Of a DNA stretch of 64,000 nucleotides, positions 1 to 64,000 are shown one piece after another (the first letter of the stretch is position 1; the number at the start of each line of letters is the position of its first letter). The DNA comes from Cohnella sp. OV330 (GTDB taxonomy: Bacteria > Bacillota > Bacilli > Paenibacillales > Paenibacillaceae). The notes below the pieces were generated by a model that worked only from the letters and a program-made list of their open reading frames with translations, did no database searches and was not told the origin of the DNA. The stretch spans positions 496,001 to 560,000 of the forward strand of contig NZ_FOKE01000004.1 in NCBI RefSeq assembly GCF_900112065.1, given 5' to 3'. The position numbers were made by a program, and so were the translations under genes.

Positions 1-917
1 AAGAAGATCAGGTAGACGGCGAGCAGCCCCGCGGCGACGACGGGCACCAAATACGTCAGCACGCGAAAATAAGGCAGGCCCTCCAGCACGCGCCGCTCGG
101 GCAGCAGGAGCGACAAGTGCAAGCCGGCGTTTCTCGACGCTTTGCCGATCAGCAGATACCGTTGGTCCAGCTTGACGATATTGTAGACGGCCGGGTTTTG
201 ACCGGACGCCGGCAAGGCTTGCAGCGCCCTCGGCGTCTCGCCCGACAGGGGACCGTCGCTCTGCGACAGCAGCCTGCCCGAATCGTCGGACAATACCGCC
301 TGGCCGCCCCCGTCCCTCGTGAGACTATGGAAGGGCTCCATCAGCCGGTTAAGGTCGACCCATGCGCCGATATAGGAGCGATAGCCGGTATCCACGATCC
401 GAACGAGCGCATAGGACCCTTCCAGTTCGACGACGTTCCAGCCGGAATAGCTGGGACGGCTCCCTTCCGCCTGCGCGAGCAGACGCCGCAGCGCCTCCTG
501 GACGAGCAGCTTGCGCGCGTACGGCACCGAAGTTTGCGGCGCGAGCAGCAGATTGTCGGATGCCGCGCCGTAAGCGAACAGCACGTCCGCCGCTTCGTAA
601 TAATTGGTATTGAAAAACAAATCGTTCACCGTATGCGTCTGCGCGAGGTAATACGCCCAGGAGCCCTTCGCGTTTTGCCCGAGCGCGATCAGGCTGTCGT
701 CCTGCTCGGCGGTTTTGTACAAATAGTTTTCGATCTCTTCAAGCGCTTTGTCCATATCGTTGACGTACATCGTCAGCAGGCTCTCGTTGGACTGGGCGAC
801 CTGCGAATGCACGACTCGCGTCGCGTAAAGATTGTTCCAGATCAGCAGCACGACCAACGGCACGGTGACGAGCGCGAAGCCGAGCACGAGCCTCGACCGA
901 AGCGTGGCCGGTCTCAT
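1..917 (-). CDS. Sensor histidine kinase, YesM-like, N-terminal part only (runs off left edge)
   Basis: This is the 5' 305 codons of a gene that continues past the left edge. The protein starts MRPATLRSRLVLGFAL, has one hydrophobic membrane segment at about residues 8-27, an extracytoplasmic sensor region of about 250 residues, and a second membrane segment (FRVLTYLVPVVAAGLLAVYL) at the window edge. This layout, with no HAMP or kinase domain yet visible, is that of the YesM/LytS-type kinases of Paenibacillaceae, which usually pair with an AraC-type response regulator (YesN). Its ATG overlaps the TGA of the upstream solute-binding protein gene in an ATGA junction, so the two are translationally coupled. 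The kinase assignment is inferred from layout and context, since the catalytic half is outside the window. Confidence 0.7.
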   Translation of the reverse strand, partial: MRPATLRSRLVLGFALVTVPLVVLLIWNNLYATRVVHSQVAQSNESLLTMYVNDMDKALEEIENYLYKTAEQDDSLIALGQNAKGSWAYYLAQTHTVNDLFFNTNYYEAADVLFAYGAASDNLLLAPQTSVPYARKLLVQEALRRLLAQAEGSRPSYSGWNVVELEGSYALVRIVDTGYRSYIGAWVDLNRLMEPFHSLTRDGGGQAVLSDDSGRLLSQSDGPLSGETPRALQALPASGQNPAVYNIVKLDQRYLLIGKASRNAGLHLSLLLPERRVLEGLPYFRVLTYLVPVVAAGLLAVYLIF

Positions 918-2476
918 CGGCGTCCCTCCCGATCCACGAGCCAGGCGTCCAGCTGCCGCTGCTTCTCGGCGATGACGGCGTCCGCGCCCGCTTCCTTCAG
1001 CTTCTGGCGGTACATCGGAAGGACGAGCGCCGGGTCGAGCGCCCCTGTGTTGATCGCCGGCGCAAAGTCCTCGTCGACGCTGGCGACGGCGGCGATCTCG
1101 TTTTTCACCAGCTCCGGATCGAAGACGAAGCCAAGCGCCTTCGATTTGTCCGCCTCCGCATTGAACGCGCGGTACTGCTCCCACAGCTTGGAATCCTCGT
1201 TGCTCCACAAGTAAGAGTTCAACTGATTGCCGAACATCCACGACTGATTGAGATTGTAGCCGACCGTCTTGGCGTCCACGCCTTCCGGATAATCGATCTG
1301 CCCGTCGGGCTGCTTGACGTAGTGCTTGCCTTCGATGCCCCAATCGAGCAGGTTGAGCAAATACGGATCCGTATACAGCAGGTTCAGCAGCATCATCGCC
1401 TTTTCCGGGTGCCTCGCGTTTTTGGTGATCGCGAACATCGCGCTCGTCGTGTCCGCCGTCGTCGTATAGGGCTTGGTCAGCTCGACCGCGGTCATCGGCA
1501 TGCCGGTATTGCGGGAAGCCTGGATCTCGAAGCCCGGCTTGAGCGATTCGGCGAAGGCGAACGCCTTGCCCGCCTTGACCGCCTCGTACTCGCTGTCCTT
1601 GGACGCCGCCGCGTCCGGATTGAAGTATCCCGCCGCGTTCCAGGCATGCATCAGCTTGGCGCTCGCTTCGAATTCGGGCGTATCCGCCAGATTGACGACC
1701 CGAAGCGAACCGTCCGCGCGGGACAGTACCCCGGGGCCATCCCCCAGCATGTCGAACAAACCGTATTGCAGCACGAAAGTCAGCGGGCTTCGGTCGGCTC
1801 TGGCTTGCAGCGGCGCGATGCCGGGCTCGTTCTCCTTGATCTTGGCGAAAACGGGCGTCAGATCCGACAAGGCGCGAACCTGCGTCAAATCGATGCCGTA
1901 CTTGTCGACAAGGTCCTTGCGCATGACCAGACCCTTGCTGGAAGCGAACTCCTTGTTCGCGACGATGCCGTAGACGCTGCCGTTCACCTTGCCCGCCTCG
2001 ATGATGGCCGGACTTAGCAGGCTGCGGATGCCGCCGCCATAGCGCTCGAGGAGATCGTCGAGCGGAATGAACCTGCCCTTGGCCACCTCGTCGCCGAAGC
2101 GCATCCAACCTGCCGTGAACATCAGGTCGATCTGCTCGCCCGACGCGAACATGAGGCCCGTCTTATCCCACCAGCTGCCCATGTCGATCGGCTTCAGTTT
2201 GATGTTCGCGTTGATTTTTTTATTCAAATAGCGGCTCATCTCGTCCTGCACGAGCTGCAGATCCCGCGGCGTGCCCGCCGGAAAAGCCATGACGATCGTG
2301 TCGGGCGACGCGCCGCCGGACGTCGCCGTCCCGTTGGCGGGCACCGTGCCGGACGGCTCCGCGCCGGGCGAAACGGCGCCGCGGTCCGCACGCTCCAAGC
2401 CCGCCGCGAACCAAACGAGCCCGGCCGCCGCGCAGGCGACGGCGATTGCAATCGCTTTCTTATTTATCGGTCCCAA
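914..2476 (-). CDS. Membrane-anchored extracellular solute-binding protein, DUF3502 type
   Basis: ABC-importer-type substrate-binding protein of about 520 residues. The C-terminal third (from LDWGIEGKHYVK through WMFGNQ to the end) carries the pattern of the DUF3502 domain found in Paenibacillus LipO-like binding proteins. I place the start at the TTG at 2476: a GGTGG ribosome site lies 8 nt upstream, the hydrophobic segment AIAIAVACAAAGLVW follows at once, and a promoter with a regulator site lies between it and the longer ATG starts at 2653 and 2638. The single Cys in the hydrophobic segment is not in a good lipobox, so the protein may be held by an uncleaved N-terminal helix. No permease gene is adjacent; the downstream partner is a sensor kinase joined by an ATGA overlap, which suggests a sensing role instead of, or besides, transport. 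Confidence 0.82.
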   Translation of the reverse strand: MGPINKKAIAIAVACAAAGLVWFAAGLERADRGAVSPGAEPSGTVPANGTATSGGASPDTIVMAFPAGTPRDLQLVQDEMSRYLNKKINANIKLKPIDMGSWWDKTGLMFASGEQIDLMFTAGWMRFGDEVAKGRFIPLDDLLERYGGGIRSLLSPAIIEAGKVNGSVYGIVANKEFASSKGLVMRKDLVDKYGIDLTQVRALSDLTPVFAKIKENEPGIAPLQARADRSPLTFVLQYGLFDMLGDGPGVLSRADGSLRVVNLADTPEFEASAKLMHAWNAAGYFNPDAAASKDSEYEAVKAGKAFAFAESLKPGFEIQASRNTGMPMTAVELTKPYTTTADTTSAMFAITKNARHPEKAMMLLNLLYTDPYLLNLLDWGIEGKHYVKQPDGQIDYPEGVDAKTVGYNLNQSWMFGNQLNSYLWSNEDSKLWEQYRAFNAEADKSKALGFVFDPELVKNEIAAVASVDEDFAPAINTGALDPALVLPMYRQKLKEAGADAVIAEKQRQLDAWLVDREGRR

Positions 2477-2572
2477 AGAGGACGACCACCTTTGACGGAG
2501 TTCGGTCCGGCGAAGCGCCGGCCCGATCGCGAACGCGGCGGCTTGCCGCATGTCGACCGGTTCCGATTCTTC

Positions 2573-2602
2573 ATCATACCGCCAGCGGTCGGCCGCGGAC
2601 AA
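2573..2602 (-). promoter_or_regulatory. Promoter of the DUF3502-kinase operon
   Basis: On the minus strand a TTGTCC -35 (2597-2602) and a TATGAT -10 (2573-2578) are separated by 18 bp. The promoter lies about 100 bp before the TTG start at 2476 and just downstream of the paired GGTCAC boxes, the geometry of an activator-dependent promoter. Confidence 0.5.
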
Positions 2603-2610
2603 CCAAAATT

Positions 2611-2637
2611 GTGACCGATCCTGTTCAAATGGTGACA
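2611..2637 (-). promoter_or_regulatory. Direct-repeat regulator site (GGTCAC boxes 21 bp apart)
   Basis: Read on the plus strand, GTGACC at 2611 and GTGACA at 2632 are direct repeats with exactly 21 bp register, two helical turns. The proximal box ends 8 bp before the -35. The same pair with the same register occurs at 13619-13645 before malE. This spacing is typical of AraC-family activators; the protein that binds here is inferred. Confidence 0.55.
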
Positions 2638-2693
2638 TCTCGAGCGGCTCCAAGTAAACGGAGAGAGACTCTTTTGCAAGGATCGCTGCTGCG

Positions 2694-3365
2694 TCAGCCT
2701 TTTCGGCCGTAATCCGCCTTGACCTCGCCCCATCGCTCCGTTTCCCACTTGAGCACCTTGTTCGGGTACGTATTGACGCGCAGCCAACTGAGCGCGCGGT
2801 CGACGAGCGCCCAGATCTCGAAGGTCGACTCGTCCCGCGGCAGCGTCGTCACGACTTCTTTTTGCTTTAGCCATTTGAGCGCCGTGCGCGAATCGCTGTA
2901 GATCGTCTTCGCACTTCCCCGCTGCTTCAAATAGGCGAGCGCGTGGACGATCGCCAGAAATTCGCCGAGGTTGTTCGTTCCCTTATCGATCGGTCCGACC
3001 GAAAACAACACGTCGCCCGTTCGCGTATCCACGCCTCTGTATTCGACCGGACCCGGGTTGCCGCGCGTGCCGACGTCCACCGACACGCTGTCGAAGTCGA
3101 TCTCGCCCGCGGCTTGCTCCGGCGACAGCGGCAGCTTCTCTCCCGCTCCCGCGGACCTGGCCGATGCGCCCGAGGCGCTTTTCCCGCCGCCTTGCCCCCA
3201 ATGCTTTTTCCAGCCCTCCCGGTAAGCCCGCTCCGCCTCCGGCTTGCTGCCGTACGATTTGTACTTCGCGTCCTTGCGTCCGGATACTTGGGCTTGGCAT
3301 GCCGGCCACGAGTCGTAAATGCCCGGCGCGCCGCCTTCCCAGACGACATAATATTTTCCCGCCAT
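2694..3365 (-). CDS. rnhA: Ribonuclease HI with N-terminal viroplasmin/hybrid-binding domain
   Basis: Cuts the RNA strand of RNA-DNA hybrids. Residues 1-45 (MAGKYYVVWEGGAPGIYDSWPACQAQVSG) form the caulimovirus-viroplasmin-type hybrid-binding domain; a Gly/Ser/Ala-rich linker follows. The type 1 RNase H domain begins near residue 88, with the acidic residues visible in SVDVGTRGNPGP, NNLGEFLA, IYSDSRTAL and the final VKADYGRK. The start at 3365 is chosen over the upstream ATG because GGAGGGC lies at the right distance and the domain begins exactly there. It is 223 residues long, normal for this two-domain form. It is encoded on the same strand as the solute-binding protein gene but separated from it by about 220 bp that contain that gene's own promoter. 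Confidence 0.9.
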   Translation of the reverse strand: MAGKYYVVWEGGAPGIYDSWPACQAQVSGRKDAKYKSYGSKPEAERAYREGWKKHWGQGGGKSASGASARSAGAGEKLPLSPEQAAGEIDFDSVSVDVGTRGNPGPVEYRGVDTRTGDVLFSVGPIDKGTNNLGEFLAIVHALAYLKQRGSAKTIYSDSRTALKWLKQKEVVTTLPRDESTFEIWALVDRALSWLRVNTYPNKVLKWETERWGEVKADYGRKG

Positions 3366-3444
3366 GTCTTTTTGCCCTCCATGCGCCCGGCGCGCCTTGC
3401 GCGCGGCCCCTCGTTCAAACATTGATTGTAACATATTGTACGCG

Positions 3445-3490
3445 CAAAAAAATCCGTGCCTCCCGGCCCTTTTCGGGGCGGAGGCACGGA
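3445..3490 (-). terminator. Intrinsic terminator after the GH87 gene
   Basis: A perfect 11-bp stem (3453-3463 with 3480-3490, TCCGTGCCTCC and its complement) is followed on the minus strand by seven T residues (3446-3452). It ends the malEFG-GH87 transcript before rnhA. Confidence 0.85.
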
Positions 3491-3515
3491 CAGATTCATG
3501 CGGATCGCTTGTCGG

Positions 3516-6500
3516 TTAAAGCAGCTTCATGCCGACCATCAGTCGCCTGAGGGCAGCCGCGGCCTCGGCGCGCGCGACAGTCGCCTTAGGCGCGAACGTG
3601 CCGTCCGGGCGACCTTGGAGCAGGCCTAGGCGCATCAGCTCCTTGGTCGCCTCGCGCGCCCAGACGCTGATCGAACTCGCGTCAGTGACGTCCGGGAGTG
3701 CGGCCGCAGTGCCCGCGGATGTCTGCGCCTCGGGAGCCAGCTTGAACGCGGCCGCCAGCATGACCGCCATCTGCTCGCGCGTCACCGGCGCCGACGGCGC
3801 AAACCGGCCGCCGCCGATGCCCCGGACCAGCCCGAAGCGGGCCGAGGCTTCCGCATCCGCTGCGAACCAATCGTCGGCTTGGACGTCGGCGAAGGCCTCC
3901 TTGCCCCCCTCGCCTTTCAGACCGAGCGCCCGGACGAGCATCGCGGCGAATTCGGCGCGGCTCACGGCGGCGCTTGGAGAGAACTTGCCCGCGCCCGTCC
4001 CGTTCACGATCCGTTTTGCCGCGAGCAGCTCGATGTCCCCCTTCGCCCAGTGCCCCGCGACATCGCCGAAGGCGCGCGAAGAGGCTGCCAGGACATAAAT
4101 GCTGTTCGTCGTACTGCGGATCGTGACCGTCGTGTTACCGCCCCCGGCTTCGAACAGTGCCGGCACCGGACGGAATGAGCGGCTCTTCGGATCATATACG
4201 AGCGCGGCCGTTCCGGCATCGTTCAGCGTTCCGTGGAGCTTCAAGCTTCTGTCGACGAACACGCTGCCGAAGCCGTCGATCGGCGACTTCGATCCGTCCG
4301 AAGACCAATAGAGCTCGAATGCGTATTGAGCGCCTTCGATTAGCGTCAGACCGTCGATTGCAGCCGCTTCGGCCATGGCGTTTTGGACGTCCGCAGCCGG
4401 CCGCGCGATCGTCAGCAGCAGCTCGCCGTCCCCCGCCTTTTCGGCTAACCACTGCGCGATCAACGCAAGCGACAGCCTGTAGCTTACGTCTCCGGTCTCG
4501 ATCGCGACCGTGCCTCCCGGCACTGCGGCGACCGCCTCTTTGAGCGCGGCGGCGCCGATCGCGACGGCGGCCGATCCGTCCGCCGCGGCATCCGCGCGGA
4601 CGCGAAGGACGGAAGGCTTGCCGGCCAGCATGCCGCGCAGCGCATCGTCCAGGCGCTGGAACGACTCGGGTTTCGGCGTAGCGGGCTCCTTCACGGCGGG
4701 GTTACCCGGCGCATCCGGCGGGACGCTCGCTTCGTCCGGTACGACCTGCGGGTTGCGTCCCGCCGAAGCGTCGCCGCCGGCCGCCTCGCCGGCCGCGAGC
4801 CTGAATTTCTCATCCCCCGCGCCATTGAACTGCCTGCCCAGCTTCGCGCCGCGCACGAGCACGTTCGCCAGCGTGACGCTACCGTTCGCGTCCCCGTTTA
4901 CTTGAAGTCCCCAAGTGCCCGCGCCGTCGATGACCAGGTTTTCGAGCCGCACCTTTCTGCCCGCTTCGGACCGCACGCCTTTGTCGCCGTTTGCGTAGAA
5001 GCCTTGGTACGTACTATCGATCGCCTCGTTGTTGCGGATGACGATGTCCGCGTCGATCGGCTTGTCGCCGGCGAACAGCCAGATCGCGCCGAAGTCCTGT
5101 CCCCAGTTCGGCTCGCGGCCGCCCGTGCGGAGCAGGGTGTTGCGCTCGACGACCGTCGTGCCCGAGAACGGCACCGGATTGAAGCGCGTCGACACCGCGA
5201 TGCCGGCGCCGAAGCCCATCGTATCCGCGATGATGTTGTCGCGGATCGCGTTGTCCTTGCCTCCGAAGACGGCGACGTTATCCGCCAGCGTCGGCAGCTG
5301 GATCGTATTGAAGCGCACGACGTTGCCCTCCGTGCGGGCCAGCTCGTCGCTCGCGCCTTCGCGCGGGTCCGACCACAGCGCGACGGCGTCGTCGCCCGTA
5401 TTGCGGATCGAGCTGTGCTCGAGCGTCGAATGCTTCGTCCCGGTCGAGAAGTGCACGCCGTCCGCATACGTATCCCTGACGCGCAGGCCGCCCAGGTACA
5501 AGCCTTCCGTACCCAGCGACGCGTCGTCGCTAAGCGTCGTCCAAATGCCGGCCTTCGCATGGCGGATCCATACGTGCTGAATCGACGAGCCCTTGCCGTA
5601 AGCGCCGTCGAATCCCGCCTCCGGCAGCGCGTCGCGTCTCGCGTTCACGCCGACGTCGACGGTCAGATCGCGAATGCGGACCCGATCGCCCCGCCCCATG
5701 AAGCCCGCGCCCGTCAGCTTGGTGTGCCACATCCCGGCGCCTGCGATCGTGACGCCGCTCACCTCGAGCGGGCGATCGATCCGGTACGTTCCCGCCGGCA
5801 GCCACAATCCGAACCCTTCGCGGTGCGCGTCGTCGATCGCCGCCTCGAGCGCAGCCGTATCGTCCTTGCCGTCATCGGGCAGGACCCCGTACCGTGCGGC
5901 CGACACGTAGCCGGCCGGCATCTCGAACGGCGCCGGCGCAAGCTCGAGCTCGGCGAAGTCGAGCGTATAGCTGGCGGCCGCGTCTCCTTCGTCCTTGCGC
6001 AGCATGACGGTCGCGCCCGCCGGGATGTCGCCGACGAACTGCTGCGCTTCGTCGTAGAAGCGGTGCGGATCGCCGTCGGCCGGCTGATTGGAATACGGGT
6101 ACTTGCCGTACACCCAGCTGAATTCGGACGTCAGGGTAATCGTCCCTCGCTTTTGTCCGTTCACGTACAAGCTTAACGTAGCGGCCAAGCCCGCGCCGTC
6201 TTCGCTATCCGGCATGCTGTACCGGATATTCAAATAGTTCGCCGCGGCGGACGATTGGAACGACACGTAGTCGCCTGTCGCCGCGAGCGTCACCGCCTGC
6301 CTGCCGGACGATTCGGCGGACAGCGTGCCATATGCCCTGTCGCCCGAGACGAGCTGTCCGTTGGTCGCCATCCGTTCGGCCTCGTACGTCTCGTAAGGCA
6401 CGTCGGCTCCACGCGATGGCGGAGCCGCAGCGCCTCTGACGATCAACGCGTCGACCGCGACGGCGTCCGAGGGTGCGCCTTCGCCCTCCAGCTCGACGCT

Positions 6501-9500
6501 GTTGTACCCTGCGCGCAGCGGCAGCGCGAACGCGGCTTCGCGCCAGCCGCCGGCGCCCCCGTCCAACGACAGCGTCTGCATGCGGACGCCGTTCACGGAC
6601 AGCGCCACGCGCCCTTCGCCGCGGTAGCGGATCGAGGCGGCATAGCTCCCCGCCACCGGCGCGTCCACGGCGAAGAACAGCGCCGCGTCTTCGCCTGCGA
6701 AGCGCTCCGCGTACGAGACGCCTCCGGCCGTCCCGATCGACACGCCGCCCCGTGCGAACGCGTTTTCCGCTTCGTACGCGACCGTGCCCTTCAGCGGGCG
6801 AAGCTGCCAGCGGGTCGCGGCCGAGCCCTCGGCCGCAAGACCGAGCGAGCCGTCGCTCGCGTCGGCCGCCAACGACAGCCCGGGCCAGCGAGCGCTGACA
6901 AGCGACGTCAGCCCGGCGTCTTGGGACAAGCGCCACTGCGCGCCGAGCGCCGTGCCGTCGGGCGACAACGCGACCTTGCCCGCCGAATCGGCCGTCAAAT
7001 ACAGCTCGGCGTCCGCCTGCCTGACGCGCGTATACCCGTTGTACGCTTCCAGCAGCCATCGGGCGCCTGCAGCCGCTTGCGTCTGGGCGACCGTCTTGGC
7101 CTCGCCGCCCGCCCCTACCAGCCAACTGCCATTTGGATCGCTCGCCAGCTCATATACGTTGGCGTCCGCGATCGCCGGCGTCGCGCCGTTCAGGTCTTCC
7201 GCTTCGGGAACCGGGGGACGCGCCTCGGCAGGCGCCGTCTCCAGCGTCCACCGGACGCCCGCGCTCTCGATCGACCGCAGATCGTATTGGGCATAGCCCG
7301 TACGGTCCTCGCTATGCAAGTACTCGTCGAGATGCCCGGCAGCGCCGCTTCGGATCAGGAAGCCGCCTGCGACCGGCGCATCCTCGACGTGCCACAGCGA
7401 AGCTTCGGAAGCGCCGGCGACTTCTTCCGTCTCCAGATACGCCTGCGCGCCCGCGATCGACATGACGTTGCCCGTCGCGCGGTTCGCGAAGCGATCCCCT
7501 TCCGGTCCGCGATCGATACGCCAGTGACCGGACGCGTCGTCCGCTGCCGGGTTGCCGTAGAGAACGACTTGGCGCGCGTTTTCATACAGATACTGGCCGG
7601 TCGCGCCGTTTTTAATGCGGACAAAACCGGCGGGCAGCGCAGACGGAACGAACGGTGCCTCTTCAACGAGCCACTGCGCGCTGCCCCAGTCGGCAGGTAC
7701 CCCGCTGGACTGGGCGAAGCCTTTGTTGTCTTCGTCGTGGATGCGCTGGTCGTTTTTCCAGACGTTCGTGAACACCTTGCGGCCTTCGGCGCCGTCCGTC
7801 ATCGTCCACTGCGCGCTGCCCAGGGTCGGATCGATGTCGAGCGCCTCGAGCGCGCTCTCGTAGCTCGTCACGCGCTCGTTGGTCACGAGATGCCCCGTCG
7901 CGCGATTTGCGATCAGCATCCCCTGCTCGCCCTGGCGGAGCGACCATTGGGCGGCCGGATCGGCCGGATCCGGCGCGCCGTCTTTGACGATGCCGTCGTC
8001 CTCGTACAGGTATGTTCCTCTGTAGCCGTTCTTCAGCGTCACGTAGCCTTGCGGCACGCCGATGTCCCCAGCCGGAACGAATATCCACTTCGGACTGCTC
8101 CAATCCCGGTCGATCACGCCGTACTGCGCGAATTTCAGTTTGTTTTCGACGTGAATGTACGACTGTGCGTCCGCTGCCTGGTTCGAATCGCGAACGCTGT
8201 GAATCTCCTTGGCCCCCTGGTAATCCTCGATGATCCAGTCGCCCGCCGTCGAGCCTTCGGCAAGCTCCGAGGCGCGTAGCGGCTGGCGCGCGTCCGACGC
8301 GCCGTCCAGCGTCGCGAAATGTCCCGTCGCGCGGTTTTGAATCCGTTTGTAGCCTTCGCCGGATACGACCAGCCACTCCGCCTTCGGGTCTCCGGCGACG
8401 GCGTTGCCGTATTTGACGATGCCGTCCTCCTCGTACATATACAGTTGCAGCCAGCTGCTCTTGATCCGGATATAGCTCGGCGCCGGCGGCTCGCCAGATC
8501 CGCCCGGCGCCGACCCCGGATCCTCGAGCCGCCATTGCGCGCTGCCCCAGGAAGGCTGCGCCCAGTCGTTGACGTGTCCCGCGCCGTCCTGCGCCTGGAC
8601 GTTCAACAGCGCGGACGAATCGGCAGGATCGGCGAACGTATAATGGTCGTCCACCGAGCTGCCGCCCGAATCCTTCGCCGGCGCCATTGCCCAGGCAAAC
8701 GGCTCGAACGCCGAAGCTGCGGGCTCGCCTGCGGCAAGGTAATGGCCGCTTTGCGCGTTGCGAATCAGCGTGCCGCCGGCCGTAACGTATACGAGCCATA
8801 ATGCCAGCCGATCGTCTGCTGCAGGCGTGCCGTATTTGACGCCGCCCGCTGCGTCCTCGAACAGGTATCCGCCCTTCCAGCCGTCCGCGAGCCGCACCGG
8901 CTCGACCTCCGCCGCCGGCTGCAGCTTCCACAGCGCGCTGCCCCAGGAAGGCTGCGCCCAGTCGTTGGCATGCGCGAAGCCGTCCTGCGACTCCACGTTC
9001 AGCAGCCGGTTCGCGTACACCGCGCTCGACACGCTGACCTGCCCCGAAGCATCGGGCGCGGACACCAGCCATTGCGCCGTCTTCCCGCCTTCTCCTTCCT
9101 CCGGGGGCAGCGCCTCCAGCGGCTGCGCGACGGCATCCGCCGCGGCGACGTTTTTCATATCCATAAAATGACCGGTCGCCCGGTTGCGAAACGTCGTTTT
9201 CCCGTCGGCCGTCTCCGCGAACCATTGCGAAGCGCGGTCCGTGACCGCAGGCGCCCCGTACTTGACCTTGCCCGCTTCCTCGAACAGGTAGGTTCCTTTC
9301 CACGGGTTCAATAGGCGAACGGCTTCGGCGGACGGTGCCGCTTCGACGTGCCAGGTCGCACTGCCCCAGCCCGCCTGCGCCCAGTTGTTCGCGTGCGCGT
9401 AGCCGTCCTGCGTCTGGACGTTGAGCAGCCGGCTCGCAAAGCCCGCGCTTGCGACGTTCACGGCGCCCGGCCTGCCCGGCACGTCGTTCACGAGCCAAAG

Positions 9501-9872
9501 CGCGCCAGGCGTCGACGCGTCCGCGGACGTCGTCTCGAGCGGATCCGCGATCCGGGCGTCCGGCGTTACGGACGTCATATCGAGCACCCGTCCGCTCTGC
9601 CGGTTGCGGATGAGCTTCTTGCCTTCGCCCGCGTCCTCGATCCGCCACTGCGCGGCGGGATCGGACAGCGCCGTCGTACCGTAGCGCACCCGTCCTGCCG
9701 CGTCCTCGAACAAAAACTTTCCTTTCCAGTCGTCCTTGAACCGGACATACCCGCCCGCGTCCTGCGCCGCGGCCCCTGCCGGCTCGGCCGGCTCGGCGAA
9801 CGCCTGCAGCGGCGCGAGCAGCAGCGCCGCGATCAGGCCGAGCGCCGGCCATTTTCGCCAACGTAACCTCAT
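3516..9872 (-). CDS. Giant SLH-anchored GH87-type alpha-1,3-glucanase/mycodextranase
   Basis: Secreted 2118-residue enzyme. A signal peptide occupies residues 1-26 (cut near AFA-EP). Six related modules of about 140 residues start near 41, 183, 324, 467, 609 and 749, each with the pattern GYVRxKxxWxGxYLYEDxGxVxYG and an xxNRxTGHxM segment, followed by a degenerate seventh; they look beta-trefoil-like and probably bind carbohydrate. A CBM6/35-like module (about 1030-1147) is followed by a second one (1160-1312) and a parallel beta-helix (about 1320-1660). The helix contains ADGVHF and NTGDD: Asp1471, Asp1494 and Asp1495 repeat the 23/24-residue spacing of the three catalytic Asp of Paenibacillus GH87 alpha-1,3-glucanase. 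Three SLH domains (1934-2118) anchor it to the cell wall. It follows malG by 46 bp with its own GGGAG site, so it is probably cotranscribed with malEFG. Whether it cuts alpha-1,3-glucan or mixed nigeran is open. Confidence 0.85.
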   Translation of the reverse strand: MRLRWRKWPALGLIAALLLAPLQAFAEPAEPAGAAAQDAGGYVRFKDDWKGKFLFEDAAGRVRYGTTALSDPAAQWRIEDAGEGKKLIRNRQSGRVLDMTSVTPDARIADPLETTSADASTPGALWLVNDVPGRPGAVNVASAGFASRLLNVQTQDGYAHANNWAQAGWGSATWHVEAAPSAEAVRLLNPWKGTYLFEEAGKVKYGAPAVTDRASQWFAETADGKTTFRNRATGHFMDMKNVAAADAVAQPLEALPPEEGEGGKTAQWLVSAPDASGQVSVSSAVYANRLLNVESQDGFAHANDWAQPSWGSALWKLQPAAEVEPVRLADGWKGGYLFEDAAGGVKYGTPAADDRLALWLVYVTAGGTLIRNAQSGHYLAAGEPAASAFEPFAWAMAPAKDSGGSSVDDHYTFADPADSSALLNVQAQDGAGHVNDWAQPSWGSAQWRLEDPGSAPGGSGEPPAPSYIRIKSSWLQLYMYEEDGIVKYGNAVAGDPKAEWLVVSGEGYKRIQNRATGHFATLDGASDARQPLRASELAEGSTAGDWIIEDYQGAKEIHSVRDSNQAADAQSYIHVENKLKFAQYGVIDRDWSSPKWIFVPAGDIGVPQGYVTLKNGYRGTYLYEDDGIVKDGAPDPADPAAQWSLRQGEQGMLIANRATGHLVTNERVTSYESALEALDIDPTLGSAQWTMTDGAEGRKVFTNVWKNDQRIHDEDNKGFAQSSGVPADWGSAQWLVEEAPFVPSALPAGFVRIKNGATGQYLYENARQVVLYGNPAADDASGHWRIDRGPEGDRFANRATGNVMSIAGAQAYLETEEVAGASEASLWHVEDAPVAGGFLIRSGAAGHLDEYLHSEDRTGYAQYDLRSIESAGVRWTLETAPAEARPPVPEAEDLNGATPAIADANVYELASDPNGSWLVGAGGEAKTVAQTQAAAGARWLLEAYNGYTRVRQADAELYLTADSAGKVALSPDGTALGAQWRLSQDAGLTSLVSARWPGLSLAADASDGSLGLAAEGSAATRWQLRPLKGTVAYEAENAFARGGVSIGTAGGVSYAERFAGEDAALFFAVDAPVAGSYAASIRYRGEGRVALSVNGVRMQTLSLDGGAGGWREAAFALPLRAGYNSVELEGEGAPSDAVAVDALIVRGAAAPPSRGADVPYETYEAERMATNGQLVSGDRAYGTLSAESSGRQAVTLAATGDYVSFQSSAAANYLNIRYSMPDSEDGAGLAATLSLYVNGQKRGTITLTSEFSWVYGKYPYSNQPADGDPHRFYDEAQQFVGDIPAGATVMLRKDEGDAAASYTLDFAELELAPAPFEMPAGYVSAARYGVLPDDGKDDTAALEAAIDDAHREGFGLWLPAGTYRIDRPLEVSGVTIAGAGMWHTKLTGAGFMGRGDRVRIRDLTVDVGVNARRDALPEAGFDGAYGKGSSIQHVWIRHAKAGIWTTLSDDASLGTEGLYLGGLRVRDTYADGVHFSTGTKHSTLEHSSIRNTGDDAVALWSDPREGASDELARTEGNVVRFNTIQLPTLADNVAVFGGKDNAIRDNIIADTMGFGAGIAVSTRFNPVPFSGTTVVERNTLLRTGGREPNWGQDFGAIWLFAGDKPIDADIVIRNNEAIDSTYQGFYANGDKGVRSEAGRKVRLENLVIDGAGTWGLQVNGDANGSVTLANVLVRGAKLGRQFNGAGDEKFRLAAGEAAGGDASAGRNPQVVPDEASVPPDAPGNPAVKEPATPKPESFQRLDDALRGMLAGKPSVLRVRADAAADGSAAVAIGAAALKEAVAAVPGGTVAIETGDVSYRLSLALIAQWLAEKAGDGELLLTIARPAADVQNAMAEAAAIDGLTLIEGAQYAFELYWSSDGSKSPIDGFGSVFVDRSLKLHGTLNDAGTAALVYDPKSRSFRPVPALFEAGGGNTTVTIRSTTNSIYVLAASSRAFGDVAGHWAKGDIELLAAKRIVNGTGAGKFSPSAAVSRAEFAAMLVRALGLKGEGGKEAFADVQADDWFAADAEASARFGLVRGIGGGRFAPSAPVTREQMAVMLAAAFKLAPEAQTSAGTAAALPDVTDASSISVWAREATKELMRLGLLQGRPDGTFAPKATVARAEAAAALRRLMVGMKLL

Positions 9873-9918
9873 GACGGACCCTCTCCCTTTTTACGAAGCT
9901 TGGCTCCTTTTTTGCGTG

Positions 9919-10761
9919 CTATCCTTTCGTCGCGCCTTCTGCAAGCCCTGCGATCAGGTAGCGCTGAAGGATGAGAAAGACGACCGCGATCGGCAGCGCG
10001 ACGAGGATCGTCCCGGCCGCGAACATCGTGAAGTTATTGCCGACCTTGTCGTTGATGAAGCTGAACAGGCCGAGCGCGATCGTGAACTTCTCCGGGGAGC
10101 GGAGAATGATGCGCGGCGTCAGAAAGTCCATGAACGGCGCCATAAACGTAAACAGCGCCACGACCGCCAAAATCGGCCGCACGAGCGGGAACAGGATGCG
10201 GAAGTACGTCGTCAAATGCCCCGCACCGTCCATTTTCGCCGACTCGTCCAAATCCCGCGGGATCGTGTCCATGTAGCCTTTTACGAGGAACACGTTCATC
10301 GGCAGCCCGCCGATCACGTAAAAGATGATGAGTCCGGCGAACGTATCGAGCAGGCCGACGAGATTGAGCAGCAGATAGATCGCCACCATGCCCATCAGCA
10401 CCGGGAACATCTGCATGAGCAGCACCGCATAGATGCTATTTTTGCGCCCGGCGAAGTGATAGCGGGAAAAGACGAACGCAACGAGCCCGACCATGATGAC
10501 GGAAAACAACGCGTTCAGCACGGCGACGTAAATCGTGTTTTTGTACCAGAGCACGTAATCGCTGCGCGGATCGTAGAACAGCCATTTGTAGTGCTCGAGG
10601 GACAGCGAGTCGGGAATGAGCTTGGAACTGAACATGCTCGTGCCCGGATTGAGCGAGATGCTGACCGCCCACAGCAGCGGGTACAGGATGACGGCGAACA
10701 TGATCAGGACGACGAGGTAGATGCCGGCTACCTCCAGCCGCGACTTGAGCGTGCGACCCAT
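9919..10761 (-). CDS. malG: MalG-type ABC permease
   Basis: Inner-membrane permease of an oligosaccharide importer, 280 residues with six predicted membrane segments. The cytoplasmic EAA loop that contacts the ATPase is clear (DESAKMDGAGHLTTYFRILFPLVRP, near residue 170). The start codon overlaps the stop of malF in a TGATG junction, with a GAGGAGGG site inside the end of malF, so the two permeases are made in equal amounts. No ATPase gene is nearby, as expected for Bacilli importers served by a shared MsmX-type ATPase. The substrate is inferred from the neighbouring GH87 enzyme to be an alpha-gluco-oligosaccharide. Confidence 0.9.
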   Translation of the reverse strand: MGRTLKSRLEVAGIYLVVLIMFAVILYPLLWAVSISLNPGTSMFSSKLIPDSLSLEHYKWLFYDPRSDYVLWYKNTIYVAVLNALFSVIMVGLVAFVFSRYHFAGRKNSIYAVLLMQMFPVLMGMVAIYLLLNLVGLLDTFAGLIIFYVIGGLPMNVFLVKGYMDTIPRDLDESAKMDGAGHLTTYFRILFPLVRPILAVVALFTFMAPFMDFLTPRIILRSPEKFTIALGLFSFINDKVGNNFTMFAAGTILVALPIAVVFLILQRYLIAGLAEGATKG

Positions 10762-12065
10762 CAGTACATGCCCTCCTCTCGGAACGAGCGCGTGCGGCGG
10801 AACTGGAAAAACGCGAACAGCGCGACGACGAGCCCCATGATGATCGAGATCGCGGCGGCCATCTTGTAGTTGTTCTGGTCGAACGTGAGCGTGTACACCC
10901 AGGAGATCAGAATGTCGGTCGCTCCCGAGCTTTGGCCCGGCACCGGCGGCCCGCCTTTATTGAACAGATAAATGATGTTGAAGTTGTTGAAATTGTACGA
11001 AAACTGCATGATGAGCAGCGGCGCGGTCGCGTACAGCACATGGGGCAGCGTGATGAAGCGCATCTTGTCCCAGCGGGAGCCCCCGTCGACGTCGGCCGCC
11101 TCGTACCAGTCTTTGGAGATGCTCTGCAGGACGCCCGTCACGAGCGTGAACACGTACGGAAAGCCGAGCCAGATCTGCACGAAAATGATCGCGATCCGCG
11201 CCCAGGTCGGGTCGGTCAGCCACGGGACCGACGTGCCGAAGATCGACATGACGTCGCGGTTGACCGAGCCGAACGTGTCGTTGAACATGGCAGCGAACAC
11301 GAGTACCGTCATGAACGACGGTACCGCCCAAGGCAGGATGAACACGGTGCGGATGAGCTTTTTGAAGCGGACGCGGGCGTCGTTAACGAGCAGCGCGAGA
11401 AAAAAAGCTAGCGCGATCTGCAGGCTCGTCGCGACCAGTGTCCACACGACCGTCCAGGTGAGCACCGCGAGCAGGCTCTTCGTCCATACGCCTTCGGTGA
11501 ACAGCGCGGCGAAGTTGTCGAAGGCGACCCAATCCAGCAAGTGCGCGGGCGGCGAGTTGTACAGATTGTAGTTGGTGAACGCGAGGCAGATCATGAACAG
11601 CAGCGGGAAAATGACGATCATCGTCAGCAGCATGAATGTCGGCACGATGACGAAATACGGGAAGCCGTGCTCCCAGCTATCGTGAAATGCTTGGCGGACG
11701 GACGGGATGCGCAGTCCTTCCTGCCGTTTGGCCGCGTCACGGTAAGCATCCCGCAGATTTAGCGCGTAAGCTGACGTGAACAAGGCAAGCAAGAGCACCG
11801 CGATGATGCCTTCGACGAGCAGCGTCCTCGAGTCGTCGGTCTCGGGATTGCTGCCGAGCGTGATCAGGCCATAAATGCCGTTCACGATCGGCGCGGACAA
11901 GGCGATGCCGACGGCTGCGGCCAGCAGCAGGAAGATCGTGCCTTTGATGTAACGGCGGTTGGCATACTGCCCGAACCCGGGAATGACGGACAGCAGCGCC
12001 GCCGTCCGCGGCTTGGGTCCCGCGAGAGTTTGCGGTCCGCCCGTTGCGGCCTGTTGAATTTGCAT
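10761..12065 (-). CDS. malF: MalF-type ABC permease with N-terminal extension
   Basis: Partner permease, 434 residues. The first 110 residues hold an extra membrane region (ALLSVIPGFGQYANRRYIKGTIFLLLAAAVG, then a second helix pair), as in MalF/GanP proteins that carry additional helices ahead of the six-helix core. The EAA loop is DWYEAADVDGGSRWDKMRFITLPHV near residue 320. It lies 83 bp after malE; a hairpin in that gap may lower its expression relative to malE. An AAGGATGG ribosome site precedes the ATG. Confidence 0.9.
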   Translation of the reverse strand: MQIQQAATGGPQTLAGPKPRTAALLSVIPGFGQYANRRYIKGTIFLLLAAAVGIALSAPIVNGIYGLITLGSNPETDDSRTLLVEGIIAVLLLALFTSAYALNLRDAYRDAAKRQEGLRIPSVRQAFHDSWEHGFPYFVIVPTFMLLTMIVIFPLLFMICLAFTNYNLYNSPPAHLLDWVAFDNFAALFTEGVWTKSLLAVLTWTVVWTLVATSLQIALAFFLALLVNDARVRFKKLIRTVFILPWAVPSFMTVLVFAAMFNDTFGSVNRDVMSIFGTSVPWLTDPTWARIAIIFVQIWLGFPYVFTLVTGVLQSISKDWYEAADVDGGSRWDKMRFITLPHVLYATAPLLIMQFSYNFNNFNIIYLFNKGGPPVPGQSSGATDILISWVYTLTFDQNNYKMAAAISIIMGLVVALFAFFQFRRTRSFREEGMY

Positions 12066-12080
12066 GTTGAGACACCATCC

Positions 12081-12119
12081 TTAAAAAGAAGAGGGGCGGC
12101 CGTCGTCTGGGCCCCTCCA
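12081..12119 (-). terminator. Attenuating hairpin between malE and malF
   Basis: On the minus strand a 7-bp stem GAGGGGC/GCCCCTC (12091-12097 with 12111-12117, 13-nt loop) is followed by TTCTTTTT. As an intrinsic terminator it is weak, and malF follows directly, so it probably gives partial termination, the common way to keep binding protein in excess over permease. Confidence 0.5.
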
Positions 12120-12148
12120 CCGGATTTCATGATTGGCGAGACTTGCGA

Positions 12149-13504
12149 TCAGGCGCCCGTCATCTTGATCTTGTCTTCGATCTGCTTCACGGCGTCGTCC
12201 ATCGAGCCCTGCACGTCCTTGCCGCTCGCGATGAACTTCAACGCGTTCGCCATCGGATCCCAGACCGTATCGAGCTCCGGCACGGTCGGGAACGGCATGC
12301 CGTACGTGTTTTGCTGGGAGAAGCCGAACACCAGCGGATCTCCCGTCAGGTCGGTGCTCGTGAGCACGCTTTTGACCGGCGGCACTTCGCCCGTCTGCTT
12401 GAAGTAATAGAGCGAATTTTCTTCGTTCGTCATGAAGGCGGCCAGGTCGGACGCCCACTCCGGAGACTTGGAAAACTTCGAGAGCATCCAGCCCTTGACG
12501 CCGATGAACGAGGTCGGGCGCTTGCCGTTTTCGAGCGTCGGCAGCGGCGCGACGGCGAGGTCGTCGCCGAGCTGCTTTTTCAGATCCTGAATCGCCCAAG
12601 GCCCGTTTACGATGGCGCCGACCTTGCCCTGTCCGAACAGGCCGCCGACGATGTCGCCGTTGACGTCCTTCGGAATATATCCCTTCTGGAACCAGCTTTG
12701 GATGAGCTGGCCGCCCTTGACCGCGCCTTCCTTGTTGAAGCCGATATCCTTCGTATCGAAGCCTCCGCTTCCGTCCGGCTTGAAAATATAGCCGTCGTTG
12801 CCGCCCATGAACGCCCAGGCGTAATAGAAGTTGGTCGCTTCGAACAGGAAGCCGTACTGCTGCTTTTTGGCATCCGTCTGCTCGGCCATGATCTTCTCGA
12901 GGTCCGCAATCGTTTTCGGGGCTTCGGGCACGAGCTTTTTGTTGTAAAACAGCGCATATGTCTCGGTGACGGCCGGAAGTCCGTACAGCTTGCCGTCCTG
13001 GCTGAGCGCAGCCAGCGCTTCCGGCGTATAGGCGGACAGCGTCTCCTGCGGCGTCTTGATCTCCTGCACGAGGCCTTTGATCACGAGCGCGCCAATGCCG
13101 GGCTGATAGAACAGGTCGGGGCCTTTGCCCGCCGGTCCGTCAAGCGCGAGCACGTCCGGCTGGTCGTTCATCGCGACAGGCTTGATATTGACCTTGATGC
13201 CCGTCTGCTCGGTGTACTTTTTGGCGATCTCCGTGGAGACGGCGATTTTGTCCGCGTTGTCGTCCTGCCAGATCGTCAGCTCGGCCGGCTTGGCGGGCAG
13301 GTCGGACGAGGCCGATGCGGACGCCGACGACGAGTCGACTGGAGACGCTGATGCCGAGGCGCTCTGGGATGCGGACTGGCTGGCGGACGGAGAAGCGGCG
13401 CCCGCGTCGTTGCCTTCGTTGTTGCCGTTGCCGCCGCAGGCGGATAGCGCGCCGGCCACGAGCAGCGTGCCGAGCGGGATGGCGATTACCTTTTTGTTTA
13501 GCAT
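12149..13504 (-). CDS. malE: MalE-type lipoprotein substrate-binding protein
   Basis: Maltose/maltodextrin-type solute-binding protein, 451 residues from the ATG at 13504. The signal peptide ends in the lipobox LSAC (MLNKKVIAIPLGTLLVAGALSAC), so it is a lipoprotein on the outer face of the membrane. A Ser/Ala-rich flexible linker of about 45 residues (SASQSASASASP) joins the lipid anchor to the binding domain (from PAELTIWQDDNADK). The upstream in-frame ATG at 13582 is rejected, because the lipoprotein signal starts exactly at 13504 and a GGGAG site precedes it. It is the first gene of the malEFG-GH87 operon and has the GGTCAC repeat 115 bp upstream. Confidence 0.92.
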   Translation of the reverse strand: MLNKKVIAIPLGTLLVAGALSACGGNGNNEGNDAGAASPSASQSASQSASASASPVDSSSASASASSDLPAKPAELTIWQDDNADKIAVSTEIAKKYTEQTGIKVNIKPVAMNDQPDVLALDGPAGKGPDLFYQPGIGALVIKGLVQEIKTPQETLSAYTPEALAALSQDGKLYGLPAVTETYALFYNKKLVPEAPKTIADLEKIMAEQTDAKKQQYGFLFEATNFYYAWAFMGGNDGYIFKPDGSGGFDTKDIGFNKEGAVKGGQLIQSWFQKGYIPKDVNGDIVGGLFGQGKVGAIVNGPWAIQDLKKQLGDDLAVAPLPTLENGKRPTSFIGVKGWMLSKFSKSPEWASDLAAFMTNEENSLYYFKQTGEVPPVKSVLTSTDLTGDPLVFGFSQQNTYGMPFPTVPELDTVWDPMANALKFIASGKDVQGSMDDAVKQIEDKIKMTGA

Positions 13505-13881
13505 TTGTTCGGACTCCCTTTCCCTCTGGACCGTAGGATGGTTGCGACGTTTATTGGCCGCATTGATCTTGCTTGCCTTCATGTTAAGGCAGAGCGGCAG
13601 GGGGTAACTACCAACCTAGTGACCGGTGATCGCAAGATTGTGACCAGGAGAGAACGGGCGAGGTCAGCTGGTTCGCAACAAAAGCGCTGCTTCGGCGGCG
13701 ATTGATCGCCTGGCGCTGGCTGCAAGCGAGGTTTGCGCGGTTAGGGCGGTGGCGGGCATATGCTCACGGATAGCTAGGTATCGGCAGCCGTCGTTCTGCG
13801 CGGTTGATCATTCCAGATGGGCATGAGACAATCAGGTATCCAGCGGTTGGAATAAAACGAGGAAACGGGGAGGAAATTGGC
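13505..13881. other. Divergent intergenic region malE / aldo-keto reductase
   Basis: This 377-bp region has no gene. It contains the paired GGTCAC boxes (13619-13645), a possible minus-strand promoter with TAGTTA (-35) and TAACAT (-10) separated by 18 bp just downstream of the boxes in the same geometry as at 2573-2637, and the GGGGAGG ribosome site of the aldo/keto reductase. The stretch 13650-13800 shows nothing I can interpret. Confidence 0.6.
13619..13645 (-). promoter_or_regulatory. Direct-repeat regulator site before malE
   Basis: On the plus strand GTGACC occurs at 13619 and again at 13640, 21 bp apart, the same boxes and register as at 2611-2637. It lies 115 bp upstream of the malE ATG, and the proximal box is 8 bp from a candidate -35. 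A shared regulator is inferred. Confidence 0.55.
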
Positions 13882-14859
13882 ATGCAGTATCGTTCACTGG
13901 GCCAAAGCGGGCTTCGCGTCTCGGCGATCGGCCTCGGCACGAACGCTTTCGGCAAGCGCTCGGACCGGGAGACGTCGATCCGGATCGTTCATGAGGCGCT
14001 AGACAGCGGCATCAATATGCTGGACACGGCTAACATCTACGCAGGTACGCAGTCGGAGTCGATCATCGGGGAGGCGCTGGCGGGAAGACGACATGAAGCG
14101 GTATTGGCCACCAAGGCCGGGCTGCCGATGGGACAAGGCCCGAACGACAGAGGCTCGTCCCGCTTCCATCTTCAGCGGGAGCTGGAGGGCAGCCTGAGGA
14201 GGCTGAAGACGGATTACGTGGATCTGTACCAGATCCATACGTTCGATCCGGCGACGCCGCTGGAGGAAACGCTGCGCACGCTGGACGACTTGGTCGCGGC
14301 GGGCAAAGTGCGCTATATCGGCGCGTCCAACTATGCCGCCTGGGAGCTCATGAAGGCGCTCGGCGTCAGCGAGCGGCGCGGGTTCGAGCGCTTTGTCTGC
14401 ACGCAGGCCAGCTATTCGCTCGCCGATCGCACGCCCGAGACCGAGCTCATTCCGCTATGCCTCGACCAAGGCGTCGGGCTCATCCCGTACTTCCCGCTCG
14501 CGGGCGGCATTCTGACCGGCAAGTACGCGGCAGCGGGCGATGCGGCGCCGGAAGGGTCGCGGGCCGACACCGATCCCTCGTTCCGCCGGTTCCTAGGCGG
14601 CCGCGCGGACGAGCTAGGCAGGCAGGTCGCCGCGCTGGCCGACGAACTCGGCGTTCAGCCGGCGGTGCTCGCGATCGCATGGCTGCTCGCCCGCCCCGCA
14701 GTCGCTACCGTCATCGCCGGCGCGACCCGGCCCGAGCAGCTTCGCGCCAACCTGGAGGCCGATGCCCTGCATCTGTCCGAAGCGACGCTTGACCGGCTGG
14801 ACCGGATCAGCGACGATTTCCGGCAAGGCAGCCCGTTCGCCGTTTATCGCTTGTCCTAA
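13882..14859 (+). CDS. Aldo/keto reductase
   Basis: NAD(P)H-dependent cytosolic oxidoreductase of 325 residues in the (beta/alpha)8 aldo/keto reductase family. The catalytic tetrad is visible: Asp and Tyr in DTANIYAG, Lys in LATKAG, His in YQIHTFD. The cofactor-binding end ATVIAGATRPEQL is typical. The start is the ATG at 13882, with GGGGAGGAAA upstream; the ATG at 13804 would add 26 residues not found in this family. It is monocistronic and divergent from malE. The substrate cannot be told from sequence; general stress aldehyde reduction or a sugar-related role are both possible. Confidence 0.88.
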   Translation: MQYRSLGQSGLRVSAIGLGTNAFGKRSDRETSIRIVHEALDSGINMLDTANIYAGTQSESIIGEALAGRRHEAVLATKAGLPMGQGPNDRGSSRFHLQRELEGSLRRLKTDYVDLYQIHTFDPATPLEETLRTLDDLVAAGKVRYIGASNYAAWELMKALGVSERRGFERFVCTQASYSLADRTPETELIPLCLDQGVGLIPYFPLAGGILTGKYAAAGDAAPEGSRADTDPSFRRFLGGRADELGRQVAALADELGVQPAVLAIAWLLARPAVATVIAGATRPEQLRANLEADALHLSEATLDRLDRISDDFRQGSPFAVYRLS

Positions 14860-14933
14860 ACTTGCAAACCTAAGCCGCAGCGGGCGCGATGTACTTGCGC
14901 GATACGGACACCAATGCTCGTTAAAAAAGTCGA

Positions 14934-15716
14934 TTATGTCCGTTCATGATGCCCCTCGCCCTTCGTCGGCATATCCTGCGCCGGGTCGGGCGAGATTTTG
15001 TGCGGAATCTCCCCTTGCGACAGCGGTCCGTCTTCGCCAAGGTAGTAGTGCCTGACAGGCTTCATATCGTCGCCGAACTCGTAGACGAGCGGGATCGCCG
15101 TCGGAATGTTGAGGTTGACGACGCCGTCCTCGGGCAGATCGTCCAGGTACCGGATCAGCGCCCGCAGCGTGTTGCCGTGCGCGCATAGCAGCAGCTTGCG
15201 CCCCGCCGACAGCTCGGGCAAGATTTTTTTCTCCCAATAGACGAGCACGCGGTCTGCCGTGTCGTCCAGGTTTTCCGTCAGCGGAACGTCGCCGTCGATG
15301 TCTTTATAACGGGGATCGTCGCCCGCATACCTTTCGTCGTCCCGCTCGAGCGCCGGCGGACGCTCGCTCACGGACCTGCGCCAGAGCAGCACCTGGTCGG
15401 CGCCGTAACGTTCAGCCGTCTCCGCTTTGTTCAGCCCTTGCAGCGCGCCGTAATGGCGTTCGTTGAGCCGCCAGCTCTTGGAGACCGGGATCCAAAGCTG
15501 GTCGAGCTCGTCCAGAATGATGCCCATCGTCCGAATCGCCCGCGTCAGCACCGACGAGAAGGCGGCGTCGAAGGCGAATCCGTTCGCGCGCAGCACCTGT
15601 CCCGCGCGCCGCGCTTCCTTGAGCCCCTGTTCGGACAGATCCGAATCGGTCCAGCCCGTGAACCGGTTTTCCAGGTTGTATTCGCTCTGACCGTGCCTCA
15701 CGAATACGATCTTCAT
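14934..15716 (-). CDS. gpmA: 2,3-bisphosphoglycerate-dependent phosphoglycerate mutase
   Basis: Interconverts 3- and 2-phosphoglycerate in glycolysis and gluconeogenesis. The active-site RHG motif with its phosphorylated His is at residues 8-10 ([10 protein letters not shown]), followed by [13 protein letters not shown], the [12 protein letters not shown] segment, and the second catalytic His in [11 protein letters not shown], all hallmarks of the dPGM family. It has 260 residues, slightly longer than usual through a short charged C-terminal tail. The start at 15716 is set by GGAGGG and the motif position; the longer frame to 15887 has no support. A TATAAT on the minus strand at 15748-15753 may be its -10 box. 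Confidence 0.93.
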
Positions 15717-15789
15717 GCCATTCCCTCCGTTTCCTCTCGCTTCTCGTATTATAACCGCATTCCCTCGCCGAGGACATTCGCCCAGGGTG

Positions 15790-15816
15790 TTCAAATCGGC
15801 CCGGAGCATGTATAAT
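15790..15816 (+). promoter_or_regulatory. Possible promoter of the SulP gene
   Basis: A perfect TATAAT at 15811-15816 has a weak -35 (TGTTCA) 17 bp upstream. It lies about 140 bp before the SulP start. The -35 matches poorly, so this rests mainly on the -10 box. Confidence 0.35.
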
Positions 15817-15956
15817 GAACCGGACGACAAACGGCCCCGGCTTTTCTGAGAGGAAAGCCCTATACAAGCGACATTTTCGAACGGCATAGACCGCGATCGG
15901 TACGGTACCGCATCAACGATCCCGGTGCTTTTCGTTCATTTCGAGAGGAGTTTTTT

Positions 15957-17414
15957 TTGTTGTTTCAAAAATTGAAAAGCAACTGGTTCTTCAACGCGCG
16001 CAGAGACATTCTGTCCGGGTTGACGGTCGCTTTTGCGCTCATTCCGGAAGCGATCGCCTTCTCGATCCTGGCAGGCGTCGACCCGATGGTCGGCTTGTAC
16101 GCGTCGTTCTGCATCGCCGTGACGATCTCGATCGTCGGCGGCCGTCCCGGCATGATTTCCGCCGCGACCGGCGCGATGGCCTCCCTCATGGGACCGATCG
16201 TGGCCAAGTACGGCATCGAATATATTTACGCCGCCGCGTTGCTGACCGGCGCCATTCAATTCATCATGGGACTGTTGCGGTTCGGACGATTCATCACCTT
16301 TATCCCTCATTCCGTCGTGACCGGCTTCGTGAACGCGCTCGCCATCATCATCTTCATGGCGCAGCTGCCGAACTTCGAAGGCGCGAACTGGCAGATGTAC
16401 GCGATGGTGGCGGGCACGCTCGCGATCATTTACCTGTTCCCGCTGCTGACCAAAGCCGTACCTTCCGCCCTCGTCGCTATCATCGTCATGACGATCGTGT
16501 CTGTCAGCCTGGGCCTCGACCTGCGGACGGTCGGCGACATGGGCCCGATCACGCAGAAGCTCCCGCTCTTCCATTTCCCCGACATCGACTTCACCTTCGC
16601 GGCGATCTGGCGCATCGTGCCGATCTCGCTCGCGCTTGCGGTCGTCGGCTTGACCGAGTCGCTCATGACCGCGACGATCGTCGACGAGATGACGGAGACG
16701 AAGAGCGACAAAAACCGCGAGGTGCGCGGACAAGGCATCGCCAACGTCGTCTCCGGCCTGTTCGGCGGCATGGCCGGCTGCGCCATGATCGGACAGACGG
16801 TCATCAACGTCAAATCCGGCGGGCGCTCGCGGCTCTCGACGTTCGTGGCCGGCGTGTTTCTGCTATTTTTGATCCTCGTGCTGGGCGACGTCGTCCGCGA
16901 GATTCCGATGGCCGCGCTCGTTGGCGTCATGTTCATGGTGTCGATCGGCACGTTCGACTGGCATTCGGTCCGCACGCTCGCCAAGATTCCGCGCAGCGAC
17001 GCGCTGATCATGGTCGTGACCGTCGGCATCGTCGTCGCTACGTCCAATCTCGCGCTCGGCGTGCTTGCGGGCGTCGTGCTCAGCGCCGTCTATTTCGGAT
17101 GGCGCTCCGCACAAATCAAGGCGCAGGCGGATACGACGAAGGACAATCGCAAAGTGTACCGGATCACCGGCCAGCTCTTCTTCGGCACGATGAACCACTT
17201 CGTCAACTTGTTCGATTACAAAGAAGATCCTTCGAAAATCACGATCGATTTCTCGGCCTCGCACGTTTGGGATCACTCGGCCGTCACGGCGATCGCGAAG
17301 GCGGTCGGCAAGTACGAGCAGTACGGCAAAACGGTGCAGATCGTCGGATTGAACGAAGATAGCCGCAGGCTGCTGGAGCGCTCGGGATTGTCCGGCGCGA
17401 CTAAAGCCAGTTAG
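15957..17414 (+). CDS. SulP-family anion transporter with STAS domain
   Basis: Inner-membrane transporter of 485 residues. The membrane domain opens with the typical [35 protein letters not shown] and has about 10-14 hydrophobic segments, including [33 protein letters not shown] cytosolic STAS domain (about 385-480, from [11 protein letters not shown] to the end) closes it. SulP proteins carry sulfate, bicarbonate or other anions; the substrate cannot be assigned here. The start is TTG at 15957 (or the adjacent TTG at 15960), after GAGAGGAG. It is a single-gene unit ended by a strong terminator. Confidence 0.9.
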
Positions 17415-17456
17415 CGCCAACGCCCTCCTTCGCCTTGCATTCCAGGCGCATCAAAA

Positions 17457-17490
17457 AGCAAAAGACCGCCCGCAGGCGGCCTTTTTTTTT
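17457..17490 (+). terminator. Terminator between SulP and lyase 1 (works both ways)
   Basis: The stem AAAAG-A-CCGCC with GGCGG-C-CTTTT has one A/C mismatch and is followed by a run of nine T on the plus strand; on the minus strand it is followed by TTTTGCTTTTT. It lies between two convergent genes. Confidence 0.8.
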
Positions 17491-17580
17491 GCGTTGCTTT
17501 GCCTTCACCGTGATTTCCCGACGCTTCGTGACGCCCGATGCGTTGTACCGTTCGTCCCGGCTTTACTCGCAGTTCGACGA

Positions 17581-20500
17581 TCAGGATGTCAACTCCAGGA
17601 CGCCTCCGGCGCCGTCCAGGATCACCCATGGCGAACTCGCGAACGTCTTCGTCCCCGATGTTGCGCCTCCTTTCTCGAAAATGAGCCCTGCAGGAGCGCT
17701 CACGATGCTGTAGGTGCCTGCCGCAATGCTGGTCAATTGGCCGTAGCTGGCCGTACCGCCCGCATAAGTTCCGTGTGCCGCCAAAGCATGCGTGCCGATA
17801 ATCGTTCCGTTCAATTTCACGGTGAGCGTCACGCTTGGCTTGGGAACCGGTTTCGTTGCGGCGTTCAACTTGAAGCGTCTGCCGGATTCGGACCGAATGG
17901 TGAGCACGCCTCCGGCTTTGGTCCAGTGAACGCCTTTCGCGATCATGTTGGCATCCGCGCTTCCGCCCGAAGACACTTCCGAGTAAGCCTCGTCGTAGAG
18001 CTTGGTCGCCGCGTTCGTGAATTGGACTTCGAGCTCGGGCGCGTCGCCGGATATGGAAATCTCCGCAGCGCTTGCCGCGATGGTGGCCGGAACGTTCGAT
18101 TGGAGCAGGACGACGCCGTCTTTCTCCAATCGGACGCCATCCAGCAGCAGGACATTACTCCCGCGAACGACGGCGGCCGTGCCGTCGAATTTGAAATTCG
18201 CGTTCACCTCGATGAGCCCGCTGCCCGCCAATCGTACGTACACCATGGTTCCGTCGGAGAACGCAAGACTCTGATAAGTCGTATGGTTCTGCGAAGTTAT
18301 GGCCACTGGCGGCGAGCCGGTCCGATACGGCTGGTAGGTGGAGATGATCGTCTGCGCCGCAGCCGAAGGAAACGTAAACTTGGCGTGCCGCTGCGAAGGC
18401 TTCTGCGGGTTCAGGGCAGGAAAGATCGTCGTGCCGGACGCCGTCTTAAAATCGGAAGTGACCGATGCGCTCGAGACGGTCGGATAAATCATGCGGACGT
18501 TCATGGCCGCTTGATTTTTCTCGATCGTCGCCCCTTGCGAATTGCCGTCTACCGTTAAAGTGCCGTCGGCATGGAGCAAGTACTCGAACGGGACGCTGGA
18601 TGTCCCCTTCGCATCTAGCTTATCGATGACGACGAAGGCGTTCGGCTTGACGTAGATGATCCCTCTTCTGGCCAGGTCCAGGCCGGTCAACGCGGGATCC
18701 TGATTGTAGGCGACAGTCGCGTCCCCTACGGTTCCGTCGAACGCTTCGATGGACGCGAATCCCGCGATTCTGCCCGCTGCGCGGATGTCGTTGGTTTTCT
18801 GTCCCTTGTTGCCGTCGTACGTAATAGCGTTATGGGCCAAGGTCGTGCGGTAATAATTGTTGTGAAAATCGCTCCCGTAGGCGTCGTAATATCCGGCATC
18901 GATCGCCAGCTTTTCGCCGAAGCCATCGATCGTGAAGCTGTTCTGATCGGCGTGGCTGTGATTGTAGCTGCCGTAAACGCTGGACTTGAAGTACAACGAA
19001 ATTCGGTCCGGGTCGTACAGGCTGGAGTGCATGGCGACCCAGCCGACATCCTTCTGCCAGCGGGCCGAAGGAAGCTCGAACGGCGGCCGCTTCGCGACAC
19101 TATCGTCGCCGTAAGGGTAGGTGAACAACTTGTAAGGATCCAGCGCGACCGGCGCGGCCGCGGCTGCCCACTGGGCGCTCTCGTTTCCGTATATTTGCGC
19201 TTGCCGCCTCAGGAGGTTGACAGTTTCGCCGTTCATCGGCTTTTCGGCGCTGTCGCCGAAATGATTGCTCGGCGACCCGACCGGCAAGAAGTAGGGAACG
19301 AGATACTGTTCGTTTAGGGAAAAGGCCTTGTTATACAAATTCACGCCGGTAGCCGCCTGCAAGACGTCCGCCACTCTCTTGTCCGCCAGGTGCGACACTT
19401 CCCAATAGCCGGTGCCAGACGCCCAGCCCCCCTGCTCTCCGCCCACCGGCGGATACCAATTGATTCGGACCGGAACCGATTTTCTGAACCACTCCTTGGC
19501 ATAGTCGTGCATGGAAATGCCGTTCACGGTCCCCGTCTCGTGCATCATCGCCGTCGCGATGATCGCCACGTAGCCGGCGGCCGTTCCGCCATGCGAATCA
19601 TACGGTTTCTTGTAGAGCGAATGGGCATCGAGAATGTCGTTGTAAAGCGTTTGCGTCCGCGTATGAATGGCGGTCAGCAATTGCTGTCTGTCGGCAAGGG
19701 TAAAAGCGCTGTTGTTCGTTACGTTCAGCCAGTCGTAGGCGACGGCGGAGGCCAATACGATCTCGCGGAACGATCGGTCGTCGTTTGCATAGCTCGTCGT
19801 CCCGTTCGGGTTCCAGCCGACGATGTTCATCAAGCGCGTTTTCGTGAACGAAAGGTACTTGGATTCCGCCGTAATCAAATACATTAACGCCCCGGACAAG
19901 ATGGTCGTCGTTTCTCCGGAGGTGATCCCGAACACGTCCGACGTCGACGAGGGCTCGCTCGGCGCGCCGGTTTGAGCCGCGATCATGCCGTCTACTCTCG
20001 TTTTAGCAAAATTATAAATAGGCGCGCCTACGTTATCCTTAAGCTGCCTGAACGCGTTTAACCTACTCGCGGTCGTTAAAATTCGGGGCCTGCCTGTCGG
20101 TACGCTGTTCAACAAAGCGTTGATATCGGGCACCGTAAAAGAAACGGCGTTCGCTTTAATGCCGAATTGCCGGGTATCGCTCCATGCCGACCAGCCTTGC
20201 GGGAGATGATAGCGTACGCGCCAATAATAGCTTTCACCCGCCGTCAGCGTATTCGGAAGGTTAAACACGTTGACGGGGATTCCCGCTTTGGCAAATACGG
20301 TCGTATCAAAGGTATCGTTAGAAGCGATCTGAAGCTCATATTGATCCGCTCCCTCGACGTAGCGCCAGGAGAAATCCGGGGGATTCTGCTCGACGGACGA
20401 CCGGTCGGCGGGTCTGAACGGCATGGGCGGCTCGGTTGGCGCATCGAAGGGCCAGCCGTACCTCAGCTCGGCCGAGTCGAACACGGCAGTATCGGCAGAA

Positions 20501-21984
20501 GACGAATCGGTGGACAGCGCCACTCTTACCGACGAGGCATAGCCGGGCGGCGACACCGATACTTTTAACGTTTGCCACCCGGATACGCCGGCGGTCGATT
20601 GAACGGCGGCTGTTGCCTCGCTTAGCACCGCCCCGCCCCAATTCAGGGATTGGAGCGTCAGCTTCACTTTCCCCGAGGTCACGTTGGCTTTGACCGAAGC
20701 GGTATAGGTAGAGCCTGGCTTATGCTTGACGAGCGCGCTCTGCAGCTGCAAAATCGAAGCATCCGAATCCGCGAGCTTGACGGCCTTGCTGCCGTGATCG
20801 ACCGGGTTAGGGGCGGTTACCCAGCTCGCGCCGCTCACAGGCGAACCCGAAGCGGTCCAGCCCTCGGGCAAGGCGCCCGTCCCGGACTCGAAGCTTGGGT
20901 TGTAGAGCAGCTCGCCGCTCGTGACGGACACCTCGTCGATATAAGCGGTCGTGGCGGCGTTCTCGTCGCGCCCGTAAATCATCAGGACGAGGGTGGACGT
21001 ATAGGGCGCCTGCGGCGTATACGAAAAGGAAACCGTCTGCCATCCTGCGGCCGCGGACCGCGTAACGCCCGGAATCTGGCCGTATTGCGTGCCGCCGCCG
21101 TCAAAAGAACGGGCAAGTACCGCAACGGTGCCTGCGTCGACTTTGACTTTGGCCTGAATGTCGTACGTTTCGCCCGGCCGGATCGGAATTGGCGGCGTCT
21201 TTAATCCGATCGTGCCGACCGTCCCGCTGTTGTCGACGATTTTGACGCTTCGGGCACCCGCGCTGACGTTAGCCGTCCCCGTCTCCGTCGTCACGGATGA
21301 AGGCGCCGCGTTGGCGGCAAAAGGAACCCAACCGACCGGAAAGCCGGTCTGCGTCCCGGGATCGAGCTCGAAACCCCCGTTCGCCGCCAAATTTCCCGTT
21401 TGCCGCAGCGTGACTTCATCGATCGTGGCCAAGGCGGACGCCGGCGAGGCAGACTCGTACACGGACACGACCGCCGTTGCGCTGAAAGCCTGGGGCGGCG
21501 TGAACGTGACCGACAGCGTTTGCCAGCCGGTTACCGAAGTCGAAGCGGTCATATACGACTCGGGACCCAGGTTGCCGCTTGCATCTTTGGTTTGAACCTT
21601 GAGATGAACCGTCCCCGTCGACACGTTCGCCTTTACTTCAGCCGCGTACGTAGCGCCGTAGACGATCGGGACCGGATTCGACACGACGCCGACCTCTCTG
21701 CTTCCGCCAGCGGCATCCGTTAATTTTAATCCTTGCAATCCGCTGGATTTGAGCGCAGTGTCCATCGAGATATAGGATGCCGTGTTCGGCGTCTTGAGGG
21801 TCCAATCGGTGGGAAAGCCGCTAGCGGTCGTTTCGAAGTTTCCATTGGCGACCCGTTCCTCGCCATAGGGCCAATTCGCGGCTTGCACCGCTCTCCCTTT
21901 TAAGCCTTGGGGCAGCAAGCCGACGGCAAGCGCAAGCGTCAAAAACAAAACGGGAAATTTGTGCCTTAATACCGTTTTATCCAT
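17581..21984 (-). CDS. Secreted heparinase II/III-family polysaccharide lyase 1
   Basis: 1467-residue secreted enzyme. A signal peptide spans about residues 1-35. Three CBM4/9-like beta-sandwich modules follow (about 36-190, 190-350, 350-505; each begins NGNFE, NGGFE or NPSFE and ends with a TAYIDEV or DSAELR segment). A fibronectin-like module (PMPFRPADRSSVEQNPPDFSWRYV) leads into an alpha/alpha toroid of the DUF4962 type and then the heparinase II/III domain, with the conserved [12 protein letters not shown] and [11 protein letters not shown]. Such enzymes cleave uronic-acid polysaccharides by beta-elimination; the family resembles PL39-like alginate lyases in layout, but the substrate is not proven. 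Unlike its two neighbours it lacks the long C-terminal module set. There is no SLH or sortase signal, so it is probably released. Confidence 0.82.
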   Translation of the reverse strand: MDKTVLRHKFPVLFLTLALAVGLLPQGLKGRAVQAANWPYGEERVANGNFETTASGFPTDWTLKTPNTASYISMDTALKSSGLQGLKLTDAAGGSREVGVVSNPVPIVYGATYAAEVKANVSTGTVHLKVQTKDASGNLGPESYMTASTSVTGWQTLSVTFTPPQAFSATAVVSVYESASPASALATIDEVTLRQTGNLAANGGFELDPGTQTGFPVGWVPFAANAAPSSVTTETGTANVSAGARSVKIVDNSGTVGTIGLKTPPIPIRPGETYDIQAKVKVDAGTVAVLARSFDGGGTQYGQIPGVTRSAAAGWQTVSFSYTPQAPYTSTLVLMIYGRDENAATTAYIDEVSVTSGELLYNPSFESGTGALPEGWTASGSPVSGASWVTAPNPVDHGSKAVKLADSDASILQLQSALVKHKPGSTYTASVKANVTSGKVKLTLQSLNWGGAVLSEATAAVQSTAGVSGWQTLKVSVSPPGYASSVRVALSTDSSSADTAVFDSAELRYGWPFDAPTEPPMPFRPADRSSVEQNPPDFSWRYVEGADQYELQIASNDTFDTTVFAKAGIPVNVFNLPNTLTAGESYYWRVRYHLPQGWSAWSDTRQFGIKANAVSFTVPDINALLNSVPTGRPRILTTASRLNAFRQLKDNVGAPIYNFAKTRVDGMIAAQTGAPSEPSSTSDVFGITSGETTTILSGALMYLITAESKYLSFTKTRLMNIVGWNPNGTTSYANDDRSFREIVLASAVAYDWLNVTNNSAFTLADRQQLLTAIHTRTQTLYNDILDAHSLYKKPYDSHGGTAAGYVAIIATAMMHETGTVNGISMHDYAKEWFRKSVPVRINWYPPVGGEQGGWASGTGYWEVSHLADKRVADVLQAATGVNLYNKAFSLNEQYLVPYFLPVGSPSNHFGDSAEKPMNGETVNLLRRQAQIYGNESAQWAAAAAPVALDPYKLFTYPYGDDSVAKRPPFELPSARWQKDVGWVAMHSSLYDPDRISLYFKSSVYGSYNHSHADQNSFTIDGFGEKLAIDAGYYDAYGSDFHNNYYRTTLAHNAITYDGNKGQKTNDIRAAGRIAGFASIEAFDGTVGDATVAYNQDPALTGLDLARRGIIYVKPNAFVVIDKLDAKGTSSVPFEYLLHADGTLTVDGNSQGATIEKNQAAMNVRMIYPTVSSASVTSDFKTASGTTIFPALNPQKPSQRHAKFTFPSAAAQTIISTYQPYRTGSPPVAITSQNHTTYQSLAFSDGTMVYVRLAGSGLIEVNANFKFDGTAAVVRGSNVLLLDGVRLEKDGVVLLQSNVPATIAASAAEISISGDAPELEVQFTNAATKLYDEAYSEVSSGGSADANMIAKGVHWTKAGGVLTIRSESGRRFKLNAATKPVPKPSVTLTVKLNGTIIGTHALAAHGTYAGGTASYGQLTSIAAGTYSIVSAPAGLIFEKGGATSGTKTFASSPWVILDGAGGVLELTS

Positions 21985-22050
21985 CGTAAACCTCTTCCCG
22001 GGAACGTTCTCCCTGTTGGTTGATGTGTTGCAAAACGGTCTGGCTGAAGA

Positions 22051-22080
22051 CGAATCCGGCGCCTTGCGACGCCGGACTCG
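22051..22080 (-). terminator. Weak terminator between lyase 2 and lyase 1
   Basis: An 11-bp stem CGAGTCCGGCG/CGCCGGATTCG with one G-U pair is followed on the minus strand only by TCTTC, so termination is probably partial and lyase 1 may be read through from lyase 2. Confidence 0.5.
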
Positions 22081-22085
22081 TTTGT

Positions 22086-25000
22086 TTAAGGTTTTACGGT
22101 TACCGTCATTTCTTGGCTAGTCGTGACGCCAGCCGCGTTGATTAATTCCGCCTTGTACACGTAGGTGCCGGCCGCCCTGCCCGAGATGGCCGTGCTCGCC
22201 GATTGCGCCTGCGGCGTGCCCGCCGTCAGCGTCTTCGTATCGATCAAGCTGCCGTTTTCGTAAAGCTTGTAGATCGTTCCGTTCGTGCCCCACCACATAT
22301 TCATCGCGACGGCGTACTTCCCGTCCTGATCCCAGTTGTCGTTGGACAGCATCGGTTTGCCGGGATTCGCGTCTTTGACGACGACAGTCACGGGCTCGCA
22401 GGCAGTGACGCCGCGCGCGTTTTTCAGTTCGCAGGTGTACACGTACGTGCCGTTCGGCTTGCCGGTCACGGCCGTCTCCGCATGCTGCGCGCCGGGCGTG
22501 CCGTCCGCAAGCCGCTTATCGTCGATCTGCACGCCGTTCTCGTACAGCGTATAGCGCGTGCCGTTCTGTCCCCACCACAGATTCATCGTCACATTGTAAT
22601 TGCCGTCGTGAAGACCGTTTGCGTAGCCGCTGTCGCTGACGAGCACGGCTTTTCCGGGAACCGCCGCCGCCAGCGGCACCAATGCCTCCTGCGCCGCCTG
22701 CAGCTCCGCCGCCGCCGCATCCGCCTGCGCTTGCGTCGACGCCGCGTCCCCGTTCACTTCGTTTGCCAGCGTCAGCGCGGTTTGCAGATTCACCCACGAA
22801 GCCGGCGTATACTCTTCCTCGTAGACCGACTGCGCGGCCGAGATCTGGGCGGCCAGCGCCGATTTGTCCGCGCTCTCCGCATCCGCCGATGGAATCAGTC
22901 CGAGCCAATCCAGGTTCATCGGGCCCAGCACGTTCCACATCGTGAGCGTCGTCTTGCCCTGCGCCAGCTCAGTGCCGGTCTTGATGCGCAGCGCCTTCCA
23001 ATATTGCGGCTGCGTGCCCCAGTCGACCGTGCGCGGCGCTTCGGCCGTATACATAGCTTCGCCAAGCTGGACGAGGCGCGACGACTGGACATCGCCGGTC
23101 AGGCCCCAGCCGGCCACGTACTTCACGACGACGTCGTATTTTCCGGACTGCGGCACGTCCAGCTGCCACGAGATCGATTGACCTTTCTGATCCCATGCCG
23201 CCACGCCGGTGCCGTTGGACAGGAACGGCCGCGACGTATAGACGTCGAACTTCCCGCCGGCCGTGGATTGGAAGTGCTCCGCCTCCTTGAAGGAAGCCAG
23301 ACTGTCTTTCACCGCGTCATAGTCGTCAGCGGCTTCCGTTTCCGTCAGTTCTCCAGAGCCTGCGGTTCGCAGCCGGAGCGTGCCGCCCGTCCCTTCCATG
23401 ATGACCATGGGCGAAGCGCTCAGGAACATCGAGGTTTTGGGAGAACCGAACTTTTGGAAGACGAGTCCTTCCGGCGCCTCCAGAACCTCGTACAATCCGT
23501 CGGGCACATTCGCCAGTTGACCCCACGCGGCCGTGCCGCCGTCATACGATCCATATGCCTTGAGCGCGATCGGCGTCGCCACGCCGTCGAGTTCGACGTT
23601 CAGCGTGACGGGAGCCTGTGGCGACGGCGCGCTCCCTTCCCGGAGATGGAAGCGGTGATCGCCGCGTCCCGCCCGAACGGTCAGCAACTCACCGTTTTTC
23701 TCCATATATAGGCCGCGTTCGTTCAACGCTTCCTGCACGTCACCGCCGAGTTGGACCGGGCCATACCTGTCGTCGGTGATCGTCGCGTCGCCCGGGATGG
23801 CCACTTGCGCTTGCACTTCCGTGCCGCTCGATACCGTGAGCGTTTCGTCGTCGACGACGATCGTGGCCGGTACGTCGGCTTGGAAGCGCGCGACCCCGTC
23901 CTTGACGAGCTTCGTCCCGCCTACCAGCATGAGGCTGTCGTCCTTCGTCGTGACGGCGATGCCCTCGAATTCGATGCCGTCAGTCGTCGTCACCGTGCCG
24001 CCGTCGGTCAGGCGCACGTACACTTGGGTCCCATCGGCAAAGGCCAGATACTGATACGTGCCTTCGTTCGTCGATTCTACGATCCCGAGCGGCTGCGAGC
24101 CGACGCGGTGCGGCTCGAACGTCGAGACGATCGTCGTGCTCGGCTTCTTGGGGAAAGTGAACGTCGCATGCCGCTGCAGCGGTTTGGACGCCCAGCTGCC
24201 CGTCGGCATCACGGCTTCGCCCTGCTCGGTCAAGTACTGATCGGTCGAGTTTGCGTCCTGAACGGCGGGATAATGAAACTTCACGTCCAGCGCAGCGTTG
24301 TTCTGCGTGATCGCGGCGCCCTGCTTGTCGTCGTCGAGCTTCAGATTCGTCATGGCATGAAGCTTGAATTCGAACGAGGAACCGGCCGGATCCTTGGCCT
24401 TCAGATTGTCGACGACGACGAACGCGCCCGGCTTGACATAGATGATGCTTCGCTGCGCCTGCGCCAAGCCGGGATAATCCGGATTGTTGTACGTGTTGTA
24501 CGCTTGCGTCGCGTCTCCCACGGTCGCGTCGAAGGAATCGCTCGATACGAACCCGGTGATTCGTCCGGAAGCGGTCATGTCGAGAATTTTCTGGCCTTTA
24601 TTGCCATCGTAGGTTATTGCATTGTGAGCCAGCGTCGTCCTTGTGAAGCCTTTGTCGTGATTGCTCAGATAGCTGTCGTATTGCCCGGCGTCGATCGCCA
24701 GCTGTTCGCCGTAAGCGTTGATGACGAAGCTGTTCTGGTCCGCATGGCTGTGACCGTAGCTGCCGTATGGGCTGGATTTAAAATAGAGCGATACCCGCTC
24801 GGGATCGTATAGACTGGAGTGCATCGCCACCCAATCCGTATCCTTCTGCCACTTGGCCGTCGGCATGTCGACCGGCGGTCTCCCCTCGAGCGTCGGATCG
24901 CCGTAGGCGAAGCCGAAAAGGTAAGAGAGGTCCCGCGCGTAGCTGCCGGATTCGGCGTACCACTTGGTCACCGGATTCTGGTAGATCTGCGCCTCGCGCT

Positions 25001-28000
25001 GCGCATGCGTAGCGGTGGCCGCCGACATCGGGTCGTGCGTGCCGTCGCCGAAGACGCCGTTAGGCTGCCCGTTCGGCAGGAAATACAGGCCGAAGGTTTG
25101 CGCATTGCGGGAATAAGCCTTGTCGTATAGGCTGAGGCCCGAAGCGGCGAGCAGCACGTCGGCGAACAATTTGTCCGCCAGATGCGAGACCTGCCAATAG
25201 TTCGTTCCCGAAGCCCAACCGCCGTCGTCGCCCGCGACCGGCGGAAAAACGTTGATCCGGGCCGGAACGGACTTTTCGAACCATGCCTTGGCCATGACGG
25301 ATATCGGCGATCCGTTCACGATCGTATCGTCGTGAAGCAGCGCGATGGCGATCGTGCCGACGTAGCCGGACGCCGTCCATCCGTGCGAATTCCAGGGATT
25401 TTTATACAGCGAGGCTTCGCCCAGGATATCGTTCGCGAGCGTCTGCGTACGCCTCGCGATCATCGGCAAAATGTTCGGTTTATCTCCGCCTGCGATCAGC
25501 GGATAGATCCAGTCGTACGAAATCGCGCCTTTGTAAGCGATCTCGCGGAATGCCTGATCGACTTGCCTATAATTGGTAGAGCCTTCAGGATCCCAGGTCA
25601 AGACATTAAGCAGCCGTTCCCTGGCGAAGTTCCCGTAAGCCTCTTCTCCCGATACAAGATAAACGAACGCGGCGTTCAGCATCATATCGGTTTCTTTCCG
25701 GACGTATTGCGTCACGGCTGCGGCATCCGCTACGAAGGCTGGATCCTGCAGATTGTAATAATCGCGCGGATAGTTCAATACCGGTTCGGCAGGCAACGGC
25801 GCGTTCAAGTCGACATTGTTCCTCGCTTGTTCGAAGATCGGCTTGCCTATACCGTCTTTATACGCGCGGAAGTTTTCCAGATCCTCCGCATTGGTCAGAA
25901 TTCGGGGGTGGGTCGCCGATACGTTGTCGAACAGATCGTCCAGCTCCGGCACGAGGAAAGGAACGGCATCCGGCGTCAACCGGAATTTGCGGCTGTCGCT
26001 CCACTCCGACCAGCCGGCCGCGATATGGAACCGCACCCGCCAGTTGTACGAATTGCCGGGCTCGAGGGCAGTCGGCAAGTTGTGCAGATTGGTCGTCAGA
26101 TCGTTCCTGGCATAGACAGGCGCGCTGAATGCGGTGTCCGCCGCCGCCGCGATCTGGAATTCGTATTTGTCCGCGCCGACGATGTAAGGCCAAGCGAAAT
26201 CGGGCGCGTTCTGACTCGTGACGGCCTGATCGGCGGGCTTAAAATGCATGTACTGGCCGGCAACCAGATTCGTCGGCCACTGCAGCGAGCCCTGCGGTTC
26301 TTCCGTGGCCGGTCCGCTTGCAGAACGAAGCTCCGCGGAGTCGAACACGATCGTCGACTGATCAGCCGCAGAAGACCCGAGCAGCACGCGCACGAACGCC
26401 GTGCCCGCCGGCGTGGCGCCGCTGGCCGTCAGCTTCTGCCAGCCGGCCGCCGCGGCCGCGCTTGCCTCGTGCTGTCCAAGCAATGCTCCGTCTCCGTCGA
26501 AATACTGCATGGAAAGGATCGCCGTACCCGATCCCACGTTCGCCCGCACGGAAGCCTTGTATTCCAAATCTCCGGCATGAGGGATCAGACCGCTTCGGAT
26601 TCCCGGCGCCAGCTGCGCGCTCGTATCCGTCACGCGTACGGCTCTAGAGCCGTGATAGACCGTGTCGGTGACGGAGATCACGCTTCCCCCCGTCGGCTGA
26701 TACGCGCTCCAGCTCTCGGGCAGCCCGGAGGTTGCCTTCTCGAAGCTGGCGTTGGCGAGGAGTTCGTCGCTGCGCATGCTGACCGCGTCGACATAGGCCG
26801 CAGTCGGCGACGTCGCCGAATTTTCGTAAATATAAAGGACTGCATGATGGCTGTAAGCCTCGGCAGGCGTGTATTGCAAGGATAGCGTTTTCCAGCCGGT
26901 CGTCGTGCCCAGCTCCTCAAACTTCTGCACGTATTGACCTGCAGCGTCGAAAGCGCGGAACATCGCGAACAGCTTGCCTTGCTCGACCTTCGCCTTGAGA
27001 TTCACGGTGTAGGTCTCGCCGAAACGAATCGGAATTTCCGGCGTTTTGACGCCGACTTCCCGGCTTCCGCCAATCCCGTCGTCGCGTATTTTCAGGCTTT
27101 TCGCCCCTTCGAACACCGTAGCCGTATCCAGGGACAGATTCACGGCTTGCGCCGCGACGGTCGGAATCCATGCGGATGGCAGCGCGCCCTGCGCATCCTC
27201 GAAGCCGCCGTTCGCGATCATGTCGGCTGCCGGTTGGGGCGTGACATCCTCATAGCCCGTAATGCGCAGCTCCGCCGAGTCGAAGGCGATGACCGATTGA
27301 TTCGGCGCATCCGACCCTGCGAGCACCTTCACCGCGGCCGTGGAGGCCGGCGGCGCTCCGTTCAGGACGAGCTGCTGCCAGCCCGCCGCGGCCGCGGACG
27401 CGACACTTTCAGTGCCGATCTGCGCGCCCTGCGCATTGAGATAAAGGAGCGACAGGGCAGCGGATCCTGCAGAGACGTTCGCCCAAATGGATGCCCGATA
27501 CTGAGCGCCTGCCGAGTGGGCGACCGCCGAGCTCTGAAGGCCCAGCGCGTCCTGGACGCTGGCGTCGTTCACTTTTACGGCTCGGCTGCCTTCATAGACC
27601 GGAGACGTGACGGCAGATACGCCGGAAGCCTGCGTTCCGTATACGGACCATCCAACAGGCAAGCCTCCGGCTATCGTCTCGAAGCTCGGATTGACGAGCA
27701 ATTCCTCGCTCCTCATGGAGACTGCGTCCAAGTACGCCGTCGTCGGCGACTCGCCGCTCCGTTCATACACATAGACGATGAGGTGATGACTGTAGTCTGC
27801 AGGCGGCGTAACCGAGATTGACAGATTCTGCCAGCCTGCTGCAGCGCTAGCGGATAGGTTTTTCTGTTGATAGCCGCCGGTTGAATTAAAATAGCGTACC
27901 AACACATAAATGTTTCCTTGCGTGACGTTCGCTTTCAACTTCACCAGGTAGGTTTCCCCGAAGCGAATCGGAATTTCTCCTGATTTGACGCCGACTTCCC

Positions 28001-28304
28001 GGCTTCCGCCGATGCCGTCGTCATTCAGCTTTAAGCTCCTGCTTCCTTCGAACACAGTCGTTTCGTCGGACGTGATGTTCGCCTTCTGCGCGGGAACGGT
28101 GGGTACCCAGGCAAGCGGAAATTGCGTATTATCCAGATTTTCGAAGCTTCCGTTCGGGACCAATTCAGGTCCCTGCTGCGATTCCGCCGGGGCAGCCGCA
28201 TAGGACGCCAACGGGAAAACGGCATTTGCGAGCGCTCCCGCCAGCATCGAAACGAGTAACACGAGAGCGATCCTTCGGTTAGCCCGGCGAAGCCTGTTTT
28301 TCAT
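22086..28304 (-). CDS. Secreted heparinase II/III-family polysaccharide lyase 2
   Basis: About 2072 residues from the ATG at 28304. A signal peptide ([37 protein letters not shown]) is followed by four CBM4/9-like modules (starts PNGSFEN, NPSFET, NGGFED, NASFEK), a fibronectin-like module, the DUF4962-type toroid ([12 protein letters not shown]), the heparinase domain ([23 protein letters not shown]), a beta-sandwich rich C-terminal half, a CBM-like module ([15 protein letters not shown] to LDWLGLIP), a FIVAR-like helical segment, and two chitinase-A-type Ig-like modules ([21 protein letters not shown]). It is very similar to lyase 3 over its whole length. A strong ribosome site serves a two-codon ORF (ATG AAG TGA, 28315-28307) just before the true start. 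The substrate is not determinable; a uronic-acid polysaccharide is expected. Confidence 0.83.
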
Positions 28305-28351
28305 TCTCACTTCATTGCTCCCCTTCCTTATAAAACTCGCAAAACAATAAA

Positions 28352-28365
28352 TGTAATCGCTTGCA
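28352..28365 (-). promoter_or_regulatory. LacI/CcpA-type box before lyase 2
   Basis: TGTAATCGCTTGCA fits the cre consensus TGWNANCGNTNWCA at 13 of 14 positions (G instead of W near the end). It lies 48 bp before the lyase 2 start. A near-identical box precedes lyase 3. CcpA or a dedicated LacI regulator is inferred. Confidence 0.5.
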
Positions 28366-28415
28366 AGGCGATATTCCAAAATAGGTTAGCATAGAGACTT
28401 CACGGTAACTACGCA

Positions 28416-28465
28416 CGTATTGCACAAAAATAGAGGAATCTTCACCCCTATATTTGTGCAATACG
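28416..28465. repeat. Palindromic intergenic repeat, 18-bp arms
   Basis: Arms 28416-28433 and 28448-28465 are complementary with a single A/A mismatch around a 14-nt loop. The left arm plus loop (TATTGCACAAAAAT then TTCACCC) resembles the element at 50095 (TATCGCGCAAAAAT then TTCACCC), so both may belong to one dispersed family. No T run follows on either strand, so it is not a plain terminator. Confidence 0.6.
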
Positions 28466-28549
28466 CAATATGATCTTAAAATTGTGCCGCTTATCTTTAA
28501 AAAAGACCACCTCTTCCGTTCAGCCTGTCTGATGGCGAACCCGCTCTTT

Positions 28550-30118
28550 CTATCGACGAACGGAAGTCAGCTTCGCTTGCGTGAATAAAAGCATGTAGTC
28601 GTAGCCGCCCGCTTTGGAATCGGTCCCCGACATATTAAAGCCGCCGAACGGATGGACGCCGACGAATGCGCCCGTGCACTTCCGATTGATATATAAGTTC
28701 CCGCAATGCATCGTCTCAAGCGCGCGGTCGATCCTCCCTTGATCGTTAGAAAAGAAAGAACCGGTCAAGCCGTATTCGGTATCATTGTAAATCTCGATCG
28801 CTTCCTGCCAATCCTTCGCTTTCGCCACCGCAAGCACCGGACCGAAAATTTCTTCTTGCATGATTCGCGCCTTCGGAGCAACGTCGGCGAATATCGTTGG
28901 TTCGATAAAAAAGCCATTTCCCCCAGCCGGCCGACCGCCTGCCAGCAAACGCCCTTCCTGTTTACCGACTTCGATATAGTCCAAAATTTTATCGTAAGCG
29001 TTCTGATCGATCACCGGTCCGATCGCCGCGTTCTGCTCCGGCAAGCCGACGTTTAATCTTCCGGTCCATTCGACCACCTTTTCCAGCACTTGGTCGTAGA
29101 CGGCGTCCACGACGATCGCCCGCGATCCCGCGGAACACTTTTGCCCCTGAAAACCGAATGCCGATGCGACGATCGCTTGCGCGGCCTTATCCAAATCCGC
29201 CGTTTCGTCGACGACGATGCCGTCCTTGCCGCCCATCTCGGCGATGACGCGCTTCATCCAGATTTGACCCTCTTGGGTCTCCGCTGCCAGCCGCTGGATG
29301 CGCAGGCCGACCTCCTTTGATCCGGTGAAATTGATAAAGCGAACCTTCGCATGCTGCGTGAGCCTGTCGCCGATGTCGGCGCCGCTGCCGGGAACGAACT
29401 GGATCACGCCGGGCGGCACGCCTGCTTCTTCCATCGCCTCGACGAATTTATAGGCAATAACCGCAGTCGCGCTCGCCGGCTTGAGCAGCACGGTATTCCC
29501 GCCGACGATGGCAGCCCCCGTCATGCCGGCCAATATCGCGAGCGGGAAATTCCAGGGCGGAATGATCGCTCCGACGCCGAGCGGAATATAGGAGATCCGA
29601 TTCTGTTCTCCCTCCATCTTCGTCAGCGGCCTTGTTTCATTGATGTTCTCCAAGCGAATCATTTCGCGCGCGTAAAACTCAAGAAAATCGATCGCTTCCG
29701 CCGTATCCGCATCCGCTTCTCCCCAGTTTTTTCCCGACTCGAATACGAGCCAAGCAGAGAACTCATGCTTGCGTCTCCGGATCAGTTCCGCTCCTCGCAA
29801 CAAGCAGTCCGCTCGCTCCGATACGGAGACATATCTCCATGTCTCAAATGCCTCGCTTGCGGATTGTACCGCTGCTTCGATCTGCTCGGCCGATGCCTTG
29901 CTCACCTTGCCGACGATCATATCCGTGTCAGCCGGATTGATCGATACGGTCTCCTGTTCGGTCCATACTTTTTCGCCGCCGATCAGCAAAGGGTAGGTTT
30001 GTCCCAATTTCCGCTTCACTTCTTGCAGCGCGGCTTCCATCTCCCGCCCATGGCTCTCCTGGCTAAAGTCCGTCAACGGTTCGTTTGTGAAAGGCTGTAG
30101 CGCCAACTTCGTTTCCAT
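28550..30118 (-). CDS. L-glutamate gamma-semialdehyde dehydrogenase-type aldehyde dehydrogenase
   Basis: NAD-dependent aldehyde dehydrogenase of 522 residues, the length and layout of RocA/PruA (1-pyrroline-5-carboxylate dehydrogenase). Visible signatures are [21 protein letters not shown], the catalytic Glu in [12 protein letters not shown], the catalytic Cys in [13 protein letters not shown], and [29 protein letters not shown] near the end. It is the last gene of a likely operon after the saccharopine-dehydrogenase-like gene (32-bp gap). No proline dehydrogenase or arginase gene is present, so the substrate may be glutamate semialdehyde or the one-carbon-longer aminoadipate semialdehyde. 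Confidence 0.85.
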
Positions 30119-30150
30119 TCGTCTTTCCCCCTATCCTGTTTTCCGATCCG

Positions 30151-31338
30151 CTAAGCAGTTACCGTCGGCTGAATATGTTCCTGAATGACGATGCCTCGTT
30201 TTTGCAACTCGTCGATGAAAGACAGATAAGGAACGTCTTTGGCGGTGCGCAGCAAACCGCTGCCGCGAATGTCGCCCCGGGCGATCATCTGAGCGACGAT
30301 GCTTGCCGTGAAACCGACGGTTCGATTCATCGCGAACAAACCTGTTTTCGTATCTCGGTAGTCGATGAGGTCATAGGTAATCCGAATATCCTCGTTATCC
30401 TTAACGCCCGTTATCGTATTCCTCATCAGGACGATATCCTTCTCATCGCGCTTGTAGTGGAGCTGCGGCTCCAGGTGCGCTCTCATGAACATGTGCGGCG
30501 TAATGGACGAAGGCAGTCCCGGCACCGGCTCGTCGCTTAAAAATTTCAATTGTTTAAGCGCGTGCCACAGCTGCGCATGACCGCTCCATCGGATGTACCG
30601 TCTGGAAGAATTGCGAAGCGTCGCGGAAATGCCCAATATATCGGCGAATACGATGGCGTCCCCGTTGACGATCATTTCCAGCTCGCCCTCGATGCCGGGA
30701 AACGCCAACGTCTCCACCCACTGCGGGGCATGCTGCTCCTCGGCGGGAATGTCGATCACGACGCCGTCTTTCATGATCTTCCCGGGACGCTTGTGCGAGA
30801 GCAAAACGCCGTCCCAAATCCAAGTGAGCTTGTATTTGAGCGGATTGTCGATGGCCGACGGTTCCGGCATTCCGCCGCAGTACGAATGCAGTTCATAGAC
30901 CTTATCCAGCTGACTGACGCCATACCCGCACAAAACCAAATCGATTCCCGGATCCAGCCCGGCCTCGGGCATGATAATTATGTTTTTAGCGGCAGCCTTC
31001 TCATGAATCCCTTCGGGCAAGGCGCTTGCATAAAACGTATTGACCAGGGATACGCCCGCTTCTACCGCCGCTTCGGACACGATCCCGATGAAGGAGATCG
31101 GCAGCAAGTCGATGACGACATCCACCTGATCCCGCATCAGCTCCACTAAATCCGCTTTATTTCTCGCATCCAAATTTTTCAGCCGGATCTTGCCCATATC
31201 CAAAAACGCGGCAAATTGCAGCAGCTGGTCAGCCTGTACGTCCGCGCATACGATCTCGCGCACCTCCGGGCTGCGGCATAAATCGAAAATGACCGCTCTT
31301 CCTTGCATGCCCGCTGCTCCCAAAACCAACAATTTCAA
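30151..31338 (-). CDS. Saccharopine dehydrogenase-like oxidoreductase
   Basis: NAD(P)-binding oxidoreductase of about 395 residues. The N-terminal Rossmann fold is clear (LKLLVLGAAGMQGRAVIFDL, with VCADVQADQL as second strand and VVIDLLPISF), followed by PEAGLDPGIDLVLCGYG and HSYCGGMPEP as in saccharopine dehydrogenase/homospermidine-synthase-like proteins. The start is taken as TTG at 31338, because a GGGGG ribosome site lies 7 nt upstream and the fold begins there; the frame opens upstream at 31371 inside an operator palindrome. In lysine breakdown such an enzyme splits saccharopine to glutamate and aminoadipate semialdehyde, which would fit the adjacent aldehyde dehydrogenase, but other amino-acid substrates are possible. 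Confidence 0.78.
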   Translation of the reverse strand: MKLLVLGAAGMQGRAVIFDLCRSPEVREIVCADVQADQLLQFAAFLDMGKIRLKNLDARNKADLVELMRDQVDVVIDLLPISFIGIVSEAAVEAGVSLVNTFYASALPEGIHEKAAAKNIIIMPEAGLDPGIDLVLCGYGVSQLDKVYELHSYCGGMPEPSAIDNPLKYKLTWIWDGVLLSHKRPGKIMKDGVVIDIPAEEQHAPQWVETLAFPGIEGELEMIVNGDAIVFADILGISATLRNSSRRYIRWSGHAQLWHALKQLKFLSDEPVPGLPSSITPHMFMRAHLEPQLHYKRDEKDIVLMRNTITGVKDNEDIRITYDLIDYRDTKTGLFAMNRTVGFTASIVAQMIARGDIRGSGLLRTAKDVPYLSFIDELQKRGIVIQEHIQPTVTA

Positions 31339-31357
31339 AGCATAACCCCCTACAATT

Positions 31358-31374
31358 AAATTGTTCAACAATTT
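31358..31374. promoter_or_regulatory. GntR-type operator palindrome
   Basis: AAATTGTTCAACAATTT is a perfect 17-bp palindrome around a central C, directly before the start of the saccharopine-dehydrogenase-like gene. A related half-length site ATTGAACAAT lies at 32208-32217 before the gntR gene. Both fit the site shape of FadR/FCD-type GntR regulators, so the adjacent regulator is the likely binder. Confidence 0.55.
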
Positions 31375-31434
31375 TGATGACCTATTTTGATGCTATACTC
31401 GATTGCAGTTTTAGTCAAGATAAAATTGATCGGA

Positions 31435-31470
31435 ACAACAAAAAAACTCGATCGCTGGGATCGAGTTTTA
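31435..31470 (-). terminator. Terminator after gntR
   Basis: An 11-bp stem (31443-31453 with 31459-31469; ACTCGATC core) overlaps the gntR stop codon and is followed on the minus strand by six T residues. It separates gntR from the downstream metabolic genes. Confidence 0.8.
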
Positions 31471-32151
31471 AAAAATATTCTCCAGGTTGGAAAACCGCAC
31501 TTTGTCGAGCTGTAAATTGTTCATCGCATTCGCAATATGCGAACGAACCTTCGTCCCCGCCGATTCGGCGTCCTTCTCCTCAAATAGCCGGATGATCTCC
31601 CGGTGTTCCGCAGCGCCAGGAGCGGTTTGGGCCGTCGTACGATAAAACACCATCTCGTATAAAACCAAATAAATATTCGTTTGATCGATCAGCTTCTCGG
31701 CGAAGTCGATTAAAAACAGATTGGCGCATTTGCGGATGAAGGTCATATGGAAGGCTTTATTTATCCGCAAATACGCTCGAATATCGGCTTGCCGGATCGT
31801 CTCGCCTTCCTCGTCGCACAGCCTTCGCATTTGCTCATAATCGGTCTCGTCCATATGAGGAACGGCCATTCGAGCGGCCAGCTGTTCCAGCTCCATGCGA
31901 AGCTCGTAGGCCTGAATGATTTCTTCTTTGGTCGGCTGGATCACGAAAGCGCCGCGATTCGGAACGATGTTGACCAGCCCTTCGTCGGCCAGCTTGCGAA
32001 TCGCGCCCCGGATCGGCGTCCGGCCTACGTTCATCTTGTCGGAGATGACGCTCTCCACCAATTGATTGCCCGGCGCCAACTGCCGCTGCAAGATCGAATC
32101 CCGCAGTTTTTGGTAAATAAACATTTCGATCGTTTCCTTGGCTTTGCTCAT
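31468..32151 (-). CDS. GntR-family transcriptional regulator, FCD type
   Basis: 227-residue regulator. A winged helix-turn-helix covers residues 10-75 (YQKLRDSILQRQLAPGNQLVESVISDKMNVGRTPIRGAIRKLADEGLVNIVPNRGAFV), followed by an all-helical FCD effector domain with the usual metal-binding pattern (Asp/His residues in RINKAFHMTFIR and the later GAAEHREIIRLF). FCD members respond to small organic acids or amino-acid derivatives. It probably controls the two downstream metabolic genes through the palindrome at 31358-31374 and itself through 32208-32217. It has its own terminator. Confidence 0.88.
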   Translation of the reverse strand: MSKAKETIEMFIYQKLRDSILQRQLAPGNQLVESVISDKMNVGRTPIRGAIRKLADEGLVNIVPNRGAFVIQPTKEEIIQAYELRMELEQLAARMAVPHMDETDYEQMRRLCDEEGETIRQADIRAYLRINKAFHMTFIRKCANLFLIDFAEKLIDQTNIYLVLYEMVFYRTTAQTAPGAAEHREIIRLFEEKDAESAGTKVRSHIANAMNNLQLDKVRFSNLENIF

Positions 32152-32249
32152 TTCGTTGTTTCCCTTCTGCTTAACGGATTCGCCAACGATTTTAAACGTA
32201 CCATTTCATTGAACAATCCGATTATACCGACATTCGAACGGATTAGAAA

Positions 32250-32300
32250 GACAAGAGGCGGCCTCAGGTCGCATGATGACCTTTGAGACCGCCTCTTTGT
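32250..32300 (-). terminator. Terminator after lyase 3
   Basis: The stem AAGAGGCGG/CCGCCTCTT (32253-32261 with 32289-32297) has an imperfect inner extension TCAGGTC/GACCTTTGA. On the minus strand it is followed by TTGTCTTTCT, a modest T tract. It lies 12 bp after the lyase 3 stop. Confidence 0.6.
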
Positions 32301-32311
32301 GCATTCCTAAG

Positions 32312-35300
32312 CTACTTAACCGTCACCGTAATCTCCTGGCTCGCGGTCGTTCCGGCCGCGTTAGTCAGCTCCGCTTTGTACACGTAGGTGCCCGCCGCTC
32401 TGCCCGAGACCGACGTGCTCGCCGATTGCGCCTGCGGCGTGCCCGCCGCCAGCGCCTTCGTATCGATCAAGCTGCCGTTTTCGTAAAGCTTGTAGGTCGT
32501 TCCGTTCGTGCCCCACCACATATTCATCGCGATGGCGTACGCCCCGTCCTGATCCCAGTTATCGTGGGACAGCACCGGCTTGCCGGGATTCGCGTCCTTG
32601 ACGACGACCGTCACCGGCTCGCAGGCCGTCGTTCCCCGCGCGTTTTTCAACTCGCAGGTATAGACGTACGTGCCGTTCGGCTTGCCCGTTACGGCCGTCT
32701 CCGCATGCTGCGCGCCCGGCGTGCCGTCGGAGAGGCGCTTGTCGTCGATCGGCGCGCCGTTCTCGTACAGCGTATAACGCGTGCCGTTTTGGCCCCACCA
32801 CAGGTTCATCGTCACCTTGAAGCTGCCGTCGTGCAGCCCGTTCGCGTAGCCGCTGTCGCTCGCCAATACGGCCTTCCCGGGCGCAACCGCGGCAAGCGGC
32901 ACCAGCGCTTCATGTGCCGCCTGCAGACCTGCAGACGCTTCGTCTACCTGCGCTTGCGTCGCGGCGGCATCCGCGTTCACATCGTTTGCCAGCGTCAGCG
33001 CGGTTTGCAGATTCGCCCACGAAGCCGGCGTATATTCTTCCTCATAGACCGACTGCGCCGCCGAAATCTTCGCGGCCAGCGCCGATTTGTCCGCGCTCTC
33101 CGCCTCTGCCGAAGGAACCAGTCCGACCCAATCCAGGTTCATCGGACCGAGCACGTTCCACATCGTGAGCGTCGTCTTGCCTGGCTCCAGATGCGTACCG
33201 GACTTGATTCGCAGCGCCTTCCAATTTTGCGGCTGCGTGCCCCAGTCGACCGTAGGCGGCGCTTTGGCCGTATACATTTCTCCGCCCATCTGGATCAGCC
33301 GGGTCGACTGATCGTCTCCCGAGAGCCCCCAGCCTGCTACGTATTTCACGACAATGTCGTATTTGCCGGCCTGCGGCACGTCCAGCTGCCACGTGATCGA
33401 CTGGCCCTTCTGGTCCCAGGCCGCGACGCCCGTGCCGTTGGACAGAAACGGCCGGCTCGTGTAAACGTCGAAGTTGCCGCCGGACGTGGACTGGAAGAAC
33501 TCCGCTTCTTTGAAGGAAGCGAGGCCTTCCTTCACCGCGTCGTAATCGTCCGCGACTTCGGTCTCCGTCAGCGCGCCCATGCCGGCCGTACGCAGCCTGA
33601 TCGTGCCGCCCGTCCCGTTCACGATGACCGCCGGAGCCGCGTCCAAATACATCGTCGGCTTCGGCGAGCCGAACTTTTGGAATACGATGCCGTCCGTTGC
33701 CTCCAGCACTTCGTACAAACCGGCCGTCACGCCGCCCAGTTGTCCCCATCCCGCCGTGCCGCCGGCATCGGTCCCGAACGCCTTCAACGTCACGGGCGCC
33801 TGGACGCCGTCGATCTCGACGTTCAGCGCGAACGGCGACTCCGCATGCGGGAGCGAACCCGACTGCAGATGGAAACGGTGATCGCCGCGACCGGTGCGGA
33901 TCGTGAGCGCGCTTCCTTCCTTCTGCATGTACAGTCCTCTTTCGTTCAGCGCAGTCTGAACGTCCCCGCCGAGCTGCACCGGGTTGTACCGGTCGTCATG
34001 AATCGATGCGTCGGCCGGAACGTACACTTGCGCCTGCACATCCCCGACGCTCGAGACCGAGAACTCTTCGCCGTCGATGGAGATCGTGGCCGGCACGTCG
34101 GTCTCGAACCGCGTTACGCCTCCCTTGACGAGCTTCGTCCCGCCGACCAGCAGCAGGCTGTCGCCCTTCTCGGTGACGGCGATGCCGTCGAATTCGATAT
34201 CGCCCGCCGTCACGACGCCGCTGTCTCCGAGACGTACATAGACGTGGGTGCCGTCGGCAAACGTGATGCTTTGGTAGGTGCCGTGATTCGTCGATTCCGT
34301 AATGCCGAGCGGCTGCGAGCCGACCCGGTAAGGCTCGAACGTAGAGACGAGCGTCGCGCTTTGCGCCGTCGGAAAAGCGAACGTCGCATGCCGCTGCATC
34401 GGCTTCGAGGCGAGCGAGCCCGTCGGATTGACTTCCGTGCCGTCCTCCGTCAAGTACTTGTCGGTGACGGTCGCGTTCGAGACCGCGGGATAGTGGAACT
34501 TCACGTCCATCGCCGCGCCCTTCTGCGTGATCGTCGCTCCTTGACTGTCGCCGTCCAGCTTTAGATCGGACATCGCGTGGAGCCGGAATTCGAATTGCGA
34601 GCCGGCCGCGACTTTGGACTTCAGGTTGTCGACGACGACGAAGGCGTTCGGCTTGACGTAAATGATGCTGCGCTGCGCCTTCGCCAGACCCGGATGCGCC
34701 GGATCGGCATACGTATTATACGATTGCGTCGCGTCCCCGACCGTCGCGTCGAACGACTTGCTCGTAACGAAGCCGGTGATCTTGCCCGAAGCGGTCATAT
34801 CGAGGATCTTCTGGCCCTTGCCGCCGTCGTACGTGATCGCATTGTGCGCCAGCGTCGTGCGGGTAAACCCGCCGTCATGATCGCTTAGATAGCTGTCGTA
34901 TTGTCCGGCGTCGATCGCCAGCTGTTCGCCGTAGGCGTTGATGACGAAGCTGTTCTGGTCCGCGTGATTGTGATTGTAGCTGCCATACGAGCTGGACTTG
35001 AAGTAGAGAGACACCCGCTCAGGATCGTAGAGGCTGGAATGCATCGCCACCCAATCCGTGTCCTTCTGCCACTTGGCCGTCGGCAGGTCGACCGGCGGTC
35101 TGCCCGCCAGGTCCGGATCGCCGTAGGTGAACCCGAACAAGTAGTTCAGATCCCGGTCGAAGCTGAAGGAATCCGCATACCACTGAACCACCGGGTTCTG
35201 GTACATCTGCGCCTGCCGCTGCGCGTTCGTCGCGTTGAGCGCCGGATACACGTTCAACGTGTCGTCGCCGAAGACGCCGTTCGGCTGGCCGTTCGGCATG

Positions 35301-38300
35301 AAGTAGATGCCGAACGTCTGCTCGTTGCGCGTGAACGCTTTATCGTACAGGCTGAGTCCCGACGCCGCGAGCAGCACGTCGGCGAACAATTTGTCCGCGA
35401 GATGCGAGTACTGCCAATACCCCGTTCCCGATGCCCATCCGCCGTCGTCGCCGGCGACCGGCGGATAGACGTTGATCCGGGCCGGGACGGATTTTTCGAA
35501 CCAGTCTTTGGCCTTGACGTGCAGCGGTACGCCGTTCACGACCGCATCGTCGTGCAGCAGCGCGATCGCGATCGTCCCGACGTAGCCCGACGCCGTCCAG
35601 CCATGCGAATTCCATGGATTTTTGTACAGCGAATTGGAGCCCAGAATCGAGTCGACGAGCGTCTGCGTGCGCGTCACGATCATCGGCAAGATTTTCGGCT
35701 TATCCGTCTCTTCGATGAGCGGGTATATCCAGTCGTACGCAATCGCGCCCTTGTACGCGATCTCCCGGAACGCCTGGTCGACCTGCCGGTAATTCGTCGA
35801 GCCGAGCGGATCCCACTTCATGACGTTGATCAGCCGCTGCTTCGCGAAGTTGCCGTAGGCTTCGTCGCCCGAGACGAGATAGACGAAGGCCGCGCTCATC
35901 ATCATGTCCGTCTCCGCCCTGGTGTAATGCGTGACGCGAACGATGTCCGCGACGAAGGCTTCGTCCTGCAAATTGTAATAGTCGCTCGGATAGTTGAACT
36001 CGGGCTCGGCCGGAAGCGGGGCGCTGAAGTTGACGTTCCGCCTCGCCTGCTCGTAAACGGGCTTGCCGAGTCCGTCCTTGTAGGCCCGGAAGTCGTCCAG
36101 ATCCTCCGCGTTGGTCAAAATCCGGGGATGCGTCGCCGATACGTTGTCGAACAGATCGTCAATCGACGGCACGAGGAACGGAACGGCGTCAGGCGTCAGC
36201 CGGAATTTGCGGCTGCCGCTCCACTCGGACCAGCCGGCCGCGATATGGAACCGCACGCGCCAGTTGTAGGATTTGCCCGGCGCAAGAGGTGCGGGCAAGT
36301 TAAGCAAGTTCTGCTTCAGATCGTTTTTGGCATAGACGGGCGCGCTGAACGCGCTGTCCGCGGCCGCCGCGATCTGCAGCTCGTACTTGTCCGCGCCGAC
36401 GATGTAGGGCCAAGCGAAGTCAGGCGCGTTCTGACTCGTGACTGCCTGATCCGCAGGCTTGAAGTGCATGTACGTGCCGGCCACGAGATTCGTCGGCCAG
36501 AACAGCGAGCCCTGCGGCTCTTCGACCTCCGGTCCCGCGGACGAACGCAGCTCCGCCGAGTCGAATACGATCGTCGACTGATCGGCTGCGGACGACCCGA
36601 GCAGCACGCGCACGAATGCAGTGCCGGCCGGCGTGGCGCCCTCCGCCGTCAGCTTCTGCCAGCCCGCGGCAGCGGCGGCGCTCGCTTCATGCGTGCCGAG
36701 CAGATCGCCGTCACCATCGTAATACTGCATAGACAAGAGCGCGCTGCCCGCGATTACGTTGGCCCGAACGGATGCTTTATACGTCACGTCTCCGGCATGC
36801 GGGATCAGGCCGCTGCGAATGCCGAAGGGCAGCTGCGCGCTCGTGTCCGTCACTTTTACGGCCTTGGCGCCATGATAGACCGTATCGGTCACCGAGACGA
36901 CGCTGCCCGCGGACGGCTCATACGCGTTCCAACGATCCGGCAACGCGCCGCCCGACTGCTCGAAGCTCGCATTGGCCAGCAGCTCGTCGCTGCGCATGCT
37001 TACGGCATCGACGTAAGCCGTCGTCGGCGCGGTCGCCGTATTGTCGTAAATATAGACGACGGCATGATGGCTGTACGCTTCGGACGGCGCGAACTGTACG
37101 GACAGGTTCTGCCAGCCCGTCGTTTTGCCGATCTCGGCCGACTTCTGCTGGAACTGGTTGGCTTCGTTGTAGCTGCGGAATAAGACGGTCAGCTTGCCCT
37201 GATCCACCTTTGCCTTCAGCTTGACGGTGTACGTCTCGCCGAAGCGGATCGGGATGTTCGGCGTCTTCACCCCGACCTCACGGCCGGCTACCGTCCCGTC
37301 GTCCATAAACTTCAGGCTTTTCGTGCCCTCGAACACCGTCGCGGCGTCCAAGGATAGATTGACGGCTTGCGCGGGTATGGTCGGAATCCAGACGGCGGGC
37401 AATCCGTTCTGGCCCGCATTCTCGAAGCCGCCGTTCACGATCCATTCGTCCGGCGCCTGCGGCTCGGGATCGTCGTAGCCGGCGATGCGCAGCTCCGCCG
37501 AATCGAACGTCACCGCCGACTGCGCTTCCGCGCTCGACCAGGCGAGCAGCTTAAGCGTCGCCGCGGCGGCAGGCGGCGCGGCCGTCACGACGAGCTGCTG
37601 CCAGCCGGGCGCGGCTGCGGCCGTCGCCTCCGCGCTGCCGATCTGCGTGCCGGCGGCATCGAAGTACTGCAGCGAGAGCGCGGCTGAGCCGCTCTGCACG
37701 TTCGCCCAAATGGCGGCGCGATACATGGCGCCCGCCGAGTGAGACACGGCCGCGCTCTGAATGCCCAGCGCGTCTTGGGCGCTGCCGTCGGCTACTTTTA
37801 CGCCGTGGCTGCCTTCAGAGACCGGGCTCGTGACGGAGGTCACGCCGGAGGCCGGCGCCCCGTAGACGCTCCAGGACTCCGGCATCACGCCTACCGTCGT
37901 CTCGAAGCTCGGATTGGCGAGCAGTTCGTCGCTCGTCATCGTCACGGCATCGACGTAGGCGGTCGTCGGCGCCACGCCGCTGCCTTCGTAGACGTAGACG
38001 ACGATATGATGGCTATAATCGGCTGGCGGCGTGACGGTAACCGTCAGGTCTTTCCAGCCGCCGCCGGCGGTTGCCGTGGCAATTTTTTGCTGGAATCCGT
38101 TGGACGCGTTGAAATTGCGAACGAGCAGGTTCACGCTGCCCTGCGTCACGTTCGCTTTCATCGTGACTTTGTAAGTCTCGCCGAGGCGCACCGGGATATT
38201 CGGCGTCTTCACCCCGACCTCGCGGCTTCCGCCGACGCCGTCGTCGCTTAGCTTCAAGCTTCTGCTTCCTTTGGCGACGGTCGTCGTATCCGACGCGATA

Positions 38301-38521
38301 TGGGATTTCTCCGCGGGCACCGTCGGAATCCAGGTCGCCGGAAACTGATCGCTCCCCAGGCTCTCGAAGCCGCCGTTTGCGATCAGCTCCGGCCCTCTCG
38401 GCCATTCCGCGGGCACCGCGGCGCCGGCGGACGAATAAGAGAATACGTTCGCGAACAAGCCTCCCAACATGAATACGATGAGCAAAATCGAAATCTTCTT
38501 GTTTGCCGATGGATGGAACAA
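32312..38521 (-). CDS. Secreted heparinase II/III-family polysaccharide lyase 3
   Basis: 2069-residue close paralogue of lyase 2 with the same order of parts: signal peptide ([28 protein letters not shown]), four CBM4/9-like modules (NGGFES, NPSFET, NGGFEN, NASFEQ), fibronectin-like module (about 655-780), DUF4962-type toroid ([12 protein letters not shown]), heparinase domain ([23 protein letters not shown]), long C-terminal beta region, CBM-like module, FIVAR-like helix pair and two chitinase-A-type Ig-like modules at the end. The start is TTG after AGAGGTGA. The second catalytic-loop residues differ between the paralogues (NHNHAD here, GHSHAD in lyase 2), which may mark different substrates or cutting patterns. 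No wall anchor is seen. Confidence 0.83.
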
Positions 38522-38559
38522 ACCTTGTCACCTCTCCCTTTCATGATGGCTCGCAAGTT

Positions 38560-38573
38560 TGATAGCGCTTGCA
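38560..38573 (-). promoter_or_regulatory. LacI/CcpA-type box before lyase 3
   Basis: TGATAGCGCTTGCA matches the cre consensus at 13 of 14 positions, with the same single deviation as the box before lyase 2 and the shared half CGCTTGCA. It is 39 bp before the TTG start. Confidence 0.5.
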
Positions 38574-38803
38574 TTTCCGGCGTTCCGAATGGCCCCGTTG
38601 CCTTGCGTCGCTCTAACCAAGCTGATGCCATCCTGCCCGGTAACGGCCTCCTCATCTCCATCATAAAAAGCGTCCTAGCCTTCCGTAAATCATCGAATCC
38701 CCGCGCGATTGCAACTCTTTTCGATTATCCGAAAAAAAGATCAATATATGCGCAAAAGCATACTCGATAGGCCCCGGTCGCGGAGATCGCCTCGAACAAC
38801 GCG

Positions 38804-38832
38804 AAAAAGCGCCGGCCTCGGCCGACGCTTTT
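38804..38832 (-). terminator. Terminator after the Gfo/Idh/MocA gene
   Basis: AAAAGCG-C-CGGC and GCCG-A-CGCTTTT form a stem with one mismatch around a short loop; A and T runs flank it on both sides, so it can act on the minus strand after the oxidoreductase gene. Confidence 0.75.
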
Positions 38833-38860
38833 CCGTTCATAGTTGTTCAACCCGGGCGGT

Positions 38861-39853
38861 TCAAGCTTGCGAATCCGCCGGATAGACGATGCCGATCTGC
38901 CGTCTCGCCTCGTCCATGACGTCGAGCACCGCGATCATCCGCTCATGCGTGTTGATCTCCGATTCCGTCTTGCCCTCCCGCACGAGGTTCACGAATTCCT
39001 GCAGCTCGTATACCATCGTATGCTCGGATTGCGGCGCGGACAGCTCCTCTTCGCGGCCGTCCCGGTATCGGATGCGTACGCGCTCCGGCTGGCTGATCTG
39101 ATCGATCAGGATGCTGCCCTCTTCCCCCTGGATCTCGCTCGGCGCATACGAATTGGCGATCTTGGAGTACATCGCCACCGCTTCCATGTCCGCGTACCGC
39201 AGCAGCAGGCTGCCCTCGCCGTCGGCGCCGGATTCGAGCATCACGCCGCTCGCCTTCACCGCCAGCGGCTTGCCGAACCAGTAGATCGCCGGATACAGGC
39301 AGTAGATGCCCAGATCCATCAAGGCTCCGTTCGAGAAGGCCGGATTAAACGCGTTCAGCACCGTTCCCGCGCGGTAGGCGTCATAGCGCGAGGAGTATTG
39401 CCCGTAGTTGCCGACATATCGCCGCACCTTGCCGATCGAAGGCAGCGCCCGCTCGATGGCCTTGAAGCTCGGCATAAACGTCGGTTTCATCGCCTCCATG
39501 AGCAGCACGCCGTTTTTGCGCGCCTCCTCCACCATGCGACGCGCCTCCGCGCCGTTCGAAGCGACCGGCTTTTCGCAGAGCACGTGGATGCCGCGCCGCA
39601 TGAAGAGCATCGATTGCTCCGCATGATAGACGTTCGGCGTCGCGATGTAGACGGCATCGATCAAGCCGCTTGCCGCCATCGCTTCCATATCGTCGAACGC
39701 ATGCGAGATGCCGTGCTGCGCGGCGTAGGCCTCCGCGCGCTCCAGCGAGCGCGAGCATACCGCCGAAGCCTCGAAGCCTTCCGCTTCCTTTGCCGCCGAG
39801 AGCAGCCTATCCGTGATCCAGTTCGTGCCGACCAGTCCGAATCTTACCGTCAT
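38861..39853 (-). CDS. Gfo/Idh/MocA-family oxidoreductase
   Basis: 330-residue NAD(P)-dependent oxidoreductase. The N-terminal Rossmann fold has FGLVGTNWITDRLL and the family motif HVLCEKPVASNGAEA with the catalytic Lys; the C-terminal domain contains NAFNPAFSNGALMDLGIYCLYPAIYWFG, where the family usually has DxGxH (here DLGIYCLY). Members oxidise or epimerise sugars, inositols or trans-dihydrodiols. Lying beside the lyase island it could handle a released sugar or uronate derivative, but no sequence feature proves that. An AAGGAG site precedes the ATG. Confidence 0.87.
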   Translation of the reverse strand: MTVRFGLVGTNWITDRLLSAAKEAEGFEASAVCSRSLERAEAYAAQHGISHAFDDMEAMAASGLIDAVYIATPNVYHAEQSMLFMRRGIHVLCEKPVASNGAEARRMVEEARKNGVLLMEAMKPTFMPSFKAIERALPSIGKVRRYVGNYGQYSSRYDAYRAGTVLNAFNPAFSNGALMDLGIYCLYPAIYWFGKPLAVKASGVMLESGADGEGSLLLRYADMEAVAMYSKIANSYAPSEIQGEEGSILIDQISQPERVRIRYRDGREEELSAPQSEHTMVYELQEFVNLVREGKTESEINTHERMIAVLDVMDEARRQIGIVYPADSQA

Positions 39854-39909
39854 GAGTGTATGGCTCCTTGCGCAGTTGGTATAGGATAACGGGTTACGTC
39901 CTAATTAGA

Positions 39910-40617
39910 TCACAAGCCTTCGCGGAAAAACAAGTTCCGGTACGCGTACTTCGAGCCGGCGGGCTTGAAATCGAGCGCGAGATACCCCGGCGAACCCTCG
40001 ACCGCGCGCAGCTCCAAGGCGCGCACGCGGCTGCGGACAAGCGCCGAGACGGCGCTTCGTTCGCCGCGCGCCATCGCGGCCGCCAGCGCGTAGGCATAGC
40101 CGCGATCCGCCGCCAATGCGCCGCAAAAAGGCAGAAGCGCCGCCGCGACCGCGCGGTGCGCGCCCGGCGCGAAGTAAAACTGGACGCTGCCCGGGGGAAT
40201 CGTAATGCCCGTGGCGTATGCGTCCTGCGTACCCGGCGACGGAAAATCGATAAAATAGCCGATGCCGTTGGTGCCGAGGCCCTGCTCCAGGCGGCCGGCA
40301 AGCGGAGAGGCTTCCCGCAGCTGCCGCTTCATATCGTCCAGCCGCAGCTCGACGACGCTGCTCGACCAGCGATTCGCAAACCGGCCGTTCGAGGCGACCG
40401 CCCGGTAAAAGGGCAGCATGGCGCGCGCGGACAGCCTCAGCGCGCGGGCTACGCCGCGAATCGCTTCCCTTTGATCGCCGCGCCGACAGGACGCCCCGCT
40501 CCGTCCGCCGCAGATCGACCCTCGCAGCATTAACGGGCGGCTCCGTTCGTGCCTTCGCGCTCCGTTTCTCGTATCGTGCCGGCGCCTTATTTCCTTTGCT
40601 TTCCTCGTATCGATCAT
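39910..40617 (-). CDS. Protein of unknown function
   Basis: I do not recognise this family. The start at 40617 has a good GAGAGGAG site 7 nt upstream, giving 235 residues; the frame stays open further upstream without a ribosome site. The N-terminal 60 residues are unusually rich in Arg (MIDTRKAKEIRRRHDTRNGARRHERSR), suggesting nucleic-acid contact or a poorly conserved leader. The rest (from REAIRGVARALRLSARAMLPFYRAV) looks globular with mixed helices and strands and a YFIDFPSPGTQDAYATGITIPPGSVQFYFAPGAH core. No signal peptide or membrane segment is visible. It ends 56 bp before the Gfo/Idh/MocA start on the same strand and may be cotranscribed. Confidence 0.6.
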   Translation of the reverse strand: MIDTRKAKEIRRRHDTRNGARRHERSRPLMLRGSICGGRSGASCRRGDQREAIRGVARALRLSARAMLPFYRAVASNGRFANRWSSSVVELRLDDMKRQLREASPLAGRLEQGLGTNGIGYFIDFPSPGTQDAYATGITIPPGSVQFYFAPGAHRAVAAALLPFCGALAADRGYAYALAAAMARGERSAVSALVRSRVRALELRAVEGSPGYLALDFKPAGSKYAYRNLFFREGL

Positions 40618-40732
40618 TGCGAAGCTCCTCTCTTCCGAATGCCTATCGCCCTTCTCCCGATAGGATATGAGGAACGCAGCGAACGCGGAAGCGGACGGTC
40701 CGAAGGTATTTCCGAAAATGTCGAAACTTCGC

Positions 40733-40761
40733 TTGTCAAATCGGAATGAACTGTATAGAAT
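40733..40761 (+). promoter_or_regulatory. Promoter of the uracil-type permease
   Basis: TTGTCA (40733-40738) and TAGAAT (40756-40761) are separated by 17 bp, 48 bp before the GTG start. It is a good sigma-A promoter. No PyrR-type attenuator fits in the short leader. Confidence 0.65.
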
Positions 40762-40809
40762 CGACAAAGGATTTATACATATTCGTTGAATAATGGAGGT
40801 TAGCAACAA

Positions 40810-42105
40810 GTGACGAGGCAAGAAATCGGCATCCACGAACGGCCTCCGCTGGGCCAGAGCCTCATGCTCAGCCTGCAGCATTTATTCGCCATGTTCGGCT
40901 CCACCGTACTCGTGCCGAACCTGCTCGGCGTCGACCCCGCCATCTGCTTATTGATGAACGGGATCGGCACGCTGCTGTACATTTTCATCTGCCAGGGCAA
41001 GATTCCCGCTTACCTCGGCTCCAGCTTTGCCTTTATCGCGCCGGCGGGCGCGGTCATCGGCACCTACGCCGATCACGGCGACGGCTATGCGGCGGCGCTC
41101 GGCGGATTCCTGGCGGCAGGCGTCGTCTTCGTCATCGTCGCCTTGATCGTCCAGTTCGCCGGCACGAGCTGGATCGACGTCGTATTCCCGCCGGCCGCCA
41201 TGGGCGCGATCGTCGCGGTCATCGGCCTCGAGCTGATCCCGGTCGCGGCCGGCATGGCCGGCTGGATCCCGAAGCCGGGCAGCGCGGACTGGTCGCCGGA
41301 CGGCACCGTCATCGCCGTGAGCGCGTTCACGCTGCTCGTCACCGTCTTCGGCTCCGTGCTGTTCCGCGGCTTCATGAAAATCATCCCGATCCTGTTCGGC
41401 ATCGTCTCCGGCTACGTGCTATCCTGGCTGCTCGGACTGACGAACTTTGCCGGCGTGAAGAGCGCAGGCTGGCTGGCTTCGCCGACCTTTACGGCGCCTT
41501 CGTTCGAATGGTCGGCCATGCTCACGATCGTGCCGGCCGCCCTGGTCGTCGTCGTCGAGCATATCGGGCACCTGATCGTCACGGGCAATATCGTCGGCAA
41601 GGACCTGTCCAAGGACCCGGGCCTGCACCGCTCGATGCTGAGCAACGGCATCTCGACGATTCTGTCCGCCTTCGCCGGCTCGACGCCCAATACGACCTAC
41701 GGGGAAAATATTGGCGTACTCGCCATCACGCGCGTCTACTCCACCTTCGTCATCGGCGGCGCGGCCGTCATCGCGATCGTGCTCTCCTTTTTCGGCAAGC
41801 TGTCCGCGCTGATCGCGGCGATACCCGAAGCGGTCATGGGCGGCGTATCGCTCCTGCTGTTCGGCGTCATCGCCGCCTCGGGCCTGCGGATGCTCGTCGA
41901 ATCGAAGGTCGATTACGGCAAGCCGGTCAACCTGTTCCTCACGACGATCGTGCTCGTCACCGGACTTTCCGGCGTCAAGATCAAGGCCGGCGACTTCTCG
42001 CTCTCGGGCATGGCGCTCGCCACCGTCGTCGCGATCGCGATGAGCCTGCTGTTCAAGCTGTTCGAGAAGCTCGGCTGGTCGAACGAAAAGGAAGGCTCGC
42101 ATTAA
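40810..42105 (+). CDS. NCS2-family uracil/nucleobase permease
   Basis: Inner-membrane nucleobase:cation symporter of 431 residues with about 12-14 helices. Family signatures are SLQHLFAMFGSTVLVPNLLGVDP in the first helix, the VFPPAAMGAIVAVIGLELIP segment, and STPNTTYGENIGVLAITRVYS near residue 295, the substrate-site region of UraA. The start is GTG after GGAGG. Closest by eye to uracil permeases (UraA/PyrP), though xanthine or other bases cannot be excluded. It is a single-gene unit between a clear promoter and a strong terminator and is not next to pyr genes. Confidence 0.85.
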   Translation: MTRQEIGIHERPPLGQSLMLSLQHLFAMFGSTVLVPNLLGVDPAICLLMNGIGTLLYIFICQGKIPAYLGSSFAFIAPAGAVIGTYADHGDGYAAALGGFLAAGVVFVIVALIVQFAGTSWIDVVFPPAAMGAIVAVIGLELIPVAAGMAGWIPKPGSADWSPDGTVIAVSAFTLLVTVFGSVLFRGFMKIIPILFGIVSGYVLSWLLGLTNFAGVKSAGWLASPTFTAPSFEWSAMLTIVPAALVVVVEHIGHLIVTGNIVGKDLSKDPGLHRSMLSNGISTILSAFAGSTPNTTYGENIGVLAITRVYSTFVIGGAAVIAIVLSFFGKLSALIAAIPEAVMGGVSLLLFGVIAASGLRMLVESKVDYGKPVNLFLTTIVLVTGLSGVKIKAGDFSLSGMALATVVAIAMSLLFKLFEKLGWSNEKEGSH

Positions 42106-42127
42106 GAAAGGCATTCAGCCGCACGCC

Positions 42128-42165
42128 AAAAACCGCCGGAATCTTCGATTCCGGCGGTTTTTTCA
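42128..42165 (+). terminator. Strong terminator after the permease
   Basis: A perfect 15-bp stem (42128-42142 region with 42147-42161) with a very short loop is followed by TTTTTT. The flanking A run allows it to serve the convergent gene at 42169 as well. Confidence 0.9.
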
Positions 42166-42168
42166 TTT

Positions 42169-42471
42169 TTATGCCATCCCGAAGCGAGCCAGCTGCTCCC
42201 ACTGTCCCTCCAGCCGCAAAATCTCGGACTGCTTGTCGCCGATCAGGTCGAAGTGCGGGAAAGGCCTGCGCGCATGAATGTACGCCGGGTTCAAGCCGTG
42301 CCGTTCGCACCAGTCGGCCAGCTTGAGCAGGTCCGCGCAGCCCACCTTCGTGATCGTCTTGACGCCGGGGAACCGGGGCTCGAACCAATAATGCGTTAAA
42401 TAAGCGATCTCGCCTTCGGCCACCTTCCGCTTCCAGGCTTCGAGCTCTTCGCGTTTGACCCCGAACGCCAT
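42169..42471 (-). CDS. Small conserved protein, YneQ-like
   Basis: 100-residue soluble protein, MAFGVKREELEAWKRKVAEGEIAYLTHYWFEPRFPGVKTITKVGCADL and so on. The pattern FLTHYWxxxRFPxxxTxTKxGCxDL with later HFDLIGDKQ recalls the small B. subtilis protein YneQ of about 100 residues; this is from memory and unverified. The function is unknown. A GAAGGAGG site precedes the ATG, and it lies 19 bp after the hybrid kinase gene on the same strand, so it is probably cotranscribed with it. Confidence 0.7.
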   Translation of the reverse strand: MAFGVKREELEAWKRKVAEGEIAYLTHYWFEPRFPGVKTITKVGCADLLKLADWCERHGLNPAYIHARRPFPHFDLIGDKQSEILRLEGQWEQLARFGMA

Positions 42472-42490
42472 GCCCCTTTTCCTCCTTCTT

Positions 42491-45400
42491 TTATCCGCGA
42501 CGCGAGCGTCTCGCCCGAATGTCCTCCGACCATTTGACCAGCAGCTCTTGAATCTCCGCAGGGCGGGTCGGCTTGCTCAAGAAATCGTTCATGCCCGCGG
42601 CCAGGCAAGCCGCCCGGTCTTCCTGACGCGCGAACGCCGTCAGCGCGACGATGATCGGGCGACGGTGCTCCGGCAGCAGCTCCTTGATCTTCGCCGCCGC
42701 CTGCAATCCGTCCATCGCAGGCATCTGCACGTCCATCAGCACCAGGTCGAACGGCTGCGCGATCGCCGCGTTGACCGCGGCTTGCCCGTCCGCGGCGATC
42801 GTCGGCTCATAGCCCAGCTTGTTCAGCATGGCCCGGATGATCTGCTGGTTCACCGCGTGGTCCTCCGCCACCAGAATCCGCATCGGACCGAAGCGCGGTT
42901 CGAATGGCTCGTCCGCCCGGCTCGCCGTACGGGACGCTCCGACGTCCGCTTCGACCGCGGCCGCATGTTCGGGCTGCGCATGCGAGGACAGCGTGAACCG
43001 GAACGTAGAGCCTTGTCCTTCGATCGTATCGAACCCGATCGTGCCGCCCATGAGCTCGACCAGCTTTTTGCAGATGGACAGCCCGAGCCCGGTTCCTCCG
43101 TATTTGCGATTGGTGCCCGAGTGCAATTGGGAAAACGCTTGGAACAGCAAGCTCTGCTTGTCCTTCGGAATGCCGATCCCGGTGTCCTGCACCGCGAATT
43201 CGACCAGCATCGCTTCCTTGTTCCTCGTCGGCATCGCCCGGACGTACAGGAACACCGACCCCTTCTCCGTGAACTTGACGGCGTTGCTCATCAGGTTGAC
43301 TAGCACCTGCCGCAGCCGGACGGGATCGCCGAACATCAGCTCCGGCACGTCTCCTTCGAACCGGATACCGAGCTCGATTTTTTTGTCCGCCGCCTGGGCC
43401 TTGAACAGCTCTAGCGCTTCGCCGGCCGTATTCCGCACCGAGATCGGCTCATAGTGCAGCACGAGCTTGCCGGCTTCGATCTTGCTGAAGTCCAGAATTT
43501 CGTTCAGGATATGCATCAGCGATTCGCCGCTCCGGCCGATGACCTCCGCATAGCTGCGCTGTTCGTCCGAAAGCTCGGTATCGAGCAGCAGCCCCGTCAT
43601 GCCGATGACGCCGTTCATCGGCGTCCGCAGCTCGTGGCTCATGACCGACAGGAATTCGGACTTGGCCTTGTCCGCGCTCTCCGCCCTTTCCTTCGCCTCG
43701 ATGATTTCCTTCTCGCCGGTCACGTCCCGGAAAACGACGACGGCGCCTTTGGCTACGCCGTCCTCGTAAGTCGGCGAGATTCGATAGTCCGCCAAGAAGC
43801 TCGTGCCGTTGCTTTTCCAGAATACCGCGTCCTTGTCATGGTAAGCGCGCCCTTCCCGAAGCGCCAGGATCAAAGGGGACTCGTCGTCCCAGTAACTTTG
43901 CCCGTCCATGCCGGTCTGAAGCAGATAGCGCAGCGCGGATACGTCGGGCAGACGATCCTCCCGCAAGCCGAGCATCAGGGCGCCCGACTGGTTGATGAAG
44001 GTAAAATTCCCTTCCTCGTCCAGGCCGAAGATTCCCTCGGTGACCGAGTTCAAGATACGGGTATGCTCCTCATTGAGTTTATGAACGCGCTCGGTATGCT
44101 GCTTCGCCGCCGTAATGTCGGTCGCGATGCCGTATATGCCGACCGTCTCGCCGTTCACGACGATCGGCACGTTCGTGATGCTCAGCGTGAGGACATCCCC
44201 GCCTTTGCGGATCAGGCGCGCCTCGTACGTCTGCGGCGTTCCTCGAAACGCAAGATTGACGTGCTCCGTCAGCTTTTCCAAATCGTCCGGATGGGTGAGC
44301 GGCGCGAACGTGAGCTCGCGAAGCTCCTCCCGGCCGTACCCGGTCAGCTGCTCCATCGCGGGATTGATCTTCGTGAATCGGCCATCCAGATCGAAGGAAC
44401 AAATCGGGGAGTTGTTGAGGTCGAACAGACATTTGTACCGGCTTTCGCTTTCCATGAGTTTCTCTTCGGCCCGCTTGCGGGCGGTAATATCGATCGAGAT
44501 GCCGTAAACGCCGACGACCTCGCCGTCCACGACGATCGGGATGTTCGACACGTTCGTCTCGATCTCGCGGCCGTCCTTGCGGATAATCGCAATGTCGTAA
44601 TTCTGCGCCTCGCCGCGCGCCGCCAGCGCGAAGTGATACGCCGTTTTAGCCTCGCAGCGAGGCGGTACGAGCGGACCGTAATACATCCCGATGAGCTCCT
44701 CGAGCGTATATCCCGTCAGCTTTTCCAGATTCGGATTGGCAGTCAGGTACTCCCCCTTCAGATTCATCGAGTATACGGCGGACTGATTGTATTCGAAAAG
44801 CGACTTGTAGCGCTGCTCGCTCTCCTGCAGCCGCTGCTCGAACTGCCTGCGTTCGGTAATATCCTGAACCGTGCCGAGCAGGCGGGTCGGCTGCCTGGCA
44901 TCGGCATCGAGCACCTCCCAGGTTCCTTCGAGAATGCGCGACGAGCCGTCCGGATGGATGAGCCGGTAAACGACCGAATCCTTGAGCGTATCGGCGGACA
45001 CTTGGTCCAGATGACGATGGATTCGCTCGCGGTCCTCGGGCGGAATGTTGACCATGGCGGAATCGATGGGACCCTGCTCGAAACTCTCCGGCAAGCCGAG
45101 GACGCGCTTCGCCCCCTTCGACAGCGTAATGACGTCGCGGGCCAGATCGATCTCGTAGGTGCCCATCTTGGCGATCCGCTGCGCTTCGTCCAGCTTGTCC
45201 TCGTATTGCTTGCGATCGCTCACGTCCCGGGCGACGGACAGCACCCTGTCCGCCTGCTCCGTCTCGTCCCAGATGACTTGGGACCATACCTCGAACCACA
45301 GATACCGGCCATCCTTGCGGCGGACGCGGCGAAGAAAAAAGCGGTCGTTCGAGAAGAGCTTGCCTGGCCGGCTCATCTCGTCGGCATCCTCCGGATGGTA

Positions 45401-45964
45401 ATATTCCTGCCGCAAGTTGAGGGTCATTTCCTCCGGCGTGAACCCGAGCACGTCCAAGCAGGACGGGGAGATGTAGAGCAGCTTGCCTTCCAGCGTGCTT
45501 ACCGATACGAGGTCGTGCGAGTTGCGGGTGAGTAGCATGTACAAATGACGGTTGTCCAACACGGGTATCCGTTCCGTCTTCAAGCTCGTGATGTCCAGCA
45601 TCTCCGCGCACAAATACAACGCTTCGCCGGTCTGGGCGTCCCTGACGGACGACAAACGCATGCGTACCCAGATGGCGCGTCCTTTTTTATGCAGAAGACG
45701 CTTCTCGATCTCCTCCATATGGCCGCTCTGCGCCTTGCACCTGTCCGCCGCCGCCCTGTAGAACGAAGGCCGATTCGGATCGCGGTCGGTAATATCGGGA
45801 AAAGGCACCCCGATCAGCTCCTCTTCCCGGTAACCCAGCATGTCGCACAAAGCCGGATTGAGCTTGAGAAGCGTATCGTCCGATGCCGAGATGACGGCAA
45901 AGCCGTTTAACGAAAAATTGCTGGCTTGCTGGAAGATGATGCCGTAGTCCAAGGGAGAAGTCAT
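42491..45964 (-). CDS. Cytosolic hybrid histidine kinase with six PAS domains
   Basis: 1157 residues from the ATG at 45964 (GGAGG site). Six PAS modules follow one another: [65 protein letters not shown] and [12 protein letters not shown] mark their starts. PAS 4 and 5 share nearly identical ends ([19 protein letters not shown] and [19 protein letters not shown]), so they are a recent duplication. HisKA carries the phosphorylated His in [15 protein letters not shown]; the ATPase domain has the N box ([16 protein letters not shown]), DTGIGIP and [11 protein letters not shown]-terminal receiver domain has [20 protein letters not shown] and the final Lys-Pro. No membrane segment is present, so it senses cytosolic signals such as redox or ligands. 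No cognate regulator lies next to it. Confidence 0.92.
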
Positions 45965-46123
45965 CCGCGAGCCTCCAAATTCTAAGTGAATCGCCTGTCT
46001 ATTCGAGCCGGATGGCGAAATTTCGATAAGATTATACCATGCCCGCATGTCGAAAACGTATCGCGATCAATCGCCTGCGGCTTCGTACCTTCTCCAATAA
46101 TAAACCGAACCGCTTCGCGCGAA

Positions 46124-47017
46124 TCACGCGGGCGAGCTCGCGAACAGTTCCCGCGCGAGCGCGATCCAAGCCTTCGCGGCAAGCGGCAGGTAGCCTTCCC
46201 GCCGCCATGCCATGACCAGCTGCCATGGCAGTCCGGGCGGCGCCAGCTCTAGGGTCCGCACAAGCTCGGGGCGAAGCTGCGCGCAGATCGTCGCGGGCAG
46301 CAGGGCGATGCCGAGCCCTTCGCCCACCATCTGTCCGATGAAGTCCCACTGCGAGCTCTCCGCGACGATATTCGGCCTGAAGCCCGCCGCCGCGCACGCG
46401 GCCGTGATCCGTCCATGCAGCGTGAAGTCCGCGCGGAACAGCACGAACGGCTCCTCCGCGAGCTCCGCCAGCGCGAGCGAAGGTCTGTCCGCCAAGCGGT
46501 GCCCGGCGGGAAGCACGACCTTCATGCGATCGTCGATGACGATAAACGAATCGTAAAACGCGTCGTCGGTCGGCGTCAGCAGGACGCCGACGTCCAGCAA
46601 GCCGGCCCGCAGGTCTTCGTCCAGCCGGTTGGCGCCCGCTTCGGACAGACGGACCGCGACGCCCGGGTACTGCCTTCGATATTCGCCGATGACGCCCGGA
46701 AAAAAGTTGGAGCCGGCCATAGGCGGCAGACCGAGCCGAAGCGTACCCTGGCGCAGCTCGGCCAGGTCCGTCAGCTCCCGGTGCAGCGCGTCCATCTGCG
46801 CGAGGATCGGTCCCCCGTAGCGAAGCACAGCCTCTCCCGCTTCGGTCAGCCGAGGCCGCTTGCCCTCCCGGCTGAACAGCAGGACGCCGAGCTCCTCCTC
46901 CAATTGAATGACCGCCTTGCTGAGCGTCGGCTGCGCGACGTGAAGCGCGTCCGCCGCCCGCGTGAAGCTTCCCCGCTTCGCGATCTCCGCCACGGCCTCC
47001 AGATGCCGGATATCCAT
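46124..47017 (-). CDS. LysR-family regulator of cidAB (YwbI/CidR-like)
   Basis: 297-residue LysR regulator: helix-turn-helix at residues 1-60 (MDIRHLEAVAEIAKRGSFTRAADALHVAQPTLSKAVIQLEEELGVLLFSR) and a periplasmic-binding-like effector domain. It is divergent from cidA-cidB, the arrangement of B. subtilis ywbI and ywbH-ywbG and of staphylococcal cidR-cidABC, in which the regulator responds to acetate or overflow metabolism. The 113-bp intergenic region contains a T-N11-A-type repeat GAAT-N7-ATTC at 47044-47058 as possible binding site. Confidence 0.85.
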   Translation of the reverse strand: MDIRHLEAVAEIAKRGSFTRAADALHVAQPTLSKAVIQLEEELGVLLFSREGKRPRLTEAGEAVLRYGGPILAQMDALHRELTDLAELRQGTLRLGLPPMAGSNFFPGVIGEYRRQYPGVAVRLSEAGANRLDEDLRAGLLDVGVLLTPTDDAFYDSFIVIDDRMKVVLPAGHRLADRPSLALAELAEEPFVLFRADFTLHGRITAACAAAGFRPNIVAESSQWDFIGQMVGEGLGIALLPATICAQLRPELVRTLELAPPGLPWQLVMAWRREGYLPLAAKAWIALARELFASSPA

Positions 47018-47043
47018 TGTGCAGCCTCTTTCATATCGTTTTG

Positions 47044-47098
47044 GAATGATCTCTATTCTATATATTCATTTTACCTATGACAGGGCTATTCGTATACT
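47044..47098 (+). promoter_or_regulatory. cidA promoter with LysR-type site
   Basis: TTTACC (47070-47075) and TATACT (47093-47098) are separated by 17 bp. Upstream, GAAT-N7-ATTC at 47044-47058 has the dyad form of LysR sites. Assignment to the divergent LysR gene is inferred. Confidence 0.45.
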
Positions 47099-47130
47099 TT
47101 ATTTACGGTTATCAAAAGGAGCCTGACAAA

Positions 47131-47511
47131 ATGAAAACAAACACGATCGTTAAAATCGCGCTTCAAGTCGGCTTTTTGATCGCAGGTACCCGAGCGTCGG
47201 AAATGGCGGCAGAAGCGCTCCGTTTGCCGATTCCCGGCAGCATTCTGGGGCTGCTCGCGTTGTTCGCGCTGCTCGAACTGAAAATCGTGAAGCTCGCCTG
47301 GATCGAGCTTGGCGCGGAATGGCTCGTCGCGCAAATGCTGCTCTTTTTCGTTCCCGCCACGGTCGGCATCGTTCGCTACAAGCCGCTGATCGTGGAGAGC
47401 GGCGTAGCGATCCTTGCCACGATCCTGCTGAGCACGGCCATCGTCATGGCGATCGCGGGGTTGACCGGCGAGCGTTCGGGCAGGGCCCGCGGCGGGGAGG
47501 CGGCATCGTGA
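47131..47511 (+). CDS. cidA: CidA/LrgA-family holin-like membrane protein
   Basis: 126-residue membrane protein with four predicted helices; the family segment LPIPGSILGLLALFALLELKIVKLAWIELGAEWLVAQMLLFFVPATVGIV is complete. CidA/LrgA proteins influence autolysis and, together with LrgB-type partners, may move pyruvate or other small metabolites. The start is the ATG at 47131 (AAGGAG site); the in-frame ATG at 47077 adds 18 residues without ribosome site. Its stop overlaps the start of cidB. Confidence 0.88.
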   Translation: MKTNTIVKIALQVGFLIAGTRASEMAAEALRLPIPGSILGLLALFALLELKIVKLAWIELGAEWLVAQMLLFFVPATVGIVRYKPLIVESGVAILATILLSTAIVMAIAGLTGERSGRARGGEAAS

Positions 47512-48185
47512 TGCCGTTCGTTTGGCCCGCGGTTACCGTCCTCGTCTACGTTTGTTCCAAACGGCTGTATGCGCGGACGCGCAAGCTGTATCTGACGCCG
47601 CTCGTCGTCACCCCCGCCGTCGTCATCTCCTTGCTGCTGCTGAGCGGCTCCTCGTACGACGCTTTCGACCGGGGCGCCCATTGGATCGGAGACATGATCG
47701 GTCCGGCGACGATCTCGCTCGCCGTCACGCTGCACAAGCATTTGCACGTGCTGAAAAAGCATGTGCGCGCCATCGCCGCGGGCGCGACCGCAGGCGGGCT
47801 CGCGGCCGTCGCCGTCTCCGCGGTGCTCGCCCGCCTGTTCGGATTGGCGGCGCCGTTCATGGACAGTCTGGCGCCCAAGTCGGCGACGACGCCGGTCGCC
47901 CTGTCCGTCTCCGGCGCGCTCGGCGGCGTGCCTACGATCACCGCGGTCGCCACGCTGGCGACGGGGCTAACGGGCATGATCGTCGGCCCCTTGCTCGTGC
48001 GCTGGATGCGCATCCGCAGCTCCGCCGGGCGGGGCATCCTGCTCGGAACCGCCGCGCATGCGGCGGGCATCGCGAAGGCGTTCGAATACGGCGCCGACGC
48101 GGGCGCCTGCGCGGGCATCGCCATGATATGCACCGCGTTCGTGACGCTGTGCGCCGCGGCGCCCATTATGTCCCTGTTCCAGTGA
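47511..48185 (+). CDS. cidB: CidB/LrgB-family membrane protein
   Basis: 224-residue partner of cidA. About seven membrane segments; the family core FMDSLAPKSATTPVALSVSGALGGVPTITA and LLGTAAHAAGIAKAFEYG is typical of LrgB. The start overlaps the cidA stop in a TGATG junction (a GTG three bases earlier is also possible), with GGGGAGG inside cidA, so both are coupled. It ends 3 bp before the convergent MFS gene. Confidence 0.88.
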   Translation: MPFVWPAVTVLVYVCSKRLYARTRKLYLTPLVVTPAVVISLLLLSGSSYDAFDRGAHWIGDMIGPATISLAVTLHKHLHVLKKHVRAIAAGATAGGLAAVAVSAVLARLFGLAAPFMDSLAPKSATTPVALSVSGALGGVPTITAVATLATGLTGMIVGPLLVRWMRIRSSAGRGILLGTAAHAAGIAKAFEYGADAGACAGIAMICTAFVTLCAAAPIMSLFQ

Positions 48186-48188
48186 CGA

Positions 48189-49457
48189 TTAAACGGACGG
48201 CTGAGAGCCGGCCTTCGACGCCCGGGCGGCCGCGACGAACCGCATCGCGATATACAGAACGAGAAATCCCGCCATGATCAGCGCGGAATAACCGTACATG
48301 CGAGCGTATCCCGTGTGGGCGGCTACCGCGCCGAGCAGGACGGCTCCGATCGCGACGCCGAGGTCGGTCGAGTTGTAGTACATGCTGTTGGCGAAGCCGT
48401 GGCGCTCCCGCGGCGTGCTTCGCAGCATCCAAGCCTGGAGCGTCGGCTGGATCGCCCCGAAGCCGAGCCCGTACAGCAGCGCCGAGGCGATGAGCTGCGG
48501 CATGCCCGTCGCGCCCGACAGTACGAGCATGCTGGCCAGCACGCATGCGGCGGCCGGAATCAAGACGGCCGCATGCCCCCTGCGGTCGAAGATACGACCC
48601 GCGATCGGCCGGACGAGGATGACGGTGATCGCGTTGAACAGGAAAAACAAGCCGACTTGCGCGATATGGACGCTCTCGCCGAACAGAGCGATGAAGCTGA
48701 GCAAGCCGCTGTACGTCACGGAGAGCAGCATATTCAATAATGCCGGGAAGAGAAGCGGAACGATCGTGTTTGGCGTTGGGTCAGACTTTGCAGCGCTTGC
48801 TTTAGAAGTTTCCTTGATCGCGGCTTCGGACTTCGGAGCCGCGGCGCCGGGTACCGCCTTCCGGCTGTCCCGCTTTCCGCCGCGAACCGCTCCGGACAGC
48901 AGCAGCACGCCCGCCGACAACGCCGCGGCGGCGGCGCTGGACAGCGTCAATGCCGGGAAGCCGAGCCCGGTCATGAGATTCATGCCGATCATCGGGCCGA
49001 GCGACATCGCGAGACTCGTGGACAGTCCGAAGTAGCCGATGCCCTCGCCGATCCGGTCCTGCGGGATGATCCGCGCCACGAGCGTCGGCACGATCGTGCT
49101 CGCCGTGCCGAAGCCGACGCCGTACAGCACGCGAATGACGATCAGCGACCCGATCGCGTCGGCATAGGCGCAGAGGAAAGTCGTCAGCACGGCGACCGCG
49201 AGCCCCGCGTACAGCAGCGCCGTGCGGCCGAGCTTCGGCATGAGCGCCGCAGTCGCGAAGCGGCTCGCGATGGCGGCGAGCGCGAACGTCGCCGTCACGA
49301 GGCTGACGGTCAGGTCTCCGCCGCCAAGCTCCCCTTTCACGTAAACCGGCAGAGACGACAATAGCATTTGCAAATTAAGAAACAATAAAAAGAAGCCCAG
49401 CGTCAGGCCGATAAAAGCCTTCGTCCATAGCGGGGCGGTTCGTTCAGTCTCGTTCAT
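48189..49457 (-). CDS. MFS efflux-type transporter
   Basis: 422-residue major facilitator with 12 predicted helices and a charged central loop (RGGKRDSRKAVPGAAAPKSEAAIKETSKASAAKSD, about residues 190-225). The N-terminal half carries RVLYGVGFGTASTIVPTLVARIIPQDRIGEGIGYFGLSTSLAMSLGP, the motif C region of drug-antiporter-like MFS proteins. The start is the ATG at 49457 after AAGGAG. It follows marR by 75 bp on the same strand and is probably controlled by it, suggesting drug or toxic-compound export. The substrate is unknown. Confidence 0.85.
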   Translation of the reverse strand: MNETERTAPLWTKAFIGLTLGFFLLFLNLQMLLSSLPVYVKGELGGGDLTVSLVTATFALAAIASRFATAALMPKLGRTALLYAGLAVAVLTTFLCAYADAIGSLIVIRVLYGVGFGTASTIVPTLVARIIPQDRIGEGIGYFGLSTSLAMSLGPMIGMNLMTGLGFPALTLSSAAAAALSAGVLLLSGAVRGGKRDSRKAVPGAAAPKSEAAIKETSKASAAKSDPTPNTIVPLLFPALLNMLLSVTYSGLLSFIALFGESVHIAQVGLFFLFNAITVILVRPIAGRIFDRRGHAAVLIPAAACVLASMLVLSGATGMPQLIASALLYGLGFGAIQPTLQAWMLRSTPRERHGFANSMYYNSTDLGVAIGAVLLGAVAAHTGYARMYGYSALIMAGFLVLYIAMRFVAAARASKAGSQPSV

Positions 49458-49532
49458 GCTGCATGAGCTCCTTCGTAGGATGGATTGACTTGGATGATCG
49501 CACAATGACAGCCGCCCGATTGCAAGCGTTCG

Positions 49533-49973
49533 CTAACCCTTCAGCTGGTCCACGTGCTTGCCTACGCGGTGCAGCAGATCGAGCAGCGTCTCGTGCTCCT
49601 CGGCCGTGAGGCAAGAAGTCGCTTCCGCAAGCACGGCCGCCTCGATCGGCGTCGTCTCGGCGATAAGCCGGCGTCCCTCCGCTGTAGCTTCGATATAAAT
49701 GGCGCGCCTGTCTATATGGTCCGGGCGCCTTAGGATCCAGCCTTTGCGGACGAGATGGTCCACGATCCGCGTCGTCGTCGGCTTATCCTTGCCCGCCCGC
49801 TCGCCGAGCTCTCTCTGAATCAAGCCTTCGGAATGCGAAGCGTAGTAAAGCACGGACCATTGCTCAGGCGTAATATCGTAAGGTCTTAGCCGCTGCATCA
49901 GTCGATTGGACATGCGCCGGTAGACAAGACCCGTCGTAAAGCCGAGCGAGCCTTCCAAACCTTCCCTGGCCAT
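49533..49973 (-). CDS. MarR-family transcriptional regulator
   Basis: 146-residue winged-helix regulator with LRPYDITPEQWSVLYYASHSEGLIQRELGERAGKDKPTTTRIVDHLVRKGWILRRPDHIDRRAIYIEATAEGRRL, the complete MarR DNA-binding core. No Cys sits at the OhrR redox position, so a ligand-type response is more likely. It is the first gene of the marR-MFS unit. Its own promoter carries a perfect 18-bp palindrome over the -10 box, so it is probably autorepressed. The ribosome site is GAGGTGA. Confidence 0.9.
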   Translation of the reverse strand: MAREGLEGSLGFTTGLVYRRMSNRLMQRLRPYDITPEQWSVLYYASHSEGLIQRELGERAGKDKPTTTRIVDHLVRKGWILRRPDHIDRRAIYIEATAEGRRLIAETTPIEAAVLAEATSCLTAEEHETLLDLLHRVGKHVDQLKG

Positions 49974-49990
49974 ACAAGATCACCTCAATT

Positions 49991-50033
49991 TAGTTGTCAT
50001 GACAACTATATAACTTTAATCTTGTTTCGTCAA
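49991..50033 (-). promoter_or_regulatory. marR promoter with overlapping palindromic operator
   Basis: On the minus strand TTGACG (50028-50033) and TATAGT (50005-50010) are separated by 17 bp. The perfect palindrome TAGTTGTCATGACAACTA (49991-50008) covers part of the -10 and the start region, an ideal position for repression by MarR. Confidence 0.8.
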
Positions 50034-50283
50034 CCGGATTATCTATCGCGCAAAAGTACACGATCGAGATCGGCACACCTTCTCGTCGATTTGCCTATCG
50101 CGCAAAAATGCAGCATTTTCACCCGAAACACGCTGGATCTCGCTATAAAGAGGCTAGTTACCGTGCACTTTTGCGCGATAGATCGCAAAACCCACTATAC
50201 GGGCCTTGGATCATGGACTTTTGCAGGATAGCACTAGCAAACAAGCCGTCCTCCCTCCATACGGCGAGAGAACGGCTTGATAA
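50034..50283. repeat. Nested palindromic intergenic repeat element
   Basis: Between marR and fabI, 50043-50231 is built of nested inverted repeats: an outer arm CTATCGCGCAAAAGTAC (50043) pairs imperfectly with GGACTTTTGCAGGATAG (near 50215-50231), and an inner arm CTATCGCGCAAAAAT (50095) pairs with ACTTTTGCGCGATAG (50167-50181). It has no coding sense. It looks like a dispersed REP/MITE-like element; the copy at 28416-28465 shares its core. Nothing else is seen here apart from the fabI terminator. Confidence 0.6.
50240..50280 (-). terminator. Terminator after fabI
   Basis: The stem AAGCCGT/ACGGCTT (50243-50249 with 50272-50278) follows the fabI stop on the minus strand and is followed by TTGTTTGC. 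The T tract is weak. Confidence 0.5.
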
Positions 50284-51066
50284 TTACCCTGCGATAATAT
50301 GGAAGCCCGCATCGACGTGCAGCACTTCGCCCGTGATGCCGCGGGACAGCCCGCTGATCAGGAACATCGTGGCGTCTCCCACTTCCGACTGGTCGACGTT
50401 GCGGCGCAGCGGCGCCTTTTCTTCGACCGTGTTCATGATGTCGTTGAAGCCCGAGACGCCCTTCGCCGCCAGCGTGCGAATCGGACCCGCGGATACCGCG
50501 TTGACGCGAATGCCGTATTTGCCCAGATCCTCGGCCAAATAGCGGACGCTCGCCTCGAGCGCTGCCTTGGCGACGCCCATCACGTTGTAATTGCGCATGA
50601 CGCGCTCGGCGCCCAGATACGTCTGGGTGACGATGCTGCCGCCAGCCGACATCAACGGCTTCGCGGCCTTCGCGACGGCGACCAGGGAGAAGGCGCTCGA
50701 TTCCTGCGCGAGCAGGTAGCCTTCGCGCGACGTGTCGACGTACTCGCCGCCGAGCTCGTCCTTGTCCGCAAAGGCAAGCGAGTGCACGACGCCGTGCACG
50801 ACGCCCGCTTCGGCGCCGATCCTGCCGAACGCCGCTTCGATCGACGCGTCGTCGGACACGTCGCACTGCACCGTCAGCAGCGGCTCGATGCCGCTCTCCG
50901 CGAGCAGCTTGGCGAGCTTTTCGTACGATCTCTCCTTGCGGTACGTGAAAATCAGGCGCGCGCCCTGCGCGTGCAGCGATTTGGCGATCCCCCAGCCGAT
51001 GCTCCGTTCGTTGGCGATTCCCATGATGATGACATTTTGACCGTTAAGCAATCCAGACACTTCCAT
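50284..51066 (-). CDS. fabI: Enoyl-[acyl-carrier-protein] reductase (NADH)
   Basis: Last step of each fatty-acid elongation cycle in the cytosol. 260-residue short-chain dehydrogenase of the FabI type: the divergent cofactor motif GIANERSIGWGIAKSL, the SLAFADKDELGG segment, Tyr150 and the catalytic Tyr160-x6-Lys167 (YNVMGVAKAAL). SVRYLAEDLGKYGIRVNAVSAGPIRTLAAKGVSGF is the substrate-loop region of this family. It is a single gene with its own terminator. This is the triclosan-type target in Bacilli. Confidence 0.95.
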   Translation of the reverse strand: MEVSGLLNGQNVIIMGIANERSIGWGIAKSLHAQGARLIFTYRKERSYEKLAKLLAESGIEPLLTVQCDVSDDASIEAAFGRIGAEAGVVHGVVHSLAFADKDELGGEYVDTSREGYLLAQESSAFSLVAVAKAAKPLMSAGGSIVTQTYLGAERVMRNYNVMGVAKAALEASVRYLAEDLGKYGIRVNAVSAGPIRTLAAKGVSGFNDIMNTVEEKAPLRRNVDQSEVGDATMFLISGLSRGITGEVLHVDAGFHIIAG

Positions 51067-51166
51067 CTACCTCCGCTTGCGCTATTCATTTATGGATGAT
51101 TCATTATAGCCCAATGCGGCGGCGAAGGACAGGCCGGCACGCGACGCCCGATATGCGCCGCCCGGG

Positions 51167-52471
51167 TTAACCGACGCTCGCGGCCGATTCGGCCGCATCG
51201 TCGGGATCGACGCCGCGCGTTTCCCTGCCCCATGCGAGCAGCACGACGACCCCGACGACGATCGCGGCGCAGAAGATCAAGAAGACGCCCGTAATGCCCG
51301 TCCCGCGTTCCAGCAAATAACCGACCAGATAAGGACCGATCACGCCGCCGATTCGGCCGAACGAAGCGGCCATGCCCGCGCCGGTCGAGCGGATGCGCGT
51401 CGGATACAGCTCGGGCGTATAGGCATACATCGCGCCCCAGGCGCCTAGATTAAAGAATGACAGGCAAGCGCCGGCCGTCATGAGCATGGCGTCGCTCGTC
51501 GCCCAGCCGAACCACCACGCGCAGATCGCCGTTCCGATCAGATAGATCGTCAGCACGCGCTTGCGCCCTAATTTCTCGATGAGCCACGCCGCGCTGAAGT
51601 AGCCGGGCAGCTGGGCGAGCGTCATGAACAGGACGTATTCGAAGCTTTTGACCAGGCTGAAGCCCTTGAGCACCATGACCTGCGGCAGCCACAGGAACAT
51701 CCCGTAATAGGAAAAGACGACCGTGAACCACAGCACCCAGAGCGCGACGGTCGAAGTCCGATAACGCGGGGCCCACAGCTGCGCGAACCGATCTCGGAGC
51801 TTGACGCGTTCGCGGGATCGCTGCTGTTCCCGGAACCTCGGGGCGTCCTGCACCGCGCGGCGCAAATAAATCGCGTACAGGCAGGGGAGCGCGCCGATGA
51901 CGAAGGCGGCACGCCAGCCGTAGTCCGGGATGACGAAGTACCCGATGAGCGCGGCGGCGATCCATCCGACCGCCCAGAAGCTCTCGAGCAGCACGACGGC
52001 GCGCCCTCGGTCCTCGGCCCGAACCGACTCGGACACGAGCGTCGAAGCTACCGGCAGTTCTCCGCCGAGCCCGAAGCCCGCCGCGAACCGGAGCAGGCAT
52101 AGCATGGCAAAGCTCGCTGCGAGCGCCGACAGTCCGCTGGCGACGCTGAATACGAGCAGCGTGGCGAGGAGCACGGTGCGTCTGCCGTAGCGGTCCGCCA
52201 TCGAGCCGGCTACGGCGGCGCCGGCCGCCATCCCGACCGAGCCGATCGCGGCCAGCAATCCTAGCTGCTGCTTGCCTAGATCCCAATCGGCCGCCAGCGC
52301 CGCCGCGACGAACGAGATCAGCCCGACGTCCATCGCGTCGAACAGCCAGCTGAGGCCCGCGCTGACCATGAGCTTGCGCTGTCCCGTCCGTCCGGCCGGT
52401 CCGGACGATCCGGTTGGTCCGAACGATCCGGACCGCTGCCCTGTCCTTCCATTCGCGATCGCCTTGCCCAT
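51167..52471 (-). CDS. MFS transporter, NiaP/sugar-porter-like
   Basis: 434-residue major facilitator with 12 helices. Motifs are ADRYGRRTVLLATLL (motif A), GFGLGGELPVASTLVSESVRAEDRGRAVVLLESFWAVGW and YTPELYPTRIRSTGAGMA. The GGELPVASTLVSE and VLLESFWA segments are what I recall from the niacin transporter NiaP (YceI) group, so uptake of nicotinate or another aromatic acid is a plausible role. The first 32 residues are an odd Gly/Ser/Thr-rich leader in which GRTGQR occurs twice. The start at 52471 has a GGGAGG site. It is not coupled to neighbours. Confidence 0.83.
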   Translation of the reverse strand: MGKAIANGRTGQRSGSFGPTGSSGPAGRTGQRKLMVSAGLSWLFDAMDVGLISFVAAALAADWDLGKQQLGLLAAIGSVGMAAGAAVAGSMADRYGRRTVLLATLLVFSVASGLSALAASFAMLCLLRFAAGFGLGGELPVASTLVSESVRAEDRGRAVVLLESFWAVGWIAAALIGYFVIPDYGWRAAFVIGALPCLYAIYLRRAVQDAPRFREQQRSRERVKLRDRFAQLWAPRYRTSTVALWVLWFTVVFSYYGMFLWLPQVMVLKGFSLVKSFEYVLFMTLAQLPGYFSAAWLIEKLGRKRVLTIYLIGTAICAWWFGWATSDAMLMTAGACLSFFNLGAWGAMYAYTPELYPTRIRSTGAGMAASFGRIGGVIGPYLVGYLLERGTGITGVFLIFCAAIVVGVVVLLAWGRETRGVDPDDAAESAASVG

Positions 52472-52593
52472 GCGGCATCGCCTCCCTTTTCCTTCGAATC
52501 GCGTTATGCTTAGTCTTACCCGATTTCGGCCGTTTTTTTGTTTGACGGTCCTTTTTTTGATACATTTAGAAAATGGGAGAAGGAGGAAGCGTC

Positions 52594-53481
52594 TTGGCGA
52601 ACACGGAATGGCTCTGGTTAATCGGCGCAGCGGCTGCGCTATTCGCCTTCTTCTTGGCAGGCGGCATCTACGTTTTTTTCGTCGAGCCGGCGAGGCTCGC
52701 CGTGACCCGGCGCGAGATCGAATCCCCGTGGTTGCCCGCGGGCTTCGACGGCGTCAAGATCGTACAATTCAGCGATACGCATATCGGACCCAACTATTCG
52801 GTAAAGAGACTCGAAGGCCTCATCTCGACGATTGCCGCTGAAAAGCCCGATATCGTCGCGTTCACGGGCGACCTGTTCGATGCCAGGAAGCATAATCCCG
52901 ACCGGGAGAAGGACCTGTCGCCGCTGCTGTCCCGCATCGAGGCCCCCCTTGGCAAATTCGCCGTTTACGGCAATCACGACTTCGGATACGAGCGGACCAG
53001 GCGCAGCACGAACCCGACGCTCGAGAAGGCGGGCTTTGAACTGCTGCTGAACGAAACTAAAAAAATACGTTTGGAAAACGGCGAGCATCTGACGGTAGCG
53101 GGTCTGGACGACTACGTACTCGGCAGGCCGGACCCGTCGCGCGCGCTCGCGAAGCTCCGTCCGGACGGCTTCAACCTGCTGCTCGTGCACGAGCCAGACG
53201 TTGCGGCCTTTCTCGTCCGCTATCCGGTCGACCTGCAGCTTTCCGGCCACAGCCACGGCGGACAAGTCAAGCTTCCGATCGTCGGCGCGCTCGTTCGCAC
53301 GCAGCTCGGCAGACGATATTTGTCCGGTCTGCACGTCGTCTCCGACCGGCGCCGGCCGCGTAGGCCGTACCTGCTTTACGTCAACCGGGGCATCGGCACG
53401 ACGCGCTTTCGCGTCAGGCTCGGCAGCGTGCCGGAGCTTTGCGTATTTACGCTGCGGCGGCTAGAGGCTCCGGACGTCTAG
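52594..53481 (+). CDS. Membrane-anchored metallophosphoesterase, YkuE/YaeI-like
   Basis: 295-residue calcineurin-like phosphoesterase. An N-terminal membrane helix (WLWLIGAAAALFAFFLAGGIYVFFV) anchors it. The metal site is complete: FSDTHIG (Asp, His), FTGDLFD (Asp), YGNHDFG (Asn, His), a His in LLVHEPD and GHSHGGQ. This layout matches the YaeI/YkuE type, which acts at the membrane, for example on UDP-diacylglucosamine-like or wall-linked substrates; the exact substrate is unknown. I choose TTG at 52594, because AGGAGG lies 7 nt upstream; the ATG at 52573 would place that ribosome site inside the gene. Confidence 0.88.
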   Translation: MANTEWLWLIGAAAALFAFFLAGGIYVFFVEPARLAVTRREIESPWLPAGFDGVKIVQFSDTHIGPNYSVKRLEGLISTIAAEKPDIVAFTGDLFDARKHNPDREKDLSPLLSRIEAPLGKFAVYGNHDFGYERTRRSTNPTLEKAGFELLLNETKKIRLENGEHLTVAGLDDYVLGRPDPSRALAKLRPDGFNLLLVHEPDVAAFLVRYPVDLQLSGHSHGGQVKLPIVGALVRTQLGRRYLSGLHVVSDRRRPRRPYLLYVNRGIGTTRFRVRLGSVPELCVFTLRRLEAPDV

Positions 53482-53507
53482 TTCCTGAAAATACGTCTCG
53501 CGCATAG

Positions 53508-53547
53508 ACAAACGACCCCGGCAGCATGTGCTCCCGGGGTCGTTTGT
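53508..53547 (+). terminator. Terminator between phosphoesterase and ferritin genes
   Basis: A perfect 14-bp stem (53508-53521 with 53534-53547; CGACCCCGG core) with a 12-nt loop lies between the convergent genes. T-rich sequence follows on the plus strand. Confidence 0.75.
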
Positions 53548-53578
53548 TATTGTCGTCTGGCAGAGGCGATAGGCGGTC

Positions 53579-54088
53579 TTATTCGGCAGCCGGCGGCGTG
53601 AAGGTACGCTTCGCGAACTCGGCGTCCATCATGAAGAACGCGTTGCTGTCGTCGGCGATGCGCTTCAGCTTGGCGATGATGCTGTCGAACAGCGCCTCTT
53701 CTTCCACCTGCTCGTCGATGAACCACTTCAGAAATTGAATGGTCGCATGCTCGCGATCGTTCAGCGCGAGGTCGGACAGATGGTAGATGCGGCGGGTGAC
53801 TTCTTGCTCGTGCTCGTAAGCATGCTCGAATACTTCAAGGATGGAGCCGTAGTCGTTTTGCGGATCGGGAATGCCCTTCAGCTTGACCTTTTTGCCGCGG
53901 TCGTTCAAATACTTATAAATCTTGGACGCGTGAAAGCGCTCCTCTTCGGCCTGGATGACGAAAAAATTCGCGAAGCCGTCCAAGCTCTCGGCGGAGCAGT
54001 AGCCGGCCATCGCGATGTAGACGTGCGCGGAATGCAGTTCAAAGTTAAGCTGCTCGTTCAGCGCGTCGTGCAGCGTGTCGTTCATCAT
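53579..54088 (-). CDS. ftnA: Non-haem ferritin
   Basis: Iron-storage protein that oxidises Fe(II) and stores it inside a 24-mer shell. 169 residues. The ferroxidase ligands Glu17, Glu50, His53, Glu94, Gln127 and Glu130 fall at exactly the positions known for E. coli FtnA (NFELHSAHVY, AEEERFHASK, YEHEQEV, FIDEQVEEE). The start is ATG at 54088 (followed by a second ATG), with GGAGGTG 8 nt upstream; the longer open frame running to 55258 is an artefact opposite the FNT gene. It is monocistronic. No Fur box was recognised upstream. Confidence 0.95.
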   Translation of the reverse strand: MMNDTLHDALNEQLNFELHSAHVYIAMAGYCSAESLDGFANFFVIQAEEERFHASKIYKYLNDRGKKVKLKGIPDPQNDYGSILEVFEHAYEHEQEVTRRIYHLSDLALNDREHATIQFLKWFIDEQVEEEALFDSIIAKLKRIADDSNAFFMMDAEFAKRTFTPPAAE

Positions 54089-54286
54089 CTGAAGCGCACC
54101 TCCATCGATTGTTTTTCGAACGCTAATCAGTTTACCACATTTTGTCTCGCTCGCCCATGGCGGCGAACGACAAAATCCGCGGTGGTCGCGGATCGGGTAA
54201 GAAATCGTGGACCCGGCGCCGCGGCCATGGCATAATCGAGGCAGGCCTTGGGTATCTATGCCAATCCGTGAAAGCGAGGTGAATCG

Positions 54287-55084
54287 ATGGAAACGGAATC
54301 TCTTCGCATGGTCGAAAAGCTGGCAGAAAAAAAGATGAAAATATTCAAGCAGAGTAAGCTCCGCTATCTCGCCCGTTCGGCGCTCGCCAGCATGTTCATC
54401 GGCTTCGGCGTCATCGTCGCCTTCAAAACCGGCAACTACTTTTACCTCGAGCACTCTCCGCTGACGTATCCGATGGCGGCGATCACGTTCGGCGCGGCGA
54501 TCATCCTGATCGTATACGGCGGCGGCGACCTGTTTACCGGCAACACTTTTTACTACTCCTACACGGCGCTTCGCCGGAAAATCCGCTGGACCGACACCAT
54601 TAAACTGTGGTGCTGGAGCTATGCCGGCAACATCATCGGCGCCTGCTTGTTCGCGTTCATGATTTTCGCCACCGCCCTGTTCAAGGACGAGAGCGTCAAC
54701 GGCTTCCTGCTCAGCGTCGTGGACAAGAAGATGAACACGCCGGTCGTCGAGCTGTTTTTCCGGGGCATCCTGTGCAATTGGCTTGTCTGTCTCGCCTTTT
54801 TCGTCCCGATGTCGATGAAGGAGAACGGCGCGAAAATGTTCGCGATGATGCTGTTCGTCTTCTGCTTTTTCATCTCGGGTTACGAACACAGCATCGCCAA
54901 CATGTGCACGTTCGCCATCGCGCTCGTGCTGCACCATCCGGGCACGATCTCGCTCGGCGGCGTCCTCCACAACTTGATCCCGGTCACGCTGGGCAATCTG
55001 ATCGGAGGCGGCGTGCTCATGGCCTACATGTATTATTATGTCAATAAGCCTTTTATGGAAGAATCGCAGCAAGACGAACACTAG
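54287..55084 (+). CDS. Formate/nitrite-type (FNT) channel, possible lactate channel
   Basis: 265-residue inner-membrane FNT pentamer subunit with six helices after a charged N-terminus (MVEKLAEKKMKIFKQSKLRYL). The pore regions AAIILIVYGGGDLFTGNTFYY and FISGYEHSIANM (central His) are intact, as is the GGVLHNLIPVTLGNLIGGGVLMA repeat. FNT proteins pass formate, nitrite, hydrosulfide or lactate with protons. The gene is 24 bp upstream of ldh on the same strand, so export of lactate made by Ldh is the simplest reading. A GAGGTG site precedes the ATG. Confidence 0.9.
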   Translation: METESLRMVEKLAEKKMKIFKQSKLRYLARSALASMFIGFGVIVAFKTGNYFYLEHSPLTYPMAAITFGAAIILIVYGGGDLFTGNTFYYSYTALRRKIRWTDTIKLWCWSYAGNIIGACLFAFMIFATALFKDESVNGFLLSVVDKKMNTPVVELFFRGILCNWLVCLAFFVPMSMKENGAKMFAMMLFVFCFFISGYEHSIANMCTFAIALVLHHPGTISLGGVLHNLIPVTLGNLIGGGVLMAYMYYYVNKPFMEESQQDEH

Positions 55085-55108
55085 ATTCGATGCAAGGAGA
55101 GGAATTGG

Positions 55109-56023
55109 ATGAAAAAATCGAGAATTGTCATCGTCGGCGCGGGAGCCGTCGGTTCGACGACCGCCTACACGCTCATGCTGCGCAACCGGGTGGACGAGCT
55201 GGTGCTCATCGATGCCAATCACAAAAAAGCCGTCGGCGACGCGCTCGACATGAATCACGGCATGCCGTTTCTCGGCGGCGGGGATCTATGGGCGGGCAGC
55301 TATGAGGACTGCAAGGATGCGGATATCATCGTCATCACGGCCGGGGCGGCCCAACGCGAAGGCGAATCCCGGGTCGATCTGCTGAAGCGCAACGCCGTCA
55401 TCATCGACAGCATCGTCGAACAGGTGCTGAAGTACAATACGACGGGCATCCTGCTCATCGCCTCGAATCCGGTCGACATCATGAGCTATATCACTTGGAA
55501 AAAATCGGGCTGGCCGGTCGAACGGATCATCGGCTCGGGGACGCTGCTCGACAGCGCGCGCTTCCGTTACCTGATCGGCGAGAAGCTGAAGATCGACCCG
55601 CGCAGCGTGCACGGCCATATCGTCGGCGAGCACGGCGACTCCGAGCTGCCGCTCTGGAGCCTGGCCAACGTGGCCGGCGCCGAGCTGTCCTTAAGCGACG
55701 CCGACAAAGAAGAAGTATTCGCGAATACGCGCGATGCCGCGTATCAGATCATTAGCGCCAAGGGCGCGACCTACTACGCCATCGCCCTCGCGCTCGACCG
55801 GATCTGTACCGCGATCCTGCGTGACGAAGGCGCCGTACTCAATGTCTCCACCCTGCTGCACGATTACCACGGCGTTTCGGACGTTTTCCTCGGCGTACCG
55901 TGCGTCGTCGACCGCCAGGGCGTGCGCGAGATCATCGATATCAAGATCTCGGACTTCGAGCGCGAGCTGCTGCATCGATCGGCCGACAAGCTGCGCAATC
56001 TCATCGCGAGCATCGGCGTATAA
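55109..56023 (+). CDS. ldh: L-lactate dehydrogenase
   Basis: Reduces pyruvate to L-lactate with NADH under oxygen limitation. 304 residues: Rossmann motif VIVGAGAVGSTTAYTL, Asp of the NAD site (LIDANHKKA), substrate loop AAQREGESRVDLLKRN with Gln in the position that marks lactate rather than malate dehydrogenases, IASNPVD, RIIGSGTLLDSARFR, and the catalytic His in VGEHGDSELP. An AAGGAGAGG site precedes the ATG. It forms a two-gene operon with the FNT channel and is followed by a terminator. Confidence 0.93.
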   Translation: MKKSRIVIVGAGAVGSTTAYTLMLRNRVDELVLIDANHKKAVGDALDMNHGMPFLGGGDLWAGSYEDCKDADIIVITAGAAQREGESRVDLLKRNAVIIDSIVEQVLKYNTTGILLIASNPVDIMSYITWKKSGWPVERIIGSGTLLDSARFRYLIGEKLKIDPRSVHGHIVGEHGDSELPLWSLANVAGAELSLSDADKEEVFANTRDAAYQIISAKGATYYAIALALDRICTAILRDEGAVLNVSTLLHDYHGVSDVFLGVPCVVDRQGVREIIDIKISDFERELLHRSADKLRNLIASIGV

Positions 56024-56053
56024 TACGCCGGCGATCTCCAGGCCGCAAGCAAA

Positions 56054-56092
56054 CAGACCCCCTGCCGTCTTCATGGACGGTCAGGGGGTCTG
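56054..56092 (+). terminator. Hairpin after ldh
   Basis: CAGACCCCCTG-CCGTC pairs with GACGG-T-CAGGGGGTCTG around a 6-nt loop, one bulged T. It is very stable though the T tract is absent; it lies between ldh and the convergent IDEAL gene. Confidence 0.65.
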
Positions 56093-56117
56093 CTGCGTGC
56101 AGGCGCGCACGGCGCGC

Positions 56118-56495
56118 TTACTCGTGGGCGATCAGGCCGAGCCGGTTGCGCCACGCGACCGGAACGTCCGTCTCGGAGGACCTGCGCTCGCCGGCAGCCG
56201 TCTGAAGGCTAGCCAGCTCGCTCGTCAGTTCGCCGAACCACGTCGTATCGCGAATCGCCAGCGACACGTCGATCAGGTTGCGAAGCTGCTCTTCATTGTA
56301 CTTCGTCGTCTGCGGCAGCGACCGCAGCGAGCCGACAGGCACCGCGATCTCCGTGCCGATCGCTTCGACGCGATCCGAGGCGGTGACGTATATGCCTGCG
56401 GCGCCTTGCATCGACAGAATCGAATTGACGAAGCCTTGTATCAGTTCACCTTGACTGGTCCTGCCGGCCACCCATTCTCCCATTTCAAATCGCAT
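56118..56495 (-). CDS. IDEAL-domain small protein
   Basis: 125-residue cytosolic protein starting MRFEMGEWVAG (GGTGAT site before the ATG at 56495). The first 65 residues look like a beta-rich domain (GELIQGFVNSILSMQGAAGIYVTASDR). Residues 70-100 (EEQLRNLIDVSLAIRDTTWFGELTSELASL) resemble the IDEAL domain (PF08858), a short helix pair found in Bacilli such as YpiB, whose function is unknown, possibly in protein turnover or regulation. It has its own consensus promoter at 56580-56608. Confidence 0.65.
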   Translation of the reverse strand: MRFEMGEWVAGRTSQGELIQGFVNSILSMQGAAGIYVTASDRVEAIGTEIAVPVGSLRSLPQTTKYNEEQLRNLIDVSLAIRDTTWFGELTSELASLQTAAGERRSSETDVPVAWRNRLGLIAHE

Positions 56496-56579
56496 GCAAA
56501 TCACCGCCTGTTCTTAGGTATAAGCCTGAATGCCGGTATCTGTATCGCCTTCTTCTGTATCGGCTTCGGCTATACTGTT

Positions 56580-56608
56580 ATTATAATGGTTACAGTTAAT
56601 TTCGTCAA
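56580..56608 (-). promoter_or_regulatory. Consensus promoter of the IDEAL gene
   Basis: On the minus strand TTGACG (56603-56608) and TATAAT (56580-56585) are separated by exactly 17 bp. The -35 overlaps the stop codon of the upstream FUSC-type gene. Confidence 0.75.
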
Positions 56609-57666
56609 GCGTTCCCACTTTCCTCCGTCCGAACCACCTCCGTGAGCATTCGGCCGAGATCCGCGTATACGCTGCCGATCAGCTTAAGCCGCTCGGGATC
56701 CGCGCCCGCCATGCTCTGTCCAAGGCTCTCAAGCTGTACGTTTCTTGCCCGTTCGGTCGCTTCCCGCAGCTTGTCCAGCGCCTCCGGCGACGGGTCCGTG
56801 ACCGTGTCCGCGAAGCGGTCGACGCAGTCCGCCGCCGCCGCAAACGCCGGGACGAGCTCCGGGACCTGCAGTCCGGCTTCGTCCAGCTCGATCAAGCTTC
56901 TAGCGATGCCCCGCGCCTGCACCGACAGATGCTCCAGCCGCTCCATCGCGGCCGAGACGCGCTCGACCCGTTCGCGGCGCATGCGTCCGAGCGGCACGAA
57001 CTTCAAGCTCTGCCGCGCGAGCGCGGTCGCTTCGTTGCCTCTTTGGATGAGCAGCAGCAGTCCCCGCGCCTCCTCGAGCACCTGCGACGGGCGCCGCTTC
57101 CCGCGTACCGCTTCGTCATAATCCCGCAGCACCGCCGCGATCCTTTTGCCGAGACCCGACGCCGCGTTCAGCGCTTCGCGCGTCGTATCGCGCGGCACGA
57201 GCGCGAGATTGACGGCGACGGCGACGCCCGAGCCGAGCAGCGTCTCCAGGATCCGGTAGGCCGCATAGCCGTTCGCATTGCCGAAGGCCAGCACGAGCAG
57301 CGCCGAGACGCCGATCTGCGCGCCGATCTGCGCGTTGAGTCGCATCGCGTTCGACACCGCCAGGCCGGCCAGCACGACCAAGGCTACCGTCCATGCGTTC
57401 ACGCTCAGCCATTGGCCGGCCAGCAGGCTGATCCCGATGCCGACGACGATGCCGACGATCCGGTACAATCCCTTCTGGATGGAGTCGGCCACCGTCACCT
57501 GAAGCGTGAGGATGGCGGCGATCGGCGCGAAGTACGGATAGGAATGCGGCATGACCGCTTCCGCCAGCACCCACGACAAGCCGCACGCCAACGCCGTTTT
57601 GACCGATTGCAAATCGAGGCCCAGCTTGCGCAGCCACAGGAGCGCGTCCCGTATCATCCCGTTCAC
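56605..57666 (-). CDS. FUSC/aromatic-acid-exporter-like membrane protein
   Basis: 353 residues: six membrane helices in the first 165 residues (KTALACGLSWVLAEAVMPHSYPYFAPIAAILTLQ, then YRIVGIVVGIGISLLAG and so on) and a helical cytosolic C-terminal half. HSYPYFAPIAAILTLQVTVADSIQKGLYRIVGI is the conserved start of the ArAE/FUSC group (DUF939-like proteins in Bacilli). The role is export of aromatic acids or other organics in known relatives; not proven here. The start is GTG at 57666 (AAGGTAAGGGA site) or the ATG nine bases later. Confidence 0.82.
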   Translation of the reverse strand: MNGMIRDALLWLRKLGLDLQSVKTALACGLSWVLAEAVMPHSYPYFAPIAAILTLQVTVADSIQKGLYRIVGIVVGIGISLLAGQWLSVNAWTVALVVLAGLAVSNAMRLNAQIGAQIGVSALLVLAFGNANGYAAYRILETLLGSGVAVAVNLALVPRDTTREALNAASGLGKRIAAVLRDYDEAVRGKRRPSQVLEEARGLLLLIQRGNEATALARQSLKFVPLGRMRRERVERVSAAMERLEHLSVQARGIARSLIELDEAGLQVPELVPAFAAAADCVDRFADTVTDPSPEALDKLREATERARNVQLESLGQSMAGADPERLKLIGSVYADLGRMLTEVVRTEESGNA

Positions 57667-57737
57667 TTCCCTTACCTTCTATACCCTTATTATAACAACC
57701 ATGCCGCATCGATCGGAAATATCTATGGGCGGCTCCG

Positions 57738-57766
57738 TTGACATGGTAGCGGCATCGACCTATACT
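57738..57766 (+). promoter_or_regulatory. Consensus sigma-A promoter of the GldA-like gene
   Basis: TTGACA (57738-57743) and TATACT (57761-57766) are separated by 17 bp, about 140 bp before the gene, leaving a leader of about 130 nt. Confidence 0.85.
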
Positions 57767-57816
57767 CAAAATATAACCTATTATTCCAACTATATTACTT
57801 TGTTTTAAAAACGTCT

Positions 57817-57886
57817 ACCGGATCGCCGGGGACCGGAAATCTCTGCGATGCGTTTAGCGCTCGCCGGGCCGCCGGTCCCTTTTTAA
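57817..57886 (+). promoter_or_regulatory. Structured leader with terminator-like hairpin
   Basis: GGGACCGG (57829-57836) pairs with CCGGTCCC (57872-57879), followed by five T. The 35-nt loop holds a smaller hairpin (GCGA-TGCG with GCGC-TCGC). ACCGGATCGCCGG just upstream could pair with either arm and disrupt it. It lies between promoter and gene, as in attenuators and riboswitches; no known riboswitch class is recognised. Confidence 0.5.
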
Positions 57887-57907
57887 TAGGCAAAGGAGGA
57901 ATGTCGG

Positions 57908-59026
57908 ATGATTCAGATCCAAACGCCGGCGCAATACTGGAACCGGCCCGGCGCGCTTCGGGATGCGGCTCCATGGGCGCCTTATGCCGGGAAAAAGGCA
58001 GTCGTCATCGCCGGCCATACGGCCTGGCGCAGCGTGTCCGAAGGGCTGCTCGGACGATTTTACGACGACGGCATCGCGTTCGCCCATTATCCGTTCGAAG
58101 GGTACTGCACCGCCCCGAAAATCGATATTTATGCGGAGAAAGCCGCAGCGTTCGGCGCCGAGCTTGTCGTCGGCGCCGGCGGCGGCAGCGCGCTTGACCT
58201 GAGCAAGGCCGTCGGAGAGCGGCTCGGCCTGCCGGTCGTCACGATCCCGACCGTCCCCGCCACGTGCGCGGCCTGGTCGGCTTTGACCGTGCTGTACGAC
58301 GACGCAGGCAGAGTCGCAGGCCTCCGGCCGCTGAGCGGTTCGCCTGCGCTCGTGCTGGCGGACGCCGACTTGCTCGCCGCGGCGCCTCTTCGGTATTTGT
58401 CGGCGGGCATCGCCGACACCGTGGTGCTGTGGTACGAAACGCGCATCAATGTCTCGTATGGAACATACGGCCGGCTCGACGGACGAATCGGCTGGCATAC
58501 GTCCCTTCTTGCGCTCGAAGTGCTGAAGCGCGAAGCGGTCGCCGTCTACCGGGATGCCGAAAAGGATAAGCGGCATCCGGCCTTTCCCGACGTCGTCGAC
58601 GCGATCTTCCTGCTGGCCGGTCTCGTCGGGAGCATCTCCGGAGACGGCAGGCGCGCGGCGTTCGCCCATGCGATCCACGACGCGTTGACGTGGTTTCCCG
58701 AGACAAGGGGCACGCTGCACGGCGAAAAGGTGGCCTTCGGCCTGCTTGCGCAGCTGGCGCTGGAAGGTCAGTACGAGGAAGCCGCCTACTGGGCGGGCTT
58801 CTATCTCCAGCTCGAGCTGCCGATCACGCTCGCGGAGCTCGGTTTCGCCGGCGCCGCCTCCGATAACGCCGCCCGAATCGCCGCATACGTGCCCTTCGAC
58901 GCCGACACTGCCGAAGGGCTGGCGTTCCCGGTCAGCGAGCGGCTGCTGGCGGAAGCGATCGTCCAGGCCGACATCATCGGCCGGCGAGCCGCCCGGCTCG
59001 CGTCCGCGGTGCCGCCCGCGATTTGA
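57908..59026 (+). CDS. Iron-containing alcohol dehydrogenase, GldA/HcxA-like
   Basis: 372-residue metal-dependent dehydrogenase of the glycerol-dehydrogenase-like group. The NAD-binding part has VVGAGGGSALDLSKAVGERLGLPVVTIPTVPATCAAWSAL; metal ligands are Asp in LSAGIADTVVLWYE and His residues in FAHAIHDAL and GTLHGEKVAFG. By eye closest to hydroxycarboxylate dehydrogenase (YbdH/HcxA) and glycerol dehydrogenase; substrate uncertain. AAAGGAGG lies 8 nt before the ATG. An overlapping frame from 57901 is not real. Confidence 0.85.
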   Translation: MIQIQTPAQYWNRPGALRDAAPWAPYAGKKAVVIAGHTAWRSVSEGLLGRFYDDGIAFAHYPFEGYCTAPKIDIYAEKAAAFGAELVVGAGGGSALDLSKAVGERLGLPVVTIPTVPATCAAWSALTVLYDDAGRVAGLRPLSGSPALVLADADLLAAAPLRYLSAGIADTVVLWYETRINVSYGTYGRLDGRIGWHTSLLALEVLKREAVAVYRDAEKDKRHPAFPDVVDAIFLLAGLVGSISGDGRRAAFAHAIHDALTWFPETRGTLHGEKVAFGLLAQLALEGQYEEAAYWAGFYLQLELPITLAELGFAGAASDNAARIAAYVPFDADTAEGLAFPVSERLLAEAIVQADIIGRRAARLASAVPPAI

Positions 59027-59036
59027 CGGCATTGGC

Positions 59037-59313
59037 GTCTCCGTCAGCGTCTCTTTGCACCAACAGTCGGTCTAATCATGCAAAGTAGTCTTCGTCAGCG
59101 TCTCTTTGCACTAACTGTCGGCCTAATCATGCAAAGTAGTCTCCGTCAGCGTCTCTTTGCACCAACAGTCGGTCTAATCATGCAAAGTAGTCTTCGTCAG
59201 CGTCTCTTCGCACCAACTGTCGGCTTAATCACACAAAGTAGTCTCCGTCAGAATCTCTTCGCACCAACTGTCGACCTAATCACACAAAGTAGTCTCCATC
59301 AGCGTTTCCTTGC
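59037..59313. repeat. Tandem repeat array, 51-bp unit, about 5.4 copies
   Basis: Units begin at 59037, 59088, 59139, 59190, 59241 and (partial) 59292. Each has GTCTYCGTCAGCGTCTCTT, a TTTGCA and a TGCAAA about 25 nt apart. Copies 1-3 are nearly identical, while copies 4, 5 and the partial sixth have drifted, so the array decays to the right. The unit is a multiple of three, so a frame of 17-residue repeats stays open, but it has no ribosome site. The rest of 59027-59467 holds only the terminator at 59406-59451. Confidence 0.9.
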
Positions 59314-59405
59314 TCCGCAACCTCCCCAGTGGCGGCTTTTGCGGTTCAACCCGATGTCGGTATCGTCCCATAGTACCAGCGTCTCGACCCGTTAAACGCA
59401 CGCAA

Positions 59406-59451
59406 AAAAACGGAACGAAGCAGTGCGATCGCGCTGCTTCGTTCCGTTTTT
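59406..59451 (-). terminator. Strong terminator after the five-gene operon
   Basis: A perfect stem of about 18 bp (ACGGAACGAAGCAG core, 59406-59423 with 59434-59451) has A and T runs on both sides; on the minus strand seven T follow. It ends the M20-to-monooxygenase operon. Confidence 0.9.
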
Positions 59452-59467
59452 CTCGATCTATCGAGCT

Positions 59468-60802
59468 TTACACCTCAACCGACGCCTTAGCCAACGTATA
59501 ACGGTTGGCCGGGATCGGTACGCCGAGATTGCCGCGAAGCGTGTCTGCTTCGTATTCCGTGCGGTAGATGCCGCGCTCTTGCAGGATCGGCACCACATGC
59601 GCGACGAAGTCGTTCAGGCCGCTCGGGAACGTCGAGTGGATGATGAAACCGTCGGCGGCCTCTTCCTCGTGCCACTGCTGGATCTGGTCCGCGATCCGCT
59701 CCGGCGTGCCGATGAATTGGCCGCGGGGCGTGGCCGCGCGAAGCGCCACTTGGCGGAGCGTGAGCCCCTGCTCGCGCGCGTCCTTCTTGATCTTGTCCGT
59801 GCCGCTGCGGAAGCTGTTGCTGCCGAGGTCGCCGATATCCGGGAACGGCTCGTCAAGCGGGTATTGGGAGAAATCGTGATGCTCGAAAAACCGGCCGAGG
59901 TAATCCAGCGCTTTTTCGATCGATACGAGATTGGCGATCTCCTCGTACTTGCGCTCCGCCTCCTCCTGCGTGCGGCCGATGATCGGCCCGATGCCCGGCA
60001 GGATAACGATGTCGTCGCGCGAACGGCCGAAGGCGACCGCGCGGTCTTTGACGTCTTTGTAAAACGCCTTCGCCTCCTGCAGATTTTCTTGCCCGGTGAA
60101 GACGGCGTCGGCTTCCTTGGCCGCCAGGTTTTTGCCGCTCTCCGAGGATCCTGCCTGGAAGATGACCGGCTGACCCTGTTTCGAACGGGCGACGTTGAGC
60201 GGTCCCTCGACGGAAAAATACTTGCCCTTATGATTCAGCCTGTGCAGCTTGGAAGGATCGAAGAACACGCCGGATGCCTTGTCGCGCACGAACGCGTCGT
60301 CTTCCCACGAATCCCAGAGCCCCTTCGTCACCGCCAAATATTCTTCCGCGATCTGGTAGCGCTCGTCATGAGTCGGATGCTCCGTTTTCCCGTAGTTGCG
60401 CGCGGAGCCTTCGAGCGGAGAGGTCACCACGTTCCAGCCTGCGCGGCCGCCGCTAATCTGGTCGAGCGAGCCGAACTGGCGCGCTACCGTGAACGGCTCG
60501 CTGTAGGACGAGGACAGCGTGCCGACGAGCCCGATCTTCTTCGTGACGGCCGCGAGCGCGGATAGAATCGTAATCGGCTCGAAACGGTTCAGGAAGTGAG
60601 GGATGGACTTTTCGTTGATATAAAGGCCGTCGGCGATAAAGACGAGGTCGAACAGGCCTTCCTCCGCCTTCTGTGCGGCCTGGACGTAGAATGGGAGACT
60701 GACGCTCGCGTCTGACGGAATTTCAGGGTGTCTCCAGGCCGAGATGTTGCCGCCGACGCCGTGGATGATGGCGCCGAATTTCAGCTTTTTGCGTGCGCTC
60801 AT
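59468..60802 (-). CDS. FMN-dependent monooxygenase, NtaA/SnaA/DszA type (LLM class)
   Basis: 444-residue flavin monooxygenase of the bacterial-luciferase superfamily. The N-terminus [79 protein letters not shown] and [27 protein letters not shown] are typical of the nitrilotriacetate/alkanesulfonate-like branch that includes B. subtilis YtnJ/CmoJ and YxeK. It uses FMNH2 supplied by a reductase, which is not encoded here. It is the last gene of the five-gene operon (32 bp after the GNAT gene) with a GGAGG site. The start at 60802 replaces a longer frame without support. Confidence 0.88.
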
Positions 60803-60834
60803 AGTATTGCCTCCTTTAATATGGGGGATCGGGA

Positions 60835-61365
60835 TTATATCTTCAGCAGCGCGGCGTCGTTCAGATGGAGCCGGTAGCTCTTGACGAGGATGTCGCCGTT
60901 GTAAATGTCTTTGTCGAAGGCGCGTTCGAAGCCAAGGCGTTCGTAGAGGCGGACGGCGGAAGCCATGAGGTCGGAGGTGTGAAGGTGCAGCGTATCGCCG
61001 CCGTGCGCCTTGGCGCGAATCGCGGACTCGCGGAGCAGCGCGGTGGCGACGCCTTGGCCGCGGGCTTCGGGGCTCACGGCGATCAGGCGGATGATCGGGG
61101 ATTCGATGCCAAGGTCGCGTCCGTATGCGACGATCGAGGAGTCGAACAACACCGCGCTGCCGACGAGCCTGCCTTCCCATTCGGCCACCAGTCGGGCGAA
61201 CGGTCCGGGTGCGTCGACGGAAGCCGCGATATTGTTTTTGTATTCGATCCAGCGTTCCTCGGGCATCGTGCCCTCGTATTCGCCGTAAGCCGCGAGCAGC
61301 ACTTCCCGGATGGCTTCGCGGTCGCGGTCTTCGGCGTCGCGGACTTGAACGTGAGCTTGCGCCAT
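60835..61365 (-). CDS. GNAT-family N-acetyltransferase
   Basis: 176-residue acetyl-CoA-dependent acetyltransferase: [27 protein letters not shown] is the complete acetyl-CoA-binding motif, and [26 protein letters not shown] the C-terminal motif. In an operon with an M20 deacylase and an NtaA-type monooxygenase it may acetylate the amino group of a modified amino acid, as SnaA/SnaB and YxeL do in Bacillus S-(2-succino)cysteine salvage. It begins 3 bp after the DinB gene. Confidence 0.88.
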
Positions 61366-61368
61366 GCG

Positions 61369-61881
61369 TTAAGCCCCCTCTCGCGCGGCAGCCGACGTCT
61401 CTCGCCCGCTAGCGGCGGCCTCGGCGGCCTTGATCCTGTCGATCTGGCCGAGATGATGCTTCGCATGCGCCGCGAACCCCCGCACGACGTCGGCGAGCGT
61501 CACCCGGTCGCCCTTGGCGTTGATCGCCTCTTTTTCCCAATCCGCGGGAGACAGCCGATGCAGCAGGCGCGCGTTGTAAGCGACCAGCGAGCGGAAGCCC
61601 TCGAGTACGTCGGATGCTTCCGCCTCGTTGCCGTATTGGCCTTCGACCCAAGGGTCTTGGCTAAATGCGGGCAGGCGAACCTGAGAGCCGGACAAAATCT
61701 CGCGAATGCGGAAGGACACGACGATCAGATGGTCCGCCAGATGGACGAGCACTTCGGTGGCGCTCCATTTGCCGGGGCCGGGCTTCCAGGTCAGCGCGGA
61801 TACGTCCAATCCGCGGACGGCGTCCGTCAGCCAATCGTAAGTATTCGAAAACGCGTCGATATCGGCGTTATGATTGCTCAT
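61369..61881 (-). CDS. DinB-fold protein
   Basis: 170-residue four-helix-bundle protein. The N-terminal [43 protein letters not shown] with its His, and the closing [16 protein letters not shown] with a second His pair, are the metal-binding His pattern of DinB/YfiT proteins. Some relatives transfer bacillithiol or mycothiol to electrophiles or are metal-dependent hydrolases. It sits between the oxidase and acetyltransferase genes with gaps of 14 and 3 bp, so it is part of the same pathway unit. Confidence 0.83.
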
Positions 61882-61895
61882 TCAATACGACCTCC

Positions 61896-63059
61896 TTATG
61901 GGGTTGAAACGGCGGTTGCCGACGGGAAACGGGAGAGCGAGAACGGCAGAAGGTCTTGCGGGGGAATGCCGGATTCGGTCCACTCGGCCAAAGCCTCGCC
62001 GTTCGCGCTCGCGAACTTGAAGCCGTGGCCCGAGAAGCCGCCGGCAAGAAGTACGCCGGGAAGCTCCGGATGAGCGTCGATGATGAACTGGTCGTCCGGG
62101 GACAGCTCGTATTTGCATGCCGCGCCGTGGATCAGGCGGCCTTCGGCGCCGGGGAGAAATTCCCGGAGCGCCGTCCGCAGGTCGGCTTCGTCCTCCGGAT
62201 ACGCGCCGAAGGGCTCGAAGCGTTCGCCGGGCTGCCAGGGACGGCCGCCGTCGTGGCGGCCGATCTTGACGCCGGCGCCGCCGATGCTCGGGAAGCCGTA
62301 GTAGCCGCCCGAAGGTCCGCCGAACGTGAAGCCGGGCAGATGACCTGCTCCGTAGAACCGCTCGTCGGCTTCGAACCAGCCGACGACCTTGCGGACCGCC
62401 CGGACCGGCAGCTTCACGCTCGGTTCCAGCGATTTGAACCATGCGCCTGCGGTGACGATCGCCTTGCCGGCCGCGAATTCGCCGCGGCTCGTTTTAACCG
62501 TAAGACCGCCGCCGCGTCGCGCTTCGATGCCAAGGACGGCCGTTTCCGTCAGCAGCTCCGCGCCCGCCGTCAACGCTTCGCGCCGATACGCGGCAACGCA
62601 GCGCTCGCTGTACAAATAGCCGGCGTCCGGCTCGTACAGCCCGCGGTAGTGCGCCGGCACGTTCCATCCCGGCCATCTCCGCGTTATCTCCGGCGCGTCC
62701 AGCGACTCATAGCGAACGCCCTCGCGATCGGCGTCGGCGAAACGGCCGTCGTATGCGTAGGCGTCCGGATCGCTCACGTTCAGGACGCCCGACCGTTCGA
62801 GCAGCCGTTCGCCCGTCCGGTCCTCCAGCTCCCGCCAGAGCGCGTCGGAACGAAGCGCAAGCCTGACATAATGCGGGCCTCCGTGATACACATGACGGAT
62901 CAGCCGGGGTTCGCCATGATGGCTTCCGCCCGTGTGGGGCGGATCGAACGCGTCGATGAGGAGCGTCTTCAGGCCGCGAGCGGCTAGATGATAGCCGGCG
63001 CTCATTCCCATCGAGCCGGCGCCGACGACGATGACGTCGTATACGCGAACGCCGCTCAT
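61896..63059 (-). CDS. MSOX/MTOX-like FAD amine oxidase
   Basis: 387-residue flavoprotein of the monomeric sarcosine oxidase/N-methyltryptophan oxidase family. The FAD motif is VIVVGAGSMGMSAGYHLAARGLKTLLIDAFDP; GGSHHGEPRLIRHVYH follows as usual. Cys315 (GAACKYELSPDDQFIID) is at the same number as the Cys that binds FAD covalently in sarcosine oxidase. It oxidises N-substituted amino acids and releases an aldehyde plus peroxide in known members. Its ATG overlaps the stop of the M20 gene (ATGA), so the two are coupled. Confidence 0.88.
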   Translation of the reverse strand: MSGVRVYDVIVVGAGSMGMSAGYHLAARGLKTLLIDAFDPPHTGGSHHGEPRLIRHVYHGGPHYVRLALRSDALWRELEDRTGERLLERSGVLNVSDPDAYAYDGRFADADREGVRYESLDAPEITRRWPGWNVPAHYRGLYEPDAGYLYSERCVAAYRREALTAGAELLTETAVLGIEARRGGGLTVKTSRGEFAAGKAIVTAGAWFKSLEPSVKLPVRAVRKVVGWFEADERFYGAGHLPGFTFGGPSGGYYGFPSIGGAGVKIGRHDGGRPWQPGERFEPFGAYPEDEADLRTALREFLPGAEGRLIHGAACKYELSPDDQFIIDAHPELPGVLLAGGFSGHGFKFASANGEALAEWTESGIPPQDLLPFSLSRFPSATAVSTP

Positions 63060-64000
63060 GCCCGCGTCACCGCTTCGGCATGCGCCTCATCCGGCTCGGA
63101 TCCGGCAGACTTTTCGCCGGACAGTTCCGCCAGCGCTTGAAGCGCCACGGACGCGAGATAGGCGGCGGCGTGCGGAAGCGCGGACTCGTCGACGTCGAAG
63201 GCGGGATGATGCCATTCGCGCGGACCGTTCGTGCCCAGAAAGACGAAAGCGCCCGGCGCTTCCTTCAGGTAAAGCGCGAAGTCCTCGCCCGCCGGCGAAG
63301 GCTTCGGCTCCACGACCGCGAGTCCCGCCCGCTTGGCGGCTATCGCCGCCGAATGCGCCCAGCGCGGGTCGTTGACGACCGGCGGCGGCCCGCCGGTCCA
63401 GCGCGTGCGCGCCGTCGTGCCGAAGGCGGCCGCCACGCCGTCCACCACCTGCTCGAAGCGGCGGCGCACCTCGGCGCGGACGCCTTCGTCGAAGGTGCGG
63501 ATCGTCCCGTCGAAGATCGCCTTTTCGGGTATGACGTTCCAGGACGTACCGGCGCTGAGCCGGGTGACGCTGACGACGGCGCTGTCGAGCGAGCTGACGT
63601 TGCGGCTGACGATGCTCTGCAGCGCCGTCAGCATGTGCGCGGCCGTAATGAGCGGATCAAGCCCCGCCTCCGGCACCGCGGCATGCGTCCCCTTCCCGTC
63701 GACTTCGACCGCGAAGCCGTCCGCGGCGGCCATGATCGGGCCGGACCGGATGCCGATCGTCCCGACCGGCAGATCCGGTTTGTTGTGCAGGCCGAACACC
63801 GCGGCCACGCCAGACAGCGCGCCGCTCTCGATCACTTGCGCGGCGCCCTTCGCCTTTTCCTCCGCCGGCTGGAACAGCAGGCGCACCGTGCCGGGCAGCT
63901 CCGCTTCCCGGCGCTTCAGCAGCACGGCCGCGCCGATGAGCGCCGCCGTATGAAAATCGTGTCCGCACGCATGCATCGCGCCCGGCCGCCGCGAGGCGAA
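63056..64000 (-). CDS. M20-family amidohydrolase, 5' end beyond the window
   Basis: Metal-dependent N-acyl-amino-acid hydrolase; the visible 314 codons enter from the right edge in frame (FASRRPGAMHACGHDFHTA). Metal ligands seen are the Cys and His of HACGHDFH, Glu in LLFQPAEEKAKGA, and His in LHNKPDLPVG; the dimerisation domain (DGKGTHAAVPEAGLDPLITAAHML) and the final SPAGEDFALYLKEAPGAFVFLG are present. These enzymes (for example YtnL/SndA, YxeP, hippurate hydrolases) remove N-acetyl groups. It is the first visible gene of the operon; more genes may lie upstream. Confidence 0.9.
   Translation of the reverse strand, partial: FASRRPGAMHACGHDFHTAALIGAAVLLKRREAELPGTVRLLFQPAEEKAKGAAQVIESGALSGVAAVFGLHNKPDLPVGTIGIRSGPIMAAADGFAVEVDGKGTHAAVPEAGLDPLITAAHMLTALQSIVSRNVSSLDSAVVSVTRLSAGTSWNVIPEKAIFDGTIRTFDEGVRAEVRRRFEQVVDGVAAAFGTTARTRWTGGPPPVVNDPRWAHSAAIAAKRAGLAVVEPKPSPAGEDFALYLKEAPGAFVFLGTNGPREWHHPAFDVDESALPHAAAYLASVALQALAELSGEKSAGSEPDEAHAEAVTRA

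Follow-up and report, generated by a model that had tools for sequence, protein, structure and literature searches.

At the right-hand edge of the window, the 64,000-nucleotide stretch of Cohnella sp. OV330 DNA that was analyzed, lie five tightly packed minus-strand genes followed by one strong terminator (Table 1), as the first-pass annotation had described them. Its coordinates are exact, as are the ATGA overlap that joins the M20 and SOX genes and the gaps of 14, 3, and 32 bp that come next. Folding of the 71-base stretch in which the terminator lies gives -37.3 kcal/mol (z = -5.5; 0/200 shuffles as good); a simple consensus terminator scan did not list it. The M20 gene starts at window-equivalent position 64264, with its first 264 bases off-window, and six more operon genes are found past the edge, so the window holds the 3′ part, about half of the operon. 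The full gene order is LysR, solute-binding protein, two permeases, ATPase, MsnO8-family monooxygenase, M20, SOX, DinB, GNAT, and the CmoJ-type gene. In relatives, the GNAT gene occupies the same operon position or lies divergently upstream of LysR. The host of the operon is a soil bacterium.

Table 1. Operon features within the window
Feature	Position	Strand	Details
CmoJ (YtnJ)-type NtaA/DmoA-family FMN-dependent monooxygenase	59468..60802	-	444 aa; TIGR03860 571 bits vs cut-off 279.7
GNAT N-acetyltransferase	60835..61365	-	176 aa; Pfam PF00583
DinB-fold YfiT/BstA-like protein (DinB)	61369..61881	-	170 aa; PF12867 (DinB_2); H47/H139/H143, no Cys
Sarcosine-oxidase/N-methyltryptophan-oxidase-like amine oxidase (SOX)	61896..63059	-	387 aa; DAO; covalent-FAD cysteine
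M20 amidohydrolase, N-acetylcysteine-deacetylase type by homology	63056..64000 (off edge)	-	402 aa; TIGR01891 392.5 bits full length
Rho-independent terminator, operon end	about 59452-59405	-	stem, then T run

An ABC importer had been proposed as a check to the right of the window and is present there; its ATPase is TcyN-like, and the importer is of the polar amino-acid type by family-level match. A flavin reductase, proposed in the same way, was not seen in the operon and lies nearby in 11 of 54 related operons. The off-window monooxygenase belongs to the MsnO8 family (TIGR03558, 348.4 against a cut-off of 166.95), of which we take CmoO to be a member, and it is called CmoO-type on this basis. 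For the product of the last gene, the best solved-structure match is YtnJ (1yw1/6ask; 621.8 bits, residues 7-437). This match and the MsnO8-family partner uphold the suggested kinship to the ytmI operon, and the family matches to GNAT, TIGR03860, and M20 agree with the acetyltransferase, monooxygenase, and deacylase core named at first pass. Judged from sequence, this core very probably serves Cmo-type salvage of cysteine from S-alkylated cysteine.

The Cmo (ytmI/ytn) operon of Bacillus subtilis, compared here in the gene order that we assume for it, shares with the Cohnella operon LysR, a TcyJKLMN-type importer, a presumed CmoO-type (MsnO8-family) and a CmoJ-type monooxygenase, GNAT, and M20. 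The Cohnella operon differs in having DinB in place of the CmoI-type glutaredoxin, plus the sarcosine-oxidase-like enzyme. Since it has DinB instead of CmoI, and no CmoI-type glutaredoxin was found in its own genome at E <= 1e-7, we class the operon as a variant and not as the Cmo type known from B. subtilis. Other genomes of Paenibacillaceae show the gene order too, which is therefore not a chance arrangement; the neighborhood search proposed earlier found the operon conserved across the family, not confined to this strain, and its off-window neighbors not unrelated. That the operon is a Paenibacillaceae version of the Cmo pathway, with DinB and SOX altering two steps, is an evenly poised proposition. 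The first-pass annotation knew of no described pathway with this gene set. The core falls within a described pathway, because the operon is CmoJ/CmoO-type and not YxeK-type, while DinB and SOX as additions to a Cmo-type operon were not found in the literature searched. In the described route, CmoO and CmoJ pass through a sulfenic acid intermediate and CmoJ releases an aldehyde (PMC10863075), and M20 enzymes deacetylate N-acetylcysteine (PMC12757645).

Kinship to the yxeK type, also suggested at first pass, was less well borne out. The Scm (yxe) S-(2-succino)cysteine cluster, like its 2SL variant, also works by acetylation, C-S cleavage, and deacetylation (PMC12757645), and two clusters of scm type carry SOX as well: L123, which has a 2SL-type lyase, and L125, whose lyase side is off the contig. 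Each of the two has one permease, against two in the Cohnella operon. However, no match to a 2SL-type lyase or MmgE/PrpD (ScmQ) was found in the operon locus (L006), its monooxygenase is nearest to YtnJ among solved structures, and the MsnO8-family partner is present, which makes it very improbable that the operon is a 2-succinocysteine (scm/yxe) cluster.

The bacillithiol-transferase-like fold proposed for DinB was recovered by Foldseek with a predicted model (pLDDT 87.6), the top match being YfiT (1rxq, TM 0.79), followed by BH0186, mycothiol-dependent maleylpyruvate isomerase, and mycothiol S-transferase. Against the YfiT equivalog NF009807, DinB scores 47.9, below the cut-off of 160. Its three histidines are invariant among homologues, whereas no cysteine is conserved; the three are the metal ligands of the YfiT/BstA fold and align in register with H67/H160/H164 of YfiT (numbering from PMC5815605). 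The STL/DinB superfamily is defined by a four-helix fold and three conserved histidines (PMC5815605), and the operon DinB fits this description, sharing the four-helix fold with the YfiT/BstA bacillithiol transferases. The bacillithiol gene bshC was found in 118/118 family genomes, in 117 of them, including that of Cohnella sp. OV330, over the cut-off, which at gene level indicates that the host makes bacillithiol. According to PMC5815605, it is not known what the bacillithiol transferases of B. subtilis act on in nature, and a strain without all eight had no clear phenotype, whereas the operon DinB is tied to one pathway.

The association of DinB with this pathway was surveyed in 118 Paenibacillaceae genomes, 73 of which yielded 112 CmoJ-type clusters, with 8 kb taken as the neighborhood. 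DinB was found at 49 of these clusters and CmoI at 21, with both at 0 and neither at 42; among 54 complete non-overlapping operons the corresponding counts were 46, 6, 0, and 2 (L127 and L181). None of 106 mapped loci held both DinB and CmoI, and no DinB gene lay within 1.5 kb of CmoI at the 30 CmoI loci of a class-wide set. A CmoJ-like gene was present at 24 of these 30 loci, 15/15 within the family and 9/15 outside it, the other 6/15 having no strong CmoJ-like neighbor. DinB gave 58 matches in the 118 genomes, 55 of them close (at least 45% identity), and 49 of the 55 lay within 8 kb of a CmoJ-type gene; the remaining six had importer, M20, GNAT, or CmoO-type neighbors, although one of them, L111, has just a CmoO relative of 28% identity and an importer of the dipeptide type. 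The close DinB homologues in other Bacilli families all stood beside a monooxygenase or M20 gene (6/6), two of these loci having only a 26-31% identical CmoO relative. In clusters L084, L085, and L112 the importer, M20, and DinB are present with no monooxygenase nearby.

SOX co-occurs with DinB in 31 operons and with CmoI in 5, so that only DinB and CmoI exclude each other in this way. Ancestry may account for part of this pattern, since two swaps on the operon tree suffice for the distribution; with 2 pairs, the pair test has no power. The clusters and operons with neither gene indicate that not every such locus has a gene for a dedicated reductant beside it. Because DinB and CmoI exclude each other, DinB is read as a substitute for CmoI, a replacement that we regard with equal parts confidence and doubt. 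As such a substitute, DinB would draw on bacillithiol bound to a metal as the reductant for the N-acetylcysteine sulfenic acid that CmoJ produces. That DinB and a glutaredoxin exclude each other also suggests that DinB handles a pathway intermediate rather than a salvaged bacillithiol adduct. The latter, one of two substrate types put forward at first pass, is not specifically supported, and the other, an amino acid substituted on N as well as S, is kept as the best reading of SOX.

It has to be weighed whether DinB acts upstream instead, conjugating electrophiles to bacillithiol for a conjugate amidase to release S-alkylcysteine, which the operon would degrade in a mercapturic-type detoxification. 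Bacillithiol transferases need a metal and act on a model electrophile, a conjugate-amidase-plus-GNAT route is discussed in the same work (PMC5815605), and the three clusters with DinB, importer, and M20 but no monooxygenase would suit such a role. Yet one would not expect an enzyme that forms conjugates to be replaced by a glutaredoxin, the importer that the operon encodes would be superfluous in an internal route, and no operon gene apart from M20 is spare for an amidase, so we consider this role unlikely.

SOX scores 412.4 bits against NF008425, the N-methyl-L-tryptophan oxidase model (cut-off 257), whose name is no proof of substrate, and 314.2 against TIGR01377 for monomeric sarcosine oxidase, below the cut-off of 479.65. 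The Cys315 called intact at first pass is present and aligns in register with monomeric sarcosine oxidase; as in sarcosine oxidase-type enzymes, it presumably binds FAD covalently. R52/R55/Y58/Y254/K265/H269/C315/Y317/K348 were found in 28/28 rows of the SOX alignment and T245 in 27/28. SOX thus shares with monomeric sarcosine oxidase and N-methyl-L-tryptophan oxidase Cys315, the carboxylate-binding Arg/Tyr/Lys, and the active-site Tyr254 and His269 (for residues other than Cys315, roles follow PMC12582975). It has Thr where sarcosine oxidase has Met245, as does N-methyltryptophan oxidase, in which this Thr favors a bulkier substrate, and in the Bacillus enzyme Tyr254 is an obstacle to cyclic imino acids (PMC12582975).

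What distinguishes SOX from characterized sarcosine oxidases is its genomic tie to M20 and cysteine-salvage genes. It directly follows M20 in 34 of 46 named loci, which were retrieved by SOX alone, and in another family L257 has the order GNAT-SBP-permease-ATPase-SOX, the only linked SOX outside Paenibacillaceae among the loci examined. There were 56 SOX matches in the 118 genomes, 30 of them not within 8 kb of a listed CmoJ-type gene, though locus mapping placed a CmoJ-type gene nearby after all in one of these 30 (G035). Together with the 11 changes by gain or loss that the operon tree requires, this marks SOX as accessory. Since the pathway needs a free amine for acetylation, SOX probably removes an N-substituent, and we place the chance that its substrate in this pathway is an N-substituted derivative of cysteine slightly short of even.

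SOX might work on the product side, where cysteine and the CmoJ aldehyde would form thiazolidine-4-carboxylate, oxidized by SOX to a thiazoline that opens to N-acylcysteine for deacylation by M20. The frequent M20-SOX adjacency speaks for this, as do the release of an aldehyde by CmoJ (PMC10863075) and the oxidation of L-thioproline by Bacillus sarcosine oxidase, in which the sulfur of this ligand lies 3.86 Å from Met245, the position of Thr in SOX (PMC12582975). The wild-type enzyme, however, uses L-thioproline at 0.17% of its efficiency on sarcosine, with Tyr254 in the way (PMC12582975), and Tyr254 is invariant in the SOX rows; moreover, 2SL-type cleavage yields fumarate and not an aldehyde (PMC9706529), yet L123 has SOX. 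A product-side role is accordingly doubtful. SOX and DinB could also be loosely linked passengers, a general oxidase of sarcosine or N-methyl amino acids and a generic DinB stress protein that are transcribed with the Cmo genes but take no Cmo step. SOX homologues do also lie elsewhere than in such clusters, either by themselves or close to ABC genes of the sugar type, and SOX presence changes often on the operon tree, but the close DinB genes keep to CmoJ-type genes or other pathway neighbors and SOX recurs across several different cysteine-salvage-type contexts, which renders this explanation improbable.

In the preferred pathway, by homology, the amino-acid ABC importer would bring in S-alkylated cysteine, GNAT would acetylate its amine, the CmoO-type enzyme would make the sulfoxide, the CmoJ-type enzyme would split the C-S bond, yielding an aldehyde along with N-acetylcysteine sulfenic acid, and M20 would take off the acetyl group. 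In CmoI's place, DinB would activate bacillithiol at its three-histidine metal site, as it has no conserved cysteine of its own. The bacillithiol thiolate would then attack the sulfenic sulfur, and the resulting bacillithiol-N-acetylcysteine disulfide could be resolved by cellular bacilliredoxin or another thiol. SOX would oxidize the C-N bond in a secondary-amine form of substrate or product, candidates being an N-methyl or N-alkyl S-substituted cysteine, a cyclic S-alkylcysteine, or a cysteine-aldehyde thiazolidine, and would yield free or N-acylcysteine usable by GNAT or M20. The combined proposal, in which DinB is a metal-dependent, bacillithiol-using resolver of free N-acetylcysteine sulfenic acid and SOX strips the N-substituent and thereby opens the pathway to cysteines that bear modifications on both N and S, is possible but tentative.

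The consulted text of PMC10863075 names no enzyme for sulfenic acid reduction, and CmoI, glutaredoxin, and bacillithiol are absent from it. The DinB/glutaredoxin swap links two open points, the substrates of the transferases and the reductant of the sulfenic acid, and offers one concrete candidate substrate. If true, it would give a natural substrate for a single-domain protein of the bacillithiol-transferase type, PMC5815605 stating that for B. subtilis none was known. The proposal for SOX would add the possible salvage of cysteines modified on N as well as S, which should otherwise be out of reach for pathways that begin with acetylation.

The operon enters the window at its right edge on the minus strand, and the five genes that the first-pass annotation had placed at 59468 to 64000, packed with an ATGA overlap and gaps of 14, 3, and 32 bp, were borne out, as was the strong terminator at the operon end upon folding of the stretch. 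In its genome, the window spans 496001-560000 of contig 15. Reading beyond the right window edge in L006, a 20-kb stretch with the whole operon (L006 position = window position - 59000), places the start of the M20 gene at window-equivalent 64264, followed by the genes listed in the table. These include the ABC importer anticipated to the right of the window, consisting of a solute-binding protein (SBP), two permeases, and a TcyN-like ATPase, while the flavin reductase also looked for there, which such monooxygenases need, is absent from the operon. No known Rfam element was detected in L006 at gathering thresholds.

Genes of the operon beyond the right edge of the window
Feature	Window-equivalent position	Strand	Stretch
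MsnO8-family monooxygenase	64335-65354	-	L006
TcyN-like ATPase	65375-66127	-	L006
Permease, first of two	66124-66834	-	L006
Permease, second of two	66831-67613	-	L006
Family-3 solute-binding protein	67635-68573	-	L006
LysR regulator	68725-69630	-	L006

Of 54 related operons, 11 have a gene for an NADPH-dependent FMN reductase within them or close by (e.g., loci L075, L076, L086, L170, and L173), and the window operon is without one. Just downstream of the operon terminator, a tandem array with a 51-base unit (window 59037-59313; 5.4 copies, 88% match) has one frame open throughout, and a two-unit query against the organism's own genome matched only at this site.

The best solved-structure match to the product of the last gene, at 621.8 bits over residues 7-437, is B. 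subtilis YtnJ/CmoJ. In S-alkylcysteine salvage as described, the substrate is acetylated, CmoO forms the sulfoxide, and CmoJ cuts the C-S bond to yield a sulfenic acid plus an aldehyde; reduction and deacetylation follow (PMC10863075). N-acetylcysteine is deacetylated by three M20 enzymes of B. subtilis (PMC12757645). The operon supplies a candidate gene for every Cmo step but one, as it contains no recognisable sulfenic acid reductase. From sequence and gene order, we infer that the operon belongs to Cmo S-alkylcysteine salvage. The gene order of the B. subtilis Cmo operon is assumed here, CmoI is taken to be the name for YtnI, and CmoO is presumed to be a member of the MsnO8 family. Assignment to a YxeK/Scm-type operon is very unlikely from the best structure match to YtnJ and from the gene map of L006. 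The earlier statement that no described pathway has this set thus holds in part: the core is described as Cmo, whereas no description of SOX, the sarcosine-oxidase-like enzyme, or DinB in such operons was found in the open-access literature searched. The genome itself encodes four further NtaA-family monooxygenases (E <= 1e-120), two on contig 5 and two on contig 22; one of the four, at L133, is flanked by an M20 gene and an ABC importer of the dipeptide type.

SOX, the CmoJ-type enzyme, and DinB were each searched for in 118 Paenibacillaceae genomes. Gene maps of relatives display the common order LysR-SBP-permease-permease-ATPase-CmoO-M20-[SOX]-DinB-[GNAT]-CmoJ, with GNAT alternatively divergent and upstream of LysR in many genomes. 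The operon order is kept in other Paenibacillaceae and is not a feature of one strain only; this conservation rules out a strain-specific gene assembly. SOX is 86-90% identical in four named Cohnella records. The DinB search gave 58 matches, 49 of which have a CmoJ-type gene on their own strand no more than 8 kb away, with SOX also near in 22 of these 49. The nine matches away from a CmoJ-type gene comprise three weak ones (32-36% identity) and six whose loci were read: L084, L085, and L112 combine DinB with GNAT2, importer, and M20 but have no monooxygenase nearby; L259 and L260 hold importer permeases, a CmoO-type gene, DinB, and GNAT; and in L111 the neighbours of DinB are limited to a CmoO relative of 28% identity and an importer of the dipeptide type. 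L084, L085, and L112 come from three genomes of one genus, each with a CmoJ-type gene elsewhere in the genome. The CmoJ-type search returned at least 150 matches, of which the 127 with E <= 1.9e-136 were used and 23 weaker listed ones left out, so the resulting 112 clusters represent the CmoJ-like group only. In addition, the 8-kb same-strand rule misses a monooxygenase beside SOX and CmoI in genome G035, which lies outside the matches used and is visible in locus L120.

Two Paenibacillus loci, L168 and L171, lack DinB and carry a small glutaredoxin upstream instead (Pfam PF00462 in L168), which in L168 adjoins a CmoJ-type gene truncated where the stretch ends. This glutaredoxin was treated as a homologue of CmoI, the glutaredoxin of the B. 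subtilis-type Cmo operon, and searched for. Among the 112 CmoJ-type clusters, DinB occurs in 49, CmoI in 21, neither in 42, and both in none. CmoI gave 26 matches, 21 near a CmoJ-type match used; the other five are that of G035, whose monooxygenase the rule missed, that of G014, and three weak ones. Complete, non-overlapping operons numbered 54, drawn from 106 loci with a core match that were merged to 100: SOX and DinB are both present in 31, DinB only in 15, SOX and CmoI in five, CmoI only in one, SOX only in one (L181), and none of the three in one (L127). These proportions are not generalisable, since the loci were partly picked for holding DinB, SOX, or the monooxygenase; among the 26 complete operons at named loci found by SOX alone, 21 hold DinB, four CmoI, and one neither. 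DinB and CmoI occur together in none of the 106 mapped loci. Since SOX is found with either partner, this exclusion is not general to accessory genes.

Across 299 genomes of the class Bacilli, CmoI was found in 34, and a CmoJ-like gene lies within 1.5 kb in 24 of the 30 CmoI loci read (15/15 in the family, 9/15 in other families); DinB is absent from all 30. In Bacilli of other families, a close DinB homologue adjoins a monooxygenase or M20 gene in 6/6 loci, though the neighbour match in L137 and L145 is only 26-31% identical, and at the eight loci read for more distant DinB proteins (at most 36% identity) neither gene is adjacent. The operon tree requires only two DinB/CmoI swaps, and a phylogenetic sign test of the swap comprises two independent pairs and hence has no power. 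We propose from these distributions that DinB may be a non-homologous replacement of CmoI in the operon, a reading that accommodates L084, L085, and L112 solely on condition that the substrate comes from the CmoJ-type gene located elsewhere in those genomes. L168 and L171 also carry a sodium:alanine symporter-family gene between LysR and the importer (L168:2852-4279; L171:2852-4279), assigned by Pfam in L168 and by an open frame of equal length and place in L171.

A single DinB sequence as query matched no solved structure; a profile of 23 sequences matched YfiT (E = 2.6e-10) and BH0186 (E = 6.9e-12). The predicted structure (pLDDT 87.6) is nearest to YfiT (TM 0.79), followed by BH0186 and then mycothiol-dependent maleylpyruvate isomerase and mycothiol S-transferase. 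H47, H139, and H143 are invariant in the alignment and in register with YfiT H67/H160/H164, the sole residues that the eight bacillithiol transferases of B. subtilis have in common (PMC5815605). The suggested kinship of the DinB fold with bacillithiol transferases is thus upheld. The window protein contains zero cysteines, and Cys appears in at most 2 of 36 rows of any alignment column; without a conserved Cys, DinB cannot reduce a sulfenic acid by its own thiol. The bacillithiol gene bshC is present in 118/118 family genomes (117 over the cut-off). A metal-activated external thiol would be the natural reading for DinB, in which bacillithiol may be activated through the metal for resolution of the sulfenic acid.

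SOX scores over the cut-off of the N-methyl-L-tryptophan oxidase model and under that of the sarcosine oxidase model. Cys315, earlier noted as intact, is indeed kept in 28/28 aligned proteins, as are the carboxylate-binding Arg/Tyr/Lys, Tyr254, and His269; the roles assigned to Lys265 and Cys315 are our assumption. The Met245 position is Thr in 27/28. It is also Thr in N-methyltryptophan oxidase, where Thr to Met is reported to raise sarcosine activity and lower methyltryptophan activity (PMC12582975). Position 103 (Phe100 of the Bacillus enzyme) is variable (Y 7, F 15, L 6 of 28) and little informative, and the tree of the 28 proteins has too little resolution to show where SOX joined the operon.

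At loci retrieved by SOX alone, SOX lies directly 3′ of M20 in 34 of 46 named loci; four others (L180, L188, L193, and L194) fall within importer/CmoO-type clusters of a different kind, and eight in neither setting. Minimal CmoO-M20-SOX sets occur at L119/L186 and L191. Two scm-type clusters contain MmgE/PrpD, M20, GNAT, and SOX, one with a 2SL-type Lyase_1/ADSL_C lyase (L123) and one with a TMEM164-family gene adjoining SOX (L125). SOX loci read outside Paenibacillaceae are unlinked, except for GNAT-SBP-permease-ATPase-SOX at L257. Against a firm tie, SOX presence requires 11 changes on the operon tree, and 30/56 SOX matches in the family have no CmoJ-type gene nearby among the matches used. 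SOX relatives also lie near sugar-type ABC transporter genes (L116, L118, L121, L122, L124, and L197), and L197 has a gene resembling a Gfo/Idh-type dehydrogenase in sequence appearance.

Pathways that begin with acetylation require a free amine, so an amine oxidase opening an N-substituted or cyclic S-alkylcysteine fits the SOX contexts; SOX would thereby yield the amine for acetylation. Cyclic S-alkylcysteines such as cycloalliin are presumably candidate substrates. N-methyl-bacillithiol shows that N-methylated cysteine exists in nature (PMC6336425). On the product side, SOX could oxidise a thiazolidine from pathway products, which agrees with the adjacency of SOX and M20 but fits neither the presence of SOX in the 2SL cluster nor the retained Tyr254; this alternative is rather unlikely, and SOX acting on the substrate side is the preferred reading. 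The operon core is a known pathway, of which the whole represents a conserved variant, with DinB as proposed non-homologous replacement of CmoI and a recurrent amine-oxidase addition.
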